Below are positions 1 to 64,000 of a stretch of 64,000 bases of DNA, piece by piece (position 1 is the stretch's first letter; every line of letters starts with the position of its first letter). Where the stretch lies: positions 1,612,001 through 1,676,000 of the forward strand of contig NZ_CP107548.1 in NCBI RefSeq assembly GCF_025836975.1. Reading direction: 5' to 3'. Source of the stretch: Pollutimonas sp. M17. Its GTDB lineage: Bacteria > Pseudomonadota > Gammaproteobacteria > Burkholderiales > Burkholderiaceae_B. The notes under the pieces were generated by a model. It did no database searches. It saw only the letters and a program-made list of their open reading frames with translations, and was not told where the DNA came from. Both the position numbers and the translations under genes were made by a program.

Positions 1-825
1 CGTTTCCTGGCGGTTTTCCTGTATCCAGGCCTGGGCCTGGACGATGCCGTTGACCACCTTCTGCGTCCATTCCGGGCGCTGTTCCAGATCGTGTTCGTGC
101 ATCAGCACGACACAGCAGGCATGGTCCTTCCAGACGTCGCCGGTGAAGCGCAGGATCTTGCCCACCTTCAGCAATTCGGCCGAGGCGTTGAAGGGTTCGG
201 CGACGGTATAGCCGGCGATCTGCTTGTTGGCCAGCGCCGGCAGCATGTCCGATGGCGCCATGACCACCAGTTTCACCTGTTTCGGGCCTGGCTCGCCTTC
301 GCTGATGGACTCCAAACCCTTGCTTTTCAGCAGATGCTGAAGCACCACATTGTGCAGCGAATACCAGAAAGGAATGGCCACGGTCCGGCCGCCCAGGTCG
401 GCGACGTCGTTGATGTCGTTCAGCACGGTCAGGCCGGAGCCCGACATGTGGTTCCAGGCCACGACCTTGGCGCGCGACTGGCTGCCGTAGCGCGCCCATA
501 CCGTCATGGGCGACAGCAGGTGCACCACGTTGACCTGGCCGCTCAGGAAGGCTTCGACGATTTGCGCCCAGCTGCGGAACAGGCGGGGCTTTTCCACTTC
601 CAGGCCCTGGGCCTCGAAAAGCTTGTTGTGGTGCGCCACCAGCAGGGGCGTGGAATCCGTGACGGCCAGATAGCCTATCCGCACGGGGGCATTGGGCTCG
701 GCCGCCATGGCTTTCTTGTGCATCTGCAGCAGGGGCAGGGCGCCCATGGCGGTGAACAGGGTCGACAGCTTCAGGAACTGGCGGCGTGCATCCAGGGTGG
801 CTGCGATCTCTACGGGAGGCTTCAT
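1..825 (-). CDS. NitT/TauT (NrtA-like) ABC transporter substrate-binding protein, partial
   Basis: Periplasmic binding component of a nitrate/sulfonate/taurine-type ABC importer. The frame is open from the ATG at 825 down to base 1, so 275 residues are visible and the C-terminus lies outside the window. Residues 15-20 read RRQFLK, a twin-arginine motif followed by a hydrophobic stretch and an AMA cleavage-like site near residue 41, so I infer Tat export, as in NrtA/CmpA-type proteins. The mature part starts with VRIGYLAVTDSTPLL, typical of the NMT1/NrtA fold. It is the last visible gene of a minus-strand operon, 5 bases after the ABC ATPase; a permease gene probably follows beyond the edge. 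The ligand cannot be read from the sequence; the flavoprotein and rubredoxin upstream suggest an organosulfur or similar compound, but this is inference. Confidence 0.85.
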   Translation of the reverse strand, partial: MKPPVEIAATLDARRQFLKLSTLFTAMGALPLLQMHKKAMAAEPNAPVRIGYLAVTDSTPLLVAHHNKLFEAQGLEVEKPRLFRSWAQIVEAFLSGQVNVVHLLSPMTVWARYGSQSRAKVVAWNHMSGSGLTVLNDINDVADLGGRTVAIPFWYSLHNVVLQHLLKSKGLESISEGEPGPKQVKLVVMAPSDMLPALANKQIAGYTVAEPFNASAELLKVGKILRFTGDVWKDHACCVVLMHEHDLEQRPEWTQKVVNGIVQAQAWIQENRQET

Positions 826-830
826 GGCGT

Positions 831-1652
831 TCAGGAGTCCAGGTGATTGGAAGGAGATGTGGCGCGCCGCGCGTCGCGCAGCGTCTGCATGATTTCAAGG
901 CGGATGCGGGCCAGTTCAGGCACGGCTTCGTCGCGCGGATGCGGCAGGCCGATCTCCCACTGGCCGATGAGGCGTCCCGGGTACAGGCCCAGCAGCAGCA
1001 CGCGGTCGGCCAGTATCAGGGCTTCGTCGATGTCGTGGGTGACCAGCACGGCCGCGGTCTGATGGCGGCTGGTGATGCCTTGCAGCAGAGTTTGCATTTC
1101 GCTGCGCGTGATCTCGTCCAGGGCGCTGAAGGGCTCGTCCAGCAGCAGGATTTCGGGCTGGCGCACCAGGCTACGGGCCAGGGCCGCACGCTGCGCCATG
1201 CCGCCGGAAAGCTCGCTGGGGTAGCGCTCTTTGGCGCGCAGCAGGTCGACTTCGGCAATCGCCTCCTGGACACGGGCCTTTTTCTCGGCCGGGCTGATCC
1301 GGGGCTGATGCTTGAAGTCCAGGCCGAAGCCCACGTTTTCCTCCAGGTTCAGCCAGGGCAGCAGGCTGGGATCCTGGAACACGAAGCCCAGCCGGGGGTG
1401 CGGACCCTGCAGGCGCTCGCCCTTGACGTGCACCGTACCCTGGTCGGGCGCCTGCAAGCCGGCGAGCACGCGCAACAGGGACGATTTTCCGACACCGCTG
1501 GGGCCCAGTATGGCGACGGTTTCACCGCTGGCCAGGTGCAGCGAAAAATCGCGCAGCACGGTATTGGCGGCCTCGTTCGGCCGGGGGTAGCCGAGATGGA
1601 TGCCGTGGGCATCCAGAACGACTTGTTTGTCGGATGACGCGGTTCTCGTCAT
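831..1652 (-). CDS. NitT/TauT-family ABC transporter ATP-binding protein
   Basis: Cytoplasmic ATPase that powers an importer of the nitrate/sulfonate/taurine class (SsuB/TauB/NrtD-like). 273 residues, the usual length. Walker A GPSGVGKSS lies at about residues 50-58, the signature LSGGMAQR near 150, Walker B ILLLDEPFSALD near 171, and the switch His in LVTHDIDEAL. A Q-loop is seen in FVFQDPSLLPWL. It lies between rubredoxin (9 bases upstream) and the binding protein (5 bases downstream), all on the minus strand, so they are almost certainly co-transcribed. The substrate cannot be assigned from the ATPase alone. Confidence 0.92.
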   Translation of the reverse strand: MTRTASSDKQVVLDAHGIHLGYPRPNEAANTVLRDFSLHLASGETVAILGPSGVGKSSLLRVLAGLQAPDQGTVHVKGERLQGPHPRLGFVFQDPSLLPWLNLEENVGFGLDFKHQPRISPAEKKARVQEAIAEVDLLRAKERYPSELSGGMAQRAALARSLVRQPEILLLDEPFSALDEITRSEMQTLLQGITSRHQTAAVLVTHDIDEALILADRVLLLGLYPGRLIGQWEIGLPHPRDEAVPELARIRLEIMQTLRDARRATSPSNHLDS

Positions 1653-1661
1653 TCAGGGCTC

Positions 1662-1829
1662 TTAATCGGGTATGAGAAAAAAATCGGCCTTGCCGATGCC
1701 GCAATCGGGACACACCCAGTCGTCGGGTATGTCCTCGAAGGGCGTGCCGGGCGCGATTCCGTCTTCGGGAAGGCCGGCCGATTCGTCGTAGATCAGGCCG
1801 CAGGGCCCGCACATCCATTGCCTGGCCAT
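1662..1829 (-). CDS. rubredoxin
   Basis: 55-residue one-electron carrier with a single Fe(SCys)4 centre. The two ligand pairs are CGPC (residues 7-10) and CPDC (40-43), with the conserved segment DDWVCP before the second pair; length and spacing are those of classical rubredoxins. Its ATG overlaps the TGA of the upstream flavoprotein gene by one base (TGATG), so the two are translationally coupled. That makes it a likely electron donor to the acyl-CoA-dehydrogenase-fold flavoprotein; this partnership is inferred from coupling and not shown. The gene is small and easily missed in automatic calls. Confidence 0.93.
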   Translation of the reverse strand: MARQWMCGPCGLIYDESAGLPEDGIAPGTPFEDIPDDWVCPDCGIGKADFFLIPD

Positions 1830-2953
1830 CACGCGGCCTCGACCACGGCCTGCTTCTGTTCAAGGTCGTGGATTTCTTTGCGCAGGTGCTTCAGGGCGGG
1901 CGTCACGATGGCCACGAAGACGGCTTCGCGCAGCCGCCGCTGCGCGGAATGACGCATCAGGTAGCCCTTGGCGCCCGCATGCAGGACGGCAGAGTTCGCC
2001 GCCTTGAGCGTCAGTTCCGAGGTTTGGGCCCGCGCTTTCAGCACATCCAGCAGCGGCGCACGGCCTTCCTGGGCCAATTGCGCCAGGGCGGCCGTCCGCG
2101 TTTTCAGATCGGCCAGTTCCTGCGCCAGCTCGTCGCCCTGATCGTCCAGGAACACATTGACGTGGGCGTGGCTGACATTGGTTTCGCGTATGGTCTTCAG
2201 GCTGGCCTGGACGATGCCGAAGCCCATGCCGGTCTGTCCCAGCACGAAGCCGCCCTTGATGCGCTTCATGTAGGCGGGGAACTGATCGGGATGAGCCAGC
2301 ACGGCGGAGGCCGGGATGTGCACGTCCTTGAATCGCAGGTTCAGCGTCTGGGTGCCTTCCAGGCCCGAGAACGCGGGGCAGGGATGCTGCTCCAGGCCGG
2401 GCAGCCCTCCGTGGGCGGCGAACATGATGTAGCCTTCGCCCTCGATCGAGGCGGCCACGATCACCAGGTGGTCCGCGCCCACATTGGATACCCAGGGCAG
2501 GGATCCGCTGACCACATACTCGTCGCCTTCGCGCCGAGCCGAGAGGTGGATTCTTTCGATGCCCGCCAGATGCTTGACCGCGTTGGACATGCCGGTGCCC
2601 GACAGGAGTTCTCCTTTGGTCACCGGCGCCAGGTAGCGTTCGCGCACCGCTACATTCGGCGAGTTCAGCAGATACCAGGCGCAGCTGGACTGGCACCACA
2701 CCAGGAAGGCCGTCGAGCCGCATTCGTTGCCGACCAGCGTCGTGACCTCGATCTGGCTTGTCAGATCCAGGCCTTGCCCCCCGAATTCCCTGGGAATGGC
2801 GGCGCCGAAGCCGCCCAGGGCGCCCAGGCGGCGCATGTAGTCGCCGGGGTACTGCCCCTGCTGGTCTATGGCCTGGACAAGAGGAGCGAGCTCGGCCCGG
2901 GCCTGTGCGGCCACCGCGTCGAGCAGCGAAGAACGGGTGTCGGTCTGGCTCAT
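1829..2953 (-). CDS. acyl-CoA-dehydrogenase-fold flavoprotein, probable monooxygenase
   Basis: 374 residues with the overall acyl-CoA dehydrogenase (ACAD) layout: helical N-terminal domain (about 1-115), middle beta domain with SGTGMSNAVKHLAG and PWVSNVGADHLV (about 120-215), and C-terminal four-helix domain. In the C-terminal region where classical ACADs carry the catalytic base in a YEGT motif, this protein reads AIVTPALKHLRK, so the Glu is replaced. Loss of that Glu is typical of ACAD-fold flavin monooxygenases such as the DszC/SfnB type used in organosulfur metabolism. Context supports an oxygenase role: rubredoxin overlaps its stop codon, an AhpD-like protein precedes it by 18 bases, and a NitT/TauT importer follows. 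The exact reaction is unknown; a true dehydrogenase is possible but less likely. Confidence 0.8.
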   Translation of the reverse strand: MSQTDTRSSLLDAVAAQARAELAPLVQAIDQQGQYPGDYMRRLGALGGFGAAIPREFGGQGLDLTSQIEVTTLVGNECGSTAFLVWCQSSCAWYLLNSPNVAVRERYLAPVTKGELLSGTGMSNAVKHLAGIERIHLSARREGDEYVVSGSLPWVSNVGADHLVIVAASIEGEGYIMFAAHGGLPGLEQHPCPAFSGLEGTQTLNLRFKDVHIPASAVLAHPDQFPAYMKRIKGGFVLGQTGMGFGIVQASLKTIRETNVSHAHVNVFLDDQGDELAQELADLKTRTAALAQLAQEGRAPLLDVLKARAQTSELTLKAANSAVLHAGAKGYLMRHSAQRRLREAVFVAIVTPALKHLRKEIHDLEQKQAVVEAA

Positions 2954-2971
2954 TTCAGTCCGTCCCCCGGC

Positions 2972-3514
2972 TTAAGCGTATGCCTGGAGTTCGGGATTGA
3001 TGGGCGTCCTGGCCAGGTTGTTGGCGTAGTTGCACAAAGTGGCCAGGCTGACGCCCAGCACCACTTCCAGCGCATTGGCCTGGGTGTAGCCGGCGGCCAG
3101 GAAATCACTGAGATCCTCGTCGGAAACCTGGCCTTTCAGGTCCAGCACCGCCAGCGTGAACTGTGCCAGGGTATTGAGCTTGGGATCGCTCAAGGCGTCG
3201 GTGTTGCGCAGCGCCTGGATGATGTCCTCGGGCATGGCCAGCTTCTTGCGGGCCAGGGCCGTATGGCCCGCCACACAGAAGCCGCAGCCATTGCGCGTGG
3301 CGGCGGTAATCTGCACGACCTCGCGCTCGGCGGCCGTCAGGCCGGTGCGCGCATTGATGGCGCCGACCACCTGATAGGTCTCCAGAGCGGTGGGGGCATT
3401 GGCCAGGACGCCGATCAGGTTGGGCAGGAAGCCGTTGTTCTTTTGCGCCGCGAGCACGCGGTCTTTGGCTTCTTCGGGGGCGGTGTCGGCGGTTTGTATG
3501 GCAAGACGGCTCAT
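2972..3514 (-). CDS. carboxymuconolactone decarboxylase / AhpD-like protein
   Basis: 180-residue member of the AhpD-like (CMD) superfamily. The redox motif is RNGCGFCVAGH, that is CxxC followed by the conserved His three residues later, preceded by the typical segment LTAAEREVVQITAA. Such proteins act as alkylhydroperoxidases or thiol-disulfide proteins; a true gamma-carboxymuconolactone decarboxylase would normally lack CxxC. It is the first gene of the minus-strand operon that continues with the flavoprotein, rubredoxin and ABC importer, so it could detoxify peroxide made by uncoupled oxygenase turnover (inference). The start ATG at 3514 is the first in frame; no strong ribosome-binding site is visible. 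A second AhpD-like gene sits beside the other NitT/TauT locus at 57429. Confidence 0.88.
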   Translation of the reverse strand: MSRLAIQTADTAPEEAKDRVLAAQKNNGFLPNLIGVLANAPTALETYQVVGAINARTGLTAAEREVVQITAATRNGCGFCVAGHTALARKKLAMPEDIIQALRNTDALSDPKLNTLAQFTLAVLDLKGQVSDEDLSDFLAAGYTQANALEVVLGVSLATLCNYANNLARTPINPELQAYA

Positions 3515-3556
3515 GGATAAGGCTTCGCAAGAAATTTATATTGTTTTTTATTCTAT

Positions 3557-3568
3557 AGAGCCGGCTCT
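3557..3568. promoter_or_regulatory. 12-bp perfect palindrome in a divergent promoter region
   Basis: AGAGCCGGCTCT is a perfect 12-base palindrome in an otherwise AT-rich stretch (about 3533-3603), 43 bases upstream of the AhpD-like gene on the minus strand and divergent from the DUF1330 gene. Position and symmetry suggest an operator for a dimeric regulator of the flavoprotein/rubredoxin/importer operon. No regulator gene is adjacent, and the binding protein is unknown. Confidence 0.4.
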
Positions 3569-3712
3569 TAAGACTGAAATACTATAAAAATATATCCTTA
3601 TTCGTTTTCCGGCATGTTGCCCGCCGCGCCGACCGCCAGACGGAGCTCCACGGTGTAGCATGGCGGTGCAATAGAAAGGCCGGTGTCCAACCCCAACAAC
3701 AAGCGAGACAAC

Positions 3713-4006
3713 ATGGAAAGCAAAAGCGCCTACATCATCGGGCACATCACCGTCAAAGATGCGGAAAAATGGGCGGAGTATTGCCGCCGGGTCCCGGATA
3801 CGGTCGCGCCTTGGGGCGCATCCTTGGTGTTCCGGGGCGGCAATGCCCAGGTGCTGGCCGGCGACCATGCCCATACCGATACCGTGGTGATACGCTTTCC
3901 GGATCGGGCGGCGGTGAACGCCTGGCACGATTCGGCGGCCTACCGCGCGCTGGTCCCGATACGCCAGCAGGCGGCCGATGTGGTGATCGTCAGCTACGAG
4001 GAATAG
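3713..4006 (+). CDS. DUF1330 family protein
   Basis: 97 residues starting MESKSAYIIGHI, with the dimeric ferredoxin-like fold expected of DUF1330: GHITVKDAEKWAEY near the start and VVIRFPDRAAVNAWHDSAAY at about residues 55-75. The function of the family is not established. An upstream GTG at 3683 would add ten residues (MSNPNNKRDN), but family members normally start close to the xAYxxG segment, so the ATG at 3713 is preferred; its ribosome-binding site is weak (GCGAGA). Divergent from the AhpD-like operon and convergent with yheS, with only 18 bases between the stop codons. Confidence 0.8.
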   Translation: MESKSAYIIGHITVKDAEKWAEYCRRVPDTVAPWGASLVFRGGNAQVLAGDHAHTDTVVIRFPDRAAVNAWHDSAAYRALVPIRQQAADVVIVSYEE

Positions 4007-4024
4007 CGGTACGCCCCGGCGCCG

Positions 4025-5956
4025 TCAGCCCGCCGACAAGGACTCCAGCTCTTCCTGGATCTCCAGCCATTGCTCTTCCAGCAGGCCGTGCCGCTTGCTC
4101 AGGTCGCCGTGTTCCTCCAGCACCTTCAGGCGCTCTTCACGGCGGGCGTCCGAATAGAATTCGGGATCGGCGATCAGCGCGTCGAGCATTTGCAGGCGCT
4201 TGCCGGCCGCCTCCATGTCCGCTTCGATTTTCTTCAATCGGGCGTCCAGCGGCTTGCGCAGGACGGCAAGGCGCTGACGCTCCTCGGCCTCCTGGCGGCG
4301 CTGCGTCTTGCGGTCCACCGCGGATTCGGGCGCCGCGGCCTGCGCCTCGTTGCGGGCCTCGGCCCGCGCGGTCGCGCTGCGCTCGGCCAGCCAGTCCCGG
4401 TAGTCCTCCAGGTCGCCGTCGAACTCCTGCACGCCGCCGTCGGCGACGATCCAGAAGCTGTCCACCGTCGTGCGCAGCAGATGCCTGTCGTGCGAGACCA
4501 GCAGCACGCTGCCGGCGAACTCGGCCAGCGCCGTCGCCAGGGCCTCGCGGGTGTCCACGTCCAGGTGGTTGCTGGGCTCATCCAGCAACAGCAGGTTGGG
4601 TTTTTGCCAGACGATCAGCGACAGGGCCAGTCGGGCTTTTTCGCCGCCGGACATGGGCGCGATCGGGCTGTTCACCGTGTCGCCGCTGAAGCCGAATCCG
4701 CCCAGGTAGTTGCGCAGTTCCTGCTCGCGGGTCTGCGGGGCCAGTCGCAGCAGATGCTGCAGCGGCGTGGATGCAGGGTCCAGCATGTCCAGTTGGTGCT
4801 GGGCGAAATAGCCGATCTCCAGTCCCCGGGATGCGCGGCGTTCGCCCGCCAGGACCGGCAGCTCGTCGGCCAGCGTCTTGATCAGGGTGCTTTTTCCGGC
4901 GCCGTTCACGCCCAGCACACCGATGCGGGCGCCGCCCCGCACCATGAGCTGTACGTCGCCGAGGATGCGGCGGCTGCCGCCGTCTTCGTTCTGGTAGCCG
5001 GTGGAAACCTTGTCCAGCACCAGCAAGGGGTCGGGCATGCTGGTGGGTTCGGGAATGCGTATGTCGATTCCCGCTTCCGCCTGCAAGGGCGCCAGGACTT
5101 CCATGCGGGCCAGCGCCTTCACGCGGCTTTGCGCCTGCTTGGCTTTGGTCGCCTTGGCCTTGAAGCGATCGATGAAGCCTTGCAGCCTGGCCGTTTCGCG
5201 CGTCTGCCTGTCCCAGGCCAGTCGGGTCTGGCGCAGGCGCTCGGCGCGCTGGGTCAGGAAGTCTTCATAGCCGCCCTTGTAGCGCAGCAGCTTCGCCTGG
5301 TCGAAATGCAATATAGCCTTGGCCACGGCGTCCAGGAATTCGGTGTCGTGCGAAATGAGCAGGACCGTGCCCTGATAGGCGCCCAGCCACCGCTCCAGCC
5401 AAAGCATGGCGTCCAGGTCCAGGTGGTTGGTGGGCTCGTCCAGCAACAGCAGTTCGGAAGGCGCCATCAGCGCCCGCGCAAGCGCCAGCCGCATTTGCCA
5501 GCCACCCGAGAAACTCTTGACGGGACTCATCCATTGCGCCGGAGCGAAGCCCAGGCCGGCCAGCAGCTGTTCGGCACGTGACGGAGCGCTCCAGGCATCG
5601 GCCTCGACCAGCGCCGATTCCAGCTCGGCGATGCGGTGGCCGTTGCTGTCGGGGATTGCGGCGCGCTCGGCCTGCAGGGCGCGCAAATGCGTGTCTCCGT
5701 CGATGACGAACTCGCGCGCGGGCATGTCGTTGTGGCTGATCTCCTGTTCGACGCTGGCGATGCGCCAGCCGGCCGGAATGAGGAGGCTGCCGGCATCAGG
5801 ATCCAGCCTGCCTTGCAACAGGGAAAACAAGGTGGATTTGCCGGCTCCGTTCTTGCCGACGATGCCGACCCGCTCGCCGGGATTGACGACGAAATCGGCC
5901 TCCTCCAGCAGCACTTTGGTGCCGCGGCGCAGTGTCAAACCAGTGGCGCGGATCAC
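4025..5956 (-). CDS. yheS: ABC-F family ATPase, YheS-like
   Basis: 643-residue soluble protein with two ABC ATPase domains and no membrane segments, the mark of the ABC-F family of ribosome-associated translation factors. The first domain has Walker A GKNGAGKST (about 34-42), FSGGWQMRLALARAL and LLLDEPTNHLD; the second has GVNGAGKST, MSGGEKARLALSL and LLLDEPSNHLDVD. Between them is the charged interdomain linker (P-site tRNA-interaction motif), and the C-terminus is a Glu/Arg-rich coiled coil of about 110 residues. Length and layout match YheS (about 637 residues) better than Uup or EttA. Its ATG overlaps the prmB stop region by four bases, so it is the distal gene of a prmB-yheS pair. The precise substrate on the ribosome is unknown. 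Confidence 0.9.
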   Translation of the reverse strand: MIRATGLTLRRGTKVLLEEADFVVNPGERVGIVGKNGAGKSTLFSLLQGRLDPDAGSLLIPAGWRIASVEQEISHNDMPAREFVIDGDTHLRALQAERAAIPDSNGHRIAELESALVEADAWSAPSRAEQLLAGLGFAPAQWMSPVKSFSGGWQMRLALARALMAPSELLLLDEPTNHLDLDAMLWLERWLGAYQGTVLLISHDTEFLDAVAKAILHFDQAKLLRYKGGYEDFLTQRAERLRQTRLAWDRQTRETARLQGFIDRFKAKATKAKQAQSRVKALARMEVLAPLQAEAGIDIRIPEPTSMPDPLLVLDKVSTGYQNEDGGSRRILGDVQLMVRGGARIGVLGVNGAGKSTLIKTLADELPVLAGERRASRGLEIGYFAQHQLDMLDPASTPLQHLLRLAPQTREQELRNYLGGFGFSGDTVNSPIAPMSGGEKARLALSLIVWQKPNLLLLDEPSNHLDVDTREALATALAEFAGSVLLVSHDRHLLRTTVDSFWIVADGGVQEFDGDLEDYRDWLAERSATARAEARNEAQAAAPESAVDRKTQRRQEAEERQRLAVLRKPLDARLKKIEADMEAAGKRLQMLDALIADPEFYSDARREERLKVLEEHGDLSKRHGLLEEQWLEIQEELESLSAG

Positions 5957-6849
5957 GGGGCCAATTGCTCCCGCGTCAGCAACAGGATCTGGTCCTCGGT
6001 GTTTTCAGTGCTCAGCCAGACCGGTTCCAGGTCGGGAAACGCGGCGATGAAATTCGAGTATTCATTGCCGATCTCCAGGACCAGCATCCCGCCGGGAGCC
6101 AGGAAGTCCGGCGCCTGATCCAGCAGGCGGCGCACCAGATCCATGCCGTCCTCGCCGCCCGCCAGGGCCAGGGTGGGCTCGTGGCGGTACTCTTGCGGCA
6201 GGTTCTCCATGGAGTGGTTGTTGACGTAAGGCGGGTTGCAGACGATGAGCGAGTATTCGCACTGCGGCAACTGGTCGAACAGATCGCTGCAATGGGTGGT
6301 GACCCGCCCGTCCAGCCCCGACAGCTCGATGTTCTGGTCGGCCACTTCGAGAGCATGTTCGGAAATGTCCACCGCATCGACCTGGGCATTCGGGAAGGCC
6401 AGGGCGGCCAGCACCGCCAGGCAGCCCGAGCCGGTGCAAAGGTCCAGCACGAAATCGACCTCGTCCGGATCCGCCACCCAGGGGCTCAGGCCGTCGGCCA
6501 GCAGTTCGGAAATGGGCGAGCGCGGGATGATGACGCGCGGGTCGACCACGAAGCGGTGGCCCTGAAGCCAGGCTTCGCCGGTCAGGTAGGCCGCGGGCAC
6601 GTGGTCCGTGATGCGGCGCTCCAGCAGCTTCAGGAAACGCTCGCGTTCTTCGGGCAGGACGCGCGCATCCAGGAAGGGATCCAGGGTGTCCAGCGGCAGG
6701 TGCAAGGTGTGCAGCAGCAGATAGGCGGCTTCGTCCCAGGCGTTGTCGCTGCCGTGCCCGAAAGACAGGCGCGAGGCGTTGAACTGGCTGACGGCATAGC
6801 GCATCAGGTCGCGCAGCGTGAACAGTTCGTGGTGGGCGGTTTCGTGCAT
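5953..6849 (-). CDS. prmB: 50S ribosomal protein L3 N5-glutamine methyltransferase
   Basis: 298-residue SAM-dependent methyltransferase that methylates the GGQ-like glutamine of ribosomal protein L3. The SAM-binding motif DLCTGSGCLA is at 136-145 and the catalytic NPPY motif at 205-208, followed by HEPTLALAGGEDGMDLVRRLL, which is diagnostic of the PrmB/PrmC (HemK) group. The N-terminal helical domain and the total length fit PrmB (about 310) better than PrmC. It sits 11 bases after dapE and overlaps yheS by ATGA, so dapC-dapD-dapE-prmB-yheS may form one long minus-strand transcript, with the break most likely between dapC and dapD. Confidence 0.93.
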   Translation of the reverse strand: MHETAHHELFTLRDLMRYAVSQFNASRLSFGHGSDNAWDEAAYLLLHTLHLPLDTLDPFLDARVLPEERERFLKLLERRITDHVPAAYLTGEAWLQGHRFVVDPRVIIPRSPISELLADGLSPWVADPDEVDFVLDLCTGSGCLAVLAALAFPNAQVDAVDISEHALEVADQNIELSGLDGRVTTHCSDLFDQLPQCEYSLIVCNPPYVNNHSMENLPQEYRHEPTLALAGGEDGMDLVRRLLDQAPDFLAPGGMLVLEIGNEYSNFIAAFPDLEPVWLSTENTEDQILLLTREQLAP

Positions 6850-6860
6850 GCTGGCTCCGG

Positions 6861-8824
<1,964 letters not shown>

Positions 8825-8914
8825 AGGCGTTCTACTTATATGGAGGGAAGTGCAAGAGGGTTTTGGACATCCAGGGCCGTCTTGCTGCCGGCCCGGGATG
8901 GAGGAGGCCGGTGT

Positions 8915-10108
8915 CTAGCTCCGTGCGCCCCGTATGAAGCCGGCGATCCGTTCGGCGGCTTCGACGCACTGCTGCTTTGGAGCGACCAAAGCGATCCGGA
9001 TACGGCCGGCGCCGGGGTTCTCGCCATGCGCTTCGCGTGCCAGGAAGCTGCCCGGCAGGGCGGTGACGCCGGTGGCGCCGTAAAGATCGCGCACGAAATC
9101 GGCATCGTCGCCCGGCGTGCGGGCCCACAGGTAGAAGGCGGCGTCGGGCCAGTCCACGTCCAGCACGGGTTTCAGTATGGGCAGGACCGCCTCGAACTTT
9201 TCACGGTAGAGCCGGCGATTCTCGACGACATGGGCCTCGTCGCTCCAGGCGGCAATGCTGGCCTGCGAGACCACGGGGCTGATCGCGCTGCCGTGGTAGG
9301 TGCGGTACAGAAGGAACTGGCCGATCAGCCTGGCGTCGCCCGCGACGAAGCCGGAGCGTAATCCAGGCACGTTGGAGCGCTTGGACAGGCTGGAAAAGCA
9401 GACCAGGTTGCGGTAGTCGCTTCGGCCAAGCAGGCTAGCCGCCTGCATGGCGCCCAGTGGCTTGTCGGATTCGTCAAAGTAGATCTCCGAATAGCATTCA
9501 TCCGCCGCGATGGCAAAGCCGTGTTCGTCCGACAGGGCGAACAGTGTTTTCCAGTCCTCCAGCGGCATGACGTTGCCGGCCGGATTTCCCGGCGAGCAGA
9601 CAAACAGCAACTGCGTGCGGCGCCAGACGTCGGCCGGCACCGCTTTCCAGTCGTAGCCGAAACCAAGGTCGGCCCGCGAATTGATGAAATAAGGCTGGGC
9701 GCCGGCCAGCAGGGCCGCGCCTTCGTATATCTGATAGAAGGGGTTGGGGCAGACCACCAGCGCGCCGGCGCCCGGATCGATCACGGCTTGCGCGAAGGCG
9801 AAAAGCGCCTCGCGCGAACCCAGGGCGGGCAGTACCTGCGTATCGGGATCGGGGCGTTCGATGCCGTAGCGCCGGGCGATCCAGTCGGCGATCGCCGAGC
9901 GCAGGGCCGGGTCGCCCTTGGTCGGCGGATAGACCGACAGCCCGCCCATGGCTTCTTGCATGGCCTGGATCACCAAGGCCGGCGCGGCATGCTTGGGTTC
10001 GCCGATGGAAAGATTGACGGGTGCGGATTGCGGGACGGAAGCCTGGGCGAGCAAGCGCCTTAGTTTTTCGAAGGGATAAGGGTGCAGGGCGCTTAGTCGG
10101 GGATTCAT
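8915..10108 (-). CDS. dapC: N-succinyldiaminopimelate aminotransferase
   Basis: PLP-dependent class I/II aminotransferase acting between DapD and DapE. 397 residues, beginning MNPRLSALHPYPFEKLRRLL. The PLP lysine lies in FSSLSKRSNVPGLRSGF, with the phosphate-binding Arg two turns later; CSPGNPAGNV and DECYSEIYFDE are the conserved substrate and cofactor segments. A dedicated DapC next to dapD is characteristic of Bordetella and relatives; many other bacteria use ArgD for this step. It is the first gene of the dapC-dapD-dapE row and starts 168 bases downstream of tRNA-Leu on the same strand. Confidence 0.93.
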   Translation of the reverse strand: MNPRLSALHPYPFEKLRRLLAQASVPQSAPVNLSIGEPKHAAPALVIQAMQEAMGGLSVYPPTKGDPALRSAIADWIARRYGIERPDPDTQVLPALGSREALFAFAQAVIDPGAGALVVCPNPFYQIYEGAALLAGAQPYFINSRADLGFGYDWKAVPADVWRRTQLLFVCSPGNPAGNVMPLEDWKTLFALSDEHGFAIAADECYSEIYFDESDKPLGAMQAASLLGRSDYRNLVCFSSLSKRSNVPGLRSGFVAGDARLIGQFLLYRTYHGSAISPVVSQASIAAWSDEAHVVENRRLYREKFEAVLPILKPVLDVDWPDAAFYLWARTPGDDADFVRDLYGATGVTALPGSFLAREAHGENPGAGRIRIALVAPKQQCVEAAERIAGFIRGARS

Positions 10109-10276
10109 TGTTGCCGGATCAAAAGGCGTGGGCCGGCGATTTTAGCAAGCGTATCCAACCTTGCCTGGCTGCGCTGCCGCCTGGCAAGCATGGGCCGGGG
10201 CAATCTCGCGCCTTTTTGTCTTTGCACCGGTAAGGCTTTAGCCGGTATTGCGCCTGATAGCACAAAAAACAATATA

Positions 10277-10361
10277 TGGTGCGAACGGAGAGACTCGAAC
10301 TCTCACACCTCTCGGCGCCAGAACCTAAATCTGGTGCGTCTACCAATTCCGCCACGTTCGC
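10277..10361 (-). tRNA. tRNA-Leu (anticodon UAG)
   Basis: 85-base class II tRNA including an encoded CCA end. The acceptor strands are GCGAACG and CGTTCGC, the anticodon arm is CCAGA-TTTAGGT-TCTGG with anticodon TAG, the long variable arm is present, and the T-arm contains GAGTTCGAGTC. The anticodon UAG reads CUA and probably other CUN codons. It lies alone between the acyltransferase gene and dapC, on the same strand as both; a T-rich tract (TTGTTTTTTG) follows its 3' end and may terminate it. Confidence 0.97.
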
Positions 10362-10479
10362 ATTCATTAGGCAAGCCAAACATTATAGCTTTTTTTCAGT
10401 CCCGCGCAATGTCGGAACGGGGCTGAAAGCAGCCTGGGGCCAGCGATCGAGGATGCCGGGAGAGCCAGGCGCAGTGGTC

Positions 10480-11358
10480 CTAGTACACTGGCGCTTCGCC
10501 CTCGGGACGGCGCTTGAAGCGGCGGTGCACCCAATAGTACTGATCCGGTGTGCTGCGTATGCGTTCTTCCAGGAACTGGTTGGTGCGCAGCGCGTCGGCA
10601 TGGGCGTCGCCGCTGGGAAAGTTTTCCAGCGCGTCGAAAATATTCAGCCTGTAGCCGCGATAGCCGGGCAGCACCTCGGCCACGAAGGGCACGACGCGCG
10701 CGCCCGATAGCTGCGCCAGCCGGGATACGGCCGTCAGGGTGCAGGCCTGGACGCCGAAGAAAGGCACGAACACGGAGTCTCGCAGGCCGAAATCCATGTC
10801 GGCCGCCAGCATGATGGGAGTTCCCGACTTGAGCACCTTGAGTATCTCGCGGGCGCTGCCGTTGCGGGGAATCATCTTCGTGCCGAAGCGGCCCCGCTGC
10901 TCGCGCGAGATCGTGTCGGTGACGACGTCCGACATGGGAGTGTAGATCGAGGCGACGGGATGCAATATGGAGTAATACATGCAGGTCGCCTCTATGGCGG
11001 CAAAGTGGAATCCCAGGAAGATGGTGGGCTGCTCGTAGCGATCGCGCAGTTCGATGGCGCTGTTCAATTCGACCAGGCGGGACAGGGCGGCCGCGCTGCC
11101 ATACCACTGCATGCCTCGTTCCAGGTAGCTGCGTATGACATGCCTGAATGTCGAGCGCGCCAGCCCTTCGCGCTGGGCTTCGGAGTGTTCGGGAAAGCAC
11201 AGGCGCAGATTGGTGTGCAGGATGCGCTTGCGCTTGCCGGGGATTCTGTAAAGCAGCGATCCCAGCATTTCGCCCAGTCGGGCGACCAGGCCATAGGGCA
11301 GTGTTGAAAGGACGCGAAGAAGGCCTGATGTCAATGCGTTTTGTGTGCTGTTTTTCAT
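10480..11358 (-). CDS. LpxL/HtrB-family lipid A biosynthesis acyltransferase
   Basis: 292-residue lysophospholipid-acyltransferase-family protein that adds a secondary acyl chain to lipid A at the inner membrane. The active-site motif of the family, H-x4-D/E, appears as HFAAIE in LGFHFAAIEAT, and the second motif is in MLAADMDFGLRDSVFVPFFG. A hydrophobic N-terminal helix (GLLRVLSTLPYGLVARLGEML) anchors it; the end QYYWVHRRFKRRPEGE is typical of the family. Which acyl position it serves (LpxL or LpxM type) cannot be told from sequence alone. It is a single gene, divergent from tig. Confidence 0.88.
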   Translation of the reverse strand: MKNSTQNALTSGLLRVLSTLPYGLVARLGEMLGSLLYRIPGKRKRILHTNLRLCFPEHSEAQREGLARSTFRHVIRSYLERGMQWYGSAAALSRLVELNSAIELRDRYEQPTIFLGFHFAAIEATCMYYSILHPVASIYTPMSDVVTDTISREQRGRFGTKMIPRNGSAREILKVLKSGTPIMLAADMDFGLRDSVFVPFFGVQACTLTAVSRLAQLSGARVVPFVAEVLPGYRGYRLNIFDALENFPSGDAHADALRTNQFLEERIRSTPDQYYWVHRRFKRRPEGEAPVY

Positions 11359-11572
11359 GAAGGGGGGCGTGCGCGATGCAGGGAGCCCGTGTCAGGCCGG
11401 TCGATCATGCTAGCACGTTCTGTGGACGGGCTTGTGAAGTTTCGATCAAGGCGGCTGCATGCCCGGCGTCCCGGCGCGCCGCGGCCCTGGAAGCGGTGTT
11501 TGGATGGGCCTTTCGACTTTCCGGTAAAATGACTCGTTTATTCGTTCAATTACTCATTTATATAGGTCCCGA

Positions 11573-12883
11573 ATGCAACCCGAGGTTGAAATTTTGTCCG
11601 GCCTGGAGCGCCGTGTTGATCTGGCCGTTTCGATTGCCGATGTGGAAAAAGAAGTCCAGGCTCAGCTCAAGCGCGTCGCCCGCACCGCTAAAGTTCAGGG
11701 TTTTCGTCCAGGAAAAGCGCCGCTTTCCCTGATCGAGCGCAGCCATGGACCTGGCATCCGCTACGACGTGATCAACACCGAAGTCGGCCGTTCGCTGGAT
11801 AAGGTCATCGGCGAGGCCAAGCTGCGCGTCGCGGGCACGCCCAATCTGGAACCCAAGACCGAAGGCGTCGAAGAGGGCGTCATGGCGTTTTCGGCCACCT
11901 TCGAAGTCTATCCCGAAGTCCAGGTGCCCGAATTGTCGGCCCTGCAGGTCAAGCGCGCCCAGACACAGGTGGGCGATGCCGAAGTGCAGCGCACGGTCGA
12001 TATCCTGCGCAAGCAGCGCGCCAAGTACGAAGCGCGCGACGGCCGCGAAGCGCAAGACGATGACCGCATCACCCTGGATTTCGTGGGCACCATCGATGGC
12101 GTGGCCTTCGACGGCGGCGCCGCCGAGAAATTCCCGTTCGTCCTGGGCCAGGGCCGCATGCTGCCCGAATTCGAAACCGCCGTGCGCGGCATGAAGGCCG
12201 GCGAATCCAAGACGTTCCCGCTGACTTTCCCCGAGGAATACGGCAGCAAGGCCGTTGCCGGCAAGACGGCCGAGTTCAAGATCACCGTCACGGAAGTCGC
12301 CGAACCCGTCCTGCCCGAAGTCGATGCTGAATTCGCCAAGTCGCTGGGCCAGCCCGAAGGCGACGTCCAGAAGCTGCTGGCCGATGTACGCGCCAACATC
12401 GAGCGCGAGGTCAAGGCCCGCGCCCAGGCACGCACCAAGGCCAGCGTCATGGACGCGCTGGTGGAAGCATGCTCGTTCGAGGTGCCCAAGGCACTGGTCG
12501 AGAACGACGCGCAAGGCCGTGTCGCCGCCGCCCGCGAGGAACTCAAGCAGCGCGGCGTGCCCAATGCCGACTCCATGCCCATTCCTGCCGATGCGTTCAC
12601 GGCCGAGTCCGAGCGCCGCGTGCGCCTGGGCCTGCTGGTGTCCGAACTGGTGCAAAGCGCCGACCTGCAAGCCAAGCCCGAACAGGTTCGCGCCCGCATC
12701 GAGGAATTCGCCCAGAACTACGAGCAGCCCGCGCAAGTCGTGGCCTACTACCTTTCCGACCGTCAGCGCCGCGCTGAAATCGAAGCCATCGTGCTGGAAG
12801 ACAACGTGGTCGACCACGTCTTGTCCAAAGCGCAGGTCAGCGACGAGGACGTCGCCTTCGAAGAACTCATGGGGACCAACTAA
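11573..12883 (+). CDS. tig: trigger factor
   Basis: Ribosome-associated chaperone and peptidyl-prolyl isomerase that meets nascent chains at the exit tunnel. 436 residues: ribosome-binding N-terminal domain (1-110) with the loop GFRPGKAPLSLI, FKBP-type isomerase domain (about 160-245; DDRITLDFVGTIDG and FPFVLGQGRMLPEFE), and a C-terminal helical chaperone domain. The tail has the common acidic end. The stop TAA is followed directly by the clpP ATG, so the two are co-transcribed. An AT-rich leader with a TAAAAT box at about 11525 precedes it. Confidence 0.97.
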   Translation: MQPEVEILSGLERRVDLAVSIADVEKEVQAQLKRVARTAKVQGFRPGKAPLSLIERSHGPGIRYDVINTEVGRSLDKVIGEAKLRVAGTPNLEPKTEGVEEGVMAFSATFEVYPEVQVPELSALQVKRAQTQVGDAEVQRTVDILRKQRAKYEARDGREAQDDDRITLDFVGTIDGVAFDGGAAEKFPFVLGQGRMLPEFETAVRGMKAGESKTFPLTFPEEYGSKAVAGKTAEFKITVTEVAEPVLPEVDAEFAKSLGQPEGDVQKLLADVRANIEREVKARAQARTKASVMDALVEACSFEVPKALVENDAQGRVAAAREELKQRGVPNADSMPIPADAFTAESERRVRLGLLVSELVQSADLQAKPEQVRARIEEFAQNYEQPAQVVAYYLSDRQRRAEIEAIVLEDNVVDHVLSKAQVSDEDVAFEELMGTN

Positions 12884-13540
12884 ATGTCACGATTTACCGA
12901 TTTTTACGCCTCAATGTATGGTGGTGACTCGGTGACCCCAACGGGGCTGGGCTACGTGCCCATCGTGATAGAACAGTCCGGGCGCGGCGAGCGCTCGTAC
13001 GATATTTACTCGCGCCTGCTGCGCGAGCGCGTGATCTTCTTTGTCGGCCCCGTGAATGATCATTCCGCCAATCTGGTGGTGGCCCAGCTGCTGTTCCTTG
13101 AATCGGAAAACCCCGACAAGGACATCTCGCTGTACATCAACTCGCCCGGCGGTTCGGTTTATGCGGGCATGGCCATTTACGACACGATGCAGTTCGTCAA
13201 GCCCGATGTGTCCACGCTTTGCACCGGCATTGCGGCCAGCATGGGCGCTTTCCTTCTGGCGGCGGGCACCAAGGGCAAGCGCTATACCTTGCCCAATTCG
13301 CGCATCATGATTCACCAGCCCTCGGGCGGTGCGCAGGGGCAGGCCTCCGACATCCAGATCCAGGCGCGGGAAATCCTCAGCTTGCGCGAACGCCTGAACA
13401 CCATTCTGGCCAACAACACGGGGCAGCCAGTCGAACGCATCGAAGTGGACACCGAGCGCGACAATTTCATGTCGGCGGAAGATGCGGTATCGTATGGTTT
13501 GGTCGATAAAGTACTGGTCTCCCGCGCTGACGGGGCCTAG
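12884..13540 (+). CDS. clpP: ATP-dependent Clp protease proteolytic subunit
   Basis: Self-compartmentalised serine protease that forms the chamber for ClpX and ClpA. 218 residues; the catalytic Ser is in [11 protein letters not shown], the His in MIHQPSGG, and the Asp lies in the following [19 protein letters not shown] region. [17 protein letters not shown] is the oxyanion and substrate-groove segment. The ATG directly abuts the tig stop, and the reading frame is in good order throughout. A GC-rich hairpin with no T run (13551-13571) separates it from clpX. Confidence 0.97.
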
Positions 13541-13550
13541 GCCAGCCGGT

Positions 13551-13571
13551 CGGTGGGCGCCGCGCCCACCG
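13551..13571 (+). other. GC-rich hairpin between clpP and clpX
   Basis: CGGTGGGCGC and GCGCCCACCG form a perfect 10-bp stem with a one-base centre, 11 bases after the clpP stop. It is not followed by a T run, so it is more likely an mRNA-stabilising or processing hairpin, or a partial attenuator, than a strong terminator. Confidence 0.55.
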
Positions 13572-13634
13572 GTTATTACCCGACAGGCAAGTTCTAGTAC
13601 TTTGTCCTGTCCACTGAACTGAACGAAGAGTTTT

Positions 13635-14945
13635 ATGCCTGAAAAAAAAGGATCGGCGGACGATAAAGTATTGCATTGTTCATTTTGCAATAAAAGCCAG
13701 CACGAGGTTCGCAAGCTGATCGCCGGACCCTCGGTTTTCATCTGCGACGAGTGCATCGACCTGTGCAACGACATCATTGTCGAGGAAAGCCAGGAAGCGG
13801 CCCGTGACGCGATCCGCAACGAATTGCCCACGCCCCACGAAATCAAGGCTTTCCTGGATGGCTACGTCATCGGCCAGGACATTCCCAAGCGCAACCTGGC
13901 GGTGGCGGTCTACAACCATTACAAGCGCCTGCGCTACGGCGAGGCCAAGGGCGATGGCGTCGAACTGTCCAAAAGCAATATCCTGCTCATCGGTCCCACC
14001 GGGTCGGGCAAGACGCTGCTGGCGCAGACGCTGGCCCGCATGCTGGACGTGCCTTTCGTGATGGCCGACGCCACCACGCTGACCGAGGCCGGCTACGTGG
14101 GCGAAGACGTCGAGAACATCATCCAGAAGCTGCTGCAGAACTGCAGCTACGATGTCGAGAAGGCGCAGCGCGCCATCATCTACATCGATGAAATCGATAA
14201 AATTTCGCGCAAGGCCGACAATCCATCCATCACGCGCGATGTTTCCGGCGAAGGCGTGCAGCAGGCCCTGCTCAAGCTGATCGAAGGCACGGTTGCGTCA
14301 GTGCCGCCGCAGGGCGGGCGCAAGCACCCCAACCAGGACTTCGTCCAGGTCGACACCACCAACATCCTGTTCATCGTAGGCGGCGCCTTCGACGGGCTGG
14401 AAAAAATCATCCGCGACCGCAGCGAAAGGTCGGGCATCGGTTTTTCCGCCACCGTGCGCGCCAAGACCGAGCGTGGCGTGGGCGAGCTGTTCGCCGAAGT
14501 CGAGCCCGAAGACCTCATCAAGTTCGGCCTGATCCCTGAACTGGTCGGACGCCTGCCCGTCGTGGCCACCCTGGAAGAGCTCCAGGAAGACACGCTGATA
14601 CGCATTCTTACCGAACCCAAGAATTCGCTGATCAAGCAGTTCCAGAAACTGTTCGAGATGGAAGAAGTCGAGCTCGAAGTGCGTCCCGCAGCGCTGGCGG
14701 CCATTGCCAAGCGCGCCATCAAGCGCCGCACAGGCGCCCGCGGGCTGCGCTCCATCGTGGAACAATCCTTGCTGGGCACCATGTACGAACTTCCTTCCCA
14801 GAAGAACGTCAAAAGGGTGGTGTTGGACGAAAATGCGGTCTCGGGCAAGGGCGCGCCCATGCTCATCTACGGGGACGAGGCCAAGGCGGCGGATGCCTCC
14901 GGCCGACAAGGGGCTTCCAAGAAGCTGAAGGATGCCGCCGCCTAG
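13635..14945 (+). CDS. clpX: ATP-dependent Clp protease ATP-binding subunit ClpX
   Basis: AAA+ unfoldase that feeds substrates into ClpP. 436 residues. The N-terminal zinc-binding domain has CSFC (15-18) and CDEC (37-40); Walker A is GPTGSGKT, Walker [11 protein letters not shown], sensor 1 and the arginine finger lie in the [21 protein letters not shown] region, and the RKH pore loop is present. The gene starts 94 bases after clpP; spacing and the intervening hairpin suggest both read-through and independent expression. Downstream is a hairpin (15042-15067) before lon. Confidence 0.97.
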
Positions 14946-14993
14946 GAAATACCTTGGAATTACCGCTATGTAATCCGGAATTGCCGTTGTAGA

Positions 14994-15023
14994 CTTGAAA
15001 ACCTGGCTATCGTCACTACATAC
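14994..15023 (+). promoter_or_regulatory. candidate heat-shock (sigma-32-like) promoter of lon
   Basis: CTTGAAA at 14994-15000 matches the sigma-32 -35 box exactly. About 14 bases later the sequence CACTACATA only loosely matches the -10 box CCCCATNT. lon is commonly a sigma-32 gene in proteobacteria, which makes the assignment plausible, but the weak -10 keeps confidence low. Confidence 0.35.
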
Positions 15024-15041
15024 ACCTACAGGTAGTACTCA

Positions 15042-15067
15042 AAAAGGGAGGCCTTGGCTTCCCTTTT
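15042..15067 (+). terminator. hairpin between clpX and lon (terminator/attenuator)
   Basis: AAAAGGGAgGCC and GGCtTCCCTTTT form a 12-bp stem with one mismatch and a TT loop, ending in TTTT. It follows clpX by about 100 bases and lies only 31 bases before the lon ATG, so it may end the tig-clpP-clpX message or attenuate read-through into lon. Confidence 0.6.
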
Positions 15068-15098
15068 GCATCTAGAGGTAAATTTTAAGGAAATTACT

Positions 15099-17573
<2,475 letters not shown>

Positions 17574-17642
17574 TGCTTGTCGATCCCGGGGGCGTCTTTT
17601 GAAGCCGCCGCCTGGGCCGCTGACGCTGAAGGCTGTAGTCAA

Positions 17643-17684
17643 GGCTGAGTTCTGTATTGCACGGGGCTCAGCCCTTTTCTTTTT
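17643..17684 (+). terminator. probable terminator of lon
   Basis: GGCTGAG (17643-17649) and CTCAGCC (17667-17673) form a 7-bp stem with a 17-base loop, followed by CTTTTCTTTTTC. It is 70 bases after the lon stop. Confidence 0.6.
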
Positions 17685-17689
17685 CTTGT

Positions 17690-18043
17690 GCCTGTTTCGT
17701 TAGGTCTAATCGCTGGGCGTGCTTGCTGTCTGCTTGCTTGCATCAGCGCAGGTGGGTGGGGCTGCGCTTGAGTCATGTAGCGATCAGACGATGAAACTTG
17801 CGATACGCGCGAATATAGATGAAATGGATCGGAAGGGACTCTGAAAAGGGTGTTGATAGCTTAGGACGATTTCACCGTTCAGACGTCGGGATTCACTATG
17901 AGCGCCGTGCAATCTGTGAAGTGCTTGTGGTATCCAGCGTTCATGAGCCGGTCGGCCAATAGACGGCTCGAACGAATCCAAGCACCTCGGATCGATAGTA
18001 TCCAATCACTTTGGGCAATAATGGGCCTGGCCGATCAATGGAA
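17690..18043. other. non-coding stretch, no gene recognised
   Basis: About 350 bases between the lon terminator and the large palindromic element. Short frames occur on both strands (a 73-codon frame at 17784-18005 on the minus strand is the longest), but none resembles a known protein or has a ribosome-binding site. It could hold remnants of a lost gene; I see no repeat or RNA gene. Confidence 0.5.
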
Positions 18044-18270
18044 GGTGTCTGCAGGCATGGCTGGCCCGGCGGTTTACGCGTGCGCCGCGCAGGCCCTTCG
18101 TTTTGGGGAGGCAAGACCGCGCCTGCTCGAGCAACAAGGGTGTTGGCAGCCCGGGGGGCTGCCAACGTTGCGAGTTTCGCGGTCGCCCCAAAACGAAGGG
18201 CCTGCGCGGGAAGTCCTGGCTTGCCAGGACCGCAACGCGTTTAGCCGGGCCAGCCATGCCTGCAGACACC
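18044..18270. repeat. 227-bp nested palindromic element between lon and lexA
   Basis: The outermost arms, 18044-18070 and 18244-18270, are perfect 27-base inverted copies (beginning GGTGTCTGCAGGCATGG on the left). Inside, CAGGCCCTTCGTTTTGGGG near 18090 pairs with its complement near 18186, and the apex is a perfect hairpin, GTTGGCAGCCC/GGGCTGCCAAC (18141-18165). The right side carries an extra side hairpin, GTCCTGGC-TT-GCCAGGAC (about 18213-18230), missing on the left. The result is a branched cruciform lying between convergent genes. No open frame in it looks coding. It shares architecture, not sequence, with the two 161-bp elements at 46 kb. Confidence 0.85.
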
Positions 18271-18304
18271 GCTTGTCTTCCGAGCCAACGTCGCTACTCT
18301 TCCA

Positions 18305-18326
18305 TGGCGTCTTGGCCAAGACGCCA
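18305..18326 (-). terminator. perfect 22-base palindrome downstream of lexA
   Basis: TGGCGTCTTGG is followed directly by its complement, an 11-bp perfect dyad without a loop, 19 bases beyond the lexA stop codon. No T run follows on the minus strand, so this is at most a weak terminator or a 3' stabilising hairpin. Confidence 0.45.
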
Positions 18327-18344
18327 GCCAACGCGCCCGCACCC

Positions 18345-19007
18345 TTACTGCAGCGGCGTATCCCGTATCAAGCCCACGGCGATGCCTTCCAGCGAGAATT
18401 CGTCTTCGGCCGAAACGACGATGGGCTGGAAATCGGGGTTTTCGGGCAGAAGCTGGATGACCCGGCCGTCGCGGGAGAAGCGCTTGACGGTGACCTCGTC
18501 GCCCAGGCGGGCCACGACGATCTGGCCGTTGCGCGCGTCGGGCGATTTCTTGACCGCCAGAAGGTCGCCGTCCAGGATGCCCGCGTCGCGCATGCTTAAA
18601 CCGCGTACGCGAAGAAGGTAATCGGGAGTCTGGCTGAACAGCGCGGGTTCGATGCCGATTTCGCGTTCGACGTGTTCGGCGGCAAGAATGGGATTGCCCG
18701 CCGCCACGCGGCCCACCAGGGGCACCAGCAACTGCGACAGGGCGCTGCTGGCGGTTTCCAGCATGCTGGAGGACCTGTCGGCCGGCAGGTCGGGATCGAC
18801 CAGCCGTATGCCCCGCGAGGCGCCTGCCGTAAGCTCGATGGCGCCTTTCCTGGCCAGTGCCTTCAGATGGTCTTCGGCGGCGTTGGCCGATTTGAAGCCC
18901 AGGGCGCGCGCGATTTCGGCCCGCGTCGGCGGAAAGCCGCTGCGGGTGATTTCGCTGCGTATGAGTTCGAGTATTTGCTGCTGACGCTCGGTAAGCTTGA
19001 CGGCCAT
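18345..19007 (-). CDS. lexA: LexA repressor
   Basis: 220-residue SOS repressor that cleaves itself when RecA filaments form. The N-terminal winged helix (1-70) starts [13 protein letters not shown] and contains [14 protein letters not shown]. The cleavage bond is Ala103-Gly104 in VAAGNP; the nucleophile is Ser138 in [10 protein letters not shown] and the general base Lys175 in EVTVKRF. One small variation is Leu instead of the usual acidic residue before the serine (GLSM). It is autoregulated through the SOS box at 19019-19034, 12 bases upstream of the start. It lies between tyrB (upstream, same strand) and the palindromic element. Confidence 0.97.
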
Positions 19008-19012
19008 GGCAA

Positions 19013-19040
19013 TCCAGACTGTGTTTTTATACAGTCTGGA
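19013..19040. promoter_or_regulatory. SOS box (LexA operator) of lexA within a 10-bp-arm dyad
   Basis: The core 19019-19034 is CTGTGTTTTTATACAG, a perfect match to the CTGT-N8-ACAG LexA box. It is embedded in a longer exact dyad with 10-base arms, TCCAGACTGT and ACAGTCTGGA (19013-19022 and 19031-19040). Lying 6-33 bases upstream of the lexA ATG, it is positioned for autorepression. Confidence 0.92.
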
Positions 19041-19071
19041 TTCTGCAATACTTTCAGTGAAAGATCAAGCC

Positions 19072-20274
19072 TTAAGCCAGGACTTTGGCGATCGAGGCCG
19101 CCACGTAGTCGATATTGCGGCTGTTCAGCGCGGCAACGCAGATGCGTCCGCTGCTGACCGCGTACACGCCATGTTCATCGCGCAGGCGGTCCACTTGTTC
19201 GGCGGTCAGGCCCGAGTATGAGAACATGCCGCGCTGGGCCAGGACGAAATCGAAGTTCTGGGTGACGCCGTGGGACTTGAGCTTTTCGACCAATTGCACG
19301 CGCATGCTGCGGATGCGTTCGCGCATGGCGGCCAGCTCGTTTGTCCACAGGCTGTAGAGCTCGGGCGTGTTCAGCACCGTGGCGACCACGGTGCCGCCGT
19401 GCGTGGGCGGGTTGGAGTAGTTGGTGCGGATCACGCGCTTGAGCTGGCTGAGCACGCGGCCGCTTTCTTCCTTGCTGGACGAAACCAGGGTCAGCGCGCC
19501 GACGCGCTCGCCGTACAGCGAGAAGGACTTGGAAAAGGACGAACTGATGAACATGGTCAGGTCGTGCTGCGCGAACAGGCGGACGACCGATGCGTCTTCT
19601 TCGAGGCCGTCGCCGAAGCCCTGATAGGCGATGTCTAGGAAGGGCACGAGATTGCGGGCCTTGACGGCTTCGACGATCTGCTGCCATTGCTCGAAGCTGG
19701 GGTCCACACCCGTGGGGTTGTGGCAGCAGGCGTGCAGGACGACGATGGTCTGCTCGGGCAGCGCTTGCAGCGAAGCCAGCATGCCTTCGAAGTCCAGGCC
19801 ATGCGTGGCGGCGTCGTAGTAAGGATAGGTTTCCACGGTGAAACCGGCGCGCTCGAACAGGGCGCGGTGGTTTTCCCAGCTGGGGTTGCTGATGACGACC
19901 TTGGAGCCCGGCAGCAGTTGCTTCAGGAAATCGGCGCCGATCTTCAGGGCGCCCGTGCCGCCCAATGCCTGGGCGGTCAGCACGCGGCCCGCCGCGATAA
20001 GGGGCGAGCCTTCGCCCAGCAGCAGGGTTTGCGCGCCTTTGTTGTAGCCGGGTATGCCTTCGATGGGCAGGTAGCCGCGCGCGGCATGCGCTTCGATGCG
20101 CGCCGTTTCGGCCTTGCTGACCGCGTCCAGAAGGGGAATCCGCCCTTCGTCATCGTAGTACACGCCCACGCCAAGATTGACCTTGCCGGTTCGGGTATCC
20201 GCGTTATATTGTTCGTTCAGGCCTAGGATGGGGTCGCGCGGAGCGAGTTCGACGGATTCGAAGAGAGATTTCAT
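19072..20274 (-). CDS. tyrB: aromatic amino acid / aspartate aminotransferase
   Basis: 400-residue class I PLP-dependent aminotransferase that makes tyrosine and phenylalanine (and aspartate) from the 2-oxo acids with glutamate. The PLP lysine is in SSSFSKSFSLYGERVGAL; HACCHNPTGVDPS and IRTNYSNPPTHG are the diagnostic segments of the AspC/TyrB group. The N-terminus LAPRDPILGLNEQYN is equally typical. TyrB and AspC are hard to separate by sequence, so the symbol is the best guess. Divergent from uvrB; lexA lies downstream but has its own promoter. Confidence 0.88.
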   Translation of the reverse strand: MKSLFESVELAPRDPILGLNEQYNADTRTGKVNLGVGVYYDDEGRIPLLDAVSKAETARIEAHAARGYLPIEGIPGYNKGAQTLLLGEGSPLIAAGRVLTAQALGGTGALKIGADFLKQLLPGSKVVISNPSWENHRALFERAGFTVETYPYYDAATHGLDFEGMLASLQALPEQTIVVLHACCHNPTGVDPSFEQWQQIVEAVKARNLVPFLDIAYQGFGDGLEEDASVVRLFAQHDLTMFISSSFSKSFSLYGERVGALTLVSSSKEESGRVLSQLKRVIRTNYSNPPTHGGTVVATVLNTPELYSLWTNELAAMRERIRSMRVQLVEKLKSHGVTQNFDFVLAQRGMFSYSGLTAEQVDRLRDEHGVYAVSSGRICVAALNSRNIDYVAASIAKVLA

Positions 20275-20342
20275 TTTGAGGGAGTAAGGGTGGGAAGAGA
20301 AACTCGAAACATTAGTGTGATAATAAGGGGTTTACCCTGAAA

Positions 20343-22376
20343 GTGTCCAGCATGAACGCTCCCGCGCCCGGCTTCATAGAATACCCCGACAGTCCATTCC
20401 AGCTGTATCAGCCCTATCCCCCGGCGGGCGATCAGCCCACGGCGATCGACGCGCTGGTCGAGGGCATCGACGATGGGTTGATGTACCAGACTCTGCTGGG
20501 CGTCACCGGTTCGGGCAAGACCTATACCATGGCCAATGTCATCGCCCGCACGGGGCGCCCGGCCATCGTGCTGGCGCCCAACAAGACACTGGCGGCGCAG
20601 TTGTATGCCGAAATGCGCGAATTCTTCCCCAACAATGCGGTCGAATATTTCGTTTCCTACTATGACTACTATCAGCCCGAGGCCTATGTGGCGGCGCGCG
20701 ACCTGTTCATCGAAAAGGATTCGTCCATCAATGAACACATCGAGCAGATGCGGCTGTCGGCCACCAAAAGCCTGTTGGAGCGGCGCGACACGGTCATCGT
20801 GGGTACCGTGTCGTGCATCTACGGCATCGGCAATCCCGGCGATTACCATGCCATGGTGCTGACCCTGCGCACCGGCGACCGCATCGCCCGGCAGGAGTTG
20901 CTGGGCCGCCTGGTGGCCATGCAGTATGAACGCAACGACGTGGAATTCGTCCGGGGCAATTTCCGGGCGCGCGGCGAGATCATCGATGTCTTCCCGGCGG
21001 AGCATGCCGAGCTGGCCTTGCGCATCACCTTGTTCGACGACGAGATCGAGACGCTGGAGATGTTCGATCCATTGACGGGCAAGGTCAAGCAGAAGATTCC
21101 GCGCTTCACCGTTTTCCCCAGCTCCCACTACGTCACGCCGCGCGAGACCGTGCTGCGCGCCATCGAGACCATCAAGATGGAGCTGCGCGAGCGCCTGGCC
21201 GCGCTGACGGCCGACGGCAAGCTGGTGGAAGCGCAACGGCTGGAGCAGCGCACCCGCTTCGACCTGGAAATGCTGCAGGAACTGGGTTTCTGCAAGGGTA
21301 TCGAGAATTATTCCCGCCATCTGTCCGGCGCCTTGCCCGGCGAACCGCCGCCCACGCTCATCGACTACCTGCCCGCCGATGCATTGATGTTCATCGACGA
21401 AAGCCATGTCACCATGGGCCAGCTGAGCGCCATGTACCGGGGAGACCGCTCACGCAAGTCGACGCTGGTTCAGTTCGGCTTCCGCCTGCCGTCGGCCATG
21501 GACAACCGGCCGCTGCAGCTGGAGGAGTTCGAGCAGCGCATGCGCCAGTGCGTCTTCGTATCCGCCACGCCATCCACCTACGAAAAGGAGCATGCCGACA
21601 ATGTGGTCGAGCAGGTGGTCCGGCCCACGGGCCTGGTCGACCCCGAGGTGGAGGTGCGGCCGGCGCTGACGCAGGTCGACGATCTGCTCGGCGAAATCAA
21701 GAAGCGGGTGGCCCGGCAGGAGAGGGTGCTGGTCACGACCCTGACCAAGCGCATGTCGGAAGACCTGACCGATTACCTGACCGAGAACGGCCTGAAGGTG
21801 CGCTATCTGCACTCGGACATCGATACCGTGGAGCGGGTGGAGATCATCCGCGACCTGCGGCTGGGGGTATTCGATGTGCTGGTGGGCATCAACCTGCTGC
21901 GCGAAGGCCTGGACATTCCGGAAGTATCGCTGGTGGCCATCCTGGATGCCGACAAAGAGGGATTCCTGCGATCCGAGCGCAGCCTGATCCAGACCATGGG
22001 CCGGGCCGCGCGCAACCTGAACGGACGAGCCATCTTGTATGCCGACCGGATCACCGACTCCATGCGCCGGGCCATGGACGAGACGGAGAGGCGGCGCGTC
22101 AAGCAACTGGAATTCAATGCCAAGCACGGCATCACGGCGCGCAGCGTCAGCAAGGCGGTGCGTGAGATGATCGATGGTGTGATGGTGGCGCCCGAAGCGG
22201 CATCGGCCGTCGACGATATTGCGCCCGAGGTATTGCGCGACGACAAGTCGCTGGCCAGGGAGATCCGCCGGCTGGAAAAGCTGATGATGGATCATGCCAA
22301 GAATCTGGAATTCGAGCAGGCGGCCGCCGCGCGGGACTCGCTGAACCGGCTCAAGCAAAAAGCCTTGCTTTCGTGA
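20343..22376 (+). CDS. uvrB: excinuclease ABC subunit B
   Basis: Damage-verifying helicase of nucleotide excision repair. 677 residues: Walker [14 protein letters not shown], beta-hairpin [11 protein letters not shown] that inserts between DNA strands, helicase motifs through [17 protein letters not shown] and QTMGRAARN, and the C-terminal UVR motif (about 635-670) for UvrC contact. The start is taken as GTG 20343, which has AAGGGG 12 bases upstream; an ATG three codons on (20352) is possible. I see no LexA box in the 68-bp divergent gap to tyrB, unlike uvrB in some proteobacteria. A strong terminator follows at 22444. Confidence 0.96.
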
Positions 22377-22443
22377 ACCGTTCTGGTCGACGAGCCGATG
22401 GCGGCGATCATCCATCCTTACTGCTTGCGGTTGTATGCTTAAA

Positions 22444-22480
22444 ACAAATTGTTGGGAAACCCCAACAATTTGTAGTTTTT
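22444..22480 (+). terminator. rho-independent terminator of uvrB
   Basis: ACAAATTGTTGGG (22444-22456), loop AAAC, then CCCAACAATTTGT (22461-22473): a perfect 13-bp stem followed by AGTTTTT. About 70 bases after the uvrB stop. Confidence 0.9.
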
Positions 22481-22781
22481 AATGGCCCTGTCATCCCGCC
22501 CTGGCGGGCGGTCGACGCAGGGTCTTGCCAGCGCCCATCCTAGGGTTTACCATTACATATTTACGGGCCTAATGTTGCCGAAAACCCCTATGTTGCGGTG
22601 CATGAATATTGGCTTTTCAGCGGCTTGAAGCTGCCGTGCCGCAGTTCGCGGTTTTACACCGAAATAGCCGGTAACGTCTTATTGTGCTTCGGTTTTTCTG
22701 ATTGTCAATGCTTGCAGGAACACAAATGTGGGCTTGCAAAAGGTCTTGCCTTACAACGGGTTTTCCCTCACACTCACGTCT
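22481..22781. other. intergenic leader upstream of the phosphatase gene
   Basis: About 300 bases between the uvrB terminator and the tyrosine phosphatase gene. A small GC hairpin (CCCGCCCTGGCGGGCGG, about 22496-22512) is visible at its start. I recognise no gene, riboswitch or clear promoter. The length of the leader, and the absence of a Shine-Dalgarno sequence before the next gene, leave room for an RNA element. Confidence 0.4.
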
Positions 22782-23273
22782 ATGATGACTAAGGTACTTT
22801 TCGTTTGCATGGGTAATATCTGTCGCTCGCCAAGCGCAGAGGGAGTGTTCCGCCGTTTAGTCGACGAAGCGGGGCTTTCCGATGTGGTTGGCGTCGATTC
22901 CGCTGGCACCCACAGCTTTCATATTGGCGAAGCGCCCGACGCGCGCGCCCAGGCGGCTGCGCGCAAGCGCGGCTACGAGCTTTCGCATTGCGTGGCCAGG
23001 CAGATCACGGCCGACGATTTCCGCGAATTCGACCTCATTCTGGCCATGGACTGGGAAAATCTTTCCGCATTGCAGCAGCAATGCCCGAAGATCTATCAGC
23101 ACAAGCTCATGTTGCTCATGCGCTTTGCCAACGAATTCGAAGAAGCCACGGTGCCCGACCCGTACTACGGTGGCCCCGAAGGCTTCGGCAAGGTGCTCGA
23201 CTACCTGGAAGACGCCTGTCAGGGCGTGATGGAACTCGTGCGCAAGCGCGCCTTGCAATACCAGGCCGCTTAA
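22782..23273 (+). CDS. low-molecular-weight protein-tyrosine phosphatase
   Basis: 163 residues starting MMTKVLFVCMGNICRSPSAEG. The P-loop C-x5-R-S reads CMGNICRS at the N-terminus and the catalytic Asp is in VPDPYYGG near residue 125, as in class II LMW-PTPs. Such enzymes dephosphorylate tyrosine or arginine residues of cytoplasmic proteins. The start is either of two adjacent ATGs (22782, 22785); no clear ribosome-binding site precedes them. The open frame extends 18 codons upstream without support. It stands alone, with a terminator after it, 178 bases before iscR. Confidence 0.92.
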   Translation: MMTKVLFVCMGNICRSPSAEGVFRRLVDEAGLSDVVGVDSAGTHSFHIGEAPDARAQAAARKRGYELSHCVARQITADDFREFDLILAMDWENLSALQQQCPKIYQHKLMLLMRFANEFEEATVPDPYYGGPEGFGKVLDYLEDACQGVMELVRKRALQYQAA

Positions 23274-23300
23274 CGTCCGTCGCCCATGCGGCATATAGCA

Positions 23301-23326
23301 AAACCGTGCCCCAGGCACGGTTTTTT
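23301..23326 (+). terminator. rho-independent terminator of the phosphatase gene
   Basis: AAACCGTGCC (23301-23310), loop CCA, GGCACGGTTT, then a T run to 23326. A compact 10-bp stem, 27 bases after the stop codon. Confidence 0.9.
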
Positions 23327-23374
23327 CGTTTGGCGGCAGCACGCTTACCCTAGTGTTTTAGTCGGGAATTTGCT

Positions 23375-23399
23375 ATACTTGACTATATTGGTCGGGTAT
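23375..23399. promoter_or_regulatory. type-1 IscR binding site at the isc promoter
   Basis: The 25 bases starting ATACTTGACTATATT and ending GGTCGGGTAT fit the type-1 IscR consensus (half sites ATASYYGACT and AGTCRRSTAT) with one mismatch. A TATACT -10-like box (23374-23379) overlaps its left end, so bound [2Fe-2S]-IscR would block the promoter. It lies 53 bases upstream of the iscR ATG, as expected for autorepression of the isc operon. Confidence 0.85.
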
Positions 23400-23451
23400 A
23401 AAGTCGCCGGCCGATAATTTGATTGCATCAGGCTTTGGCAAGGAAATCACC

Positions 23452-23958
23452 ATGCGTTTAACGACCAAGGGGCGTTTTGCGGTGACCGCCATGATTGATC
23501 TGGCGTTGCGGCAGCAAAGCGGGCCCGTCACTCTGGCGGCCATCAGTCAACGTCAGAATATTTCGCTGTCCTATTTGGAGCAGCTGTTCGGCAAATTGCG
23601 TCGCCACGAACTGGTTGACAGCATACGCGGTCCGGGCGGCGGTTACTCGCTGGCCCGCCTGGCGCGCAATATCACGGTGGCCGATATCATTTTCGCGGTG
23701 GACGAGCCGCTGGACGCCACCAGTTGCGGCGGCAAGGAAGACTGCAACGTCGGCCGCAATGGCAGCACGGGCAAGTGCATGACACACGAACTGTGGTCGA
23801 CGCTCAATCGTAAAATGGTCGATTATCTGGATTCGGTGTCCTTGCAGGATCTGGTCGATCAGCAGCGCATGCGCCTGCTGCATGAGTCCACCCAGGCACA
23901 GGCCGCCATCCGCATCAACCGCTCGCCCGATGTGCTCATCGCGTCGTCGACGGTATAG
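23452..23958 (+). CDS. iscR: Fe-S cluster assembly transcriptional regulator IscR
   Basis: 168-residue Rrf2-family repressor that senses [2Fe-2S] cluster supply and controls the isc operon. The start at 23452 ([19 protein letters not shown]) is the family-standard N-terminus and has AGGAAA upstream. The winged helix (1-65) holds [15 protein letters not shown]. Cluster ligands are Cys92, Cys98, Cys109 and His112. Compared with E. coli (92, 98, 104, His107) there are five extra residues between the second and third Cys. Its own operator overlaps the promoter at 23375. First gene of iscR-iscS-iscU-iscA. Confidence 0.95.
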
Positions 23959-23977
23959 AAACCTGGAGCTACGCCTC

Positions 23978-25189
23978 ATGTCCCAACGTCCCGTTTATCT
24001 GGACTATTCGGCGACCACGCCCGTCGATCCGCGCGTGGTCGACAAAATGGTGCCCTGGCTGTACGAGCATTTCGGCAATCCCGCTTCGCGCAGTCACGCC
24101 TACGGCTGGGACGCCGAAGAGGCCGTCGAGCTGGCCCGGTCCCAGGTGGCGCAACTGGTCAATGCCGACCCGCGCGAGATTATCTGGACGTCCGGCGCCA
24201 CCGAATCGAACAACCTGGCGCTGAAGGGCGCCGCCCAAGCCCACGCCGGGCGCGGCAAGCATATCGTCACGGTCAAGACCGAACACAAGGCGGTGCTGGA
24301 CACCTGCCGCGAGCTCGAGCGACAGGGCTTCGAAGTCAGCTATCTGGATGTTCCCCAGGACGGCCTGCTGGACGTCGCCGCGTTCAAAAGCGCATTGCGG
24401 CCGGACACCATCCTGGCCTCGGTCATGCTGGTCAATAACGAGATCGGCGTCGTGCAGGACATCGCCGCGCTGGGCCAGGCCTGCCGGGAACGGGGTGTCG
24501 TATTCCATGTGGATGCGGCGCAGGCCACGGGCAAGGTCGCCATCGACCTGCAGGCGCTGCCTGTGGATCTGATGTCCTTTTCGGCACACAAAACCTACGG
24601 ACCCAAAGGCGTCGGGGCCTTGTTCGCCAGGCGCAAGCCCCGCGTGCGGCTGGAGGCCCAGATACACGGCGGCGGGCACGAACGCGGTTTCCGCTCGGGC
24701 ACCCTGGCCACGCATCAGATCGTCGGCATGGGCCAGGCCTTTGAGCTGGCGCGGCTCGAAATGGACGCCGAACTTCAGCGCATACGCGTCTTGCGCGATC
24801 GGCTTTGGGCCGGGCTGTCGCAGATTCCGGAAATCCATCTCAACGGGCATGCCCGCCAGCGCGTTCCGCACAACCTGAACGTCAGCTTCGACTATGTGGA
24901 AGGCGAATCGCTGATCATGTCGCTCAAGGATCTGGCGGTGTCCAGCGGATCGGCCTGCACCTCTGCCAGCCTGGAGCCTTCTTACGTATTGCGCGCCCTG
25001 GGCCGCAGCGATGAGCTCGCCCACAGTTCCATACGCTTCACCCTGGGCCGCTACACCACCCCGGAAGACGTGGATTTCGCCATACAGCTGCTTGTGCGCC
25101 AGGTGGGCAGGTTGCGCGACATGTCGCCGCTATGGGAAATGGCCCAGGAAGGCGTGGACTTGAATTCGGTTCAATGGGCCGCACATTAA
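23978..25189 (+). CDS. iscS: cysteine desulfurase IscS
   Basis: PLP enzyme that takes sulfur from cysteine and passes it to IscU, tRNA-thiolation proteins and others. 403 residues from ATG 23978 ([15 protein letters not shown]), with GGAG nine bases before it. The PLP lysine is in [12 protein letters not shown] and the mobile-loop catalytic Cys in [14 protein letters not shown]; the C-terminal IscU-binding tail is present. It begins 19 bases after iscR and is followed after 53 bases by iscU. The frame is intact and all key residues are present, in contrast to its partner IscU. Confidence 0.97.
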
Positions 25190-25242
25190 GGGTATCAGTA
25201 TGAAGAATCTGGAGGCCGCTGCGAAAGCGGTTGCGGGCACTC

Positions 25243-25626
25243 ATGGCGTATAGCGACACGGTACTGGATCACTACGAAAATCCGCGCAACGTGGGATCAT
25301 TCGACAAGTCCGATGCCAGTGTCGGTACGGGCATGGTCGGCGCGCCGGCGCTGGGCGACGTAATGAAGCTGCAAATCCGGGTGAACGAATCGGGTATCAT
25401 TGAAGACGCACGATTCAAGACGTATGGCTGCGGTTCGGCCATCGCATCCACTTCGCTGGTCACCGAATGGATCAAGGGCAAGACGCTGGATCAGGCCATG
25501 GATATCCGCAATACGCAGATCGCCGAGGCGCTGGCCTTGCCGCCGGTCAAGATTCACTGTTCCATCCTGGCCGAGGACGCCATCAAGGCAGCCATCCGGG
25601 ACTACAAGGAAAAGCATCAGGAGTAA
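25243..25626 (+). CDS. iscU: Fe-S cluster scaffold IscU, with Cys37 replaced by Leu
   Basis: 127-residue scaffold on which [2Fe-2S] and [4Fe-4S] clusters are built. The N-terminus [20 protein letters not shown] and the rest are clearly IscU. Of the three conserved cysteines, Cys63 (YGCGSA) and Cys106 (KIHCSI) are present, as are Asp39, His105 and the LPPVK chaperone-binding motif (99-103). However, the first cysteine, in the normally near-invariant PACGD motif, is Leu37 (PALGD; codon CTG at 25351-25353). In E. coli Cys37 is a cluster ligand and needed for function. The ATG at 25243 has no strong ribosome-binding site. Four bases separate it from iscA. Confidence 0.95.
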
Positions 25627-25628
25627 TC

Positions 25629-25952
25629 ATGGGAATTATGCTTACACAACAAGCCGCCGATCACATCAACCGCTACATTGAAAAGCGGGGCAAGGGGCTG
25701 GGCTTGCGTCTGGGCGTTCGCACCACGGGCTGCTCGGGCATGGCCTACAAGCTGGAATACGTCGACGAGCCCAATGCCGACGACCAGGTTTTCGAGCAGC
25801 GGGGGGTCAGGGTGTATGTCGACCCCAAAAGCCTGCCTTTCCTGGAAGGCACGCAGCTCGATTATGCACGCGAGGGCCTGAACGAAGGGTTCAAGTTTTC
25901 CAACCCCAACGAAAAAGCCACTTGCGGCTGCGGCGAATCTTTTACGGTCTGA
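25629..25952 (+). CDS. iscA: A-type Fe-S carrier IscA
   Basis: 107-residue A-type carrier that moves Fe-S clusters to target proteins. The three conserved ligands are in GCSGM (near residue 36) and the C-terminal CGCGESF. The start GTAATCATG sits two bases after the iscU stop, so translation is probably coupled. In most proteobacteria hscB, hscA and fdx follow directly; here a strong terminator (26080) and the autotransporter island follow instead. Confidence 0.96.
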
Positions 25953-26079
25953 TTGGCTAAGCAGCGGGGGGCTGCGCCGTTCCGGCCATAGCTTGGTAAA
26001 CAATTCCACATCGTCTTGTTCGGCGGAGCGCCAGGCAGCTACGGAGTAGCGCTGCCGCTTTTGCTGTAACACTTTAAAG

Positions 26080-26116
26080 AACCGGACTCTTTTCAAGAAG
26101 AGTCCGGTTTTTTTAT
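26080..26116 (+). terminator. rho-independent terminator of the isc operon
   Basis: AACCGGACTCTT (26080-26091), loop TTCAAG, AAGAGTCCGGTT (26098-26109), then a T tract. A perfect 12-bp stem, about 130 bases after iscA; it isolates the isc operon from the autotransporter genes. Confidence 0.92.
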
Positions 26117-26363
26117 GTTCGCAGTATGTTGCCAGGTGAGTGTAGCCAGGTGAGAAGAAATTATCACGAATGAATAGGTGAAAACCCCTGGGCCGAATTG
26201 CGTAGGAGGTGCTTACAAAAAGCGGGTATTAGTGTTTAAATCCAGTCCGTAGATATATGTGTCTATATATGTCTAATGAATGTGCTCTGCGGGATGTCAA
26301 TTCATATTTTGCATAAATGAAGTTGATAGCGGCGCATAAGGCGATTCTATATAAGGAATGGGT

Positions 26364-29300
26364 ATGAAGATGGCAGCAAGGAAACACAGGGTATTGCGGA
26401 CAACTGTGCTGACTGGCGCATTGCTGGGGGTTTACGCGGCTTCATATGCCGCCGGGCCGGTCGCTTATACGCCTCATAACATGAATATGGATCCTTCGGC
26501 ATGGGTGAAGGATAGGGGCGGCGATCCAGGCTTGACCAGGATGACATGGGAAGGGCGTGATGCTCTTAAGCTATCCATCTTGCCGCCCGCCGAGGGCTCG
26601 TCGTTCAACAATTGGCAAGGCCATTCCCAACGTACAGCCGCGTCGGCCGGTGAATCCTTTCTGCGCGGCGATATCTGGATACAAGAAGACTGGACAAGCG
26701 GGACGGCGACCGATTTCCAGAATACCGGAATGTGGGGCTCGGCCATGCCTGAGGACATCGTAGCCGATGACAAGTACGTCGATAAAGAGACGGTATTTCC
26801 CATTATCCATTTCACTAATCAGCAAGATCCTACCGGAAACCCAGAGGGCAAGGGCATGCTACGCATCTGGGACACCACAGCCAATCCTTCGGGCGGCTGG
26901 GTCTATCTTCCGGATACGGCAGGGCAGATCAATTACGGTAGTTGGAATTCCTTCGATTTACGTCTTATCCCGGAATCAAACAAGGTCGAATATTATTTGA
27001 ACGGTTCCCTGGTGTATACCTGGATCGACCCCACTTCGGAGAACAAGACCGAGCCCGGTCAGTTTTTTGCTATGTACCTGAAGGCGCGTAACAATGGCAT
27101 GACGGCGTTCGACACCTTTTGGTCGCGCTTGATGTCGGGCGAGGTGCATAGCGAAGGCGTGGTGTCGGGCTCGGTCAGCGGCGATGTCATGGTCGATGCC
27201 GGTGGCTGGGTTTCAGTGGCCGACGACACGAACATTTCCGGCTCGCTGTACGGCAACGGCAGCTCCGGCGCGGCGTCGGTCGTCGATTTCGACAAGAGCG
27301 TCACCGTGGGCGGCGACCTTATCGGCAACAATACCTGGTTCAATTTCAGTTCGGCGGCGGATGCGACCGCTACCATCGCAGGCTCTGTCGAACTCGAGGG
27401 TAAGTCCCTCGCCAGTGGCGGCTCGGCGGGCAATGCTGTACGCGCAGAAAGGAATATCACCCTCAACGATTCCACGCTGAAAGGCTATTGGACCTTGCCG
27501 AATGGCAGTGTAATTGCCCAAGGTGGCGCCCGTATTGAAGATGCGGTCATTCTTGCCAGCGCCAAGGCCGCTGTCATCGCATCCGGACCCAGTTCAAGCG
27601 CCGCCATAAAGCGAAGCGATCTGCGGACGAGCGCATCAGGTGCGGGATCGGGAGGATTGCTTGCCACAGTCAATGCAAGCAATGGCTCCAGCGTAAGTAT
27701 AGAAGGCGGGTCTGTGGCCGCCACGGGCGACAGCTATACACGCGGTATTCTTGCCAGCGGCAAGAGCGCGGATACCGTGGCCACCCGGGTCGTGGCAACG
27801 GGAGCCGCCATCTCCACCAGCGGAGAGCATTCCCATGCCGTCCATGCGTTCGGCCCATCAGGCAATTCAGATCCCGATAGCGTCAACGCGCCCATCATTA
27901 CGGTGAATGCTGGCACGGTCGACACCAGCGGCGACGAATCCTACGGTCTGTATGCTCAGAATGGCGGAAACATCAACAGCTCTGCGCAGGTAACAACCAG
28001 CGGCAAGGCGGGCTTTGGCGCCTTTGCCTATAACGGGGGGCGAATCTCACTGCACGGCGGCTCGTTGGAAACATCGGCCGATGCGCTGGGCGGGACCATC
28101 GGTACGTTTGGCGCGCTGTCCAAGAAGAACAGCGTGATCATCCTTAACGGAACTGCCGTCAACACCGAAGGCGTCCTGGCTGAAGGCCTGCGTTCCGAAG
28201 AGGGCGCAAGCATTGACGCGACCGACTCCATCATCACCACTGCGGGGTCGAAAGCGCATGGCGTAACGGCCTACACAGGCGGAACGGTGGACCTGGTGCG
28301 CGGGTCGGTATCGGCCAGCGGAGCCAATGCCAATGGTTTGCAGGCCACGGGTGCGGAATCGAAAATCACCACCAATGGAACGGTTGTGCAAACCAGCGGT
28401 GGCAAGTACGGTGCCTATGCGAGCAGCGGCGGTGTAATCGAGCTTGAAGGCGGATCGGTCAGCAATACCAACGCCAGCCCGGGCAGCCAGGGCCTAGCTG
28501 CCGATGGCGAGGGCTCATCCATTACCGCCACCAACGTCGCGATCAGCGCCAAGGGCGAATACACGGGGCCGGGCGCGCTATCGAATGCGGTGGCGGCCAG
28601 CAATGGCGCGCATATCGAGCTTAGCGGTGGATCGGTGTCGTCGCTCAGTAACCAATTCGGCCGAGGCTTGTTGGCCAGCACCAGTTCCAGCATCGATGCC
28701 ACCAACGTCGCCATCTCCACCGCTGGCGCCATGTCGAATGCGGTGCATGCCTTCAGCGCGAGGGAAACAACGGATAAAGCGGCGGATACGCCCATCATTA
28801 CCTTGACGGGCGGTTCAGTCAGTACGGTTGCCAACGACGCCTACGGTCTGTCGGCTCAGAATACCGGCGCAAGGATAGATGCCAGCGGTGTTGCCATCAG
28901 TACGCAGGGCGGCAATTCTTTCGGAGCCGTCGCTTACAACGGCGCCGCGCTGAACCTGACGAATACCACGATCTCCACATCGGGAATTGGGGCGCACGGC
29001 ATATCCATCAATGCCATGAGTACGGCGCAGGTGCCATCGAGGGTTTCTGAAGCCCATTATTCAAGCAGCGTCACCATGGATGGCGGGTCCATCTCGACCA
29101 CGGGCGCCGACTCCGCCGGGGTGTATCTGCGCAACGACAGCAGCGTTACGTTGAATGGCGTGACGGTCAATGCGGCAGGTCCAGTGTTTTCGTCGGACTT
29201 CAGCAAGGCAGATCAGACGCAGAATATCACCGTCGGTGCAGGATCTACATTGTCCTCCATCAGCGATATATTGTTGCGGGTAGACAGGTCTACTGTGGGT

Positions 29301-31556
29301 GAAGATGGCGTGGTTGATTTCACGCTTGAAAAAGGAGCGTTCGCATCGGGCAATATCGTGAATTATCGGAACGGATCCGTGGACGATGTATACAGCTCGA
29401 ACACACATGTCGATATCCAGGACGGCGCCCATTGGGCGGGTATCTTTATCAAGGCGAATACTCAGCAGCAAGATTCAGGCATAGTCGATGGGGCTGATTT
29501 ACCAGATGGCAAAGTGGATAACGATGTAGCCACCACGGCAGGATCCAGCGTGGCCTTCCAAGGAGTATCCGAGGTGACCGGCAGCGTGTCGACCGCAGCC
29601 AATTCCAGCACGACATTCACGGGCTCCACGCCCACTACCATTACAGAGAATCTGGTTGGACAGCAGGGGTCCAGCATCACTTTCAATAGTGGTGCGAACA
29701 TCAATCAATCGGTGACGGGCGTGGGCAGCACCATGTCCTTTGGTGGTGCAACAACGATAAGCCAGGGCATTGCCGGGTCGGGCTCCAGCGTGAGCTTCAG
29801 CGGCCCCACGACCATCAGCAGCACGGGGGGAGGGAATGCATTGACCGGCGCCTCGAACACCAGCTTCAGTTTCAGCCGCACAGCGCCCACGACCATCAAT
29901 GGTTCGGTTGACTTGAGCGGTGGGTCAAGTACGCATGGCGGTACAACGAGTACGCCCGTGACGATTACCGGGAACGCGAATGTGTCTTCGGGTGCGGTGC
30001 TTGGAGGGAACCTTAACATCAGCGGTGCGTTGAACGGTACGGGTGGCACCTTGGGGCCAGGCAACTCCACAGGCATACAAACCTATGGCTCTTTCGGGTC
30101 ATTTAGCGGCACTTACCTAGCCGAAGTGAACGCGGCGGGGCAGTCCGATCTGATACGCATCACCAGCGGCTTAGTGGACCTCACGGGCATAGCCTTGAAG
30201 GTGGGGCAAGAGAACGGCAACGGCGGTTATGTACTGAATCATGACTACACCATTGTCGAGACCGGCGAGGACAATGGCATAAGTGGCATTTCCGACAACA
30301 AGTTTGCCAGCGAAGGATTGGACAGCAGCTTTACCGGTACGTTGGTCAAGCTCGATCCGGTCAAGTATGGGGCCGACTACGTCAAGATTAGCCTGTCGCT
30401 GGATCAGTCCAAGGTCGGCGCCTTTATGCCTACACTCTCGGACAACCAGCGGGGCGTGATGTCGGGCCTGCAAGGTGTTCCATCTTTGCTGAGTGCCGTA
30501 GCGACCATGCAAGGAGATAATGCCAAGAGCGCACTTAACCAGCTGTCCGGTGAGGTCCATGGCAGCACGCAGTCGGCGCTGCACAGCGCGGGCGGGCTGT
30601 TGGTCAGCACGGTGGGCAATCGCATGCGCGGCAATGTGGGCGCCGGCATGCTGGCCGGGGCGCCGATGGCCGATGCCTCTGGTTCCGTGCCGGCGGGCGC
30701 CATGCCGCGCTCGGCGGCCTATCCGCTGTGGGCTGAAGTGGTGGGCAACTGGAATACGCTGGACGGCGGCGACAACGCCTCCAAGACCAAGAGCCACACC
30801 GCGGGCATCTACGTGGGCGGGGACGTGCCGGTGGGTGCAGGCTGGCGCGTGGGTGGCGCCTTGGGCTTTACCGACGGGCGCATCAAGGCCGACGACGTGG
30901 GGTCGCGCTCCGATGTGCGCAGCTACACCGCCACGGTCTATGGCGGCAACAGTTGGGCGGCGGGCAACGGCCAGGTCAACTTCCTGGCGGGCGCGGGCTA
31001 CACGCGGCACAACATCGAAAGCCGCCGGACGATCAACGTGGGCGGCAGCCAGACGCTCAAGGCGGACTACCATGCGAATACCACGCAGTTGTTCACGGAG
31101 CTGGGCTATGCGATTCCCGTGGGGCAGGCCAGCACCATCGAGCCGTATGCGGGGCTGGCCTGGTCCAGCCAACGCAGCCAGGGCTTCAGTGAAAGCGGCG
31201 GCTCGGCGGCGCTGCGCAGCCAGGGCCAGACGGATAACGTGACGACACTGACGCTGGGCCTGCGCGGCAAGACGCTGGTGGAGCTGGGCGGCCGCGAGGC
31301 GCGGCTAAGCGCCGGGCTGGGCTGGCGCCATGCTTCGGGCGACGTGGCTTCGGCGCGCACGATGTCCTTCATCCAGGGCAATGGGGCGGCGTTCACGGTG
31401 GCCGGCTCGCCGATCGCCAAGAATGCGGCGGTGGTGGACTTGGGGGCCGAGATGAGCGTGGGCAGGAACGCGGCCATGGGCTTGGGTTACAGCGGCCAGT
31501 TCGGCCAGGGCAGCACCGACAGCACCGGGTCCCTGTATTTAAAGGTCCGGTTCTAG
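26364..31556 (+). CDS. giant type V autotransporter with lectin-like N-terminal domain
   Basis: About 1730 residues. A signal peptide (HRVLRTTVLTGALLGVYAASYA) is followed by a globular segment at about residues 35-265 that is not repeat-like; strands such as GGWVYLPDT and VEYYLNGSLVYTW suggest a concanavalin/LamG-type jelly roll (inference). Residues 265-1150 are a beta-helical passenger of short rungs rich in TTSG, GGSV and YGLYAQNGG motifs. After a Thr/Ser-rich linker comes the autotransporter barrel (about 1440-1730), ending YLKVRF as outer-membrane proteins do. The start ATG at 26364 is chosen because TAAGGA lies six bases before it; the ATG at 26358 is too close. Likely an adhesin or biofilm protein. 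Its last 713 coding bases are nearly identical to those of the next gene. Confidence 0.88.
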   Translation: MKMAARKHRVLRTTVLTGALLGVYAASYAAGPVAYTPHNMNMDPSAWVKDRGGDPGLTRMTWEGRDALKLSILPPAEGSSFNNWQGHSQRTAASAGESFLRGDIWIQEDWTSGTATDFQNTGMWGSAMPEDIVADDKYVDKETVFPIIHFTNQQDPTGNPEGKGMLRIWDTTANPSGGWVYLPDTAGQINYGSWNSFDLRLIPESNKVEYYLNGSLVYTWIDPTSENKTEPGQFFAMYLKARNNGMTAFDTFWSRLMSGEVHSEGVVSGSVSGDVMVDAGGWVSVADDTNISGSLYGNGSSGAASVVDFDKSVTVGGDLIGNNTWFNFSSAADATATIAGSVELEGKSLASGGSAGNAVRAERNITLNDSTLKGYWTLPNGSVIAQGGARIEDAVILASAKAAVIASGPSSSAAIKRSDLRTSASGAGSGGLLATVNASNGSSVSIEGGSVAATGDSYTRGILASGKSADTVATRVVATGAAISTSGEHSHAVHAFGPSGNSDPDSVNAPIITVNAGTVDTSGDESYGLYAQNGGNINSSAQVTTSGKAGFGAFAYNGGRISLHGGSLETSADALGGTIGTFGALSKKNSVIILNGTAVNTEGVLAEGLRSEEGASIDATDSIITTAGSKAHGVTAYTGGTVDLVRGSVSASGANANGLQATGAESKITTNGTVVQTSGGKYGAYASSGGVIELEGGSVSNTNASPGSQGLAADGEGSSITATNVAISAKGEYTGPGALSNAVAASNGAHIELSGGSVSSLSNQFGRGLLASTSSSIDATNVAISTAGAMSNAVHAFSARETTDKAADTPIITLTGGSVSTVANDAYGLSAQNTGARIDASGVAISTQGGNSFGAVAYNGAALNLTNTTISTSGIGAHGISINAMSTAQVPSRVSEAHYSSSVTMDGGSISTTGADSAGVYLRNDSSVTLNGVTVNAAGPVFSSDFSKADQTQNITVGAGSTLSSISDILLRVDRSTVGEDGVVDFTLEKGAFASGNIVNYRNGSVDDVYSSNTHVDIQDGAHWAGIFIKANTQQQDSGIVDGADLPDGKVDNDVATTAGSSVAFQGVSEVTGSVSTAANSSTTFTGSTPTTITENLVGQQGSSITFNSGANINQSVTGVGSTMSFGGATTISQGIAGSGSSVSFSGPTTISSTGGGNALTGASNTSFSFSRTAPTTINGSVDLSGGSSTHGGTTSTPVTITGNANVSSGAVLGGNLNISGALNGTGGTLGPGNSTGIQTYGSFGSFSGTYLAEVNAAGQSDLIRITSGLVDLTGIALKVGQENGNGGYVLNHDYTIVETGEDNGISGISDNKFASEGLDSSFTGTLVKLDPVKYGADYVKISLSLDQSKVGAFMPTLSDNQRGVMSGLQGVPSLLSAVATMQGDNAKSALNQLSGEVHGSTQSALHSAGGLLVSTVGNRMRGNVGAGMLAGAPMADASGSVPAGAMPRSAAYPLWAEVVGNWNTLDGGDNASKTKSHTAGIYVGGDVPVGAGWRVGGALGFTDGRIKADDVGSRSDVRSYTATVYGGNSWAAGNGQVNFLAGAGYTRHNIESRRTINVGGSQTLKADYHANTTQLFTELGYAIPVGQASTIEPYAGLAWSSQRSQGFSESGGSAALRSQGQTDNVTTLTLGLRGKTLVELGGREARLSAGLGWRHASGDVASARTMSFIQGNGAAFTVAGSPIAKNAAVVDLGAEMSVGRNAAMGLGYSGQFGQGSTDSTGSLYLKVRF

Positions 31557-31633
31557 GCGGGGCTGCTTAGCGAAGAAGTTGTTGAAAACAGGTGTTGTTG
31601 GACAAGAAGGCTGGCTCTGGCGCCAGCCTTCTT
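30842..31633 (+). repeat. 792-bp near-identical direct repeat, copy 1
   Basis: Matches 36301-37092 with a constant offset of 5459 bases; the only difference I noticed is at 31070 (C, against T at 36529). It covers most of the barrel domain of the first autotransporter, the stop codon, the 3' untranslated stretch and the terminator hairpin up to its last stem base. Upstream of 30842 the two genes drift apart gradually. This pattern fits recent gene conversion or unequal crossing-over. Confidence 0.95.
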
Positions 31634-31634
31634 T
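31604..31634 (+). terminator. terminator of the first autotransporter
   Basis: AAGAAGGCTGGC (31604-31615), loop TCTGGC, GCCAGCCTTCTT (31622-31633), then TTTAT. The right end of the 792-bp repeat coincides with the end of this stem. The same hairpin ends the second autotransporter at 37063. Confidence 0.85.
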
Positions 31635-31858
31635 ATGGCTGGGTGAAAGCAGCAGCAATTTCAACAGAGGGTTTAAGAAATTGCGGAGCTTTTGCCTGGC
31701 TCAAGGCTGATCAAATTTGGCACTCCTAGCCACGTTACTTATCGTTTGTATAAATTTCATTTTACTTCCCGTTAGCCAAATGATTTAATCTGAATACCCG
31801 AGTTACATATATGTATCAATATGTGTTAACAGCCGTTAGGACGGCAAGGAAGGCAATG

Positions 31859-34800
31859 ATGGGCATACGGCATGTGCGATCGAATCGCGGGGCTTTCAGG
31901 ATTGCGGCACTCAGCACCGCATTGCTGGGGGTGTATGGGACGGCCTATTCCGCTGATCCGACGGTGACCGTTACAGGTACACAAGATATTGGAGCGGGTC
32001 CGTATTCCGGCGTAATCGTCAATGGCGGTGGCGTCGCCACGGGTACCGGGACAACGGTTGCAGGAGGCTTGTATGAGCTAAATCAGGTCAAGGCAGGGGG
32101 CAGCCTTACTCTGACTAACGCGTCCATAACAAATACGATCACTCCCAATCAAAATGGACGCGCGGTGTCGGTAAGCGGAGCGGGTGCGGCCGCGACGCTT
32201 ACCGACTCGACGATAGTCTTGAATGCTTTTAATGGTCACTCGGGCGGCCATGCATTTACGGCGGGCGTGGGCGCCGAGAATGGAGGACATGCCGTTATCG
32301 ATGGCGGCACGATCACCGCCTCGGGCAGCAAGCGCACCGTGGGCATACAGGCCAATGATGGCGGTTCCATTGATGCCAGCAATGTTGCCATCAGTACCCA
32401 TAGCACCTTCGGGCACGCCGTCAACGCCTATAGAACACCAACATCTTCCGAGACGGCAACTCTGGTCAAACTTAATAACGTCACGATCAATACCTACGAC
32501 CTGAACTATGCCGACGGCATTCAATCAGCCAATAAAGGCGCCAGGGTTGAAGCGATCAATACGGATATCACTACCATAGGCACGAACAGCTTCGGCGCCG
32601 AGGTCTTCAACGGAGCGACGGCATCGTTTACGGGCGGCAGCATCACGACATCCGGTGCGACGGCGGCCGGTGTGCGTGTGTATGGCGGGTCTCTTGGGAG
32701 TGGCTCCGTCTCGATCACCGGGACGCACATCAATACCGGCGGGGTTGGCGCAGTCGGCGTCGTGGCGGCCGACATAGCCGAACAGACAGCGGGCACGATC
32801 AGCCTGGCCAATACGAACATCGAGACGCATGGCGCCAATGCCGCCGCAGTGCAAGCTTCTTACGGCAGTCAAATCACCAGCGGAGGCGGCAATACCTTCC
32901 ATACGTATGGTTCTAAAAGCACGGGTGTGGCCGCGACTACAGGCGGGGGCGTCAGCCTGGGCAGCGATACGGTGACCGCCGAATTGGGCAACGGCATCAG
33001 CGCGGACGGCGCCGGCTCGACCATCACCACCAGCGGCACGACAATTTCGACCAATGGTGGTAAGTATGGGGCCTACGCAACGAACGGCGGATCGATTACC
33101 TTGGCCGGCGGTTCTGTAACGAATGCCAGCACCGCTTCTGGGGCCATGGGCATCGCCGCTGCGGGCGACGGGTCGGCGATTATCGGTACTAATGTTGCAT
33201 TAAGCGCCAAGGGTGAATACACCGGCCCGGGCGAGTTGTCGAACGTGGTATCTGTTAGCAACAATGCAAACATAAACCTGACGGGCGGGTCGATTTCTTC
33301 ACTAAGCAGTCAATTCGGGCGGGGTATCCTGGCTGGCACCAATGGCACGGTCACGACAACGGGGGTGGCAATCTCCACCATCGGGAATTTATCGAATGCG
33401 GTGCATGCCTACAGCAATCAGAAGACGGCGGCCGCCACGTCCGATGCGGCATCCATACAGATCAATGGAGGCTCTATCACAACCAGCGGTCAAGATGCCT
33501 ACGGCCTGTCGGCGCAGAATATAAATGCGGCCATCGCTACGAACGCCACGGGTTCCGCCAGTACGACCATTACCACTACGGGCGAGAATGCCTATGGTGC
33601 AGTGGCTTATAACGGCGCAGCGCTCAATCTGAGGAACACGCAGATTTCGACCTTCGGAGCGGGCGCGTTGGGCATTGCCATCAATAAAATGAGCGCGGCA
33701 CAAGTGCCGGGCAGTGTTCCCACGCCTAATGTTGCCAGCACGCTGATCATGAGCGGCGGCGGGGTGACGACCAGCGGGAATGATGCGCACGGCGTTGCAC
33801 TTGCAAGCGGTTCCACAGCGACCCTGGATCAAACCAGCATTGCGGTGACAGGCGTAAATGCCTTCGGCGTACGTCTGGAAGGAGGATCCACCGCCAGCCT
33901 CACAGGCGGAGCGATTTCGTCCATAGGCGATGATTTCGGCGGTGGCTTGTACTCCACCGGCGCAGGCAGCAAGATCACCGCCACGGATGTCGTCGTGGCG
34001 GTGCAGCGTCGGCGCGTCGACAGCGCGAACAAACCAATAGGTGTGGGCGTGGAGGCGGTGCGCGGCGGCCGTGTTGAACTGACCCGAGGGTCGGTGACGA
34101 CCCTGCGTGACTGGAACGACGGCTTGCTGGCCTATCGCGGCAGCATAACGACCAATGGAACAGCCATCCAGACCAACGGCCTGGCGTCGACGGGGGTCAA
34201 GTCCTGGCGCGAGGTGTCCGCTTATCCCGGCGAGGTCGCCACGACGACGATGACCGGCGGCAGCGTGACCACGTTGGGCAATGAATCCTACGGCCTGCTG
34301 GCGCAGAATGCCGGCAGCACCATCACAGCCACCAATACAACGGTCACGACATCCGGAAGCCAATCCTATGGCGCCAATGCCTACAACGGCGGTGCGCTGG
34401 TCTTGAGCAGTGTTGCGGTCAAGACATCGGGCGCTAACGCGCATGGCCTGGTAATGGGCGGCATGAGCGACACGATGCGGCCCGGTTCGGATGGACATGT
34501 GCCGACGGTGGCCAGCAGCATCGACATGACGGGCGGAAGCATCGTTGCTACGGGTAGCGGCTCGTCCGGCGTCTACCTGGAGGATAGCGGCAGCATCACG
34601 CTTAACGGCGTTCGGGTGGAGTCGAATGCCGCTTCCATTACGTCACAATTGACGCAGTCCGGCCAGATCCAAGATATCGTCATCGGCTCCGGTTCCGCGT
34701 TGAAGGTCAACAATGGCAATTTGCTGCAAGTGAACCGTTCAACGGCTGGGATGGATGGCATCGTCAACCTGACCTTGAAGGCTGGGTCGACTTCGGTAGG

Positions 34801-37015
34801 CAATATCGTCGATCTGGATGGCCTAAGTTCTGACGGAACCGGCTTGCGGGATGCAGTCACAGGCGGAAAGACTAACTTTACCGTTGAAACCGGGGCCTCC
34901 TGGACGGGTGTCATCAAGGGCATTAACGATGCCGGTGTAGGCGATGGTGGCTCGTTTGTGGACAATGGCGGCGGAGCGATTGCAGGGAATGTCAGCGGTG
35001 GCAGCAATAGTGTTGTTACCTTCAATAGCGGTGCCAATATTAGCGGGGGAGTAGAAGTCGGTTCGGGGTCGCGCGCCAGCTTCAACGGCACTACGGTTAT
35101 CCAGCAGAACGTTGTAAACAATGGTGGGAGCATGTCGTTTACCGGGCCGGCGACAATCAATCAAAATGTGGCGGGGACGGGAGCCAATTATTCATTCTCA
35201 GGCGGTGCGAACATAGCCCAGAGCGTAAGCGGTGTGGGGAGCACGTTTTCGTTCTCTGGTGCCACTACGATAGGTCAAATGGGGACGCCGGCGACGTTGA
35301 CGGGATCGTCGAACAGCAGCTTCAGCTTCAGCCGCACGGCGCCCACGATAATCAACGGTTCGGTGGATTTGAGCGGCGGGTCGAGCACGCATGGCGGGAC
35401 GATAGGCACGCCAGTTGAGATTACCGGCGATGCGGCGGTCTCCTCGGGCGCGGTGCTGGGAGGCAACCTGAGAGTGACGGGAGCGTTGAGCGGTACCGGC
35501 GGCATACTGGGGCCAGGCAATTCGGTGGGCGCGCAAAGTTTCGGATCGGTTTCGGGTTTTGGCGGCACCTACCTTGCCGAAGTGAACGCCGCAGGTCAAT
35601 CCGACTTGATCACGTTGACATCGTTGGTCGACAATTCCGATCTTCGTGGGATTGCCCTTAAAGTGGGTCAAGAGAACGGCAATGGTGGCTACGTCTTCAA
35701 TCACGATTACACGATTCTTGAAACGGTAAAGTCTGACGGCATCAGCGCGATAACCGACAATACATTCTCCAGCGCGGCGTTGGACAATAGCTTTGCCGGC
35801 TCGCTGGTCACACTCGATCCGGTTAAGTATGGACCCAATTACGTCAGGATCAGCCTGTCTAAGAATGCTGGCGCACTGGACGCTGAAAGGGCGACCTGGT
35901 CCGGCAATCAACGGTCAGTGATGAGCGGCCTGGATGGCAACCCACTGGATTTCACGGTTGCGGCAATGCAAGCTGACCAGCGCAAAGACGCGTTGAACCA
36001 GCTGTCCGGTGAGGTCCACGGCAGTACGCAGTCGGCCCTGCACAGCGCGGGGGGCCTGCTGATCAGCACGGTGGGCAATCGCATGCGCGGCAATGTGGGC
36101 GCGGGTATGCTGGCCGGCGCGCCGATGGCCGATGCTTCTGGGACCATTCCGGCAGGCGCCATGCCGCGCTCGGCGGCCTATCCGCTGTGGGCTGAAGTGG
36201 TGGGCAACTGGAATACGCTGGACGGCGGCGACAACGCTTCCAAGACCAAGAGCCACACGGCGGGCATCTATGTGGGCGGCGACGTGGCTGTAGGCGCGGG
36301 CTGGCGCGTGGGTGGCGCCTTGGGCTTTACCGACGGGCGCATCAAGGCCGACGACGTGGGGTCGCGCTCCGATGTGCGCAGCTACACCGCCACGGTCTAT
36401 GGCGGCAACAGTTGGGCGGCGGGCAACGGCCAGGTCAACTTCCTGGCGGGCGCGGGCTACACGCGGCACAACATCGAAAGCCGCCGGACGATCAACGTGG
36501 GCGGCAGCCAGACGCTCAAGGCGGACTATCATGCGAATACCACGCAGTTGTTCACGGAGCTGGGCTATGCGATTCCCGTGGGGCAGGCCAGCACCATCGA
36601 GCCGTATGCGGGGCTGGCCTGGTCCAGCCAACGCAGCCAGGGCTTCAGTGAAAGCGGCGGCTCGGCGGCGCTGCGCAGCCAGGGCCAGACGGATAACGTG
36701 ACGACACTGACGCTGGGCCTGCGCGGCAAGACGCTGGTGGAGCTGGGCGGCCGCGAGGCGCGGCTAAGCGCCGGGCTGGGCTGGCGCCATGCTTCGGGCG
36801 ACGTGGCTTCGGCGCGCACGATGTCCTTCATCCAGGGCAATGGGGCGGCGTTCACGGTGGCCGGCTCGCCGATCGCCAAGAATGCGGCGGTGGTGGACTT
36901 GGGGGCCGAGATGAGCGTGGGCAGGAACGCGGCCATGGGCTTGGGTTACAGCGGCCAGTTCGGCCAGGGCAGCACCGACAGCACCGGGTCCCTGTATTTA
37001 AAGGTCCGGTTCTAG
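31859..37015 (+). CDS. giant type V autotransporter, beta-helical passenger
   Basis: About 1718 residues and a paralogue of the gene just upstream. A signal peptide (FRIAALSTALLGVYGTAYSA) leads directly into a beta-helix without the lectin-like head. Rungs repeat patterns such as YGLSAQN, GAVAYNGAALNL and TTSGNDAHG; then a linker and a C-terminal barrel ending YLKVRF. The start ATG at 31859 is preferred because AAGGAAGG lies five bases before it; a longer frame opens at 31811. The final 715 coding bases are nearly identical to the first gene, while the passengers are only moderately similar. Probable surface adhesin. Its own AT-rich upstream region and a terminator after the upstream gene suggest independent transcription. 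Confidence 0.88.
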   Translation: MGIRHVRSNRGAFRIAALSTALLGVYGTAYSADPTVTVTGTQDIGAGPYSGVIVNGGGVATGTGTTVAGGLYELNQVKAGGSLTLTNASITNTITPNQNGRAVSVSGAGAAATLTDSTIVLNAFNGHSGGHAFTAGVGAENGGHAVIDGGTITASGSKRTVGIQANDGGSIDASNVAISTHSTFGHAVNAYRTPTSSETATLVKLNNVTINTYDLNYADGIQSANKGARVEAINTDITTIGTNSFGAEVFNGATASFTGGSITTSGATAAGVRVYGGSLGSGSVSITGTHINTGGVGAVGVVAADIAEQTAGTISLANTNIETHGANAAAVQASYGSQITSGGGNTFHTYGSKSTGVAATTGGGVSLGSDTVTAELGNGISADGAGSTITTSGTTISTNGGKYGAYATNGGSITLAGGSVTNASTASGAMGIAAAGDGSAIIGTNVALSAKGEYTGPGELSNVVSVSNNANINLTGGSISSLSSQFGRGILAGTNGTVTTTGVAISTIGNLSNAVHAYSNQKTAAATSDAASIQINGGSITTSGQDAYGLSAQNINAAIATNATGSASTTITTTGENAYGAVAYNGAALNLRNTQISTFGAGALGIAINKMSAAQVPGSVPTPNVASTLIMSGGGVTTSGNDAHGVALASGSTATLDQTSIAVTGVNAFGVRLEGGSTASLTGGAISSIGDDFGGGLYSTGAGSKITATDVVVAVQRRRVDSANKPIGVGVEAVRGGRVELTRGSVTTLRDWNDGLLAYRGSITTNGTAIQTNGLASTGVKSWREVSAYPGEVATTTMTGGSVTTLGNESYGLLAQNAGSTITATNTTVTTSGSQSYGANAYNGGALVLSSVAVKTSGANAHGLVMGGMSDTMRPGSDGHVPTVASSIDMTGGSIVATGSGSSGVYLEDSGSITLNGVRVESNAASITSQLTQSGQIQDIVIGSGSALKVNNGNLLQVNRSTAGMDGIVNLTLKAGSTSVGNIVDLDGLSSDGTGLRDAVTGGKTNFTVETGASWTGVIKGINDAGVGDGGSFVDNGGGAIAGNVSGGSNSVVTFNSGANISGGVEVGSGSRASFNGTTVIQQNVVNNGGSMSFTGPATINQNVAGTGANYSFSGGANIAQSVSGVGSTFSFSGATTIGQMGTPATLTGSSNSSFSFSRTAPTIINGSVDLSGGSSTHGGTIGTPVEITGDAAVSSGAVLGGNLRVTGALSGTGGILGPGNSVGAQSFGSVSGFGGTYLAEVNAAGQSDLITLTSLVDNSDLRGIALKVGQENGNGGYVFNHDYTILETVKSDGISAITDNTFSSAALDNSFAGSLVTLDPVKYGPNYVRISLSKNAGALDAERATWSGNQRSVMSGLDGNPLDFTVAAMQADQRKDALNQLSGEVHGSTQSALHSAGGLLISTVGNRMRGNVGAGMLAGAPMADASGTIPAGAMPRSAAYPLWAEVVGNWNTLDGGDNASKTKSHTAGIYVGGDVAVGAGWRVGGALGFTDGRIKADDVGSRSDVRSYTATVYGGNSWAAGNGQVNFLAGAGYTRHNIESRRTINVGGSQTLKADYHANTTQLFTELGYAIPVGQASTIEPYAGLAWSSQRSQGFSESGGSAALRSQGQTDNVTTLTLGLRGKTLVELGGREARLSAGLGWRHASGDVASARTMSFIQGNGAAFTVAGSPIAKNAAVVDLGAEMSVGRNAAMGLGYSGQFGQGSTDSTGSLYLKVRF

Positions 37016-37092
37016 GCGGGGCTGCTTAGCGAAGAAGTTGTTGAAAACAGGTGTTGTTGGACAAGAAGGCTGGCTCTGGCGCCAGCCTTCTT
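36301..37092 (+). repeat. 792-bp near-identical direct repeat, copy 2
   Basis: Second copy of 30842-31633: most of the barrel-coding part, stop codon and terminator stem. Direct orientation with 5459-base spacing means that recombination between the copies would delete or duplicate a whole autotransporter gene and create chimeric proteins. Confidence 0.95.
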
Positions 37093-37099
37093 CTTTTTG
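37063..37099 (+). terminator. terminator of the second autotransporter
   Basis: Same 12-bp stem as at 31604 (AAGAAGGCTGGC / GCCAGCCTTCTT, ending 37092), here followed by CTTTTTGG, a better T tract than the first copy. Confidence 0.88.
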
Positions 37100-37267
37100 G
37101 CGGCGTAAACCGGCGATGGGATCGATCGAAGGCCAGTGTTCCAGATCGCTTATCCAAACAAATATTCCCATGACATAATGACGCAGTAATAGTGTGATTT
37201 CATCGACCTGTGTTCGCACCAGTGTCTTTGCTGCTTGATCAATTCGCCCGATTGTTTTTGAAAATTC

Positions 37268-38146
37268 ATGACTAGTCCTGTTCTACGCTTTGGCCTGGCT
37301 GCCAACCATCTGCATCACGAGTCCTATGGGGCCGCGCTTTTTACCTGGCTGGAGCAATCGGCCGCCGCCATTCGCGAACTGGGCATGGAGCTGTACACCG
37401 TGGGCCGCACCTGCGATGCCATCGAGCGTTCGGGCTTGCTGGCCGGTTATCCCGGCCTGATCCGCTACCCCTACGGCCGCGAGGGCGGACTGATGAAACT
37501 GGTGGCGCGGGTGACCGAAGGCCGCGATGGCGCGGCGCCCTTCGACGGCGCCATCTACCTGATTGATCCGGTGGATCCGTCGTCCATCTTTCCCGAAGCG
37601 CTGGCGCTGAAGCGGCAGTGCATCACGCATGGCCGGCCTTTCGTTTCCACGCTGATGGGAGCCATTGAATGGGTCGAAGTCGAGCGTATTGGCATGGGCC
37701 TGGCGCCCGATCCAGCCTTGGATTCGATATTCGATTTTTCCAGGCAGACGCTCGCGCTGATCGCCCACGATGCGTTGAAAGATCAAATGGTGGATTTCGC
37801 CGCCAGCCATTTCGACCTGCTGTCGCGCTTTGCGGGGCGTGTCGGCACAGGCACGACCAGCGGGCGCTTGAACGAACTTGCCTGGTCGCGCGGCTGGCCC
37901 AAGGACCGGCCATGGATTCAGCCCTATCTTAGCGGCCCTTTGGGCGGCGATGCCCAGATCGCCGAACTGGTGCTGGAACAGCGCTGCCAACGGGTCATTT
38001 TTTTCGAAGACCCGCATGTCGCGCGCCAGCACGAGGCGGACATACAGCTCCTGGAACGCGCGGTACGCGTGGTTACCGACAAGGCCGCCTGCATTGCATC
38101 GCCGGCGGTGGCTGATAAATGGGCGCGGGCGGTAAGCCGGCGCTGA
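37268..38146 (+). CDS. mgsA: two-domain methylglyoxal synthase-like protein
   Basis: 292 residues, about twice the usual 150 of MgsA. The C-terminal half (from about 160) is a good methylglyoxal synthase: LALIAHDALKDQM holds the His-Asp pair, GTGTTSGRL the phosphate loop, SGPLGGDAQI the catalytic Asp, and FFEDPHVARQHEAD the second His. MgsA turns dihydroxyacetone phosphate into methylglyoxal. The N-terminal half has the same order of elements (FGLAANHLHHES, YTVGRTCDAIE, YPYGREGGLMKL, YLIDPVDPSS) but lacks the catalytic Asp of the GGD motif, so it looks like a degenerate tandem copy, perhaps regulatory or structural (inference). The ATG at 37268 lacks a strong ribosome-binding site. It lies between autotransporter genes. 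Confidence 0.85.
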   Translation: MTSPVLRFGLAANHLHHESYGAALFTWLEQSAAAIRELGMELYTVGRTCDAIERSGLLAGYPGLIRYPYGREGGLMKLVARVTEGRDGAAPFDGAIYLIDPVDPSSIFPEALALKRQCITHGRPFVSTLMGAIEWVEVERIGMGLAPDPALDSIFDFSRQTLALIAHDALKDQMVDFAASHFDLLSRFAGRVGTGTTSGRLNELAWSRGWPKDRPWIQPYLSGPLGGDAQIAELVLEQRCQRVIFFEDPHVARQHEADIQLLERAVRVVTDKAACIASPAVADKWARAVSRR

Positions 38147-38280
38147 GCCACGAAAACAGCGGTTGTGCCCACGCAACGTTTTACAAAAAAAAAGATACGT
38201 TACCGCTTACTTTGTCGCTACATTTCACCCCTTTGGCTCGAGCAGCTCGATAGAGCCATGCTGAAGACTCAGGGTGAAGT

Positions 38281-41148
38281 GTGACACGTAAAAATTATCT
38301 TCTCCGGTCCTTGGTTGGCGCAGGACTGGTCTCCATGCTGGGCTGGTCGACGGCCCAGGGCGCGGCCTCCGACTTCAAGACCGCCGAATACCTCAACCAG
38401 CAAGGCCTCGATCTGGTCAACGCCGCTGAAGCCTATGCGCTGGGCTATACCGGCGCGGGCGTCAGGGTTGGGATACTGGATTCCGGCATCGACGCCTTCC
38501 ATCCCGAGTTCCGGGGCGGCAAGATTGTGGGCGGCTATGACTTCTATTCCAATACGCCTTACCGGTCGGGCCTTGGCCAAGACTACGATGGCCATGGTTC
38601 GCACGTGGCCGGAATCATCGGCGCTTTGCGCGATGGCGTGGGGATGCACGGCGTGGCTTTCGATAGTTCGCTATTCATCGTGCACGAAGATGACAGGCAA
38701 TACGATTACATTACCAATCCCGATCCCGCTTACCTCAGCCCCCGGGACGAATGGCTGGATAAATCGCTGGCGCCGGCATGGCGCTATCTGGCTACCCAGA
38801 ATCTGCCCATCATCAACAACAGCCTGGGGTTCAATGCCTGCGATCCCTCCGACCCCGGACCTGGACCGTGCAACGTAGTTGACTATGGCAGCTCCGCAGC
38901 CGCCGAGGCCGCCTTTCCTCAAAGCGTTGCCGCCTTTCGCGAGCTTGCCGCGGCCGGCACCCTGATGGTGTTCGCCACCGGTAATGAAGAGCAACCGAAT
39001 CCGGATTTCATGGCGGGAGCGCCCTATTGGTTCGAGGATGAACTCAAGAACAATTGGCTGGCGGTCACGGCCATCAGCGAAACCGGTGAACCGGTGGCTT
39101 ATGCCAACAAGTGCGGCGTGGCCATGGACTGGTGCCTGACGGCGCCGGGCGGGGGCGAAGGCAATCCGGGGCCGGGCGTGAACTCGGTCGAGGACGAGGG
39201 CGGCTATACAAGGAAGTCGGGCACATCGATGGCGGCTCCCCATGTGGCCGGCGCGGCGGCCCTGGTCAAGCAGGTATTTCCGTATTTCGGCGCCTATCAT
39301 CTGCAACAGACGCTGCTGACCACGGCCACCGATATGGGCGTTTCAGGGGTGGATGCCGTCTACGGCTGGGGGCTGCTGAATGTGGGCAAGGCGGTGCGCG
39401 GCCCGGCCCAGTTCACGGGCCTGTTCGATGTGGACACCCTGGGTTACGACTCCACCTTTTCCAACGACATCGGCGGCTCGGGCAGCTTGACCAAGCGCGG
39501 GGCCGGCATGCTGCGTCTGACCGGGGCCAATACCTATTCCGGACCGACCGAAATCGAGGGCGGCAAGCTAGTGGTCGACGGTTCGCTGGCGTCCAACGTC
39601 ACCGTACAGTCGGCCGGTGCCCTGGGTGGTTCGGGCACGGTTGCCAAAGTGGACAACCATGGTGTCTTGGCGCCGGGAAATTCGGTGGGTACATTGACGG
39701 TGACCGGAAACTACACTGCTTATGACGGCTCGGTGTACGAACTTGAAGTCGGTCCGGATGGCGCCACCGACAAGCTGGTGGTGGGCGGGACGGCGGCCCT
39801 GGATGGCACGCTGCGCCTGACCGGCGGCCGTTTCCGCCCGGATGCCTCCTATCAGTTCATCACTGCGGCCGGCGGCTTTACCGGTGGATTCGATACGGTG
39901 GCTTACGGCATGGCGTTTCTTACGCCAACATTGGACCTGGCCGCGGGTGCCGCCGCCTTGAAGATCGCCCGCAACGATGTTCCCATCGCGCGCTACGCCG
40001 CTACCCGAAATCAGAAGGCGGTCGGCCAGGCGCTGGATGGCGCCTCGGCCCATTCGCCTGCCGGCATGATGGACGTGTACGACGAGGTGCTCAACGCCGA
40101 AGCGGGCCAGGTGCCGGCCATCATGGAGCAATTGAGCGGCCAGGTGCATGCGGGCACGGAGTCCGCCTTGTTGAACGCGGGCGGACTGGTGACGCGCACT
40201 CTGTCCAATCGCATGCGCGCCAATATGGGGGCCGGCATGGCGCCGGGCAAGGCGCTGGCTCAGGCTTCGGCAGGGGCCGTGCCGTCAAGCGCGATGCCGT
40301 ACCCGCGGGCCTTGCCCATGTGGGCGCAGGTCGTGGGAGGGCGCAGCACCCTGGATGGCGACGGCAATGCGGCCAAGGTCCGCAACGATACGACCGGCCT
40401 GTTCCTGGGCGGGGATACCCGGCTTGGCGGGGGCTGGCGCTTGGGCGGCGCCTTTGGCTATACGGAAGGCCGCATCAAGCTGGATGGTCCGTCCTCATCG
40501 TCGCGCGCGAATAGCTATACCGGAGCGTTATACGGATCCAATAGCTGGGCCGAGGGCGTGGGCAGCGTGAATTTCCTGGGCGGTATGGCCTATACCCGTC
40601 ACCATGTCGACACCCGGCGTCACGTTACGGTGGGCGGCAGCCAGACGCTCAAGGCGGACTACCATGCCGATGCGCTGCAATTGTTCACGGAATTGGGTTA
40701 TGGCGTGCCTGTTGGCGAATCGGCCATGCTGGAGCCGTACGCAGGCCTGTCCTGGCAGAATCTCAGGGCAGGAAGTTTCACTGAGACGGGCGGCCAGGCC
40801 GCGCTGAACGGCGAAGGCCGCCGCAGCGACCTGACGACATTCACACTGGGGCTGCGTGGCAAGACCGAATTCGAATACGGCCGCTCACAGGTCTCGCTGT
40901 CTGCCGGCTTGGGATGGCGGCATGCCATGGGCGATGTGTCGCCCAGCCGCAAGCTGTCGTTCGTGCATGGAGACGGGGCAATGTTCCGCACGAGCGGCGC
41001 GCCCATCGCCAGGAATGCCGCGGTGGCGGAGCTGGGCGCCGAGCTGCGCGTAGCCCGCAAGACCGCCGTGGGCCTGAGCTACAGCGGCCAGTTCGGCAAT
41101 GGCAACACCGACAGCGCCGGCACGCTGTATCTGCGGGTCCGATTTTAG
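38281..41148 (+). CDS. subtilisin-like serine protease autotransporter
   Basis: 955 residues from GTG 38281, preceded by AGGGTGAAG. Signal peptide (LLRSLVGAGLVSMLGWSTAQGAA), then a peptidase S8 domain: Asp in GILDSGID, His in DGHGSHVAG, Asn in NNSLG, Ser in SGTSMAAPHVAGAAAL. A passenger-associated beta repeat follows (GAGMLRLTGANTYSGPTEIEGGKLVV, about 410-435), with further beta-helix, and the barrel (about 690-955) ending YLRVRF. The barrel is clearly related to those of the two giant autotransporters. The group includes SphB1 of Bordetella, which processes filamentous hemagglutinin; no lipoprotein Cys or SphB1-type Gly-rich stretch is seen here. It may mature the neighbouring adhesins (inference). 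Confidence 0.92.
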   Translation: MTRKNYLLRSLVGAGLVSMLGWSTAQGAASDFKTAEYLNQQGLDLVNAAEAYALGYTGAGVRVGILDSGIDAFHPEFRGGKIVGGYDFYSNTPYRSGLGQDYDGHGSHVAGIIGALRDGVGMHGVAFDSSLFIVHEDDRQYDYITNPDPAYLSPRDEWLDKSLAPAWRYLATQNLPIINNSLGFNACDPSDPGPGPCNVVDYGSSAAAEAAFPQSVAAFRELAAAGTLMVFATGNEEQPNPDFMAGAPYWFEDELKNNWLAVTAISETGEPVAYANKCGVAMDWCLTAPGGGEGNPGPGVNSVEDEGGYTRKSGTSMAAPHVAGAAALVKQVFPYFGAYHLQQTLLTTATDMGVSGVDAVYGWGLLNVGKAVRGPAQFTGLFDVDTLGYDSTFSNDIGGSGSLTKRGAGMLRLTGANTYSGPTEIEGGKLVVDGSLASNVTVQSAGALGGSGTVAKVDNHGVLAPGNSVGTLTVTGNYTAYDGSVYELEVGPDGATDKLVVGGTAALDGTLRLTGGRFRPDASYQFITAAGGFTGGFDTVAYGMAFLTPTLDLAAGAAALKIARNDVPIARYAATRNQKAVGQALDGASAHSPAGMMDVYDEVLNAEAGQVPAIMEQLSGQVHAGTESALLNAGGLVTRTLSNRMRANMGAGMAPGKALAQASAGAVPSSAMPYPRALPMWAQVVGGRSTLDGDGNAAKVRNDTTGLFLGGDTRLGGGWRLGGAFGYTEGRIKLDGPSSSSRANSYTGALYGSNSWAEGVGSVNFLGGMAYTRHHVDTRRHVTVGGSQTLKADYHADALQLFTELGYGVPVGESAMLEPYAGLSWQNLRAGSFTETGGQAALNGEGRRSDLTTFTLGLRGKTEFEYGRSQVSLSAGLGWRHAMGDVSPSRKLSFVHGDGAMFRTSGAPIARNAAVAELGAELRVARKTAVGLSYSGQFGNGNTDSAGTLYLRVRF

Positions 41149-41196
41149 TCCCAAGCCGTGGCGCGGGACCCCGCGCCGCGTGGCCTGGCCTTCGGA

Positions 41197-42717
41197 TCAG
41201 TCTTCGCGGCGCAGGTGCGGAAAGAGTATGACGTCGCGGATACTGGGGCTGTCGGTCAGCAGCATGACCAGTCGGTCGATGCCGATGCCGCAGCCGCCCG
41301 TCGGCGGCATGCCGTACTCCAGCGCCCGGATGTAGTCGGCGTCGTAGTACATGGCTTCTTCATCGCCCGCATCCTTGGCCTCAACCTGGGCCAGGAAGCG
41401 CGCGGCCTGGTCTTCGGGGTCGTTCAGTTCCGAGAAGCCGTTGGCGATCTCGCGGCCTGTGATGAACAGCTCGAAGCGTTCCGTGATGCCTTGCTCGGCA
41501 TCCGACGCCCGGGCCAGGGGCGAGACTTCGACGGGGTAGTCGATGATGTAGGTGGGATTCCATAACAGGGATTCGGCCGTTTCCTCGAACAGCGCCAGTT
41601 GCAAGGCGCCCAGCCCGGCGCGCGCCAGGACGGGGCCGTTGACGTCGGCGCCCAGGCGCTTGAGCTCGGTCCGCAGGAAGGCCTCGTCGCGCAATTGGGC
41701 CTCGGTGTAGCCGGGTGCGTATTTAAGTATGGCCTGAGTGATGGTCAGCCGGTCGAAAGGCTGGCTGAGGTCCAGGGGTTTGCCCTGGTAGCTGAGCATG
41801 GCGCTGCCCGTTGCGGCGATGGCCGCTTCGCGTATGAGCGATTCCGTGAAATCCATCAGCCAGCGGTAGTCGGTATAGGCCGCGTAGAACTCCATCATGG
41901 TGAATTCGGGATTGTGCCGCGGGCTGACGCCTTCGTTGCGGAAATTGCGATTCACCTCGAAGACGCGGTCGAAGCCGCCCACGACCAGGCGCTTCAGGTA
42001 GAGTTCGGGCGCGATGCGCAGGAACATCTCCATGTCGAGCGCGTTATGGTGTGTAACGAACGGCTTGGCCGCCGCGCCGCCCGGTATCGGGTGCAGCATG
42101 GGCGTTTCGACTTCCAGAAAGCCCGCATTCAGCATGAACTGGCGGATGCTGCCTATGGCCTTGCTGCGCGCGACGAAGGTGTTGCGCGTCTCGTCGGTCA
42201 TGATGAGGTCGACGTAGCGCTGGCGGTAGCGCAGTTCCTGATCGGACACGCCATGGAATTTATCCGGCAGCGGGCGCAGCGATTTCGTCAGCAGGCGGAC
42301 CGAGGCCGCATGCACGGAAAGTTCGCCCTTGTTGGTCTTGAAGACCGTGCCTTCCACCGCCAGGATGTCGCCGATGTCCCAGGTCTTGAACCGGGCGTAT
42401 AGCTCTTCGCCCACCGTGTTCTTGTCCAGGAAGACCTGGATGCGGCCCGAGCTGTCCTGCAGGGTTGCGAAGCTGGCTTTGCCCATGACGCGCTTGAGCA
42501 TCATGCGGCCGGCCACTTTCACCTGCTTGCCGATTTCGGCCAGCGCTTCCTTGTCTTGTTCATCGTAGGCTTTATGTAGGTCCGCCGCGAGGCTGTCGGG
42601 GCGGAAATCATTGGGATAGGCCACGCCATCGGCGCGCAGTTTCGTCAGTTTGCCACGGCGTTCGGCGATCAGGTGGTTTTCGTCGATGGCGGGGCTGGAT
42701 GGCGTAGAGTCGTTCAT
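41197..42717 (-). CDS. lysS: lysyl-tRNA synthetase, class II
   Basis: 506-residue class II synthetase that charges tRNA-Lys. N-terminal OB fold for anticodon binding (about 60-170; [21 protein letters not shown]), motif 2 in [20 protein letters not shown], and motif 3 [15 protein letters not shown] near the C-terminus. The length matches bacterial LysS (about 505). It is the last gene of a minus-strand row with the short-chain dehydrogenase (12-base gap) and prfB; prfB-lysS is a widely conserved pair, here interrupted by one gene. Convergent with the protease autotransporter. Confidence 0.97.
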
Positions 42718-42729
42718 GTCGGGGGATGG

Positions 42730-43482
42730 TTAAGCGTAATTTCGGATGTCGTCGAGCACGGTTGCGCCGAAGCTGTCGTGGTCGATATAGCGCAGGATGC
42801 GGGCGGCCACGTCGGCCGGGGACGACAGTTGCCCTTGCTCGTGCATTTGCGCGAAGCGCTCCACATTGGGAAAGTCGCTGGCATGGCTGCCGCGTATCTT
42901 TTCCTGCATGCCGGTGTCGATGACGCCGGGCGCCAGGGCGGCGATGCGAACGCCGTGGTTCTCGGCGTGCAGGACCTGGGTGTAGTGGTCCAGCGCGGCT
43001 TTGGTGGCGCAGTAAACGCCCCAGCCCGGCATGGGGTTGCGGCCTGCGCCGGACGATATGTTCAATATGCGGCAGTCGGCCTGCATGGGTTTGACGGCTT
43101 GCAGGAAAGCGGCGGTCAGCAGGATGACGCTGGTGATGTTCAGGTTGAACGCGGCGGTGATGGCGGCGGCATTGTGCAGTTCGCTGGCCTGGCTTATTGG
43201 ATCGACCGTGCCGGCGTTGTTGATCAACAGATAGCGTTTTGCCCCGGACGGAAGGTTGGACAGGATCTGCCGGGCCACGCGCTCGACCGCGGCGGGGCTG
43301 GCCAGGTCGGTTTGCACCTGTTGCAGCGAGCATCCCGATTCCTGGGCTTGGCGGTCCAGGACTTCGTCGTGGCTGCGCGCCACGGTAATGAGCCGGGTGC
43401 CGGACTGCAGCAGGCCCAGTGCAAGCGCCTGGCCCAGGCCGCGCGATGCGCCGGTCACGATGGCAACGGTCGTTGATTCCAT
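42730..43482 (-). CDS. short-chain dehydrogenase/reductase
   Basis: 250-residue NAD(P)-dependent oxidoreductase of the classical SDR type. The dinucleotide motif is VTGASRGLGQALA at the N-terminus, NNAG follows near residue 90, and the catalytic Tyr-Lys pair is YCATK in GVYCATKAALDHY, with the Ser in ILNISSGAGRN. The substrate is unknown; the overall form resembles benzil-reductase/sepiapterin-reductase-like SDRs. It is inserted between prfB (2-base gap) and lysS, in the same direction, so it is co-expressed with translation genes; no functional link is obvious. Confidence 0.88.
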   Translation of the reverse strand: MESTTVAIVTGASRGLGQALALGLLQSGTRLITVARSHDEVLDRQAQESGCSLQQVQTDLASPAAVERVARQILSNLPSGAKRYLLINNAGTVDPISQASELHNAAAITAAFNLNITSVILLTAAFLQAVKPMQADCRILNISSGAGRNPMPGWGVYCATKAALDHYTQVLHAENHGVRIAALAPGVIDTGMQEKIRGSHASDFPNVERFAQMHEQGQLSSPADVAARILRYIDHDSFGATVLDDIRNYA

Positions 43483-43484
43483 GG

Positions 43485-44589
43485 CTATACTCCCTGTTTC
43501 AGGCTGGCCTGTATGAACGGGTCCAGATCGCCGTCAAGCACTTTCTGGGTGTTGGAAATTTCGACATTGGTGCGAAGATCCTTGATGCGGCTTTGATCCA
43601 GCACGTAGGACCGTATCTGATGGCCCCAGCCCACATCGGTCTTGGCGTCTTCCATTTTCTGCTGCTCGGCCATGCGTTGGCGCATCTCCAGCTCGTACAG
43701 GCGCGACTTGAGCATCTGCATGGCTTCGGCGCGGTTGCGGTGCTGCGAGCGGTCGTTCTGGCACTGCACGACGATGCCGGTGGGCATGTGTGTGATGCGC
43801 ACGGCCGAATCGGTCTTGTTGATGTGCTGTCCGCCGGCGCCGCTGGCCCGATAGGTGTCCACGCGCAGGTCGGCCGGGTTGACCTCGATTTCGACGGAGT
43901 CGTCCACTTCGGGGTAGACGAACACGCTGGCGAACGAGGTATGGCGACCGTTGGCCGAGTCGAAGGGGCTTTTGCGAACCAGGCGGTGCACGCCGGTTTC
44001 CGTGCGCAGCAGGCCGAAAGCGTATTCGCCTTCGATCTTGATGGTGGCGGACTTGATGCCCGCCACTTCGCCGTGCGACTCTTCAAGCACCTCGGCCTTG
44101 AAGTCCTTGTTTTCGCAATAGCGCAGGTACTGGCGCAGCAGAATCGAGGCCCAGTCCTGAGCTTCGGTGCCGCCCGCGCCGGCCTGGATGTCCATGAAGC
44201 AATTGAGCGGATCGGCCGGGTTGGAGAACATGCGGCGGAATTCGAGTTCCTCCAGGCGCTTGCCTATGGCGTCGGTGTCGTGTTCGACGGCCGCCAGCGT
44301 GGCATCGTCGTCGTCCTCGGCCGCCAGATCGAACAATTCCTGCGCATCGGACAGGCCGTCGGCGATTTCCGTGAGTGTCTGGACGACGGTTTCCAGGCTT
44401 TTCTTTTCGCGCCCCAGGTCCTGGGCGTGCTTGGGGTCGTTCCAGACGTCGGGGCTTTCCAGTTCGGCGTTTACGACGTGCAGGCGCTCAGCTTTGGCAT
44501 CGTAGTCAAAGATACCCCCGAAGTGCCGCCTGGCGCTCGGCGTAGTCTTCCAGGCGGGCGGCAAGTTGATTCTGGCGTTCGGCTTCCAT
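43485..44589 (-). CDS. prfB: peptide chain release factor 2, with programmed +1 frameshift
   Basis: RF2 terminates translation at UGA and UAA. The gene starts at ATG 44589 ([16 protein letters not shown]); codon 28 is an in-frame TGA (44508-44506) within CGG GGG TAT CTT TGA C, the classical RF2 frameshift site with its internal Shine-Dalgarno-like GGGGG. A +1 slip on CTT skips base 44508 and continues GAC TAC GAT down to 43485, giving 367 residues. The GGQ loop is in [14 protein letters not shown], and the SPF stop-recognition tripeptide in [11 protein letters not shown]. The mechanism autoregulates RF2: low RF2 favours frameshifting. The uninterrupted frame alone would lack the true N-terminus. 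Confidence 0.97.
44500..44520 (-). promoter_or_regulatory. RF2 programmed +1 frameshift site
   Basis: On the minus strand, GGGGG acts as an internal ribosome-binding site just before TAT CTT TGA C. The shift occurs at CTT with the TGA at 44508-44506 in the A site. It matches the bacterial prfB consensus from the second base onward (CGG rather than AGG as first codon). Confidence 0.95.
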
Positions 44590-44905
44590 ATGTATTCCTG
44601 ATCGGTCGGGCAGTACTGGGCTGCCACATTCAAATTAACCAGGCATTTTAACCTGTAGTTTCAGCCGGCCCCGGACGGCGTGCGACCCCCCAGCCCATTG
44701 CCGTCTTCGTCAAGGCCGGTTTCGGGCTCTTGCGGGTCCGCTGGCTGATCGCGGCCCGCCGCCATGCCCATTTTGATGTGGGCCGGATGCTATTGAAGGA
44801 CGAGAGGCAAAGGGGATGGGGCCGCCGCGGCTTTCCTTTTCCCGTGAACAAGACCTAGAATGCGATCTGTCCGACTGAACCGGCGCGATAGCGCGCACTC
44901 CATCC

Positions 44906-46000
44906 ATGCTTCCATCTCCCGCTGAAAACACGTCCTTGCAGGCCATGCCTTTCGATGGAGGCGGGAATCGCGGATGTGAGGGGCTGGCGGCCATGTCGCC
45001 GGCAAATTTCGGCATCGTCATGGCCACCGGCATCGTTTCGCTGGCCGCCCACCTGCTGGGAAGAAGCACCATCGCGCAGGCGCTGTTCATGCTGAACAAC
45101 GTCCTGTTCGCGATACTGTGCGCCCTCAGCGTGCTGCGCGCCGTTCGCCATCCGCGTTCGTTCTTCGGCGACATGGCCGACCATCTGCGCGGCCCGGGCT
45201 TCTTCACGACCGTGGCGGCCACCGCCATCCTGGGCGGGCAGTACATGGTGCTGGCGAACGATGCGCGCGTGGGGTCCATCCTGTGGGCGGCGGCGTTGGC
45301 GCTGTGGTTCGGCCTGACCTATGCCATATTCACCATGCTGACCGTCAAGCGGGACAAGCCCACCCTGGATCGCGGCATCAATGGCGGATGGCTGCTTGCC
45401 GTGGTGGCGACGCAGTCGATAGCGGTTTCCAGCGCCTTGCTGGCGGCCACGACGGCGCAGCCGTACCGGCTGGAACTGAATTTCCTGGCGCTGTCGATGT
45501 GGCTGTGGGGCGGCATGCTGTATATCTGGATGATGTCGCTGATTTTCTACCGATACACGTATTTCCGCCTGTCCCCGGACGATCTGACTCCGCCGTACTG
45601 GATAAACATGGGAGCGATGGCCATCTCCACGCTGGCGGGATCCTTGCTGATCATAAACGCCTCGGATGCGCCGTATCTGGTTTCGTTGATGCCTTTCCTG
45701 AAGGGCTTCACGATTTTCTATTGGGCGACGGGCACGTGGTGGATACCGATGCTGCTTTTGCTGGGGGTGTGGCGTTATGTGTACAAGCGCTTTCCCTTGA
45801 GATATGACCCGCTGTACTGGGGGGCTGTTTTTCCGCTGGGAATGTATGCGGCCAGCACGTTCGAGATGAATCAGGCGATGGGTTTCAAGTTTCTGGCTTA
45901 TGTGCCGGGGGTGTTCTTTACTTTGGCCATCGTGGCGTGGACGTTGACGTTTCTGGGGTTGTTGATGCGCGTGGTCGGAGGGATTCGGCGGCGCAGCTGA
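44906..46000 (+). CDS. TehA/SLAC1 (TDT) family transporter or anion channel
   Basis: 364 residues with about ten hydrophobic segments, the TDT fold of TehA and plant SLAC1. It opens MSPANFGIVMATGIVS (typical first helix from about residue 30), with WWIPMLLLLGVWRY and YWGAVFPLGMYAAST in the late helices. Members export sulfite, dicarboxylates or anions; the substrate here is not clear. The first 28 residues look like a cytoplasmic extension; an alternative ATG at 44945 would shorten it and has slightly better spacing to a CAGG sequence. Divergent from prfB and convergent with the TRAP operon across a 980-base gap. Confidence 0.82.
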   Translation: MLPSPAENTSLQAMPFDGGGNRGCEGLAAMSPANFGIVMATGIVSLAAHLLGRSTIAQALFMLNNVLFAILCALSVLRAVRHPRSFFGDMADHLRGPGFFTTVAATAILGGQYMVLANDARVGSILWAAALALWFGLTYAIFTMLTVKRDKPTLDRGINGGWLLAVVATQSIAVSSALLAATTAQPYRLELNFLALSMWLWGGMLYIWMMSLIFYRYTYFRLSPDDLTPPYWINMGAMAISTLAGSLLIINASDAPYLVSLMPFLKGFTIFYWATGTWWIPMLLLLGVWRYVYKRFPLRYDPLYWGAVFPLGMYAASTFEMNQAMGFKFLAYVPGVFFTLAIVAWTLTFLGLLMRVVGGIRRRS

Positions 46001-46170
46001 TTGTCTGATTTATAGGCGTGTTTCAACAGCTTCTATCTCGTCGACAGGTAGTTAATTATTGGCTCTCTGGCGGAATTTAATCGATGGCCTGACTTCCAGT
46101 CTTGATGTGGCGAGTCGTTAACCTCGGTACGGTTTCTTCTTTTCGAGATGCCTTGCTTGTTCTTTAGACG
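46001..46170. other. non-coding stretch, nothing recognised
   Basis: Left part of the gap between the convergent TehA-like gene and dctM, before the first palindromic element. No terminator hairpin with a T tract, RNA or frame could be recognised. Confidence 0.4.
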
Positions 46171-46331
46171 TGGCTGGTGGGTTGCGGACCAGGCCGCCGT
46201 CCCCGTGACCGGTTCGGCGCGCAAGGCGCCGAACACCGCATCGCTTTGCTCGTCCGCCCATTCGGGCTTCCTTCGCCTACAGCTCGCTCGGCCCCGGAAG
46301 TCCGGCCGCCCGGCCCGCAGCCCACCAGCCA
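46171..46331. repeat. 161-bp palindromic element A
   Basis: The arms TGGCTGGTGGG-T-TGCGG (from 46171) and its complement (ending 46331) pair with one mismatch in the first 17 bases and continue imperfectly into GACC/GGCC. The core (46211-46296) starts with a hairpin, TTCGGCGC/GCGCCGAA, and includes TTGCTCGTCCGC and CCTTCGCCTAC. The same core, inverted and roughly 85% identical by eye, occurs in element B at 46614-46774, also 161 bp, but B has completely different arm sequences. Confidence 0.85.
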
Positions 46332-46613
46332 CTGCATAATGGAAAATTGATGCGTTGCCGGTATACAGCTATATGTTGTTGAACCCAAATATTCTTTGGA
46401 TGTAGGCATATAGAAGCTGACGTGCTTCTGTTGGTCGGAAAGATCCAAGCCGATATCCAAACGGCCCAATATGGAAATGCCCCGACGCCCGGCGCGGCCC
46501 GGCTGGCGGGCCGTGGCGGGCAAGCGTGCAACGTCCTCATACCTGCGTTCATCGATACTAGAATACCGGCGCACAGTCTCCCTCCAAACGGCCGTGCGTT
46601 CATACATTTCGCA
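46332..46613. other. spacer between the two palindromic elements
   Basis: About 280 bases. A minus-strand frame starting near 46601 runs through it and on into element A, about 145 codons, but has no ribosome-binding site and its second half merely translates the repeat. I do not call it a gene. A GC-rich imperfect dyad (GGCGCGGCCCGGCTGGCGGGCC region, 46490-46510) is visible. Confidence 0.4.
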
Positions 46614-46774
46614 GGCGCGGGGGTGCAAGGAGGGGGGAACGGGCCTTTGGGGCCGAGCGAGTCGTAGGCGAAGGGAGCACGTATGTGCGGACGAGCAAGG
46701 CGACGCGATGTTCGGCGCGCTGGGCGCCGAACCGGCCACGCGGGCCCGTTCCCCCCTCCTTGCACCCCCGCGCC
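46614..46774. repeat. 161-bp palindromic element B (inverted relative to A)
   Basis: The arms 46614-46645 and 46743-46774 are perfect 32-base inverted copies (left arm starts GGCGCGGGGGTGCAAGGAGG). The core lies between them in the opposite orientation to element A, with the same hairpin (GTTCGGCGC/GCGCCGAAC read on the minus strand) and the same CTCGTCCGC and CCTTCGCCTAC blocks. Equal length, conserved core and unrelated but self-matching arms define a family with element A. Confidence 0.88.
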
Positions 46775-46880
46775 GTGTAAAAAACGTGCGCCCCGCACCG
46801 AGTAAAAAAAATTGCAGCCATAGCGTGTAGAAACGCAGCGATACCGTGTAAAAAAACATCTGGCGCCGCCGGATAAAAAC
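46773..46880. repeat. degenerate 25-bp tandem array of CCGTGTAAAAAA units
   Basis: Units resembling CCGTGTAAAAAA start at 46773, 46798, 46823, 46844 and 46869 (CCGTGTA, CCGAGTA, GCGTGTAG, CCGTGTA, CCGGATA, each followed by an A tract), giving spacings of 25, 25, 21 and 25 bases. Between element B and the dctM terminator. On the minus strand each unit is a T tract followed by ACACGG. Function unknown. Confidence 0.6.
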
Positions 46881-46925
46881 CACACCCAAGCACCATGCAA
46901 GGAAAAACCACAGCAGAATCACAGC

Positions 46926-46960
46926 AAAGAAAAACGCCATGCCCATAAGCAGGCATGGCG
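46926..46960 (-). terminator. terminator of the TRAP operon
   Basis: On the minus strand CGCCATGCC and GGCATGGCG (46960-46952 and 46943-46935) form a 9-bp stem with an eight-base loop, followed by TTTTTCTTT. It is 22 bases after the dctM stop. Confidence 0.88.
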
Positions 46961-46981
46961 CCCAAGCAAAAAATGCTTCCG

Positions 46982-48262
46982 TCAGAAGAACCCCAACTCC
47001 GGCAGCCACAACGATATCGCCGGCACATACGTCACCAAAACCAGGAACGCCAGCAAAATCGACAGCCAGGGCGTTGCCGCCCGCATCACCTGGCCTATCG
47101 TCATCTTCGTGATTCCCGCCGTCACGAACAGATTCAACCCTATTGGCGGCGTCACCATGCCGATCTCCAGGTTCACCACAATGATGATTCCCAGGTGCAC
47201 CGGATCGATCCCCAATTGCGTCGCAATCGGAAACAGAATCGGCGCAAGAATCAGGATGATCCCGGTCGGCTCCATGAACATTCCCGCGATAAGCAGCAGA
47301 ATGTTCACAACGATCAGGAACTGCCACGCCGCCATATCCCAGGCGACGATCTGTTCCGCGATTGCCTGCGGTATGCGCTCCGTCGTCAGCACATGCGCGA
47401 ACAGCAGTGCGTTGACGATGATGAACATCAGCATGATCGTCACTTTCGAGGCGTCCATCAGCACCTCTGGAACCTGCCGCATGCCGATGTCCCGGTACAC
47501 GAATACCGCCACGAAGAAGGCATAGACCGCCGCCACCGCCGCCGCCTCGGTCGGCGTGAAGATGCCCCCATAGATGCCGCCGAGAATGATGATGATCAGC
47601 ATCAGGCCCCAGATCGAATCGCGGCCCGCGACCAGCGCTTCCTTGAGCGATGCGCGCGGCTGGCGGGGCAGATTCTTGATGCGGGCCACAATGTATATCG
47701 CCAGCATCAGCAGGAAGCCCAGCAGCAGGCCCGGCATGACGCCCGCCATGAACAGCTTGCCCACCGACGTTTCCGTTGCCGCGCCGTATACCACCATCAC
47801 GATGGATGGCGGTATGAGGATGCCCAGCGTGCCGGCGTTGCAGATCACCCCCGCGGCGAATGACTGCGGATAGCCGGAACGCACCATCCCGGCAATCACA
47901 ATGGAGCCGACCGCAACCACCGTGGCGGGCGAGGAGCCGGACACGGCGGCGAACAGGCAGCAGGCCAGCACCGATGCGATGGCCAGGCCGCCGTGCAGAT
48001 GGCCCACGACCGCGATGGCGAAGCGGATCATGCGCTTGGCCACGCCGCCCGTGGTCATGAATGCGCCCGCCAGCACGAAGAAGGGAATGGCCATCAGCGT
48101 GAAATGCTCGGACGTCTCGAACATCTTCAGCGACAGCGAGGCCAGGGAGTCGTGGCCGAAAAGCAGTATGGTCAGTATGGACGAGAGGCCCAGCGAAACC
48201 GCCACGGGTATGCCCATGAACATGAACACGAAGAGCATGATGAAAAGGGCGCCTGTCGTCAT
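46982..48262 (-). CDS. dctM: TRAP transporter large permease (DctM)
   Basis: 426-residue membrane protein with about 12 helices, the sodium-driven translocating subunit of a tripartite ATP-independent importer. Typical segments are AAVSGSSPATVVAVGSI, NAGTLGILIPPSIVMVVYG, GGIFTPTEAAAVAAVYAF and LEIGMVTPPIGLNLFV. It overlaps dctQ by four bases (ATGA). The substrate is set by the binding protein DctP encoded upstream. It is the last gene of the operon; a clear terminator follows. Confidence 0.95.
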   Translation of the reverse strand: MTTGALFIMLFVFMFMGIPVAVSLGLSSILTILLFGHDSLASLSLKMFETSEHFTLMAIPFFVLAGAFMTTGGVAKRMIRFAIAVVGHLHGGLAIASVLACCLFAAVSGSSPATVVAVGSIVIAGMVRSGYPQSFAAGVICNAGTLGILIPPSIVMVVYGAATETSVGKLFMAGVMPGLLLGFLLMLAIYIVARIKNLPRQPRASLKEALVAGRDSIWGLMLIIIILGGIYGGIFTPTEAAAVAAVYAFFVAVFVYRDIGMRQVPEVLMDASKVTIMLMFIIVNALLFAHVLTTERIPQAIAEQIVAWDMAAWQFLIVVNILLLIAGMFMEPTGIILILAPILFPIATQLGIDPVHLGIIIVVNLEIGMVTPPIGLNLFVTAGITKMTIGQVMRAATPWLSILLAFLVLVTYVPAISLWLPELGFF

Positions 48263-48804
48263 GGCTGCGTCCCCTTTCCGGACGATTCGTCGCTTTGATA
48301 TTTAAGCGCATCCTCGACTTCGTCGCCCAGCAAATGCGCGTCCTTGCCGCGCATCAGGTCGTAAAGCACCTGCGCAAAACGGAACAGGAGCAGGGCGAAG
48401 CCTATGGGCATGACCAGCCGCGGCACCCATTGCGGTATGGGCAGGTCTTGCGCCAGGATGCCGATTTCGTAGATCTTGCTGACGTATATCCAGCTGCCGA
48501 AGAGCACGATGGCGGCATACAGCAGGCATAGCAGCGTGGCCGCCAGGGCGACCTTGTTGGCGATTGCCTTAGGCAGAGCCTTGACGAGCGCGTCGACACC
48601 GATGTGGGCGCCGACGCGGACGCCGTAGGAAATGCCCAGAAAGATCAGGGCCGCAAACAGGTAGGTGCTTAATTCGAGCGCCCACACGAAACTGTAGTTG
48701 AATACATAACGCGCAACCACCTGGCCGAAGGTGACCACGGTCATGGCCGCAAGAAGCAGGGCGATAAGCCCCTCTTCCAGCCGTTCCAGCCAGACTGATT
48801 TCAT
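48259..48804 (-). CDS. dctQ: TRAP transporter small permease (DctQ)
   Basis: 181-residue four-helix membrane subunit. Characteristic segments are LLLAAMTVVTFGQVVARYVFNYSFVWALELSTYLF near the start and GVRVGAHIGVDALVKALP. It has a long hydrophilic C-terminus (about 155-181). It overlaps dctM by four bases and starts 59 bases after dctP, the usual P-Q-M order. Confidence 0.93.
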   Translation of the reverse strand: MKSVWLERLEEGLIALLLAAMTVVTFGQVVARYVFNYSFVWALELSTYLFAALIFLGISYGVRVGAHIGVDALVKALPKAIANKVALAATLLCLLYAAIVLFGSWIYVSKIYEIGILAQDLPIPQWVPRLVMPIGFALLLFRFAQVLYDLMRGKDAHLLGDEVEDALKYQSDESSGKGTQP

Positions 48805-48863
48805 GGAGTGCTCCGTGTGCGGAAGGCCTGCGCGGCGAAAGGGGCGGCCGCGCAGGAAGCCGG

Positions 48864-49913
<1,050 letters not shown>

Positions 49914-49915
49914 TC

Positions 49916-49944
49916 ACTGTACTTAGCTGTCCGCGCAGTGTCAA
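49916..49944 (-). promoter_or_regulatory. sigma-70-type promoter of the dctPQM operon
   Basis: On the minus strand TTGACA (49944-49939), a 17-base spacer, then TACAGT (49921-49916). A perfect -35, good -10 and ideal spacing, about 50 bases upstream of the dctP ATG. Confidence 0.75.
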
Positions 49945-50024
49945 AGCTTATTCTTTCAGGGTTTTTCATAGTGTGGCGCGGCAGTCGGGCCGGGTGGACG
50001 GAACGCCGCGAGCGGCGCCTGCCC

Positions 50025-51749
50025 TCAAGCCGGCTGGGCGTAGCCGACCAGGGCAGTCTGGGGCGAGGGCAGAAAACCCAGCCGGCGCTCGCCGCCGTGC
50101 GCCGGCTGCGCGGCCGGCGCGTCATCATCCGCATCGGCCGGGCCATCGTCGGCCAATGTGAAATGCGAGAGTGTCGCCAGCAGGCCGTCGGCCTGTTGCT
50201 GCTGCATCACCGTGGCGCTGGATGCTTCCAGCACCATGGCCAGGTTTTGCTGGGTGATGTGGTCCAGGTGGCTGACCGCCCGCGTGACCTCTTCGATGCC
50301 GCTGGCCTGCTCGCTGGAGGCATTGGCGATTTCGGACATGATGTCTTCCACCTTCTGGACCGAGGCCACGATTTCGTTCATGGCCTGGCCCGCGCCGTCC
50401 ACCAGGCTGGCGCCGGCATCCAGTTGCGAGACGGTCCGGACGATCAGCTTCTCGATATCCCTGGAGGCTTCGGATGAGCGCAAGGCCAGGTTGCGCACCT
50501 CGGCGGCGACGACGGCGAAGCCCTTGCCGTGTTCGCCGGCCCGCGCGGCTTCGACCGCCGCATTGAGCGCCAGTATATTGGTCTGGAAGGCAATGTTCTT
50601 GATGAGTGCCGTGATGTCGGCGACCTTGCGCGAGTCCTGGCGCACCTGCCGCATGGTGTGGACGGCGTCCTGGACGGTCCGGCTGCCGTGCGCGGCACAG
50701 GCATTGGCCTGGGCGGCCAGGTTCTTCGACACCGCGGTGTTGTCCGCATTCTGCTTGACGGTGGCCGCCAGCTGCTCCATGGCCGCCGCGGTCTGCTGCA
50801 GATTGGCGGCCTGTTCGTTGCTGCGCTGCGACAGGTCCAGGTTGCCGCCGGAAATATGATGCGATGCCGAAGCGATCTGCACCGAACGGTCGCGCACCTC
50901 CTGCACCGCATGGCGCAGCCCCTGTCCTATGCCGTTCAGCGCTTCCAGCAATTTGCCCAGTTCGTCGCGGCGTGGCACGTCCACGTGGGCGCTCAAGTCG
51001 CCGCCGGCCAGGCGCTGCGCCAGGTGGACGCCCTGGTCCAAAGGGCGTTTGATGGACGTGTACAGACCCCATAGCGCCAGCGCGCTGCACAGCAGCAGGG
51101 CGGCGATGGCCGTCACGGCGATCCAGTAGGCTTTCCGGCTGGCGGCGCTGGCCTGTTCCACATTGCGCGCAAAGCGTTGCGCCTGCATGGTGTCGAACTC
51201 ATCGATCGTGCGCGCGATGCCGGCGGCTGCTTCGGCATACTGCTGGCCGAATATCATGACCTTGGCCATCAGCGCATTGGGCAGGGCGACCTTGATCCCG
51301 CCCTGGCCATCGTCGAACTGGCCGCTGGCCGTGCTGATGGCTTCCTTTTCCGTCAGACCCAATTCCGTGATCTGCGCATGGGCCGATTCCAGCTTGGCCA
51401 TTTCGTCCGCCATAAAGCCGGCATTCCGGAATCGCTCCAGCATGGCTTGCTGCACGCCGCGTTCGTCGGGCGCCTTGCCGTTCAGCACGGCCGTCAGGTG
51501 CTTGTAGCTTTCCTGGAACTCGGGCTGTTCGCTGGCCACGAAGGCCATGACGTTGCGCGTCATGGCTTGCGTCAGGCTCTTGTACGCGGTGGCCAGCTCG
51601 GTGGCCTGGTAGCGGCGCTGCTCGATCGTTTTCAGGTGTTCTATGCTGCCGGTCAGGTTGCGCAGCGCGCTGAGCACCAGGATGGACAGCAGGATGAGAA
51701 TGGCCAGAAAAATGAAGAAGCTTTTTTTCAGAGTGAAGAGATTTCTCAT
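50025..51749 (-). CDS. methyl-accepting chemotaxis protein
   Basis: 574-residue receptor. The start ATG 51749 ([22 protein letters not shown]) opens with the first membrane helix; the open frame extends upstream without support. A periplasmic helical-bundle sensor (about 35-190) precedes the second membrane helix ([24 protein letters not shown]), then HAMP, then the coiled-coil signalling domain. The conserved tip reads [40 protein letters not shown], the CheA/CheW-contact hairpin. The C-terminus is acidic and Ala-rich without a CheR-tethering pentapeptide. The ligand is unknown. Single gene; divergent from the YhaO-like gene. Confidence 0.95.
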
Positions 51750-51927
51750 GTGCGCTGCGTCTGCCGAAATGAGTGAGTGTCGTCGCGGACCGGCGCATTT
51801 TCCGCCGGTCATGGGGATGTGGTGCGCATATATCCATCTATGCACCAGGAATTATTGCAATGCATCATTACAGGCATGTGTCACGCATGTGGAAGGCGAA
51901 GCGAGGCTTGGTATAGTGGCGGATGCC

Positions 51928-53217
51928 ATGACCGGCTTTCGCCAGAGTAAGGTTCGATCCTTGAGATTCATCCACGCCGCCGACATCCATCTTGACAGCC
52001 CCTTGACGGGCCTGAGCGCTTACGCCGATGCGCCGGTGGACAGGCTGCGCACCGCCACGCGCGATGCCTTTGCGCGGCTAATAGGGCTGGCCATCGACGA
52101 AGGCGTGGATTTCATGATCATTGCGGGCGACCTGTACGACGGCAACTGGAAGGATCACAACACCGGCCTGTACTTTGCCGGCCAGATGGGGCGGCTGAAG
52201 CGGGCGGGGATTCCGGTCTATCTTCTGTACGGCAATCACGATGCCGAAAGCCAGATGACCCGCAAGCTGCAGCTGCCCGACAATGTGTTCGTATTCGATA
52301 CGCGCAAGGCGTCGACCTTCATACACGAAGGCTTGAACCTTGCGCTGCACGGGCGCGGGTTCAAGGTGGCCGCCACCACCGAAAACCTGGTTGCGACCTA
52401 TCCGGATCCGGTTCCCGGAAAATTCAATATCGGCGTCCTGCACACCGCCCTGGAAGGCAATGCCATGCATGCCAGCTATGCGCCATGCTCGCTGGACGAA
52501 CTGCATGCCAAGGGCTATCAATATTGGGCGTTGGGCCATGTCCACGAATACAGCCTTTGGCGCGGCGACTCGGTCGTGGTCTTCCCCGGCAACCTGCAAG
52601 GGCGCAACATACGCGAGACCGGTCCGCGCGGCGCCGTGCTGGTCGAGTGCGATGACGTGGGGAATGTGGCGGTCGAGCGCGTACTGGTCGACGTGCTGCG
52701 CTGGGCGCGGCTGGATGTGGATGCGTCGGCTTGCCGGTCGTTCACCGATGTCGGGCGCGCGATTGGAAGCGCGCTGGAAGGCCTGGCGCAGGGCGGCGAT
52801 GAAGCCTTGCCGCTGGCCGTGCGTGTAACGGTAAGCGGCAGCACGCCGGCGCACGGCGCGCTGTTCGGCCTGGAGAGCCAGTTGCGGGCCGAGGTGCTGG
52901 CCCATGTGGCGGCGTTGGGCCACGAGCGCCTGTGGCTGGAGAAGGTGAAGATCGAAACCCGTGCCGTGACGCAGCCGGAAACCGGGGACGATCGCGCCGA
53001 TGCGCTGGCCGACCTGCGGGTGCTGCTGGAAGCGGCCGAGAACGACACGCAATTCCTTGAAAGCCTGCAAGCAGGCTTGATGGGGCTGGTGGGCAAGGCG
53101 CCGCAGGAACTGCAGTCCAGCGTGCCCTGGTTTGCGGAAGTCAGGGCCGGAGACCTGGCGCCGCTGCTGCGTGAGATCGGACCCGCGCTGATGGCGCACC
53201 TGGAACAGGCGGAGTAG
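51928..53217 (+). CDS. YhaO-like DNA repair exonuclease (Mre11/SbcD family)
   Basis: 429-residue metallophosphoesterase. Metal-binding motifs are in order: AADIHLDSP (DxH), AGDLYDG (GDxxD), YGNHDAES (GNHD), GVLHTAL and GHVHEYS (GHxH). A C-terminal part of about 200 residues is of capping-domain type. The start ATG at 51928 gives ten residues before RFIHAADIH; TTG 51961 is a possible later start. Six bases separate it from the YhaN-like ATPase, so they form one operon and probably one complex, like Mre11-Rad50 or SbcD-SbcC. Likely acts on broken or structured DNA ends; the family is poorly characterised in proteobacteria. Confidence 0.9.
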   Translation: MTGFRQSKVRSLRFIHAADIHLDSPLTGLSAYADAPVDRLRTATRDAFARLIGLAIDEGVDFMIIAGDLYDGNWKDHNTGLYFAGQMGRLKRAGIPVYLLYGNHDAESQMTRKLQLPDNVFVFDTRKASTFIHEGLNLALHGRGFKVAATTENLVATYPDPVPGKFNIGVLHTALEGNAMHASYAPCSLDELHAKGYQYWALGHVHEYSLWRGDSVVVFPGNLQGRNIRETGPRGAVLVECDDVGNVAVERVLVDVLRWARLDVDASACRSFTDVGRAIGSALEGLAQGGDEALPLAVRVTVSGSTPAHGALFGLESQLRAEVLAHVAALGHERLWLEKVKIETRAVTQPETGDDRADALADLRVLLEAAENDTQFLESLQAGLMGLVGKAPQELQSSVPWFAEVRAGDLAPLLREIGPALMAHLEQAE

Positions 53218-53223
53218 GGCGTC

Positions 53224-56200
53224 ATGCGATTCAGCCGCTTCGACCTTCTACGCTACGGGAAATTCACCGACAGGCGTATTGAATTCCCGCGGGCGCCGCG
53301 CGATTTCCATCTGATCGTGGGGGCCAACGAAGCCGGGAAGTCCACCGTGCGCAGCGCCATCCTGGATCTGCTCTTCGGCTTTCCCATGCGTACGGCGCTG
53401 GATTTCCTGCACGCGAAAGCCGATATGCGGCTGGGAGCGGCCATACAGGGCGACAATGGCGACCTGGAATTCATCCGTCTGAAGGCCAACAAGAACACAT
53501 TGCGCGATCCCGAAGGAAACACGCTTGCCGACACGATTCTGGATGCCTGGATGGGCCATGTCGGCCGGGGCTTCTTCGACAAGATGTTCGGCCTGGACCA
53601 CCCTCGCTTGGTGGAGGGCGGCAACAGCATATTGAATGCCCAGGATGATGTCGGGCAGATACTGTTCCAGTCGGCCGCGGGGGTGGCCAGCCTGGGCGGG
53701 GTGCGGGACGCGCTGGAAGAAGAAGCGGGCAGTCTTTGGGCTCCCGTCAAGTCAAGCAAAAGAACCTATTACGCCGCGCGGGACGGCCTGGATGCCGCAA
53801 GCGCCGCGCTGAAAGCGGCAACAGTGCAGACGAAAGAGTGGGCGGAGGCCAATGAGCGCGTGCAATCGCTGGCTGCCGGCCTGGAGCGGCAGCGCGAGCA
53901 GCAGGCGGCCCGGCAGGGCGAGCGCAGCCGCCTGGAACGCATCCGGCGCATGGCGCCCATCATGCTGGCGCTGCGCGAGTATGAGGGCCGGTTGGCGGAA
54001 CTGGAGCCCGTGGTCCAGTTCCCCGCCGACGCCGCCCGGATGCTTGCCGAGGTCGAGCAGGACCGGGTCCTGACCCAGCATGGCCTGGGCTTGCACCGCG
54101 CAGAAGCCGAGCGCCTGGAAAGCCTGCTCGAGGCCATATGCATCGATGACGCGACATTGAACCAGGCCGACGCGGTCGAGGCGCTGGAAAGCCTGCGCCA
54201 TCAATATGGCGGCCATGCGGCGGATATGGAGCGCAGCCAGGGACAGGCCGCGCTGCTTTGGCGGGAGATCCGGTCTGCAGCCGATGAACTGGGATGGCGA
54301 ACGGAGCCCGGGCGCGAAGGCGCGGCAGGCGATGGAGCCGTGGTCGAGGACGAGGCGCTGCGGACCTTGCAGGCTCGCCTGCCGGGCTTGCCGACCCGCA
54401 CGCAACTCGAACAATTGCTGCGTGATTACGGCGCCATCACTATGGCGCTGGATAACGCGAGAGCGGCGGAAAGCGGCCGGCAGGCCGAACTGCGTGCGCT
54501 GGAGGCCAAGCTGGAAGGGGCGTCCGGCCACCAGATCAGTCCAGCGCTGCGCGCCGCGCTGGAGGCCGCTCAGGCACGGGGCGATCTGGATGCCGCCCTG
54601 CGCAAGGCGAGGGCAGTGGCGGACGGGTCGCAGGCAGCCCTGGATCACGCCATGGCGCGCCTGGGTGCGCAGCCGCCTTCCTTGCACGTTCTCAGAACCG
54701 CTGGTTTTCCATCCCGCCAGGCGGTTGCGGCCTGGATATCTGAACGGCAAGGCCTGGTTCAGGACCTGAAATCGGCCCGGCTGCGTTGCGAAGAGCTGGC
54801 GGGGTCGGTCGAACTCAGGTCGCTGGAGGCGCAGCAGTACCGGCAGCGGCATAGCCCGACGACCTGGGACGAGGTGGCCGGAGCGCGCCTGCGGCGCGAC
54901 GCGTCGTGGCGGGAAATCCGATCGGGCCGGTTGACGCCCAACGACGGCGCGGACCGGTTCGAGGACGAGCTGCGGGCGGCGGACCAGCTTGCCGATGCGC
55001 GGCACGACAAGGCGCGCGAGGCGGCCCAATTGCAGAACCTGCAAGAGCTGTTGCAGCAGGAGAAGCATAAGCTGGAGGATGCGCATGCGCGGCACGCGGC
55101 CTGCCGGCAGGCGGTGGAGGACTTTGATGCACGATGGTCGGACACGCGCGATCGCCTCGGGCTCGCAGGCATGCCGCTGGACGAGCTGCCGGAGTGGCTG
55201 GCGCGCAAGGACGAGGTATTGGAAGCCGCCCGGGCGTTGGATGAGGCCGGGCGCGAAGTCCAGGCACTTTGCGACGAACTGAACGACATGTGCGGGGCGC
55301 TGCGCCAGACTTTGGCGGCGCTTCCGGACGGCGCGCCCGCGACGGCCGGCGGAGACAGCCTGGCTTCCTTGCGTGCGCAAGCCGGGGCGTATGTGCGGGA
55401 AGCCGACCTGGCGCATGCACGGCGCGATGCATGGACGGCGCAGGCGGCCGAGTCCCGGCCCATCTTGTTGGCCGCGCGGCAGACGGTGGAAGCCGCTCAA
55501 GCGAGGCTGGATGCCTGGCAGAGGGCGTGGGCGGCCGCGCTGGCCCAGGCGGGGCTCGACGGCGCGATGAGTACGGGCGCGGCGCAGGGCGCATTGACGC
55601 TGCTCGGACTTCTGGCCGACAGGCTGGGGCAGTTGCACCGGCTCCGCGCCGAGTGTGCGGCCTTGCAAGCCGATCTGGATGATTTCCTGGCGCAGGCCAC
55701 ACGGCTGGCGCAGGCGGCCGGCCTGGGGCAGTCCGCCGCCGGCATCGACGGCGCGTTCGAGCTGAGCCAGGCTCTGGCGCAGCGTCTGTCCAGGGCACGC
55801 CAGGCCAGGGACAAGGCGGCCGAGCTGAAGCGGGCCCTGGAGGCGGAACGCGTGCAGATCCGCCAGGCAGAGCAGTCCCTGGCGGAATTGCAGGCACGCT
55901 TGCAGCCTATGATGGAACGGGCCGGGGTGGCCGAAACCCGGCTGCTGGAACCGGCCATCGCGCGTTCGGACCGCCATCGCGCGCTTGCGGAGCAACTGCG
56001 GGCCATGCAGGCGCGCCTGCTGGCCGAGGGCGATGGCTATGACCGGGAACGCCTGCAGGCGGAAATCGACACGGCCGACATACCGGCGCTGCCGGCCCGG
56101 CTGGCCGCTCTCGAGGCCGAGATTGGGCAAGGGGCCGAGCAGCAGAACGCCCTGGCCGTGGAACTGGCCGAGGCGCGGCGCGAACTGGAGGCCATGGCGG

Positions 56201-56748
56201 GGGCCGACGCCGCGGCCCGGGCCGAAGCGCAGCGGCAGGAGGCTTTGGCGCGGATGTCCGATGCGGCCGAGCGCTATATAAAGGTCTATACGGCTTCGCG
56301 CTTGCTGCGCTGGTCCATAGACCGCTACCGCGAAGAAAAGCAAGGTCCCATGCTGGGCCGGGCCAGCGCCATTTTTGCGCAGTTGACCTTGAATTCCTTC
56401 GAGCGCCTGAGGGTGGACTTCGACAAGAACCCCATGGTGCTGGAAGGGCAGCGTCCGGACGGCCATCTGGTGGGGATTGCCGGCATGAGCGACGGCACGC
56501 GGGATCAGCTCTACCTCGCCCTGCGCCTGGCAGCGCTGGAGCTGCATTTGCGCCAGGCCCCCGCCTTGCCTTTCATTGCCGACGACCTGTTCATCAATTA
56601 CGACGATGCGCGCGCCGAAGCGGGCTTGCGGGCGCTGGCCGGGCTGTCCGAGCATACACAGGTCATATTCCTCAGCCACCATCATCACCTGACGGCGCTG
56701 GCGCGCCGCGTTTTCGGCGACGGGCTGAACGTGGTGAGCCTGGACTGA
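53224..56748 (+). CDS. YhaN-like SMC/Rad50-type AAA ATPase
   Basis: 1174 residues. The N-terminal half of the ATP site starts MRFSRFDLLRYGKFTDR with Walker A GANEAGKST (33-41) and the YhaN-specific FGFPMRTALDFLH. The middle (about 190-1010) is almost entirely Glu/Ala/Arg/Leu-rich coiled coil. The C-terminal half has the ABC signature-like GMSDGTRDQLYLALRLAALE and Walker B LPFIADDLFINYDD. No zinc-hook CxxC is evident in the middle, unlike Rad50. Partner of the YhaO-like nuclease encoded six bases upstream. Presumably an ATP-driven clamp on DNA ends. Confidence 0.9.
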   Translation: MRFSRFDLLRYGKFTDRRIEFPRAPRDFHLIVGANEAGKSTVRSAILDLLFGFPMRTALDFLHAKADMRLGAAIQGDNGDLEFIRLKANKNTLRDPEGNTLADTILDAWMGHVGRGFFDKMFGLDHPRLVEGGNSILNAQDDVGQILFQSAAGVASLGGVRDALEEEAGSLWAPVKSSKRTYYAARDGLDAASAALKAATVQTKEWAEANERVQSLAAGLERQREQQAARQGERSRLERIRRMAPIMLALREYEGRLAELEPVVQFPADAARMLAEVEQDRVLTQHGLGLHRAEAERLESLLEAICIDDATLNQADAVEALESLRHQYGGHAADMERSQGQAALLWREIRSAADELGWRTEPGREGAAGDGAVVEDEALRTLQARLPGLPTRTQLEQLLRDYGAITMALDNARAAESGRQAELRALEAKLEGASGHQISPALRAALEAAQARGDLDAALRKARAVADGSQAALDHAMARLGAQPPSLHVLRTAGFPSRQAVAAWISERQGLVQDLKSARLRCEELAGSVELRSLEAQQYRQRHSPTTWDEVAGARLRRDASWREIRSGRLTPNDGADRFEDELRAADQLADARHDKAREAAQLQNLQELLQQEKHKLEDAHARHAACRQAVEDFDARWSDTRDRLGLAGMPLDELPEWLARKDEVLEAARALDEAGREVQALCDELNDMCGALRQTLAALPDGAPATAGGDSLASLRAQAGAYVREADLAHARRDAWTAQAAESRPILLAARQTVEAAQARLDAWQRAWAAALAQAGLDGAMSTGAAQGALTLLGLLADRLGQLHRLRAECAALQADLDDFLAQATRLAQAAGLGQSAAGIDGAFELSQALAQRLSRARQARDKAAELKRALEAERVQIRQAEQSLAELQARLQPMMERAGVAETRLLEPAIARSDRHRALAEQLRAMQARLLAEGDGYDRERLQAEIDTADIPALPARLAALEAEIGQGAEQQNALAVELAEARRELEAMAGADAAARAEAQRQEALARMSDAAERYIKVYTASRLLRWSIDRYREEKQGPMLGRASAIFAQLTLNSFERLRVDFDKNPMVLEGQRPDGHLVGIAGMSDGTRDQLYLALRLAALELHLRQAPALPFIADDLFINYDDARAEAGLRALAGLSEHTQVIFLSHHHHLTALARRVFGDGLNVVSLD

Positions 56749-56755
56749 CGCCTTT

Positions 56756-57328
56756 TCAGCGTTGGCGGTCCTGAGCCAGCAAATCGTCGCCGATGCCCCG
56801 CCGTTCGCGCATGGCGCGGCCGATTTGCGTGATGGCGTCGTCGCCCAGCAGGCGCGCGGCCATCGGCAGGAGCTCGTCCTCTTCGCGCTTCATGTGGCGT
56901 TCGTACAGGCCGATGAAGGCCTCGACCTCGTCTTCGGGCAGCAGAACGGGCCGGCCTTCGCTGACGTCGGACAAGACGGGACGCAGGCGCCGCCAGCTCG
57001 CTTCCAGCTTGCGGTGATCGGCGCTCAGGCCGTCGGTAAGCTCACGTATGCAGACGGCGTCGGACCCCGCCATGGATTCGATCAGGGCGGGAAACAGATC
57101 GACCTCTTCGTCGGCGTGGTGCTGGAGGGCGGAGGTGTCGAAGTAGCGCGCGATGGCTGTGGCGGCCGCTCGCGCCTGCTCGTCGCTGCCGTGCTGGCGC
57201 AGGTGCGGCGCAAGCCGCTTCAAGGTGGAGCACTGGCGCTCGATGCGGTGATGGCAGGCCGCGAGCATTTCGAGCGGTGCCTCGGTGCTTGCCGCCGGAC
57301 CGGAAAAGCCGGGAAATTCGATTGCCAT
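56756..57328 (-). CDS. hemerythrin domain-containing protein
   Basis: 190 residues. The four-helix di-iron motif is visible: HHRIERQC near residue 27, QHHADEEVDLFPAL near 73, ADHRKLEASW near 105, and HMKREEDELLPMA near 145. Such proteins sense or store oxygen or NO, or buffer iron; the sequence does not discriminate. Convergent with the YhaN-like gene (7-base gap) and divergent from the AhpD-like gene at 57429. Confidence 0.9.
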   Translation of the reverse strand: MAIEFPGFSGPAASTEAPLEMLAACHHRIERQCSTLKRLAPHLRQHGSDEQARAAATAIARYFDTSALQHHADEEVDLFPALIESMAGSDAVCIRELTDGLSADHRKLEASWRRLRPVLSDVSEGRPVLLPEDEVEAFIGLYERHMKREEDELLPMAARLLGDDAITQIGRAMRERRGIGDDLLAQDRQR

Positions 57329-57428
57329 GTTCTTGCCCTGGTTCTGGATATGAGGGGATGCTGCCGCTTGCCGTTATTATTATTGGTGAAATGCAACCCC
57401 CCTTGCAAGGACAGAAAAAGGAGGCTCC

Positions 57429-58031
57429 ATGCCGCAACCCGATCATGTATCCGCCCTGGGCGCGCCCGATGCGGCTTCGCTGGACGAGGACATCCAGCAA
57501 GTGTTCAGCAAATGCGTGGACAAACTGGGTTTCGTGCCCAATGTCCTGGCCGCCTACAGCCTGCGGCCGAACAAGTTGCGCAATTTCATGGCGATGTACA
57601 ACGAGTTGATGCTGGCGCCTTCGGGCCTGAGCAAGCTGGAGCGCGAAATGATCGCGGTGGTGGTGTCCAGCGCCAACCATTGCTATTACTGCCTGGTCGC
57701 CCATGGCCAGGCGGTGCGCGCGCTGTCGGGCGATCCGCAGTTGGGCGAGATGATGGTCATGAATTACCGCGTGGCGCCGCTGGACCCGCGCCAGCGCGCC
57801 ATGCTGGACTTCGCCTGGAAGCTGACCAAGATGCCCGAGCAGGTCACCGAGGAAGATAGGCAGGCCTTGCGTTCCGCGGGATTGTCGACCGAGGACATCT
57901 TCGACCTGGCCGACACCGTGGCTTTTTACAACATGTCCAACCGCATGGCCATCGGCACGGACATGATCCCGAACCCCGAATATCACGGGATGAACCGCCC
58001 CGAGCCTTTCCTGCCGCCCCGCAGGGAATAG
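57429..58031 (+). CDS. AhpD-like peroxidase-related enzyme
   Basis: 200 residues of the carboxymuconolactone decarboxylase/AhpD superfamily, close to the uncharacterised peroxidase-related subgroup. The redox site is SANHCYYCLVAHGQAVR (CxxC plus His), followed by DPRQRAMLDFAWKLTK. A strong ribosome-binding site (AAGGAGG) lies eight bases before the ATG. It starts a plus-strand row leading into a NitT/TauT-type ABC importer, mirroring the locus at 1-3514. The natural substrate is unknown. Confidence 0.88.
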   Translation: MPQPDHVSALGAPDAASLDEDIQQVFSKCVDKLGFVPNVLAAYSLRPNKLRNFMAMYNELMLAPSGLSKLEREMIAVVVSSANHCYYCLVAHGQAVRALSGDPQLGEMMVMNYRVAPLDPRQRAMLDFAWKLTKMPEQVTEEDRQALRSAGLSTEDIFDLADTVAFYNMSNRMAIGTDMIPNPEYHGMNRPEPFLPPRRE

Positions 58032-58103
58032 AAGGCTTTCTATATTTCCTGAAGGCATAAGTAAAGACGATAAAAATTCTTGTTGGGCATTAGAACGCTC
58101 GTT

Positions 58104-58138
58104 ACAGTTCGATATAACCAATTGGTGAATCGAACTGT
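58104..58138. promoter_or_regulatory. 35-base dyad overlapping the start of the ABC operon
   Basis: ACAGTTCGAT (58104-58113) and ATCGAACTGT (58129-58138) are perfect inverted copies around a central CCAATTGG palindrome (58118-58125). The right arm ends one base before the ATG at 58140, where a ribosome-binding site should be; none is otherwise visible. It could be an operator, or an mRNA hairpin that controls initiation. Confidence 0.6.
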
Positions 58139-58139
58139 T

Positions 58140-58919
58140 ATGAAGCTGTCTTTCAAGAATATAGAAAAGGAATTCTCTGGCCTGCGCGTCATCGAGAATT
58201 TCAGCCGCGATATCGACGATGGCGAACTCGTGGCGCTGGTGGGCCCCTCGGGCTGCGGCAAGTCGACCCTGCTGCATATTGCCGCGGGCCTGGAAAAACC
58301 CAGCGCGGGCGACATCCTTGCCGATGGCCGGACCATAGAAGGCCCGCACCCCGAGCGCACGCTCATGTTCCAGGAAAACGCGCTGTATCCCTGGCTGACC
58401 CTGGCCCAGAACGTGGCCCTGGCGCTGGAGTTCCAGAAGACGGACAAGCAGAAGGCCTTGAACCAGGCGCGCGAATGGCTGGCCAAGGTCAATCTGGCGG
58501 GCTTCGAAAACTATTATCCGCACCAGGTGTCGGGCGGCATGCGCCAGCGCGCCGCCCTGGCGCGAGCGTTCATTTCGCACCCCAAGGCGCTGTTGCTGGA
58601 CGAGCCTTTCGGCGCGCTCGACGCGCTGACCCGCATGACCTTGCAGGATGCCTTGCGCACGCTGATACGCGAGGCCGGCCCCACGGTTCTGCTGGTCACC
58701 CACGATGTCGACGAAGCCTTGTTCCTGGCCGACCGCATTCTTGTTTTCAGCCCCCGGCCGGCCACGGTCCTGAAGGAATTCGAGCTGTCGCATCACGAAA
58801 AAACGCACGACTTGTCCGAGTTCGCAGCGATGCGGCGAGAAATTTTAGGCCTGCTTGGAATCCACGCCGAACAGGATCAAGTCATAGAAACACCCCTATT
58901 AGAGGAAGTCGAAGCATGA
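58140..58919 (+). CDS. NitT/TauT-family ABC transporter ATP-binding protein
   Basis: 259 residues from ATG 58140 (MKLSFKNIEKEFSGLRV). Walker A GPSGCGKST (about 35-43), Q-loop LMFQENALYPWL, signature VSGGMRQRAALARAF, Walker B LLLDEPFGALD and switch LVTHDVDEAL. The open frame extends 20 codons upstream from a TTG, but that part is the dyad region. The TGA overlaps the ATG of the binding-protein gene by ATGA. Powers uptake of the ligand of the next gene product. Confidence 0.93.
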   Translation: MKLSFKNIEKEFSGLRVIENFSRDIDDGELVALVGPSGCGKSTLLHIAAGLEKPSAGDILADGRTIEGPHPERTLMFQENALYPWLTLAQNVALALEFQKTDKQKALNQAREWLAKVNLAGFENYYPHQVSGGMRQRAALARAFISHPKALLLDEPFGALDALTRMTLQDALRTLIREAGPTVLLVTHDVDEALFLADRILVFSPRPATVLKEFELSHHEKTHDLSEFAAMRREILGLLGIHAEQDQVIETPLLEEVEA

Positions 58920-59911
58920 AATTGTCACGTTTGCTGCTGCCGGTACTGGCGGCGTTCGCTTTGTCGGGTACGGCCGCGGCCGCCGAGAAGTTCAAGGTCG
59001 GCTATCTGCGCGTCATGGACGACGCCCAGGCGATCGCCGCGTACGAGGGCGGCTTCTACAAGAAGCATGGCCTGGATGTTGAACTGGTCGAGTTCAAGTC
59101 GGGCACCGACCTGATCAAGGCCATCGTCGGCGGTCAGCTGGACACCGGCGTGCTGGGTTTCACCAATGCGGCATCCTGGTCGTCCAAGGGCGCCGACCTC
59201 AAGGTGGTGGGCGGCGCCCAGCACGGCTTTCACGCCATCGTCGTGCGCGACGATACGGGCATCAAGGATGTGGCCGGCCTGAAAGGCCACACCCTGGCTT
59301 CGCAGAAGGAAGGCAGCACCGCCGATACGGTCCTGAAGGGCGTGGTGCTGAAGGATGCCGGCCTGAAGCCGGATGAACTGTCCATCATGGGCGTGAGCCC
59401 GCAGGTGGCTGTGCAGTCGCTGGTGGGCAAGCGGGTCGACGCCGCCTTCCTGTTCGAGCCTCAGGCGCGCATCGCCCAGCTGATTGCGCCGGTCACGCAA
59501 ATCTATGAAGTCGGCCAGGTGTGGCCCTTCCCCTGCATGGTGGTCATCACCTCGGGCGACACGCTCAAGAAGCGCAAGGACGATGTCTGGAAATCGCTGG
59601 ACGCGCAGCGCGATGCCATCGACCTGCTGCAGAACAAGCCGGAAGAGGGCGCCAAGCTGATCGCGAGCTATTTCATCGCCGAGCCCTCGCTCAAGACGCT
59701 CAAGCACGGCGAACTGCCTCGCGAGGACATCATCCGCGATGCCATCAAGAGCCAGACTTTCAGCCCGATCCTGACCGACAAGGAACTGGCGCGCATGCAG
59801 GAAATCGCCGACATCATGCAGGAGCAGGGCTCGCTGAAGACGCGCGATGGCAATGCCTTCGACGTCAGCAAGATCATCGACCTGGAATGGCAGAAGACGC
59901 GCAAGCTATAA
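58916..59911 (+). CDS. NitT/TauT-family ABC transporter substrate-binding protein
   Basis: 331 residues: a Sec signal peptide (LSRLLLPVLAAFALSGTAAAA) and an NMT1/SsuA-like fold starting FKVGYLRVMDDAQAIAAYEGGFYKKHG. TGVLGFTNAASW and VDAAFLFEPQARIAQL are the two-lobe ligand segments. It differs from the binding protein at 1-825, which has a Tat signal. The ligand could be a sulfonate, nitrate-like or pyrimidine compound. Coupled to the ATPase gene by a four-base overlap; a hairpin at 59922 lies between it and the permease. Confidence 0.92.
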   Translation: MKLSRLLLPVLAAFALSGTAAAAEKFKVGYLRVMDDAQAIAAYEGGFYKKHGLDVELVEFKSGTDLIKAIVGGQLDTGVLGFTNAASWSSKGADLKVVGGAQHGFHAIVVRDDTGIKDVAGLKGHTLASQKEGSTADTVLKGVVLKDAGLKPDELSIMGVSPQVAVQSLVGKRVDAAFLFEPQARIAQLIAPVTQIYEVGQVWPFPCMVVITSGDTLKKRKDDVWKSLDAQRDAIDLLQNKPEEGAKLIASYFIAEPSLKTLKHGELPREDIIRDAIKSQTFSPILTDKELARMQEIADIMQEQGSLKTRDGNAFDVSKIIDLEWQKTRKL

Positions 59912-59921
59912 AATAGCGCCG

Positions 59922-59942
59922 GCTTGCCCCCGGGGGGCAAGC
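59922..59942 (+). other. GC hairpin after the binding-protein gene
   Basis: GCTTGCCCCC and GGGGGCAAGC form a 10-bp stem around one base, 10 bases after the stop codon and without a T run. Such hairpins often protect the upstream part of an ABC-operon message so that more binding protein than permease is made. Confidence 0.6.
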
Positions 59943-60030
59943 GCGCCTCTCGCCTGCTTTCAGCTGTTTTGCGAGATCCCATCTTTTCAAAGGTGGCCGG
60001 CACCGACCGGCCACTCTGTTTTGAGCCTAC

Positions 60031-60804
60031 ATGAGCACCCAGATTCGTATTTCCGGTTTTAGAAAGAAGCTCGCCATGGTCGTGGCGGTGCTGTCCATTT
60101 TGCTGTTCTGGCAGGTCGCCGCCTGGTTTCTGCCTGATTTCCTGATGCCGGACGTGCCCAGGGTGTTCCAGCGGCTCTGGAACGACGTCCAGACTTCGGA
60201 CTTTCGCGCAAGCCTGTCGGGCAGCCTGGTCCGCCTTGGGTTCGGATACGGAGCGGCATTGCTCTTCGGCGTGGGCTTCGGCCTGATCGGCGGGGTGCTG
60301 TTCTTTTTCCGCGAGGTTCTGAAGTCGGCCATCATCATCCTGCAATCGATTCCGTCGATCGCCTGGGTGCCCCTGTTCCTGATCATGATGGGCTTCGGCA
60401 ACATGCCCATCATCGTGGTCATTGCACTGGCGGCGTTTTTCCCCGCGGCGCTTTCCGTCATGAATGCGACGGAAAGCGTATTGAACGTGCATGTGTCGGC
60501 CGCGCGGGTCATGGGGGCCAGCCGCTGGGACATGCTCAAGCGCGTCTACCTGCCCGCCGTGATGCCCGAACTCATCACCGGAGCCCAACTCGCCTTCGGC
60601 AACGCCTGGCGCGCCTTGATTTCAGCTGAAATGCTGATCGGCTTCGGCCAGGGCCTGGGACGTTCGCTGGCCTACGCCGGTGAGACCGCCGACATGATGG
60701 GGGTGATGGCCAATATCCTGACCATCGCCATTCTGGCGACCTTGATCGACCAGGTCATCCTGGAAAACCTCAAGCGCCGCCTTTTGCGCTACCAGTACGT
60801 TTAG
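60031..60804 (+). CDS. NitT/TauT-family ABC transporter permease
   Basis: 257-residue inner-membrane protein with six hydrophobic segments. The EAA loop is in AARVMGASRWDMLKRVYLPAVMPELITG. VLSILLFWQVAAWFLPDFLMPDVPRV is the typical first helix and entry of SsuC/TauC proteins. It is 119 bases after the binding-protein gene and 16 bases before a second, amino-acid-type binding protein gene. Confidence 0.93.
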   Translation: MSTQIRISGFRKKLAMVVAVLSILLFWQVAAWFLPDFLMPDVPRVFQRLWNDVQTSDFRASLSGSLVRLGFGYGAALLFGVGFGLIGGVLFFFREVLKSAIIILQSIPSIAWVPLFLIMMGFGNMPIIVVIALAAFFPAALSVMNATESVLNVHVSAARVMGASRWDMLKRVYLPAVMPELITGAQLAFGNAWRALISAEMLIGFGQGLGRSLAYAGETADMMGVMANILTIAILATLIDQVILENLKRRLLRYQYV

Positions 60805-60820
60805 GACGGGACTTGTCATC

Positions 60821-61657
60821 ATGAATACGGGAAGCCGGGGCAGCGTGTCGGGGTCAGCGTGCTGGTTCGCGGCGCTGCTGCTGGGTGCGGGCTCGGCCTG
60901 GGGCGCCAGCGCGGCCAGCGCGGCGGACCAGGGCGGGGCGGCCAAAAGCCTGGTGGTGGGCATGCATTATGTCGTGCCGCCTTTCGTGGGCGGATCCAAG
61001 GTCCGCACGCCGGAAGCCATCGATACCGCGCTGGCCGAAGACCTGGCGGCCAAGCTGGATGCCGACTTGCGCACGGTGCCCATGGCCGTCCCGGGCAGTG
61101 GCAATCAGGCCGGGCGGCTCGCTCTCAAGGCGGATGTTGCGCTGGCCGCCATCGGCCCCGGTCAGGTCCCGCCGCCGTCTTTTACCGCTGTGCCCACCGG
61201 CTACACCGCGCGCCCCATGGCCATCATGCGCACGGACACCGACATCAAGGCCTGGGACCAACTGAAGGGACGGACGGTCTGCCTGTCGGAGGGCGGCCTG
61301 TATGTGGGGGACATGGCGCGGCGGTACGGCGCCATTGAGATCATATTCAAGGCGCCCGCCGATTCCCTGCTGGCGCTGCGCACGGGCGGATGCGACGCCG
61401 CGGTGCACGACGATGTGATGTTGAAGGAATTGCTGAAGCTGCCCGAGTGGAAGAAGTTTTCCGCCAGCCTGCCGCCGGGGCCGGCCGCGCCGCTGGCCTT
61501 CATCGTCCCCGAGGACGATGCCGCCACCGTGTCCCTGTTGAAGAAGCTGGTGCTTGAATGGAAGCGCAAGAAGCACCTGGCGGATCTGACGCGCACCCGG
61601 GTGCGCGATATCGCCTTCGAAGTCTATCTGGACCAGGTGGTTGCCGATTGCCACTGA
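60821..61657 (+). CDS. family 3 (amino-acid-type) substrate-binding protein
   Basis: 278 residues: a signal peptide (WFAALLLGAGSAWGASAASA) and an SBP family 3 domain: LVVGMHYVVPPFVGG, TALAEDLAAKLDADL, AWDQLKGRTVCLSEGGLYVGD, LALRTGGCDAAVHDDVMLKELL. Such proteins bind amino acids or related cations. It follows the NitT/TauT permease by 16 bases without its own permease or ATPase, so it either uses the upstream transporter (a class mismatch) or serves as a sensor or periplasmic reductant of other function. Two cysteines (VCLS and GGCD) could form a disulfide. Confidence 0.82.
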   Translation: MNTGSRGSVSGSACWFAALLLGAGSAWGASAASAADQGGAAKSLVVGMHYVVPPFVGGSKVRTPEAIDTALAEDLAAKLDADLRTVPMAVPGSGNQAGRLALKADVALAAIGPGQVPPPSFTAVPTGYTARPMAIMRTDTDIKAWDQLKGRTVCLSEGGLYVGDMARRYGAIEIIFKAPADSLLALRTGGCDAAVHDDVMLKELLKLPEWKKFSASLPPGPAAPLAFIVPEDDAATVSLLKKLVLEWKRKKHLADLTRTRVRDIAFEVYLDQVVADCH

Positions 61658-61723
61658 GTTTTCTTGCCCGCCATGGATTCTTGCGATAATGCTGCAATGC
61701 ACGAACCTGTTTTGAGATAGATA

Positions 61724-62413
61724 ATGAGAACGATAGGATTGCTTGGCGGCATGAGCTGGGAGAGCACGGCGGATTATTACCGCGAAATCAACCAGGGCAT
61801 CAAGAAGGCGCTTGGCGGATTGCATTCCGCCAAACTGGTGCTTTACAGCGTGGATTTCGAAACCATAGAGAAGCTGCAGCATGCGGGCGATTGGAAGGGC
61901 GCCGAAGCCGTCCTGGTCAAGGCGGCAAAGCGCATCGAGGCGGCCGGCGCCGATTTTCTGCTGATCTGCACCAACACCATGCACAAGCTGGCCGACCCGA
62001 TAGAGCAGGCCATCTGCATCCCCTTGCTGCACATCGCCGATGCCACGGCCGAGGCATTGCTGGAGCATGGCATCAAGAGCGTGGGCCTGCTGGGCACGGC
62101 GTTCACCATGGAACAGGATTTCTACAAGGGGCGGCTGGAGCAGAAATATGGCCTTGAAGTGCTGGTGCCCGACGCGCCCGACCGCAAGATCGTACACGAC
62201 GTGATCTATCAGGAGCTTTGCCTGGGCAAGGTCGTTCCGGAATCCAGGGCACAGTATTTGCGCATCATCGATGCGCTGGCGGCCCGGGGCGCGCAGGCGG
62301 TGATACTGGGCTGCACGGAAATCGGCCTGCTGGTGAAGCAGGCCGACAGTTCCGTCATGCTGTTCGACACCACGCTGATCCATGCCGGGGCGGCGGTCGA
62401 ACGGGCCATCTGA
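61724..62413 (+). CDS. aspartate/glutamate racemase family protein
   Basis: 229 residues of the cofactor-independent Asp/Glu racemase superfamily, YgeA-like. It starts MRTIGLLGGMSWESTADYY; the two catalytic cysteines are in LLICTNTMHKLA and VILGCTEIGLL. YgeA-type proteins racemise amino acids; the exact substrate here is unknown. It lies 66 bases after the family 3 binding protein on the same strand, so it may act on an imported amino acid (inference). Convergent with the serine acetyltransferase gene. Confidence 0.92.
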   Translation: MRTIGLLGGMSWESTADYYREINQGIKKALGGLHSAKLVLYSVDFETIEKLQHAGDWKGAEAVLVKAAKRIEAAGADFLLICTNTMHKLADPIEQAICIPLLHIADATAEALLEHGIKSVGLLGTAFTMEQDFYKGRLEQKYGLEVLVPDAPDRKIVHDVIYQELCLGKVVPESRAQYLRIIDALAARGAQAVILGCTEIGLLVKQADSSVMLFDTTLIHAGAAVERAI

Positions 62414-62441
62414 TCGCAGGCGCCGGCGGCGCGCCCATCGC

Positions 62442-63374
62442 CTATAGGGTGGAGTCCGCCGCGGCGGGGTCGCAGCTGCGCGTGCCCTGCGAATCGGCCT
62501 GGGTCACGTGGGCGCCCGCCGGCACGTCGTCGATCAGCCAGACGTTCCCGCCTATGGTGCATCCGCGTCCCAGCGTCACCCGGCCCAATATGGTGGCGCC
62601 CGCGTAGATGACCACATCGTCCTCCACGATGGGGTGGCGGGGCAGGCCCTTTTCGAGCTTGCCGTTCGAATCCGTGGGAAAACGCTTGGCGCCCAGGGTG
62701 ACGGCCTGGTAGATGCGCACGCGCTGGCCGATGATGGCCGTTTCGCCGATGACCACGCCCGTGCCGTGGTCGATGAAGAAGCTGGGGCCGATCTGGGCGC
62801 CGGGGTGGATGTCGATGCCGGTCTGGGAATGGGCCAGCTCGGAGGACATGCGGGCCAGCAGAGGCAGATCCAGCTTGTAGAACTGGTGCGCCACGCGGTG
62901 GTGGATCATGGCCAGCACACCCGGATAGCACAGCAGGACTTCATCGACGCTGCGCGCGGCGGGATCGCCCTGGAAGGCGGCCAGCACGTCGGCGTCGAGC
63001 TGGCGGCGGATTTCGGGCAGCGAGCCGGCAAAGGACTGCACCGCCGCGATGGCCTTTTCCTCGATCTCATCGTCGTTGCGATGCTCGTGGCGCCGCTGAT
63101 AGCGCATTTCCAGCCGGACCTGATTCAGCAGGGCATGCAGGGCCGAGTCCAGGGTGTGGCCGACATAGAAGTCTTCGCTTTCCTGGCGCAGATCCAGCGG
63201 ACCCAGGCGCATGGGGAACAACACGCCTTTAAGGTCGTCCAGGATATGCGAAATGGCTTGCGGCGATGGGAACTCGCGTCCGCCGGGCTCGCGCGAGCGT
63301 TTCTGGGACGCGCGCCAGTCCTGCCGGACGGCGTTCAGGTCTTGGACTATGGGATGGATATCGAAAACGGCCAT
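62442..63374 (-). CDS. serine O-acetyltransferase (EpsC/SRPH type)
   Basis: 310 residues from ATG 63374 (MAVFDIHPIVQDLNAVRQDW). Makes O-acetylserine for cysteine synthesis. The N-terminal helical domain (about 1-185) is followed by the left-handed beta-helix of hexapeptides: GIDIHPGAQIGPSFFIDHGTGVVIGETAIIG, with the catalytic His in IDHGTG, and VTLGAKRFPTD. Its length and the KLEKGLPRHPIVED insertion fit the longer SRPH/EpsC group rather than E. coli CysE (273). The open frame extends 25 codons further upstream; MAVFDI is preferred by family length. Confidence 0.92.
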   Translation of the reverse strand: MAVFDIHPIVQDLNAVRQDWRASQKRSREPGGREFPSPQAISHILDDLKGVLFPMRLGPLDLRQESEDFYVGHTLDSALHALLNQVRLEMRYQRRHEHRNDDEIEEKAIAAVQSFAGSLPEIRRQLDADVLAAFQGDPAARSVDEVLLCYPGVLAMIHHRVAHQFYKLDLPLLARMSSELAHSQTGIDIHPGAQIGPSFFIDHGTGVVIGETAIIGQRVRIYQAVTLGAKRFPTDSNGKLEKGLPRHPIVEDDVVIYAGATILGRVTLGRGCTIGGNVWLIDDVPAGAHVTQADSQGTRSCDPAAADSTL

Positions 63375-63497
63375 GTAGAGTCTTGCTCCGGTTTGGAGAT
63401 CGGCGCCGCCGGCGATGCCCGGGCTGTACAAGCTGGTATATGCTGGCATGAACCCAGGGTTGCGGCAGGCGCAGGGAAAAGAACAGGGGAAACAGGC

Positions 63498-63713
63498 ATG
63501 ATACCAATCTATTGCCCGAAATCGGAGTCCGAGGCCTCGGTCATCGCGTCGTTGATGGACGCATACGGCATCGCTTTCCTGATGCGTGGCGGCGCATTCA
63601 GTTCCATGTACCCGGGGCCGGTCGCCAACAGCCTGAATGCCCGAACCTTGATGGTGCAGGAAGACCAGGCCGAACTGGCCATGCAGTTGCTCCAGCCGTT
63701 TATCGAGGAGTAG
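63498..63713 (+). CDS. DUF2007 family protein
   Basis: 71 residues, starting MIPIYCPKSESEASVIASLMDAYGI, with the compact alpha-beta fold of DUF2007 (putative signal-transducing protein; function unknown). Preceded by AGGGGAAACAGG, a fair ribosome-binding site. The middle FLMRGGAFSSMYPGP and the VQEDQAELAMQLL helix are typical. Divergent from the serine acetyltransferase gene. Confidence 0.85.
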   Translation: MIPIYCPKSESEASVIASLMDAYGIAFLMRGGAFSSMYPGPVANSLNARTLMVQEDQAELAMQLLQPFIEE

Positions 63714-63782
63714 CGCAGGCTTGCGTTACGATAGCGCTTCGCGGCGATACCCGCCGTATTTCGCCGCCGCGCCGACTTGCCC

Positions 63783-64000
63783 ATGACTCATAGAATCACG
63801 CCTTCGACTGTCCTGCTTTTGCTTGTTCCCCCGTTTCTCTGGGCCGGCAACGCGGTATTGGGGCGCATCGTCAGCGACATGGTGCCGCCCATTACCCTGA
63901 ATTTTTTGCGCTGGGCCATCGCTTTCCTCATCTTGCTGCCACTGGGCCATTCCGTCCTGAGCCGGGGCAGCGGCTTGTGGGCCCGCAGGAAGCGCTATGC
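63783..64000 (+). CDS. EamA/DMT-family transporter, partial
   Basis: Only the first 72 codons are in the window. MTHRITPSTVLLLLVPPFLWAGNAVLGRIV is the classical first helix of EamA drug/metabolite transporters, followed by a second helix with NFLRWAIAFLILLPLGH. The substrate is unknown. It begins 69 bases after the DUF2007 gene. Confidence 0.88.
   Translation, partial: MTHRITPSTVLLLLVPPFLWAGNAVLGRIVSDMVPPITLNFLRWAIAFLILLPLGHSVLSRGSGLWARRKRY

Follow-up and report, generated by a model that had tools for sequence, protein, structure and literature searches.

The palindrome between lon and lexA of Pollutimonas sp. M17 is one copy of a large family of folded repeats, probably mobile

The palindrome next to lexA in the stretch analysed here (the window, 64,000 nucleotides of contig NZ_CP107548.1 of Pollutimonas sp. 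M17) is one copy of a large family of folded repeats of about 220 letters, which we call J. One particular single strand of J, the window + strand at lon–lexA, is the functional fold. We consider that J is probably (at a probability of about 0.6) a non-autonomous mobile element resembling REP/REPIN, of unusual size and with several helices, that has spread through Alcaligenaceae genomes. Small bacterial mobile repeats are usually taken as MITEs, i.e. remnants of DNA transposons, or as REPINs driven by a RAYT. J is widespread, including in genomes that lack RAYT, and the way it has evolved directly reveals the strand used, and the precedence of shape over stem sequence. This RAYT-less spread and the visible strand use make J a good system for seeking a new strand-specific mobilising enzyme. 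Besides, they call for caution with the large intergenic “terminators” of these genomes, which may be mobile elements.

The letters confirm the 227-bp palindrome reported by the preliminary description at 18044-18270 (C1:1630044-1630270 in the genome), between the convergent genes lon, which stops 471 bp before it, and lexA, whose end is 74 bp away. Its outer arms are, as described, fully complementary over 27 bp, and the exact 11-bp apical hairpin, closed by a 3-nt loop, and the side hairpin, 7 bp read on the 3' side only, were equally well seen; the second paired block is present and perfect too, but it covers 24 bp instead of the 19 announced. Folded as DNA the palindrome reaches -117.6 kcal/mol, against -59.2 +/- 3.8 for 200 shuffled sequences, none of which folds as well (z -15.3); the RNA fold gives z -14.4 on either strand. 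The element is a solo copy, with no partner within 1.5 kb, and shares with a site at 46 kb the longest inverted repeats of the window. The similarity of architecture claimed for that second site holds in part: the palindrome is real, with perfect arms of 32 bp, but it belongs to a separate sequence family, F2, with about 20 places in the M17 genome. The features of both sites are the following, in window positions unless C1 is given; R1 is the covariance model of J presented below.

18044-18270, + strand: whole J-type hairpin element; by its wobble polarity it folds on the window + strand (lon-sense)
C1:1630065-1630249, + strand: R1 match to the lon–lexA element, E 2.3e-30
18044-18070, + strand: 5' arm of the outer stem P1, complement of 18244-18270; freely variable among copies (arms of 38 copies compared)
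18071-18084, + strand: 5' side of the first internal loop/junction, GGTTTACGCGTGCG; near-identical in L006, similar in L008, L009 and L117
18085-18108, + strand: 5' arm of P2, 24 bp, from complementarity; covarying
18109-18185, + strand: conserved core with the GGCAAG loop, P3, the apical P4 and the GCGAGTT motif; 91-93% identical in L002-L005
18115-18121 / 18178-18184, + strand: inner stem P3, within the conserved core
18142-18152 / 18156-18166, + strand: apical hairpin P4, within the conserved core
18186-18209, + strand: 3' arm of P2, from complementarity
18213-18230, + strand: side hairpin at the junction, 7 bp and a 4-nt loop; double-sided change in 6 of 7 pairs (helix 6)
18231-18243, + strand: 3' side of the junction, CGCAACGCGTTTA, from the comparison of copies
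18244-18270, + strand: 3' arm of P1, from complementarity
17643-17673, + strand: terminator-like hairpin after lon, distinct from the element; pattern match only
46170-46332, - strand: left hairpin of an F2 pair, inverted partner of 46614-46774
46614-46774, + strand: right hairpin of the same F2 pair, with 32-bp perfect arms

We also noticed a perfect 22-bp palindrome at 18305-18326, about 35 bp outside the distal arm and just after lexA, with no adjacent T-run.

A BLAST search of the M17 genome finds the 85-bp core at four further places, with 91-93% identity, and longer, weaker matches elsewhere; 16 matches come from a genome of the same family, G002. Copies L002 and L003 have nearly the same core and very different P2 stems, which are yet still paired. 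In an alignment of 19 J hairpins, 38 of the 51 consensus pairs show at least one double-sided change, and 94.3% of the cells are paired, compared with 73.3% after shuffling and 37-40% with the partner slid; the side hairpin is likewise retained in relatives via compensatory changes. Over 38 copies (the 43 hairpins of the J sample used below minus five that were dropped), the two arms are complementary within a copy at 96% for P1 and 90% for P2, while between copies the identity of the arms slightly exceeds what shuffling gives (0.61 against 0.55 and 0.57 against 0.48), and that of the core is 0.67. The loops of J are conserved, and the arms change freely while staying complementary. The fold and the loop sequences are kept and the stem letters are free, which shows that it is the shape that is read and not the stem sequence. 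Measured on the arms, the unit spans 205-229 bp, and the J hairpins are typically put at about 215-229 bp.

From the 19-hairpin alignment we derived the covariance model R1, which finds 33 places in the M17 genome at E <= 0.01 and, in the bacterial family, 82 of 268 genomes in 25 of 43 genera, its E-values being rough. The preliminary description had named a single isolated occurrence or an assembly artefact as what would defeat its reading, and these counts rule out both. An even draw across the order gave 27 matched genomes among 399 at E <= 1e-4: three are of the same family, and the 24 outside it are weak (best 1e-12). The placing of the family in the Alcaligenaceae comes from two named matches, Pusillimonas sp. 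UBA6240 (L117) and Alcaligenaceae bacterium CAII-52 (L118). A match in Rubritepida (L116) was rejected as a member, for it looks like a chance pattern hit and has no R1 match. We dropped an origin from plasmids or phages, as blastn against records of both found no match to J. Rfam gave no match at the gathering score in 8 loci, and for the window stretch nothing better than sub-threshold matches.

The arms also carry a strand signal. A sample of 43 J hairpins, restricted to stems of 14 bp or more and followed from the spacer (proximal) side towards the distal one, gives 2057 arm pairs, of which 97 are G-T or T-G and 6 are A-C or C-A on one strand. The counts are 32 G-T vs 2 A-C in 25 further genomes (without L136, L143 and L144, whose hairpin is absent or cut off, and L119 and L120, already in the first sample), 72 vs 22 in genome G001 and 15 vs 4 for the F2 family; the asymmetry is weak in genome G142 (13 vs 7, p 0.26). 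An excess of G-T over A-C on one strand, which is reversed on the complement, indicates that selection acts on the fold of a single strand, be it RNA or single-stranded DNA. The preliminary description had also considered a cruciform. The data speak against it as the functional form: a cruciform would engage the two strands alike, and G-T pairs are retained in J arms on a single strand only.

Its further proposal of a mobile or structural class, possibly a non-autonomous element, is supported on three counts: copies are dispersed over many genomes, near-identical ones stand in unrelated contexts, and equivalent sites are empty. Two F2 pairs, located at 2.99 and 1.77 Mb, share 98-99% identity along 408 and 278 bp, beyond which their sequences are wholly different; one of these two near-identical pairs sits directly at a gene end. 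A third F2 place (L038) retains only the left half of one hairpin and the right half of the other, fused together as the product of a collapse. For J itself, G142 harbours 33 dispersed solo copies, with more than 95% identity in 158 of 528 pairs and flanks that differ, apart from one duplicated segment. The main copies of this genome being all solo and many of them near-identical, the solo hairpin itself spreads. Between otherwise near-identical copies of G142 we found multi-base compensated swaps, and one copy (L246) is mixed. As a side observation, L240 (G142:C1:1821768) and L260 (C1:296) have identical flanks on both sides, which corresponds to a duplicated segment or to an assembly overlap at a contig end. 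Likewise, the spacer of the F2 element L018 contains 314 bp (1785-2098) more than that of the near-identical L019.

At lon–lexA the gap is free of such a hairpin in all five relatives with lon beside lexA, and measures 101-533 bp there against 771 bp here; lexA was matched in 22 genomes, the loci of 18 relatives were examined for lon, five had it within reach, and most relatives in the empty-site comparisons belong to other genera. The convergent uup–rep gap of four congeneric species (L149 1119-3052, L315, L316, L317) has four different contents: 38 bp (G220), about 475 bp without hairpins, a hairpin pair, and a hairpin pair with two GNAT genes. In the species whose pair encloses no GNAT genes, the left hairpin has lost its core. 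Inspection by eye of copies A and B, the only two compared, revealed no target duplication.

J copies are either solo or arranged head-to-head around a spacer: for neighbours within 2 kb in three genomes the orientation is (-,+) in 29 of 31 cases and (+,+) in 2. A rare exception to this head-to-head rule was observed at L161 1207-1777 (G091), with two same-direction J hairpins 345 bp apart and overlapping inverted repeats. In the M17 genome J hairpins also pair with F2 hairpins, which are often their partners, and the 46-kb site is a head-to-head pair of two F2. Some pairs enclose genes: besides the two GNAT genes at uup–rep in one species, a nitroreductase or a PaaA2/ParE pair. The PaaA2-like/ParE toxin-antitoxin lies between two J hairpins at L059 862-1377 (G002), where the flank of one hairpin is duplicated beside it. 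These genes may be true cargo or may merely stand between two insertions, uup–rep being the sole comparison. A composite element with solo copies 13-14 kb apart as its ends was considered and dropped, the 76-90 kb stretch consisting of ordinary chromosomal genes.

The copies are intergenic and enriched between convergent genes. In G001 and G142, 38 of 68 elements are in convergent gaps, compared with 84 of 479 background adjacent gene pairs of the same stretches, and the M17 genome and G002 give 18 of 34; the genes were called by a purpose-written codon-usage script and not taken from annotation, and two pairs of G001 coincide in part with weak ORFs among these calls. Where the surrounding genes run in tandem, the folding strand is antisense to them in 14 cases and sense in 7, so that J is not, as a rule, a 3'-UTR element. 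With respect to replication, 41 of 54 solo copies have their folding strand in lagging-strand polarity (p 1.8e-4). In this count L240 and L260 of G142, both of the majority class, stand as two although they represent one duplicated segment or contig-end overlap, and G002 was left out for its too flat skew. The M17 genome, with replichore limits set by hand from sampled GC skew, has 11 of 13 classifiable solo copies in this polarity and two unclear; the lon–lexA copy is an exception. Taken together, these orientations point to a connection with replication and speak against a transcript of the adjacent gene. IS608-type elements insert into the lagging-strand template. The polarity of J is opposite to this direction, and simple insertion into the lagging-strand template is thus a poor fit.

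In the reading that we favor, each copy is a folded single strand, made of P1, the junction with its side hairpin, P2, the conserved core and the apical hairpin; a short motif, CTTAAGAAC in many copies, comes next on the distal side. Selection maintains the fold and the loop sequences and not the stem letters. An enzyme acting in trans would read this folded strand, exposed at replication forks as single-stranded DNA or supplied by an RNA intermediate, and move it. Most copies are located between convergent genes, and they stand alone or form head-to-head pairs, some of which hold putative passenger genes. Such an enzyme was sought in the carriers. PF01797, the RAYT/Y1/IS200 transposase family, is absent from five of them (G000, G001, G006, G010 and G011), the M17 genome included, which led us to reject a RAYT or IS200 transposase as mobiliser; G002 has one PF01797 protein. 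A reverse transcriptase acting as for SINEs, suggested by iterated 3' motifs, was rejected as well, PF00078 being absent from the carriers G002 and G006. No mobilising gene was found on or beside any J copy, and no gene was seen accompanying the solo copies.

Other explanations account for part of these data. A structured non-coding RNA used by the host, sRNA or cis-acting, which duplication would have multiplied, would fold as the transcript of the window + strand. It finds arguments in the conserved loops and junction, in the double-sided covariation and in the G-U-type pairs retained on one strand; the loops, expected of a functional RNA also, are a counterpoint to the mobile reading. We nevertheless hold such an RNA to be unlikely, if the most serious competitor: a simple scan of 17500-18400 detects no sigma-70-like promoter, no Rfam family reaches the gathering score, the folding strand is more often antisense than sense in tandem contexts, the copies are numerous, the lon–lexA position is not conserved and paired copies would require two divergent transcripts. 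A lesser chance is left to a classical MITE, where the pair would be the transposon, its outer motifs the TIRs of a cut-and-paste transposase and the solo hairpins decayed halves. Head-to-head pairs with similar outer motifs (GTTCTTAAG / TTCTTCTGAC), the sharp ends of copies A and B and the genes found in spacers speak for it, whereas the fact that no target duplication was seen in these two copies and the 33 main copies of G142, all solo and many near-identical, do not; strand-specific wobble pairs are besides unexplained by a transposase acting on double strands.

We give very little credit to a bidirectional transcription terminator, which was another suggestion of the preliminary description, or to an insulator between convergent genes. 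The enrichment in convergent gaps (38/68 and 18/34) is in favor of this reading, but any insertion that is tolerated only if it spares promoters would show it too. An intrinsic terminator is a short GC-rich hairpin with an immediate T-run; no T-run follows the hairpin on either strand at 18044-18270, and lon has its own, separate terminator-like site about 370 bp upstream. Conserved loops and a 220-nt architecture are needless for a terminator, and the same gap exists in relatives without the element. Least credible of all are an assembly artefact and a palindrome without selected function that template switching, as a form of mutational self-correction, keeps perfect. Template switching or recombination would yield the compensated swaps of G142 and its mixed copy L246, but self-correction treats the strands alike and would not produce 97 G-T vs 6 A-C, nor does it explain the conserved loops, and copies in many independent assemblies exclude an artefact.

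The REP/REPIN-like mobile element that we favor shares several traits with its models: J too is intergenic, dispersed and palindromic, solo or in inverted doublets, with a folding predicted in single strands. REP doublets are described as able to collapse to single long palindromes through internal deletion (PMC3116915), a behavior of which L038 is the counterpart for J/F2. By contrast, the REP/REPIN unit has 20-40 bp, against about 220 nt for J with its branched junction, conserved loops and freely covarying arms; no GTAG or CGTC foot was seen by eye at the outer flanks of J; and REP/REPIN need a cognate RAYT (PF01797), which the five carriers cited above do not have. Lacking the short GTAG/CGTC-footed unit and the RAYT, J is treated here as a variant of gene-less mobile palindromes, which by analogy would work like a REP/REPIN enlarged about five-fold, with a conserved junction.

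J resembles MITEs (ERIC, RUP, NEMIS-like) in being small, gene-less, probably mobile, intergenic and palindromic, but its repeat unit is a single folded hairpin with strand-specific pairing and very long variable arms. The outer motifs of J pairs are, like TIRs, inverted and similar, and were matched to no transposase, PF01797 being the sole transposase family surveyed. The PATEs of Haloquadratum, palindrome-associated and IS605-related (PMC3119063), have like J near-terminal palindromes and core deletions; they show no target duplication, and none was seen by eye in copies A and B here. At the opposite, they are archaeal, with short palindromes related to IS605 ends, and the PF01797 search found no IS605 relative in the M17 genome. 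Closer to J carriers stands Bordetella, a genus of the same bacterial family. Table 3 of PMC2267715 gives for Bordetella bronchiseptica two stem-loop families, Bor-1 (117 bp, 196 copies) and Bor-2 (167 bp, 17 copies), which are intergenic structured repeats as well. Part of the J family may already be catalogued there, J and F2 being set beside both by description only. Our literature search found no description of a J-like architecture, and in view of the possible overlap with Bor-1/Bor-2 we make no claim that nothing is in print.

Integron attC sites offer another parallel. They are recognised as a folded single strand with variable arms, and accompany cassette-like genes (GNAT, toxin-antitoxin); the folded strand, the variable arms and the kinds of passenger genes are found again in J. 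The attC sites form same-direction arrays, whereas J forms head-to-head pairs (29/31 inverted, 2 same-direction) and has 220 nt, and no attC core motif was recognised in it by eye. A bolder idea, to be taken as tentative, is that J represents a new class: a gene-less element whose 220-nt multi-helix single strand, with a fixed junction and exchangeable stems, would be mobilised at the replication fork by an enzyme with no relationship to reverse transcriptase, RAYT or IS200/IS605, and whose head-to-head pairs might carry host genes (GNATs, nitroreductase, PaaA2/ParE) as hairpin-bounded cassettes.

The flanks of J have their own repeats. On the outer, distal side a motif like CTTAAGAAC occurs in many copies and is iterated 1-3 times in G142; the inner flank in this genome comprises up to about six degenerate A-tract repeats of 25-26 bp. 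Short tandem arrays with units of 16-26 bp are found beside many hairpins, e.g. L006 1371-1480, L021 1400-1470 and upstream of the hairpin in L259. These arrays are on the outer side in some genomes, and the A-tract repeats on the inner side in G142.

Follow-up and report, generated by a model that had tools for sequence, protein, structure and literature searches.

The locus lies in a 64,000-nt stretch of the Pollutimonas sp. M17 genome (contig NZ_CP107548.1, positions 1,612,001 to 1,676,000; hereafter the window). Between a SLAC1-type gene and dctM, which converge on it, we found a composite element made of two outward-facing modules, A and B, that flank a central spacer with a further hairpin. 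Its features are listed in Table 1.

Table 1. Layout of the composite element and its neighbouring genes (positions within the window)
Feature	Position	Strand	Remarks
Gene left of the composite, SLAC1-type	44906-46000	+	
Composite element	~46160..46790	no strand	two outward-facing modules flanking the central spacer
Module A, type H1	46170..46332	-	folding strand is minus, reads outward (leftward)
Outer variable arm of A	46170..46199	-	3' arm on the folding strand; 26/30 paired with the inner arm, loop 103
Conserved 9-bp core hairpin of A	46212..46234	-	GTTCGGCGC..GCGCCGAAC
Small covarying hairpin of A	46256..46267	-	folding-strand sequence GCCC-GAAT-GGGC; loop G-N-A-B
Inner variable arm of A	46303..46332	-	5' arm on the folding strand; 26/30 paired
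TGCAG boundary, conserved	46332..46336	-	at the folding-strand 5' end of module A
Central hairpin, type H2	46489..46522	no strand	GGCGCGGCCCG-GCTGG-CGGGCCGTGGC
Module B, type H1	46614..46774	+	folding strand is plus, reads outward (rightward)
Variable 5' arm of B	46614..46645	+	32/32 paired with the 3' arm, loop 97
Small covarying hairpin of B	46677..46688	+	GCAC-GTAT-GTGC
Conserved 9-bp core hairpin of B	46710..46732	+	GTTCGGCGC..GCGCCGAAC
Variable 3' arm of B	46743..46774	+	32/32 paired
Outer A-rich degenerate repeats	46772..46856	+	CCGTGTAAAAAAC type, 3' of module B
Gene right of the composite, dctM	46982-48262	-	

The first-pass annotation had described A and B as two separate elements of 161 bp each. 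That length is correct for B, while A measures 163 bp, and the two belong to one composite, as its outward-facing halves with a third hairpin between them: copies elsewhere occur as inverted pairs or paired with a second module type, and A and B are therefore the ends of a single unit. Outward folding strands, third hairpin and second module type had likewise been overlooked. The inverted cores are 81% identical over 111 nt and 85% identical over the central 95 nt, in agreement with the value of about 85% given earlier, and each contains its own hairpin, as had been stated. The arms pair within each module, also as described, and those of A are unrelated in sequence to those of B (ungapped identity ≤54%). 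The claim that arms differ wholly holds for this pair but not always for the family, where the G-rich 5' arms of paralogues are in part similar. Folded as single-stranded RNA and compared with shuffled sequences, A and B gave z values of -6.8 and -12.0, respectively, much more stable than chance would produce.

A search of the 3.85-Mb M17 genome with the core returned about 15 full copies together with collapsed ones; the core is thus not limited to this locus, and every full copy of the A/B type (H1) has privately matching arms. In total, the genome holds about 20 composites built from two module types, H1 and H3. The latter was found at 15 places and has private arms of 17-27 bp as well as further variable stems. 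Since the H1 model, when run to connect the two types, did not detect H3, their kinship rests solely on a short shared motif. The H3 modules at L058-L072 and L114, the latter an H3+H3 composite, have several variable stems of their own (GCGGGGGCGTAAGAG...GAGTTCGCGC) and form an independent candidate structured family. The inner hairpin of one H3 module (L131, from G020) contains an extra GC-rich insertion (GCCGGGCCGCCCCAAGG...GCAGCGTGGGGGC), and a further composite, H3+H1, lies just outside the window, some 1.3 kb to the left of its start (G000:1610160-1610673).

The order of parts within a unit is regular. Reading 5' to 3' from the composite centre, the variable H2 stem is followed by an A/C-rich leader with conserved motifs, TGCAG and a stem of about 30 bp with free sequence; the stem encloses a conserved core, in which G.A internal loops recur alongside the 9-bp hairpin, and is followed by CGTC and an A/C-rich, G-poor tail. 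On the folding strand, H2 precedes the module by about 108 nt, and its clearest copies form a perfect stem of 15-16 bp, free in sequence, with a loop that is mostly GCAGG. In 28 of 44 copies, the conserved leader motif (A)GCCAAGCA lies some 44 nt ahead of the module. Wherever two H1 modules lie close together, their folding strands point outward (27/27 pairs, 13 genomes). No gene was called inside the elements of the M17 genome, and the longest spacer read held only mechanical ORFs.

Several composites depart from this order. In the collapsed ones (L120, G000:1806807; L121, G000:2412257-2412474; L086), the outer halves of both modules are apparently fused at the shared GTTCGGCGC..GCGCCGAAC palindrome and the arms are unpaired, which is consistent with deletion between these short repeats. 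Short tandem repeats of about 20-30 bp, some with a CGTCAGAAGAA-type motif, lie directly outside the modules at L051, L083 and L008.

Covariation was assessed in an alignment (A1) of 44 H1 modules from the M17 and related genomes. Among the 45 pairs of the consensus, 33 showed compensatory double changes. Paired cells amounted to 93.5%, compared with 78.2% in shuffled alignments and about 38% in slid structures, and double-change cells numbered 256 versus 70 after shuffling, a value reached in 0 of 500 shuffles. The arms, about 30 bp long, pair privately in nearly every copy, with perfect matches over 25-32 bp in several, and their sequences differ even where cores are identical. When arm partners were ranked, 37 modules had their own partner at rank 1 of 45, with mean scores of 23.3 for self and 9.4 for cross pairings. 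The core covaries as well, both in its internal loops and in its small hairpin, whose stem occurs as GCCC/GGGC, GGCC/GGCC, GCAC/GTGC, GTCC/GGAC and GCGC/GCGC around a loop that was G-N-A-B in 44/44 aligned copies, never GNRA, and mostly GNA or GNAB in copies outside the alignment. The fold is kept while the letters of the stems change freely, and this pairing with free arm sequence recurs in distant genera, which upholds the earlier suggestion that structure rather than sequence is conserved. The accompanying idea that each insertion builds its own arms was not supported. Cores and inner arms are identical between L091 and L101, whose outer arms differ yet mostly still pair; because such identical-core paralogues, like copies retained at the same junction in several genomes, differ by paired changes, the arms drift in place.

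The mismatches within the stems distinguish one strand from the other. On the outward strand of the H1 arms, GU exceeded AC by 47 to 11 and GA exceeded CT by 42 to 9, and GU outnumbered AC in 23 modules versus 3 (sign test, p=9e-5). The same asymmetry, predicted beforehand for the outward strand of H3, was borne out with 17 GU, 6 AC, 12 GA and 2 CT, and a per-module sign test of 9:2 (p 0.07) that is weaker taken alone. Copies from other genera, most of them unused earlier, gave 17 GU, 4 AC, 24 GA and 1 CT; in all these counts the copies are related and hence not fully independent. With RNA parameters, the outward strand was the more stable one in 44/44 copies. The tails are polarized in the same sense. 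Over the 80 nt outside H1, the folding strand contains 34% A, 31% C, 21% G and 14% T (tail consensus CGTCaaaAgAAac), and C exceeds G in 37 of 42 H1 tails and 16 of 17 H3 tails; 3' flanks of control genes showed no C/G skew. A strand-biased mutation process possibly contributes to both asymmetries. Homogenization of palindromes at the DNA level is strand-symmetric and therefore not the whole explanation of asymmetric mismatches. Taken together, the asymmetric mismatches, the more stable outward strand and the outward-facing close pairs point to selection acting on how one strand folds.

The modules occupy a particular kind of gene junction. With gene orientation taken from a simple, purpose-made gene caller based on codon usage, 45 of 56 resolvable sites lay between convergent genes and none between divergent genes, against a baseline of 6 convergent junctions among 44 in the window. 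The convergent location noted for A and B is thereby supported family-wide. Convergent, tandem and divergent sites numbered 15, 5 and 0 in the M17 genome, 14, 4 and 0 in named relatives, and 16, 2 and 0 in distant genera, where two copies were unclassified and another apparently lay within an ORF of a short contig. The neighbours are ordinary genes, such as hemB, dsbD, leuA, tldD and dihydrolipoyl dehydrogenase, in addition to SLAC1 and DctM in the window. In six genomes, both flanks of the hemB-dsbD junction were present with the element between them, and several further M17 junctions have counterparts in other genomes.

To describe how far the family extends, we combined an exact pattern of the H1 hairpin with a covariance model of the core (R1). 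The exact pattern, which matches just 27 of the 44 known copies, returned 34 stretches from 84,980 species genomes. Its carriers with a genus name were Pusillimonas, Pollutimonas, Candidimonas and Paracandidimonas; the rest were Alcaligenaceae isolates and metagenome-assembled genomes (MAGs) plus one other MAG, and all named carriers except one belong to the Alcaligenaceae. The pattern also occurs in a MAG labelled Candidatus Hebobacteria (L134), perhaps by contamination or transfer. Within the family, R1 found the core in 55 of 268 genomes, belonging to 16 of 43 genera. Across 399 order-wide genomes it added only four weak matches, under filters whose stringency may miss diverged copies. These four (G531, G386, G637, G040) were rejected as false, all being inside ORFs and devoid of pairing arms, and serve as negative controls. 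In this sample, the core was not credibly found elsewhere in the order. Plasmid and phage collections gave no match, nor did viral contigs when searched with the exact core hairpin.

Some copies bear signs of movement or conversion. Cores cluster partly by genome, and L003 and L004 are near-identical copies of 0.7-1 kb at two loci, i.e., recent duplicates; their spacers differ by a 315-bp insertion or deletion (L003, 1780-2095). CTAG-flanked terminal repeats (GCATTTTCGGTTCAGGTG) stand at both ends of three M17 composites and at one end of others. In the form (CTAG[A/C])GCATTTTCGGTTCAGGTGTTTAC, they bound units of 0.5-1 kb at both ends in L112, L113 and L117 and at one end in L103, L104 and L109. 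CTAG itself adjoins both ends of two M17 composites and one end of three others; neither CTAG nor the terminal repeats were detected in the remaining M17 composites or at the loci of other genomes. The genome-wise clusters, the L003/L004 duplication and the terminal repeats together imply that copies have moved or converted. The M17 genome encodes neither a Y1 transposase (PF01797) nor a DDE_3 transposase of the IS630 family (PF13358).

Considering the architecture, covariation, strand polarity, placement and distribution observed here, we propose that the modules are an undescribed family of structured nucleic acids that would act as a single strand, most likely RNA, and serve as a 3'-end or anti-read-through element (probability roughly 0.45). 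RNA is the probable form of the fold, with ssDNA a serious minority candidate; that the element limits read-through is a more tentative part of the proposal, drawn from sequence features. With two units back to back, almost always where genes converge, a polymerase reading through from one gene would encounter the far module in its folding form shortly before entering the opposite gene in antisense. The folded module and its rut-like tail, which is C-rich, G-poor and would resemble Rho-loading RNA, might then stop or process the read-through RNA by a Rho- or RNase-based route. Folding in the read-through transcript ahead of the antisense zone, next to a tail of this kind, suggests a symmetric guard against read-through. 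In its boldest form, which we regard as speculative, the proposal would describe a new class of structured RNA, whose units have stems of free sequence, occur as outward-facing pairs and form a symmetric guard between convergent genes throughout a bacterial family. Each unit would arise solely in transcripts that read through from the opposite gene, and would thereby prevent antisense transcription. Several points count against a functional reading of this kind. A Rho terminator usually needs no such elaborate conserved core, neutral insertions would equally avoid divergent junctions, and the partial likeness of copies within a genome indicates some spread or conversion.

The main rival, less probable than our proposal, is a non-autonomous element of the REP/BIME or MITE kind that moves or formerly moved. 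Its ends would fold as ssDNA, the structure being kept as the substrate of a recombinase or transposase acting in trans, and convergent junctions would simply be harmless sites. Dispersed copies with genome-wise core clusters, the near-identical L003/L004 pair and the CTAG-flanked repeats on some composites would all follow from it. Moreover, the G-N-A-B loop fits a stable loop of the DNA type rather than the RNA type, which would favour folded ssDNA over RNA, and ssDNA also tolerates T.G and G.A pairs. It is opposed by the lack of both transposases in the M17 genome, the restriction of the terminal repeat to part of the M17 copies, the small number of decayed copies and the long retention at the same junctions in several genera. 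An outward folding strand on either side of a shared centre, along with the conserved leader, could alternatively reflect two small RNA genes transcribed divergently from promoters located in the central spacer. This we judge improbable, as a genome may hold as many as about 20 copies that differ in their stems, and genes acting in trans would not be expected to track convergent junctions so tightly. Least probable are functionless long palindromes, their arms kept matched by template switching or conversion at the DNA level during replication. The perfect arms of several copies and the adjacency of the paired changes between L091 and L101 would fit such a process. Yet correction of this sort is strand-symmetric, and GU far exceeds AC, and GA far exceeds CT, in three data sets; the internal loops and small hairpins of the core covary too, H2 has a fixed position and a mostly fixed loop, and placement is specific.

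On the reading that we prefer, a structured single strand at gene ends, outward pairing and convergent placement offer a concrete proposal for how dense bacterial genomes stop transcription of one converging gene from running into the other. If the modules act as ssDNA, they would represent a novel type of folded DNA element that is maintained at the ends of genes. In either case, a strongly covarying nucleic-acid structure without an Rfam entry extends across 16 genera of one bacterial family, and its stems are free to change in sequence whereas loops and core remain fixed, a clean case for studying compensatory change.

The first-pass annotation had raised the possibility of an already catalogued repeat family. 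Rfam 15 gave no match above the gathering score for the element in the window or for 14 loci, and we found no description of such an element in the literature searched. The closest in setting is the Beta-proteobacterial repeat element (BRE) of Bordetella, a GC-rich intergenic repeat of about 90 bp (Hot et al. 2011, PMC3110155). Several BRE loci lie between convergent genes, with a copy number that varies per locus; tandem copies are a few bases apart, one copy is overlapped by the sRNAs BprJ1/BprJ2, one locus is beside lexA, and BRE is present in Comamonadaceae too (positions in Tohama I: 3605317-3605401 and 2208359-2208448; PMC3110155). Like BRE, the modules are intergenic, occur in the same bacterial family and often lie at convergent genes; they also have variable pairing arms and form outward pairs, neither of which is described for BRE. 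BRE might be the core of the present module, because this core, viewed apart from the variable arms, would resemble a repeat of about 90 bp. We found no module in the fetched flanks of lexA (about 1.5 kb where the contig allows) in 21 genomes with lexA, not necessarily including B. pertussis or B. bronchiseptica, and the exact H1 pattern, with its 27/44 sensitivity, returned no Bordetella. In contrast to the presence of BRE in Comamonadaceae, R1 under the filters used gave no credible match outside the family among the order-wide genomes sampled.

REP/BIME and RAYT-associated palindromes, including CGTC-tagged REPs, are 20-40 bp long with conserved stem sequence (PMC3733652, PMC2817692). The modules share with them inverted dimers, 3'-intergenic placement, a hairpin beside a CGTC motif and dispersed copies. 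They differ in their length of about 160 nt, free stem sequence, conserved core and a genome without Y1 transposase, and the resemblance is limited to layout. IS630-type MITEs have terminal inverted repeats at a CTAG/TA target; CTAG-flanked terminal repeats were detected on only part of the M17 composites, in a genome that lacks DDE_3. Intrinsic bidirectional terminators also place strong hairpins between convergent genes; unlike them, the present element is a conserved 160-nt module whose folding strand continues after the stem into an A/C-rich tail and has no T-run. In common with the structured noncoding RNA families of Rfam, the modules have covarying helices, conserved internal loops and one folding strand, with covariation beyond both shuffled and slid controls and a tolerance of wobble pairs that is specific to that strand.
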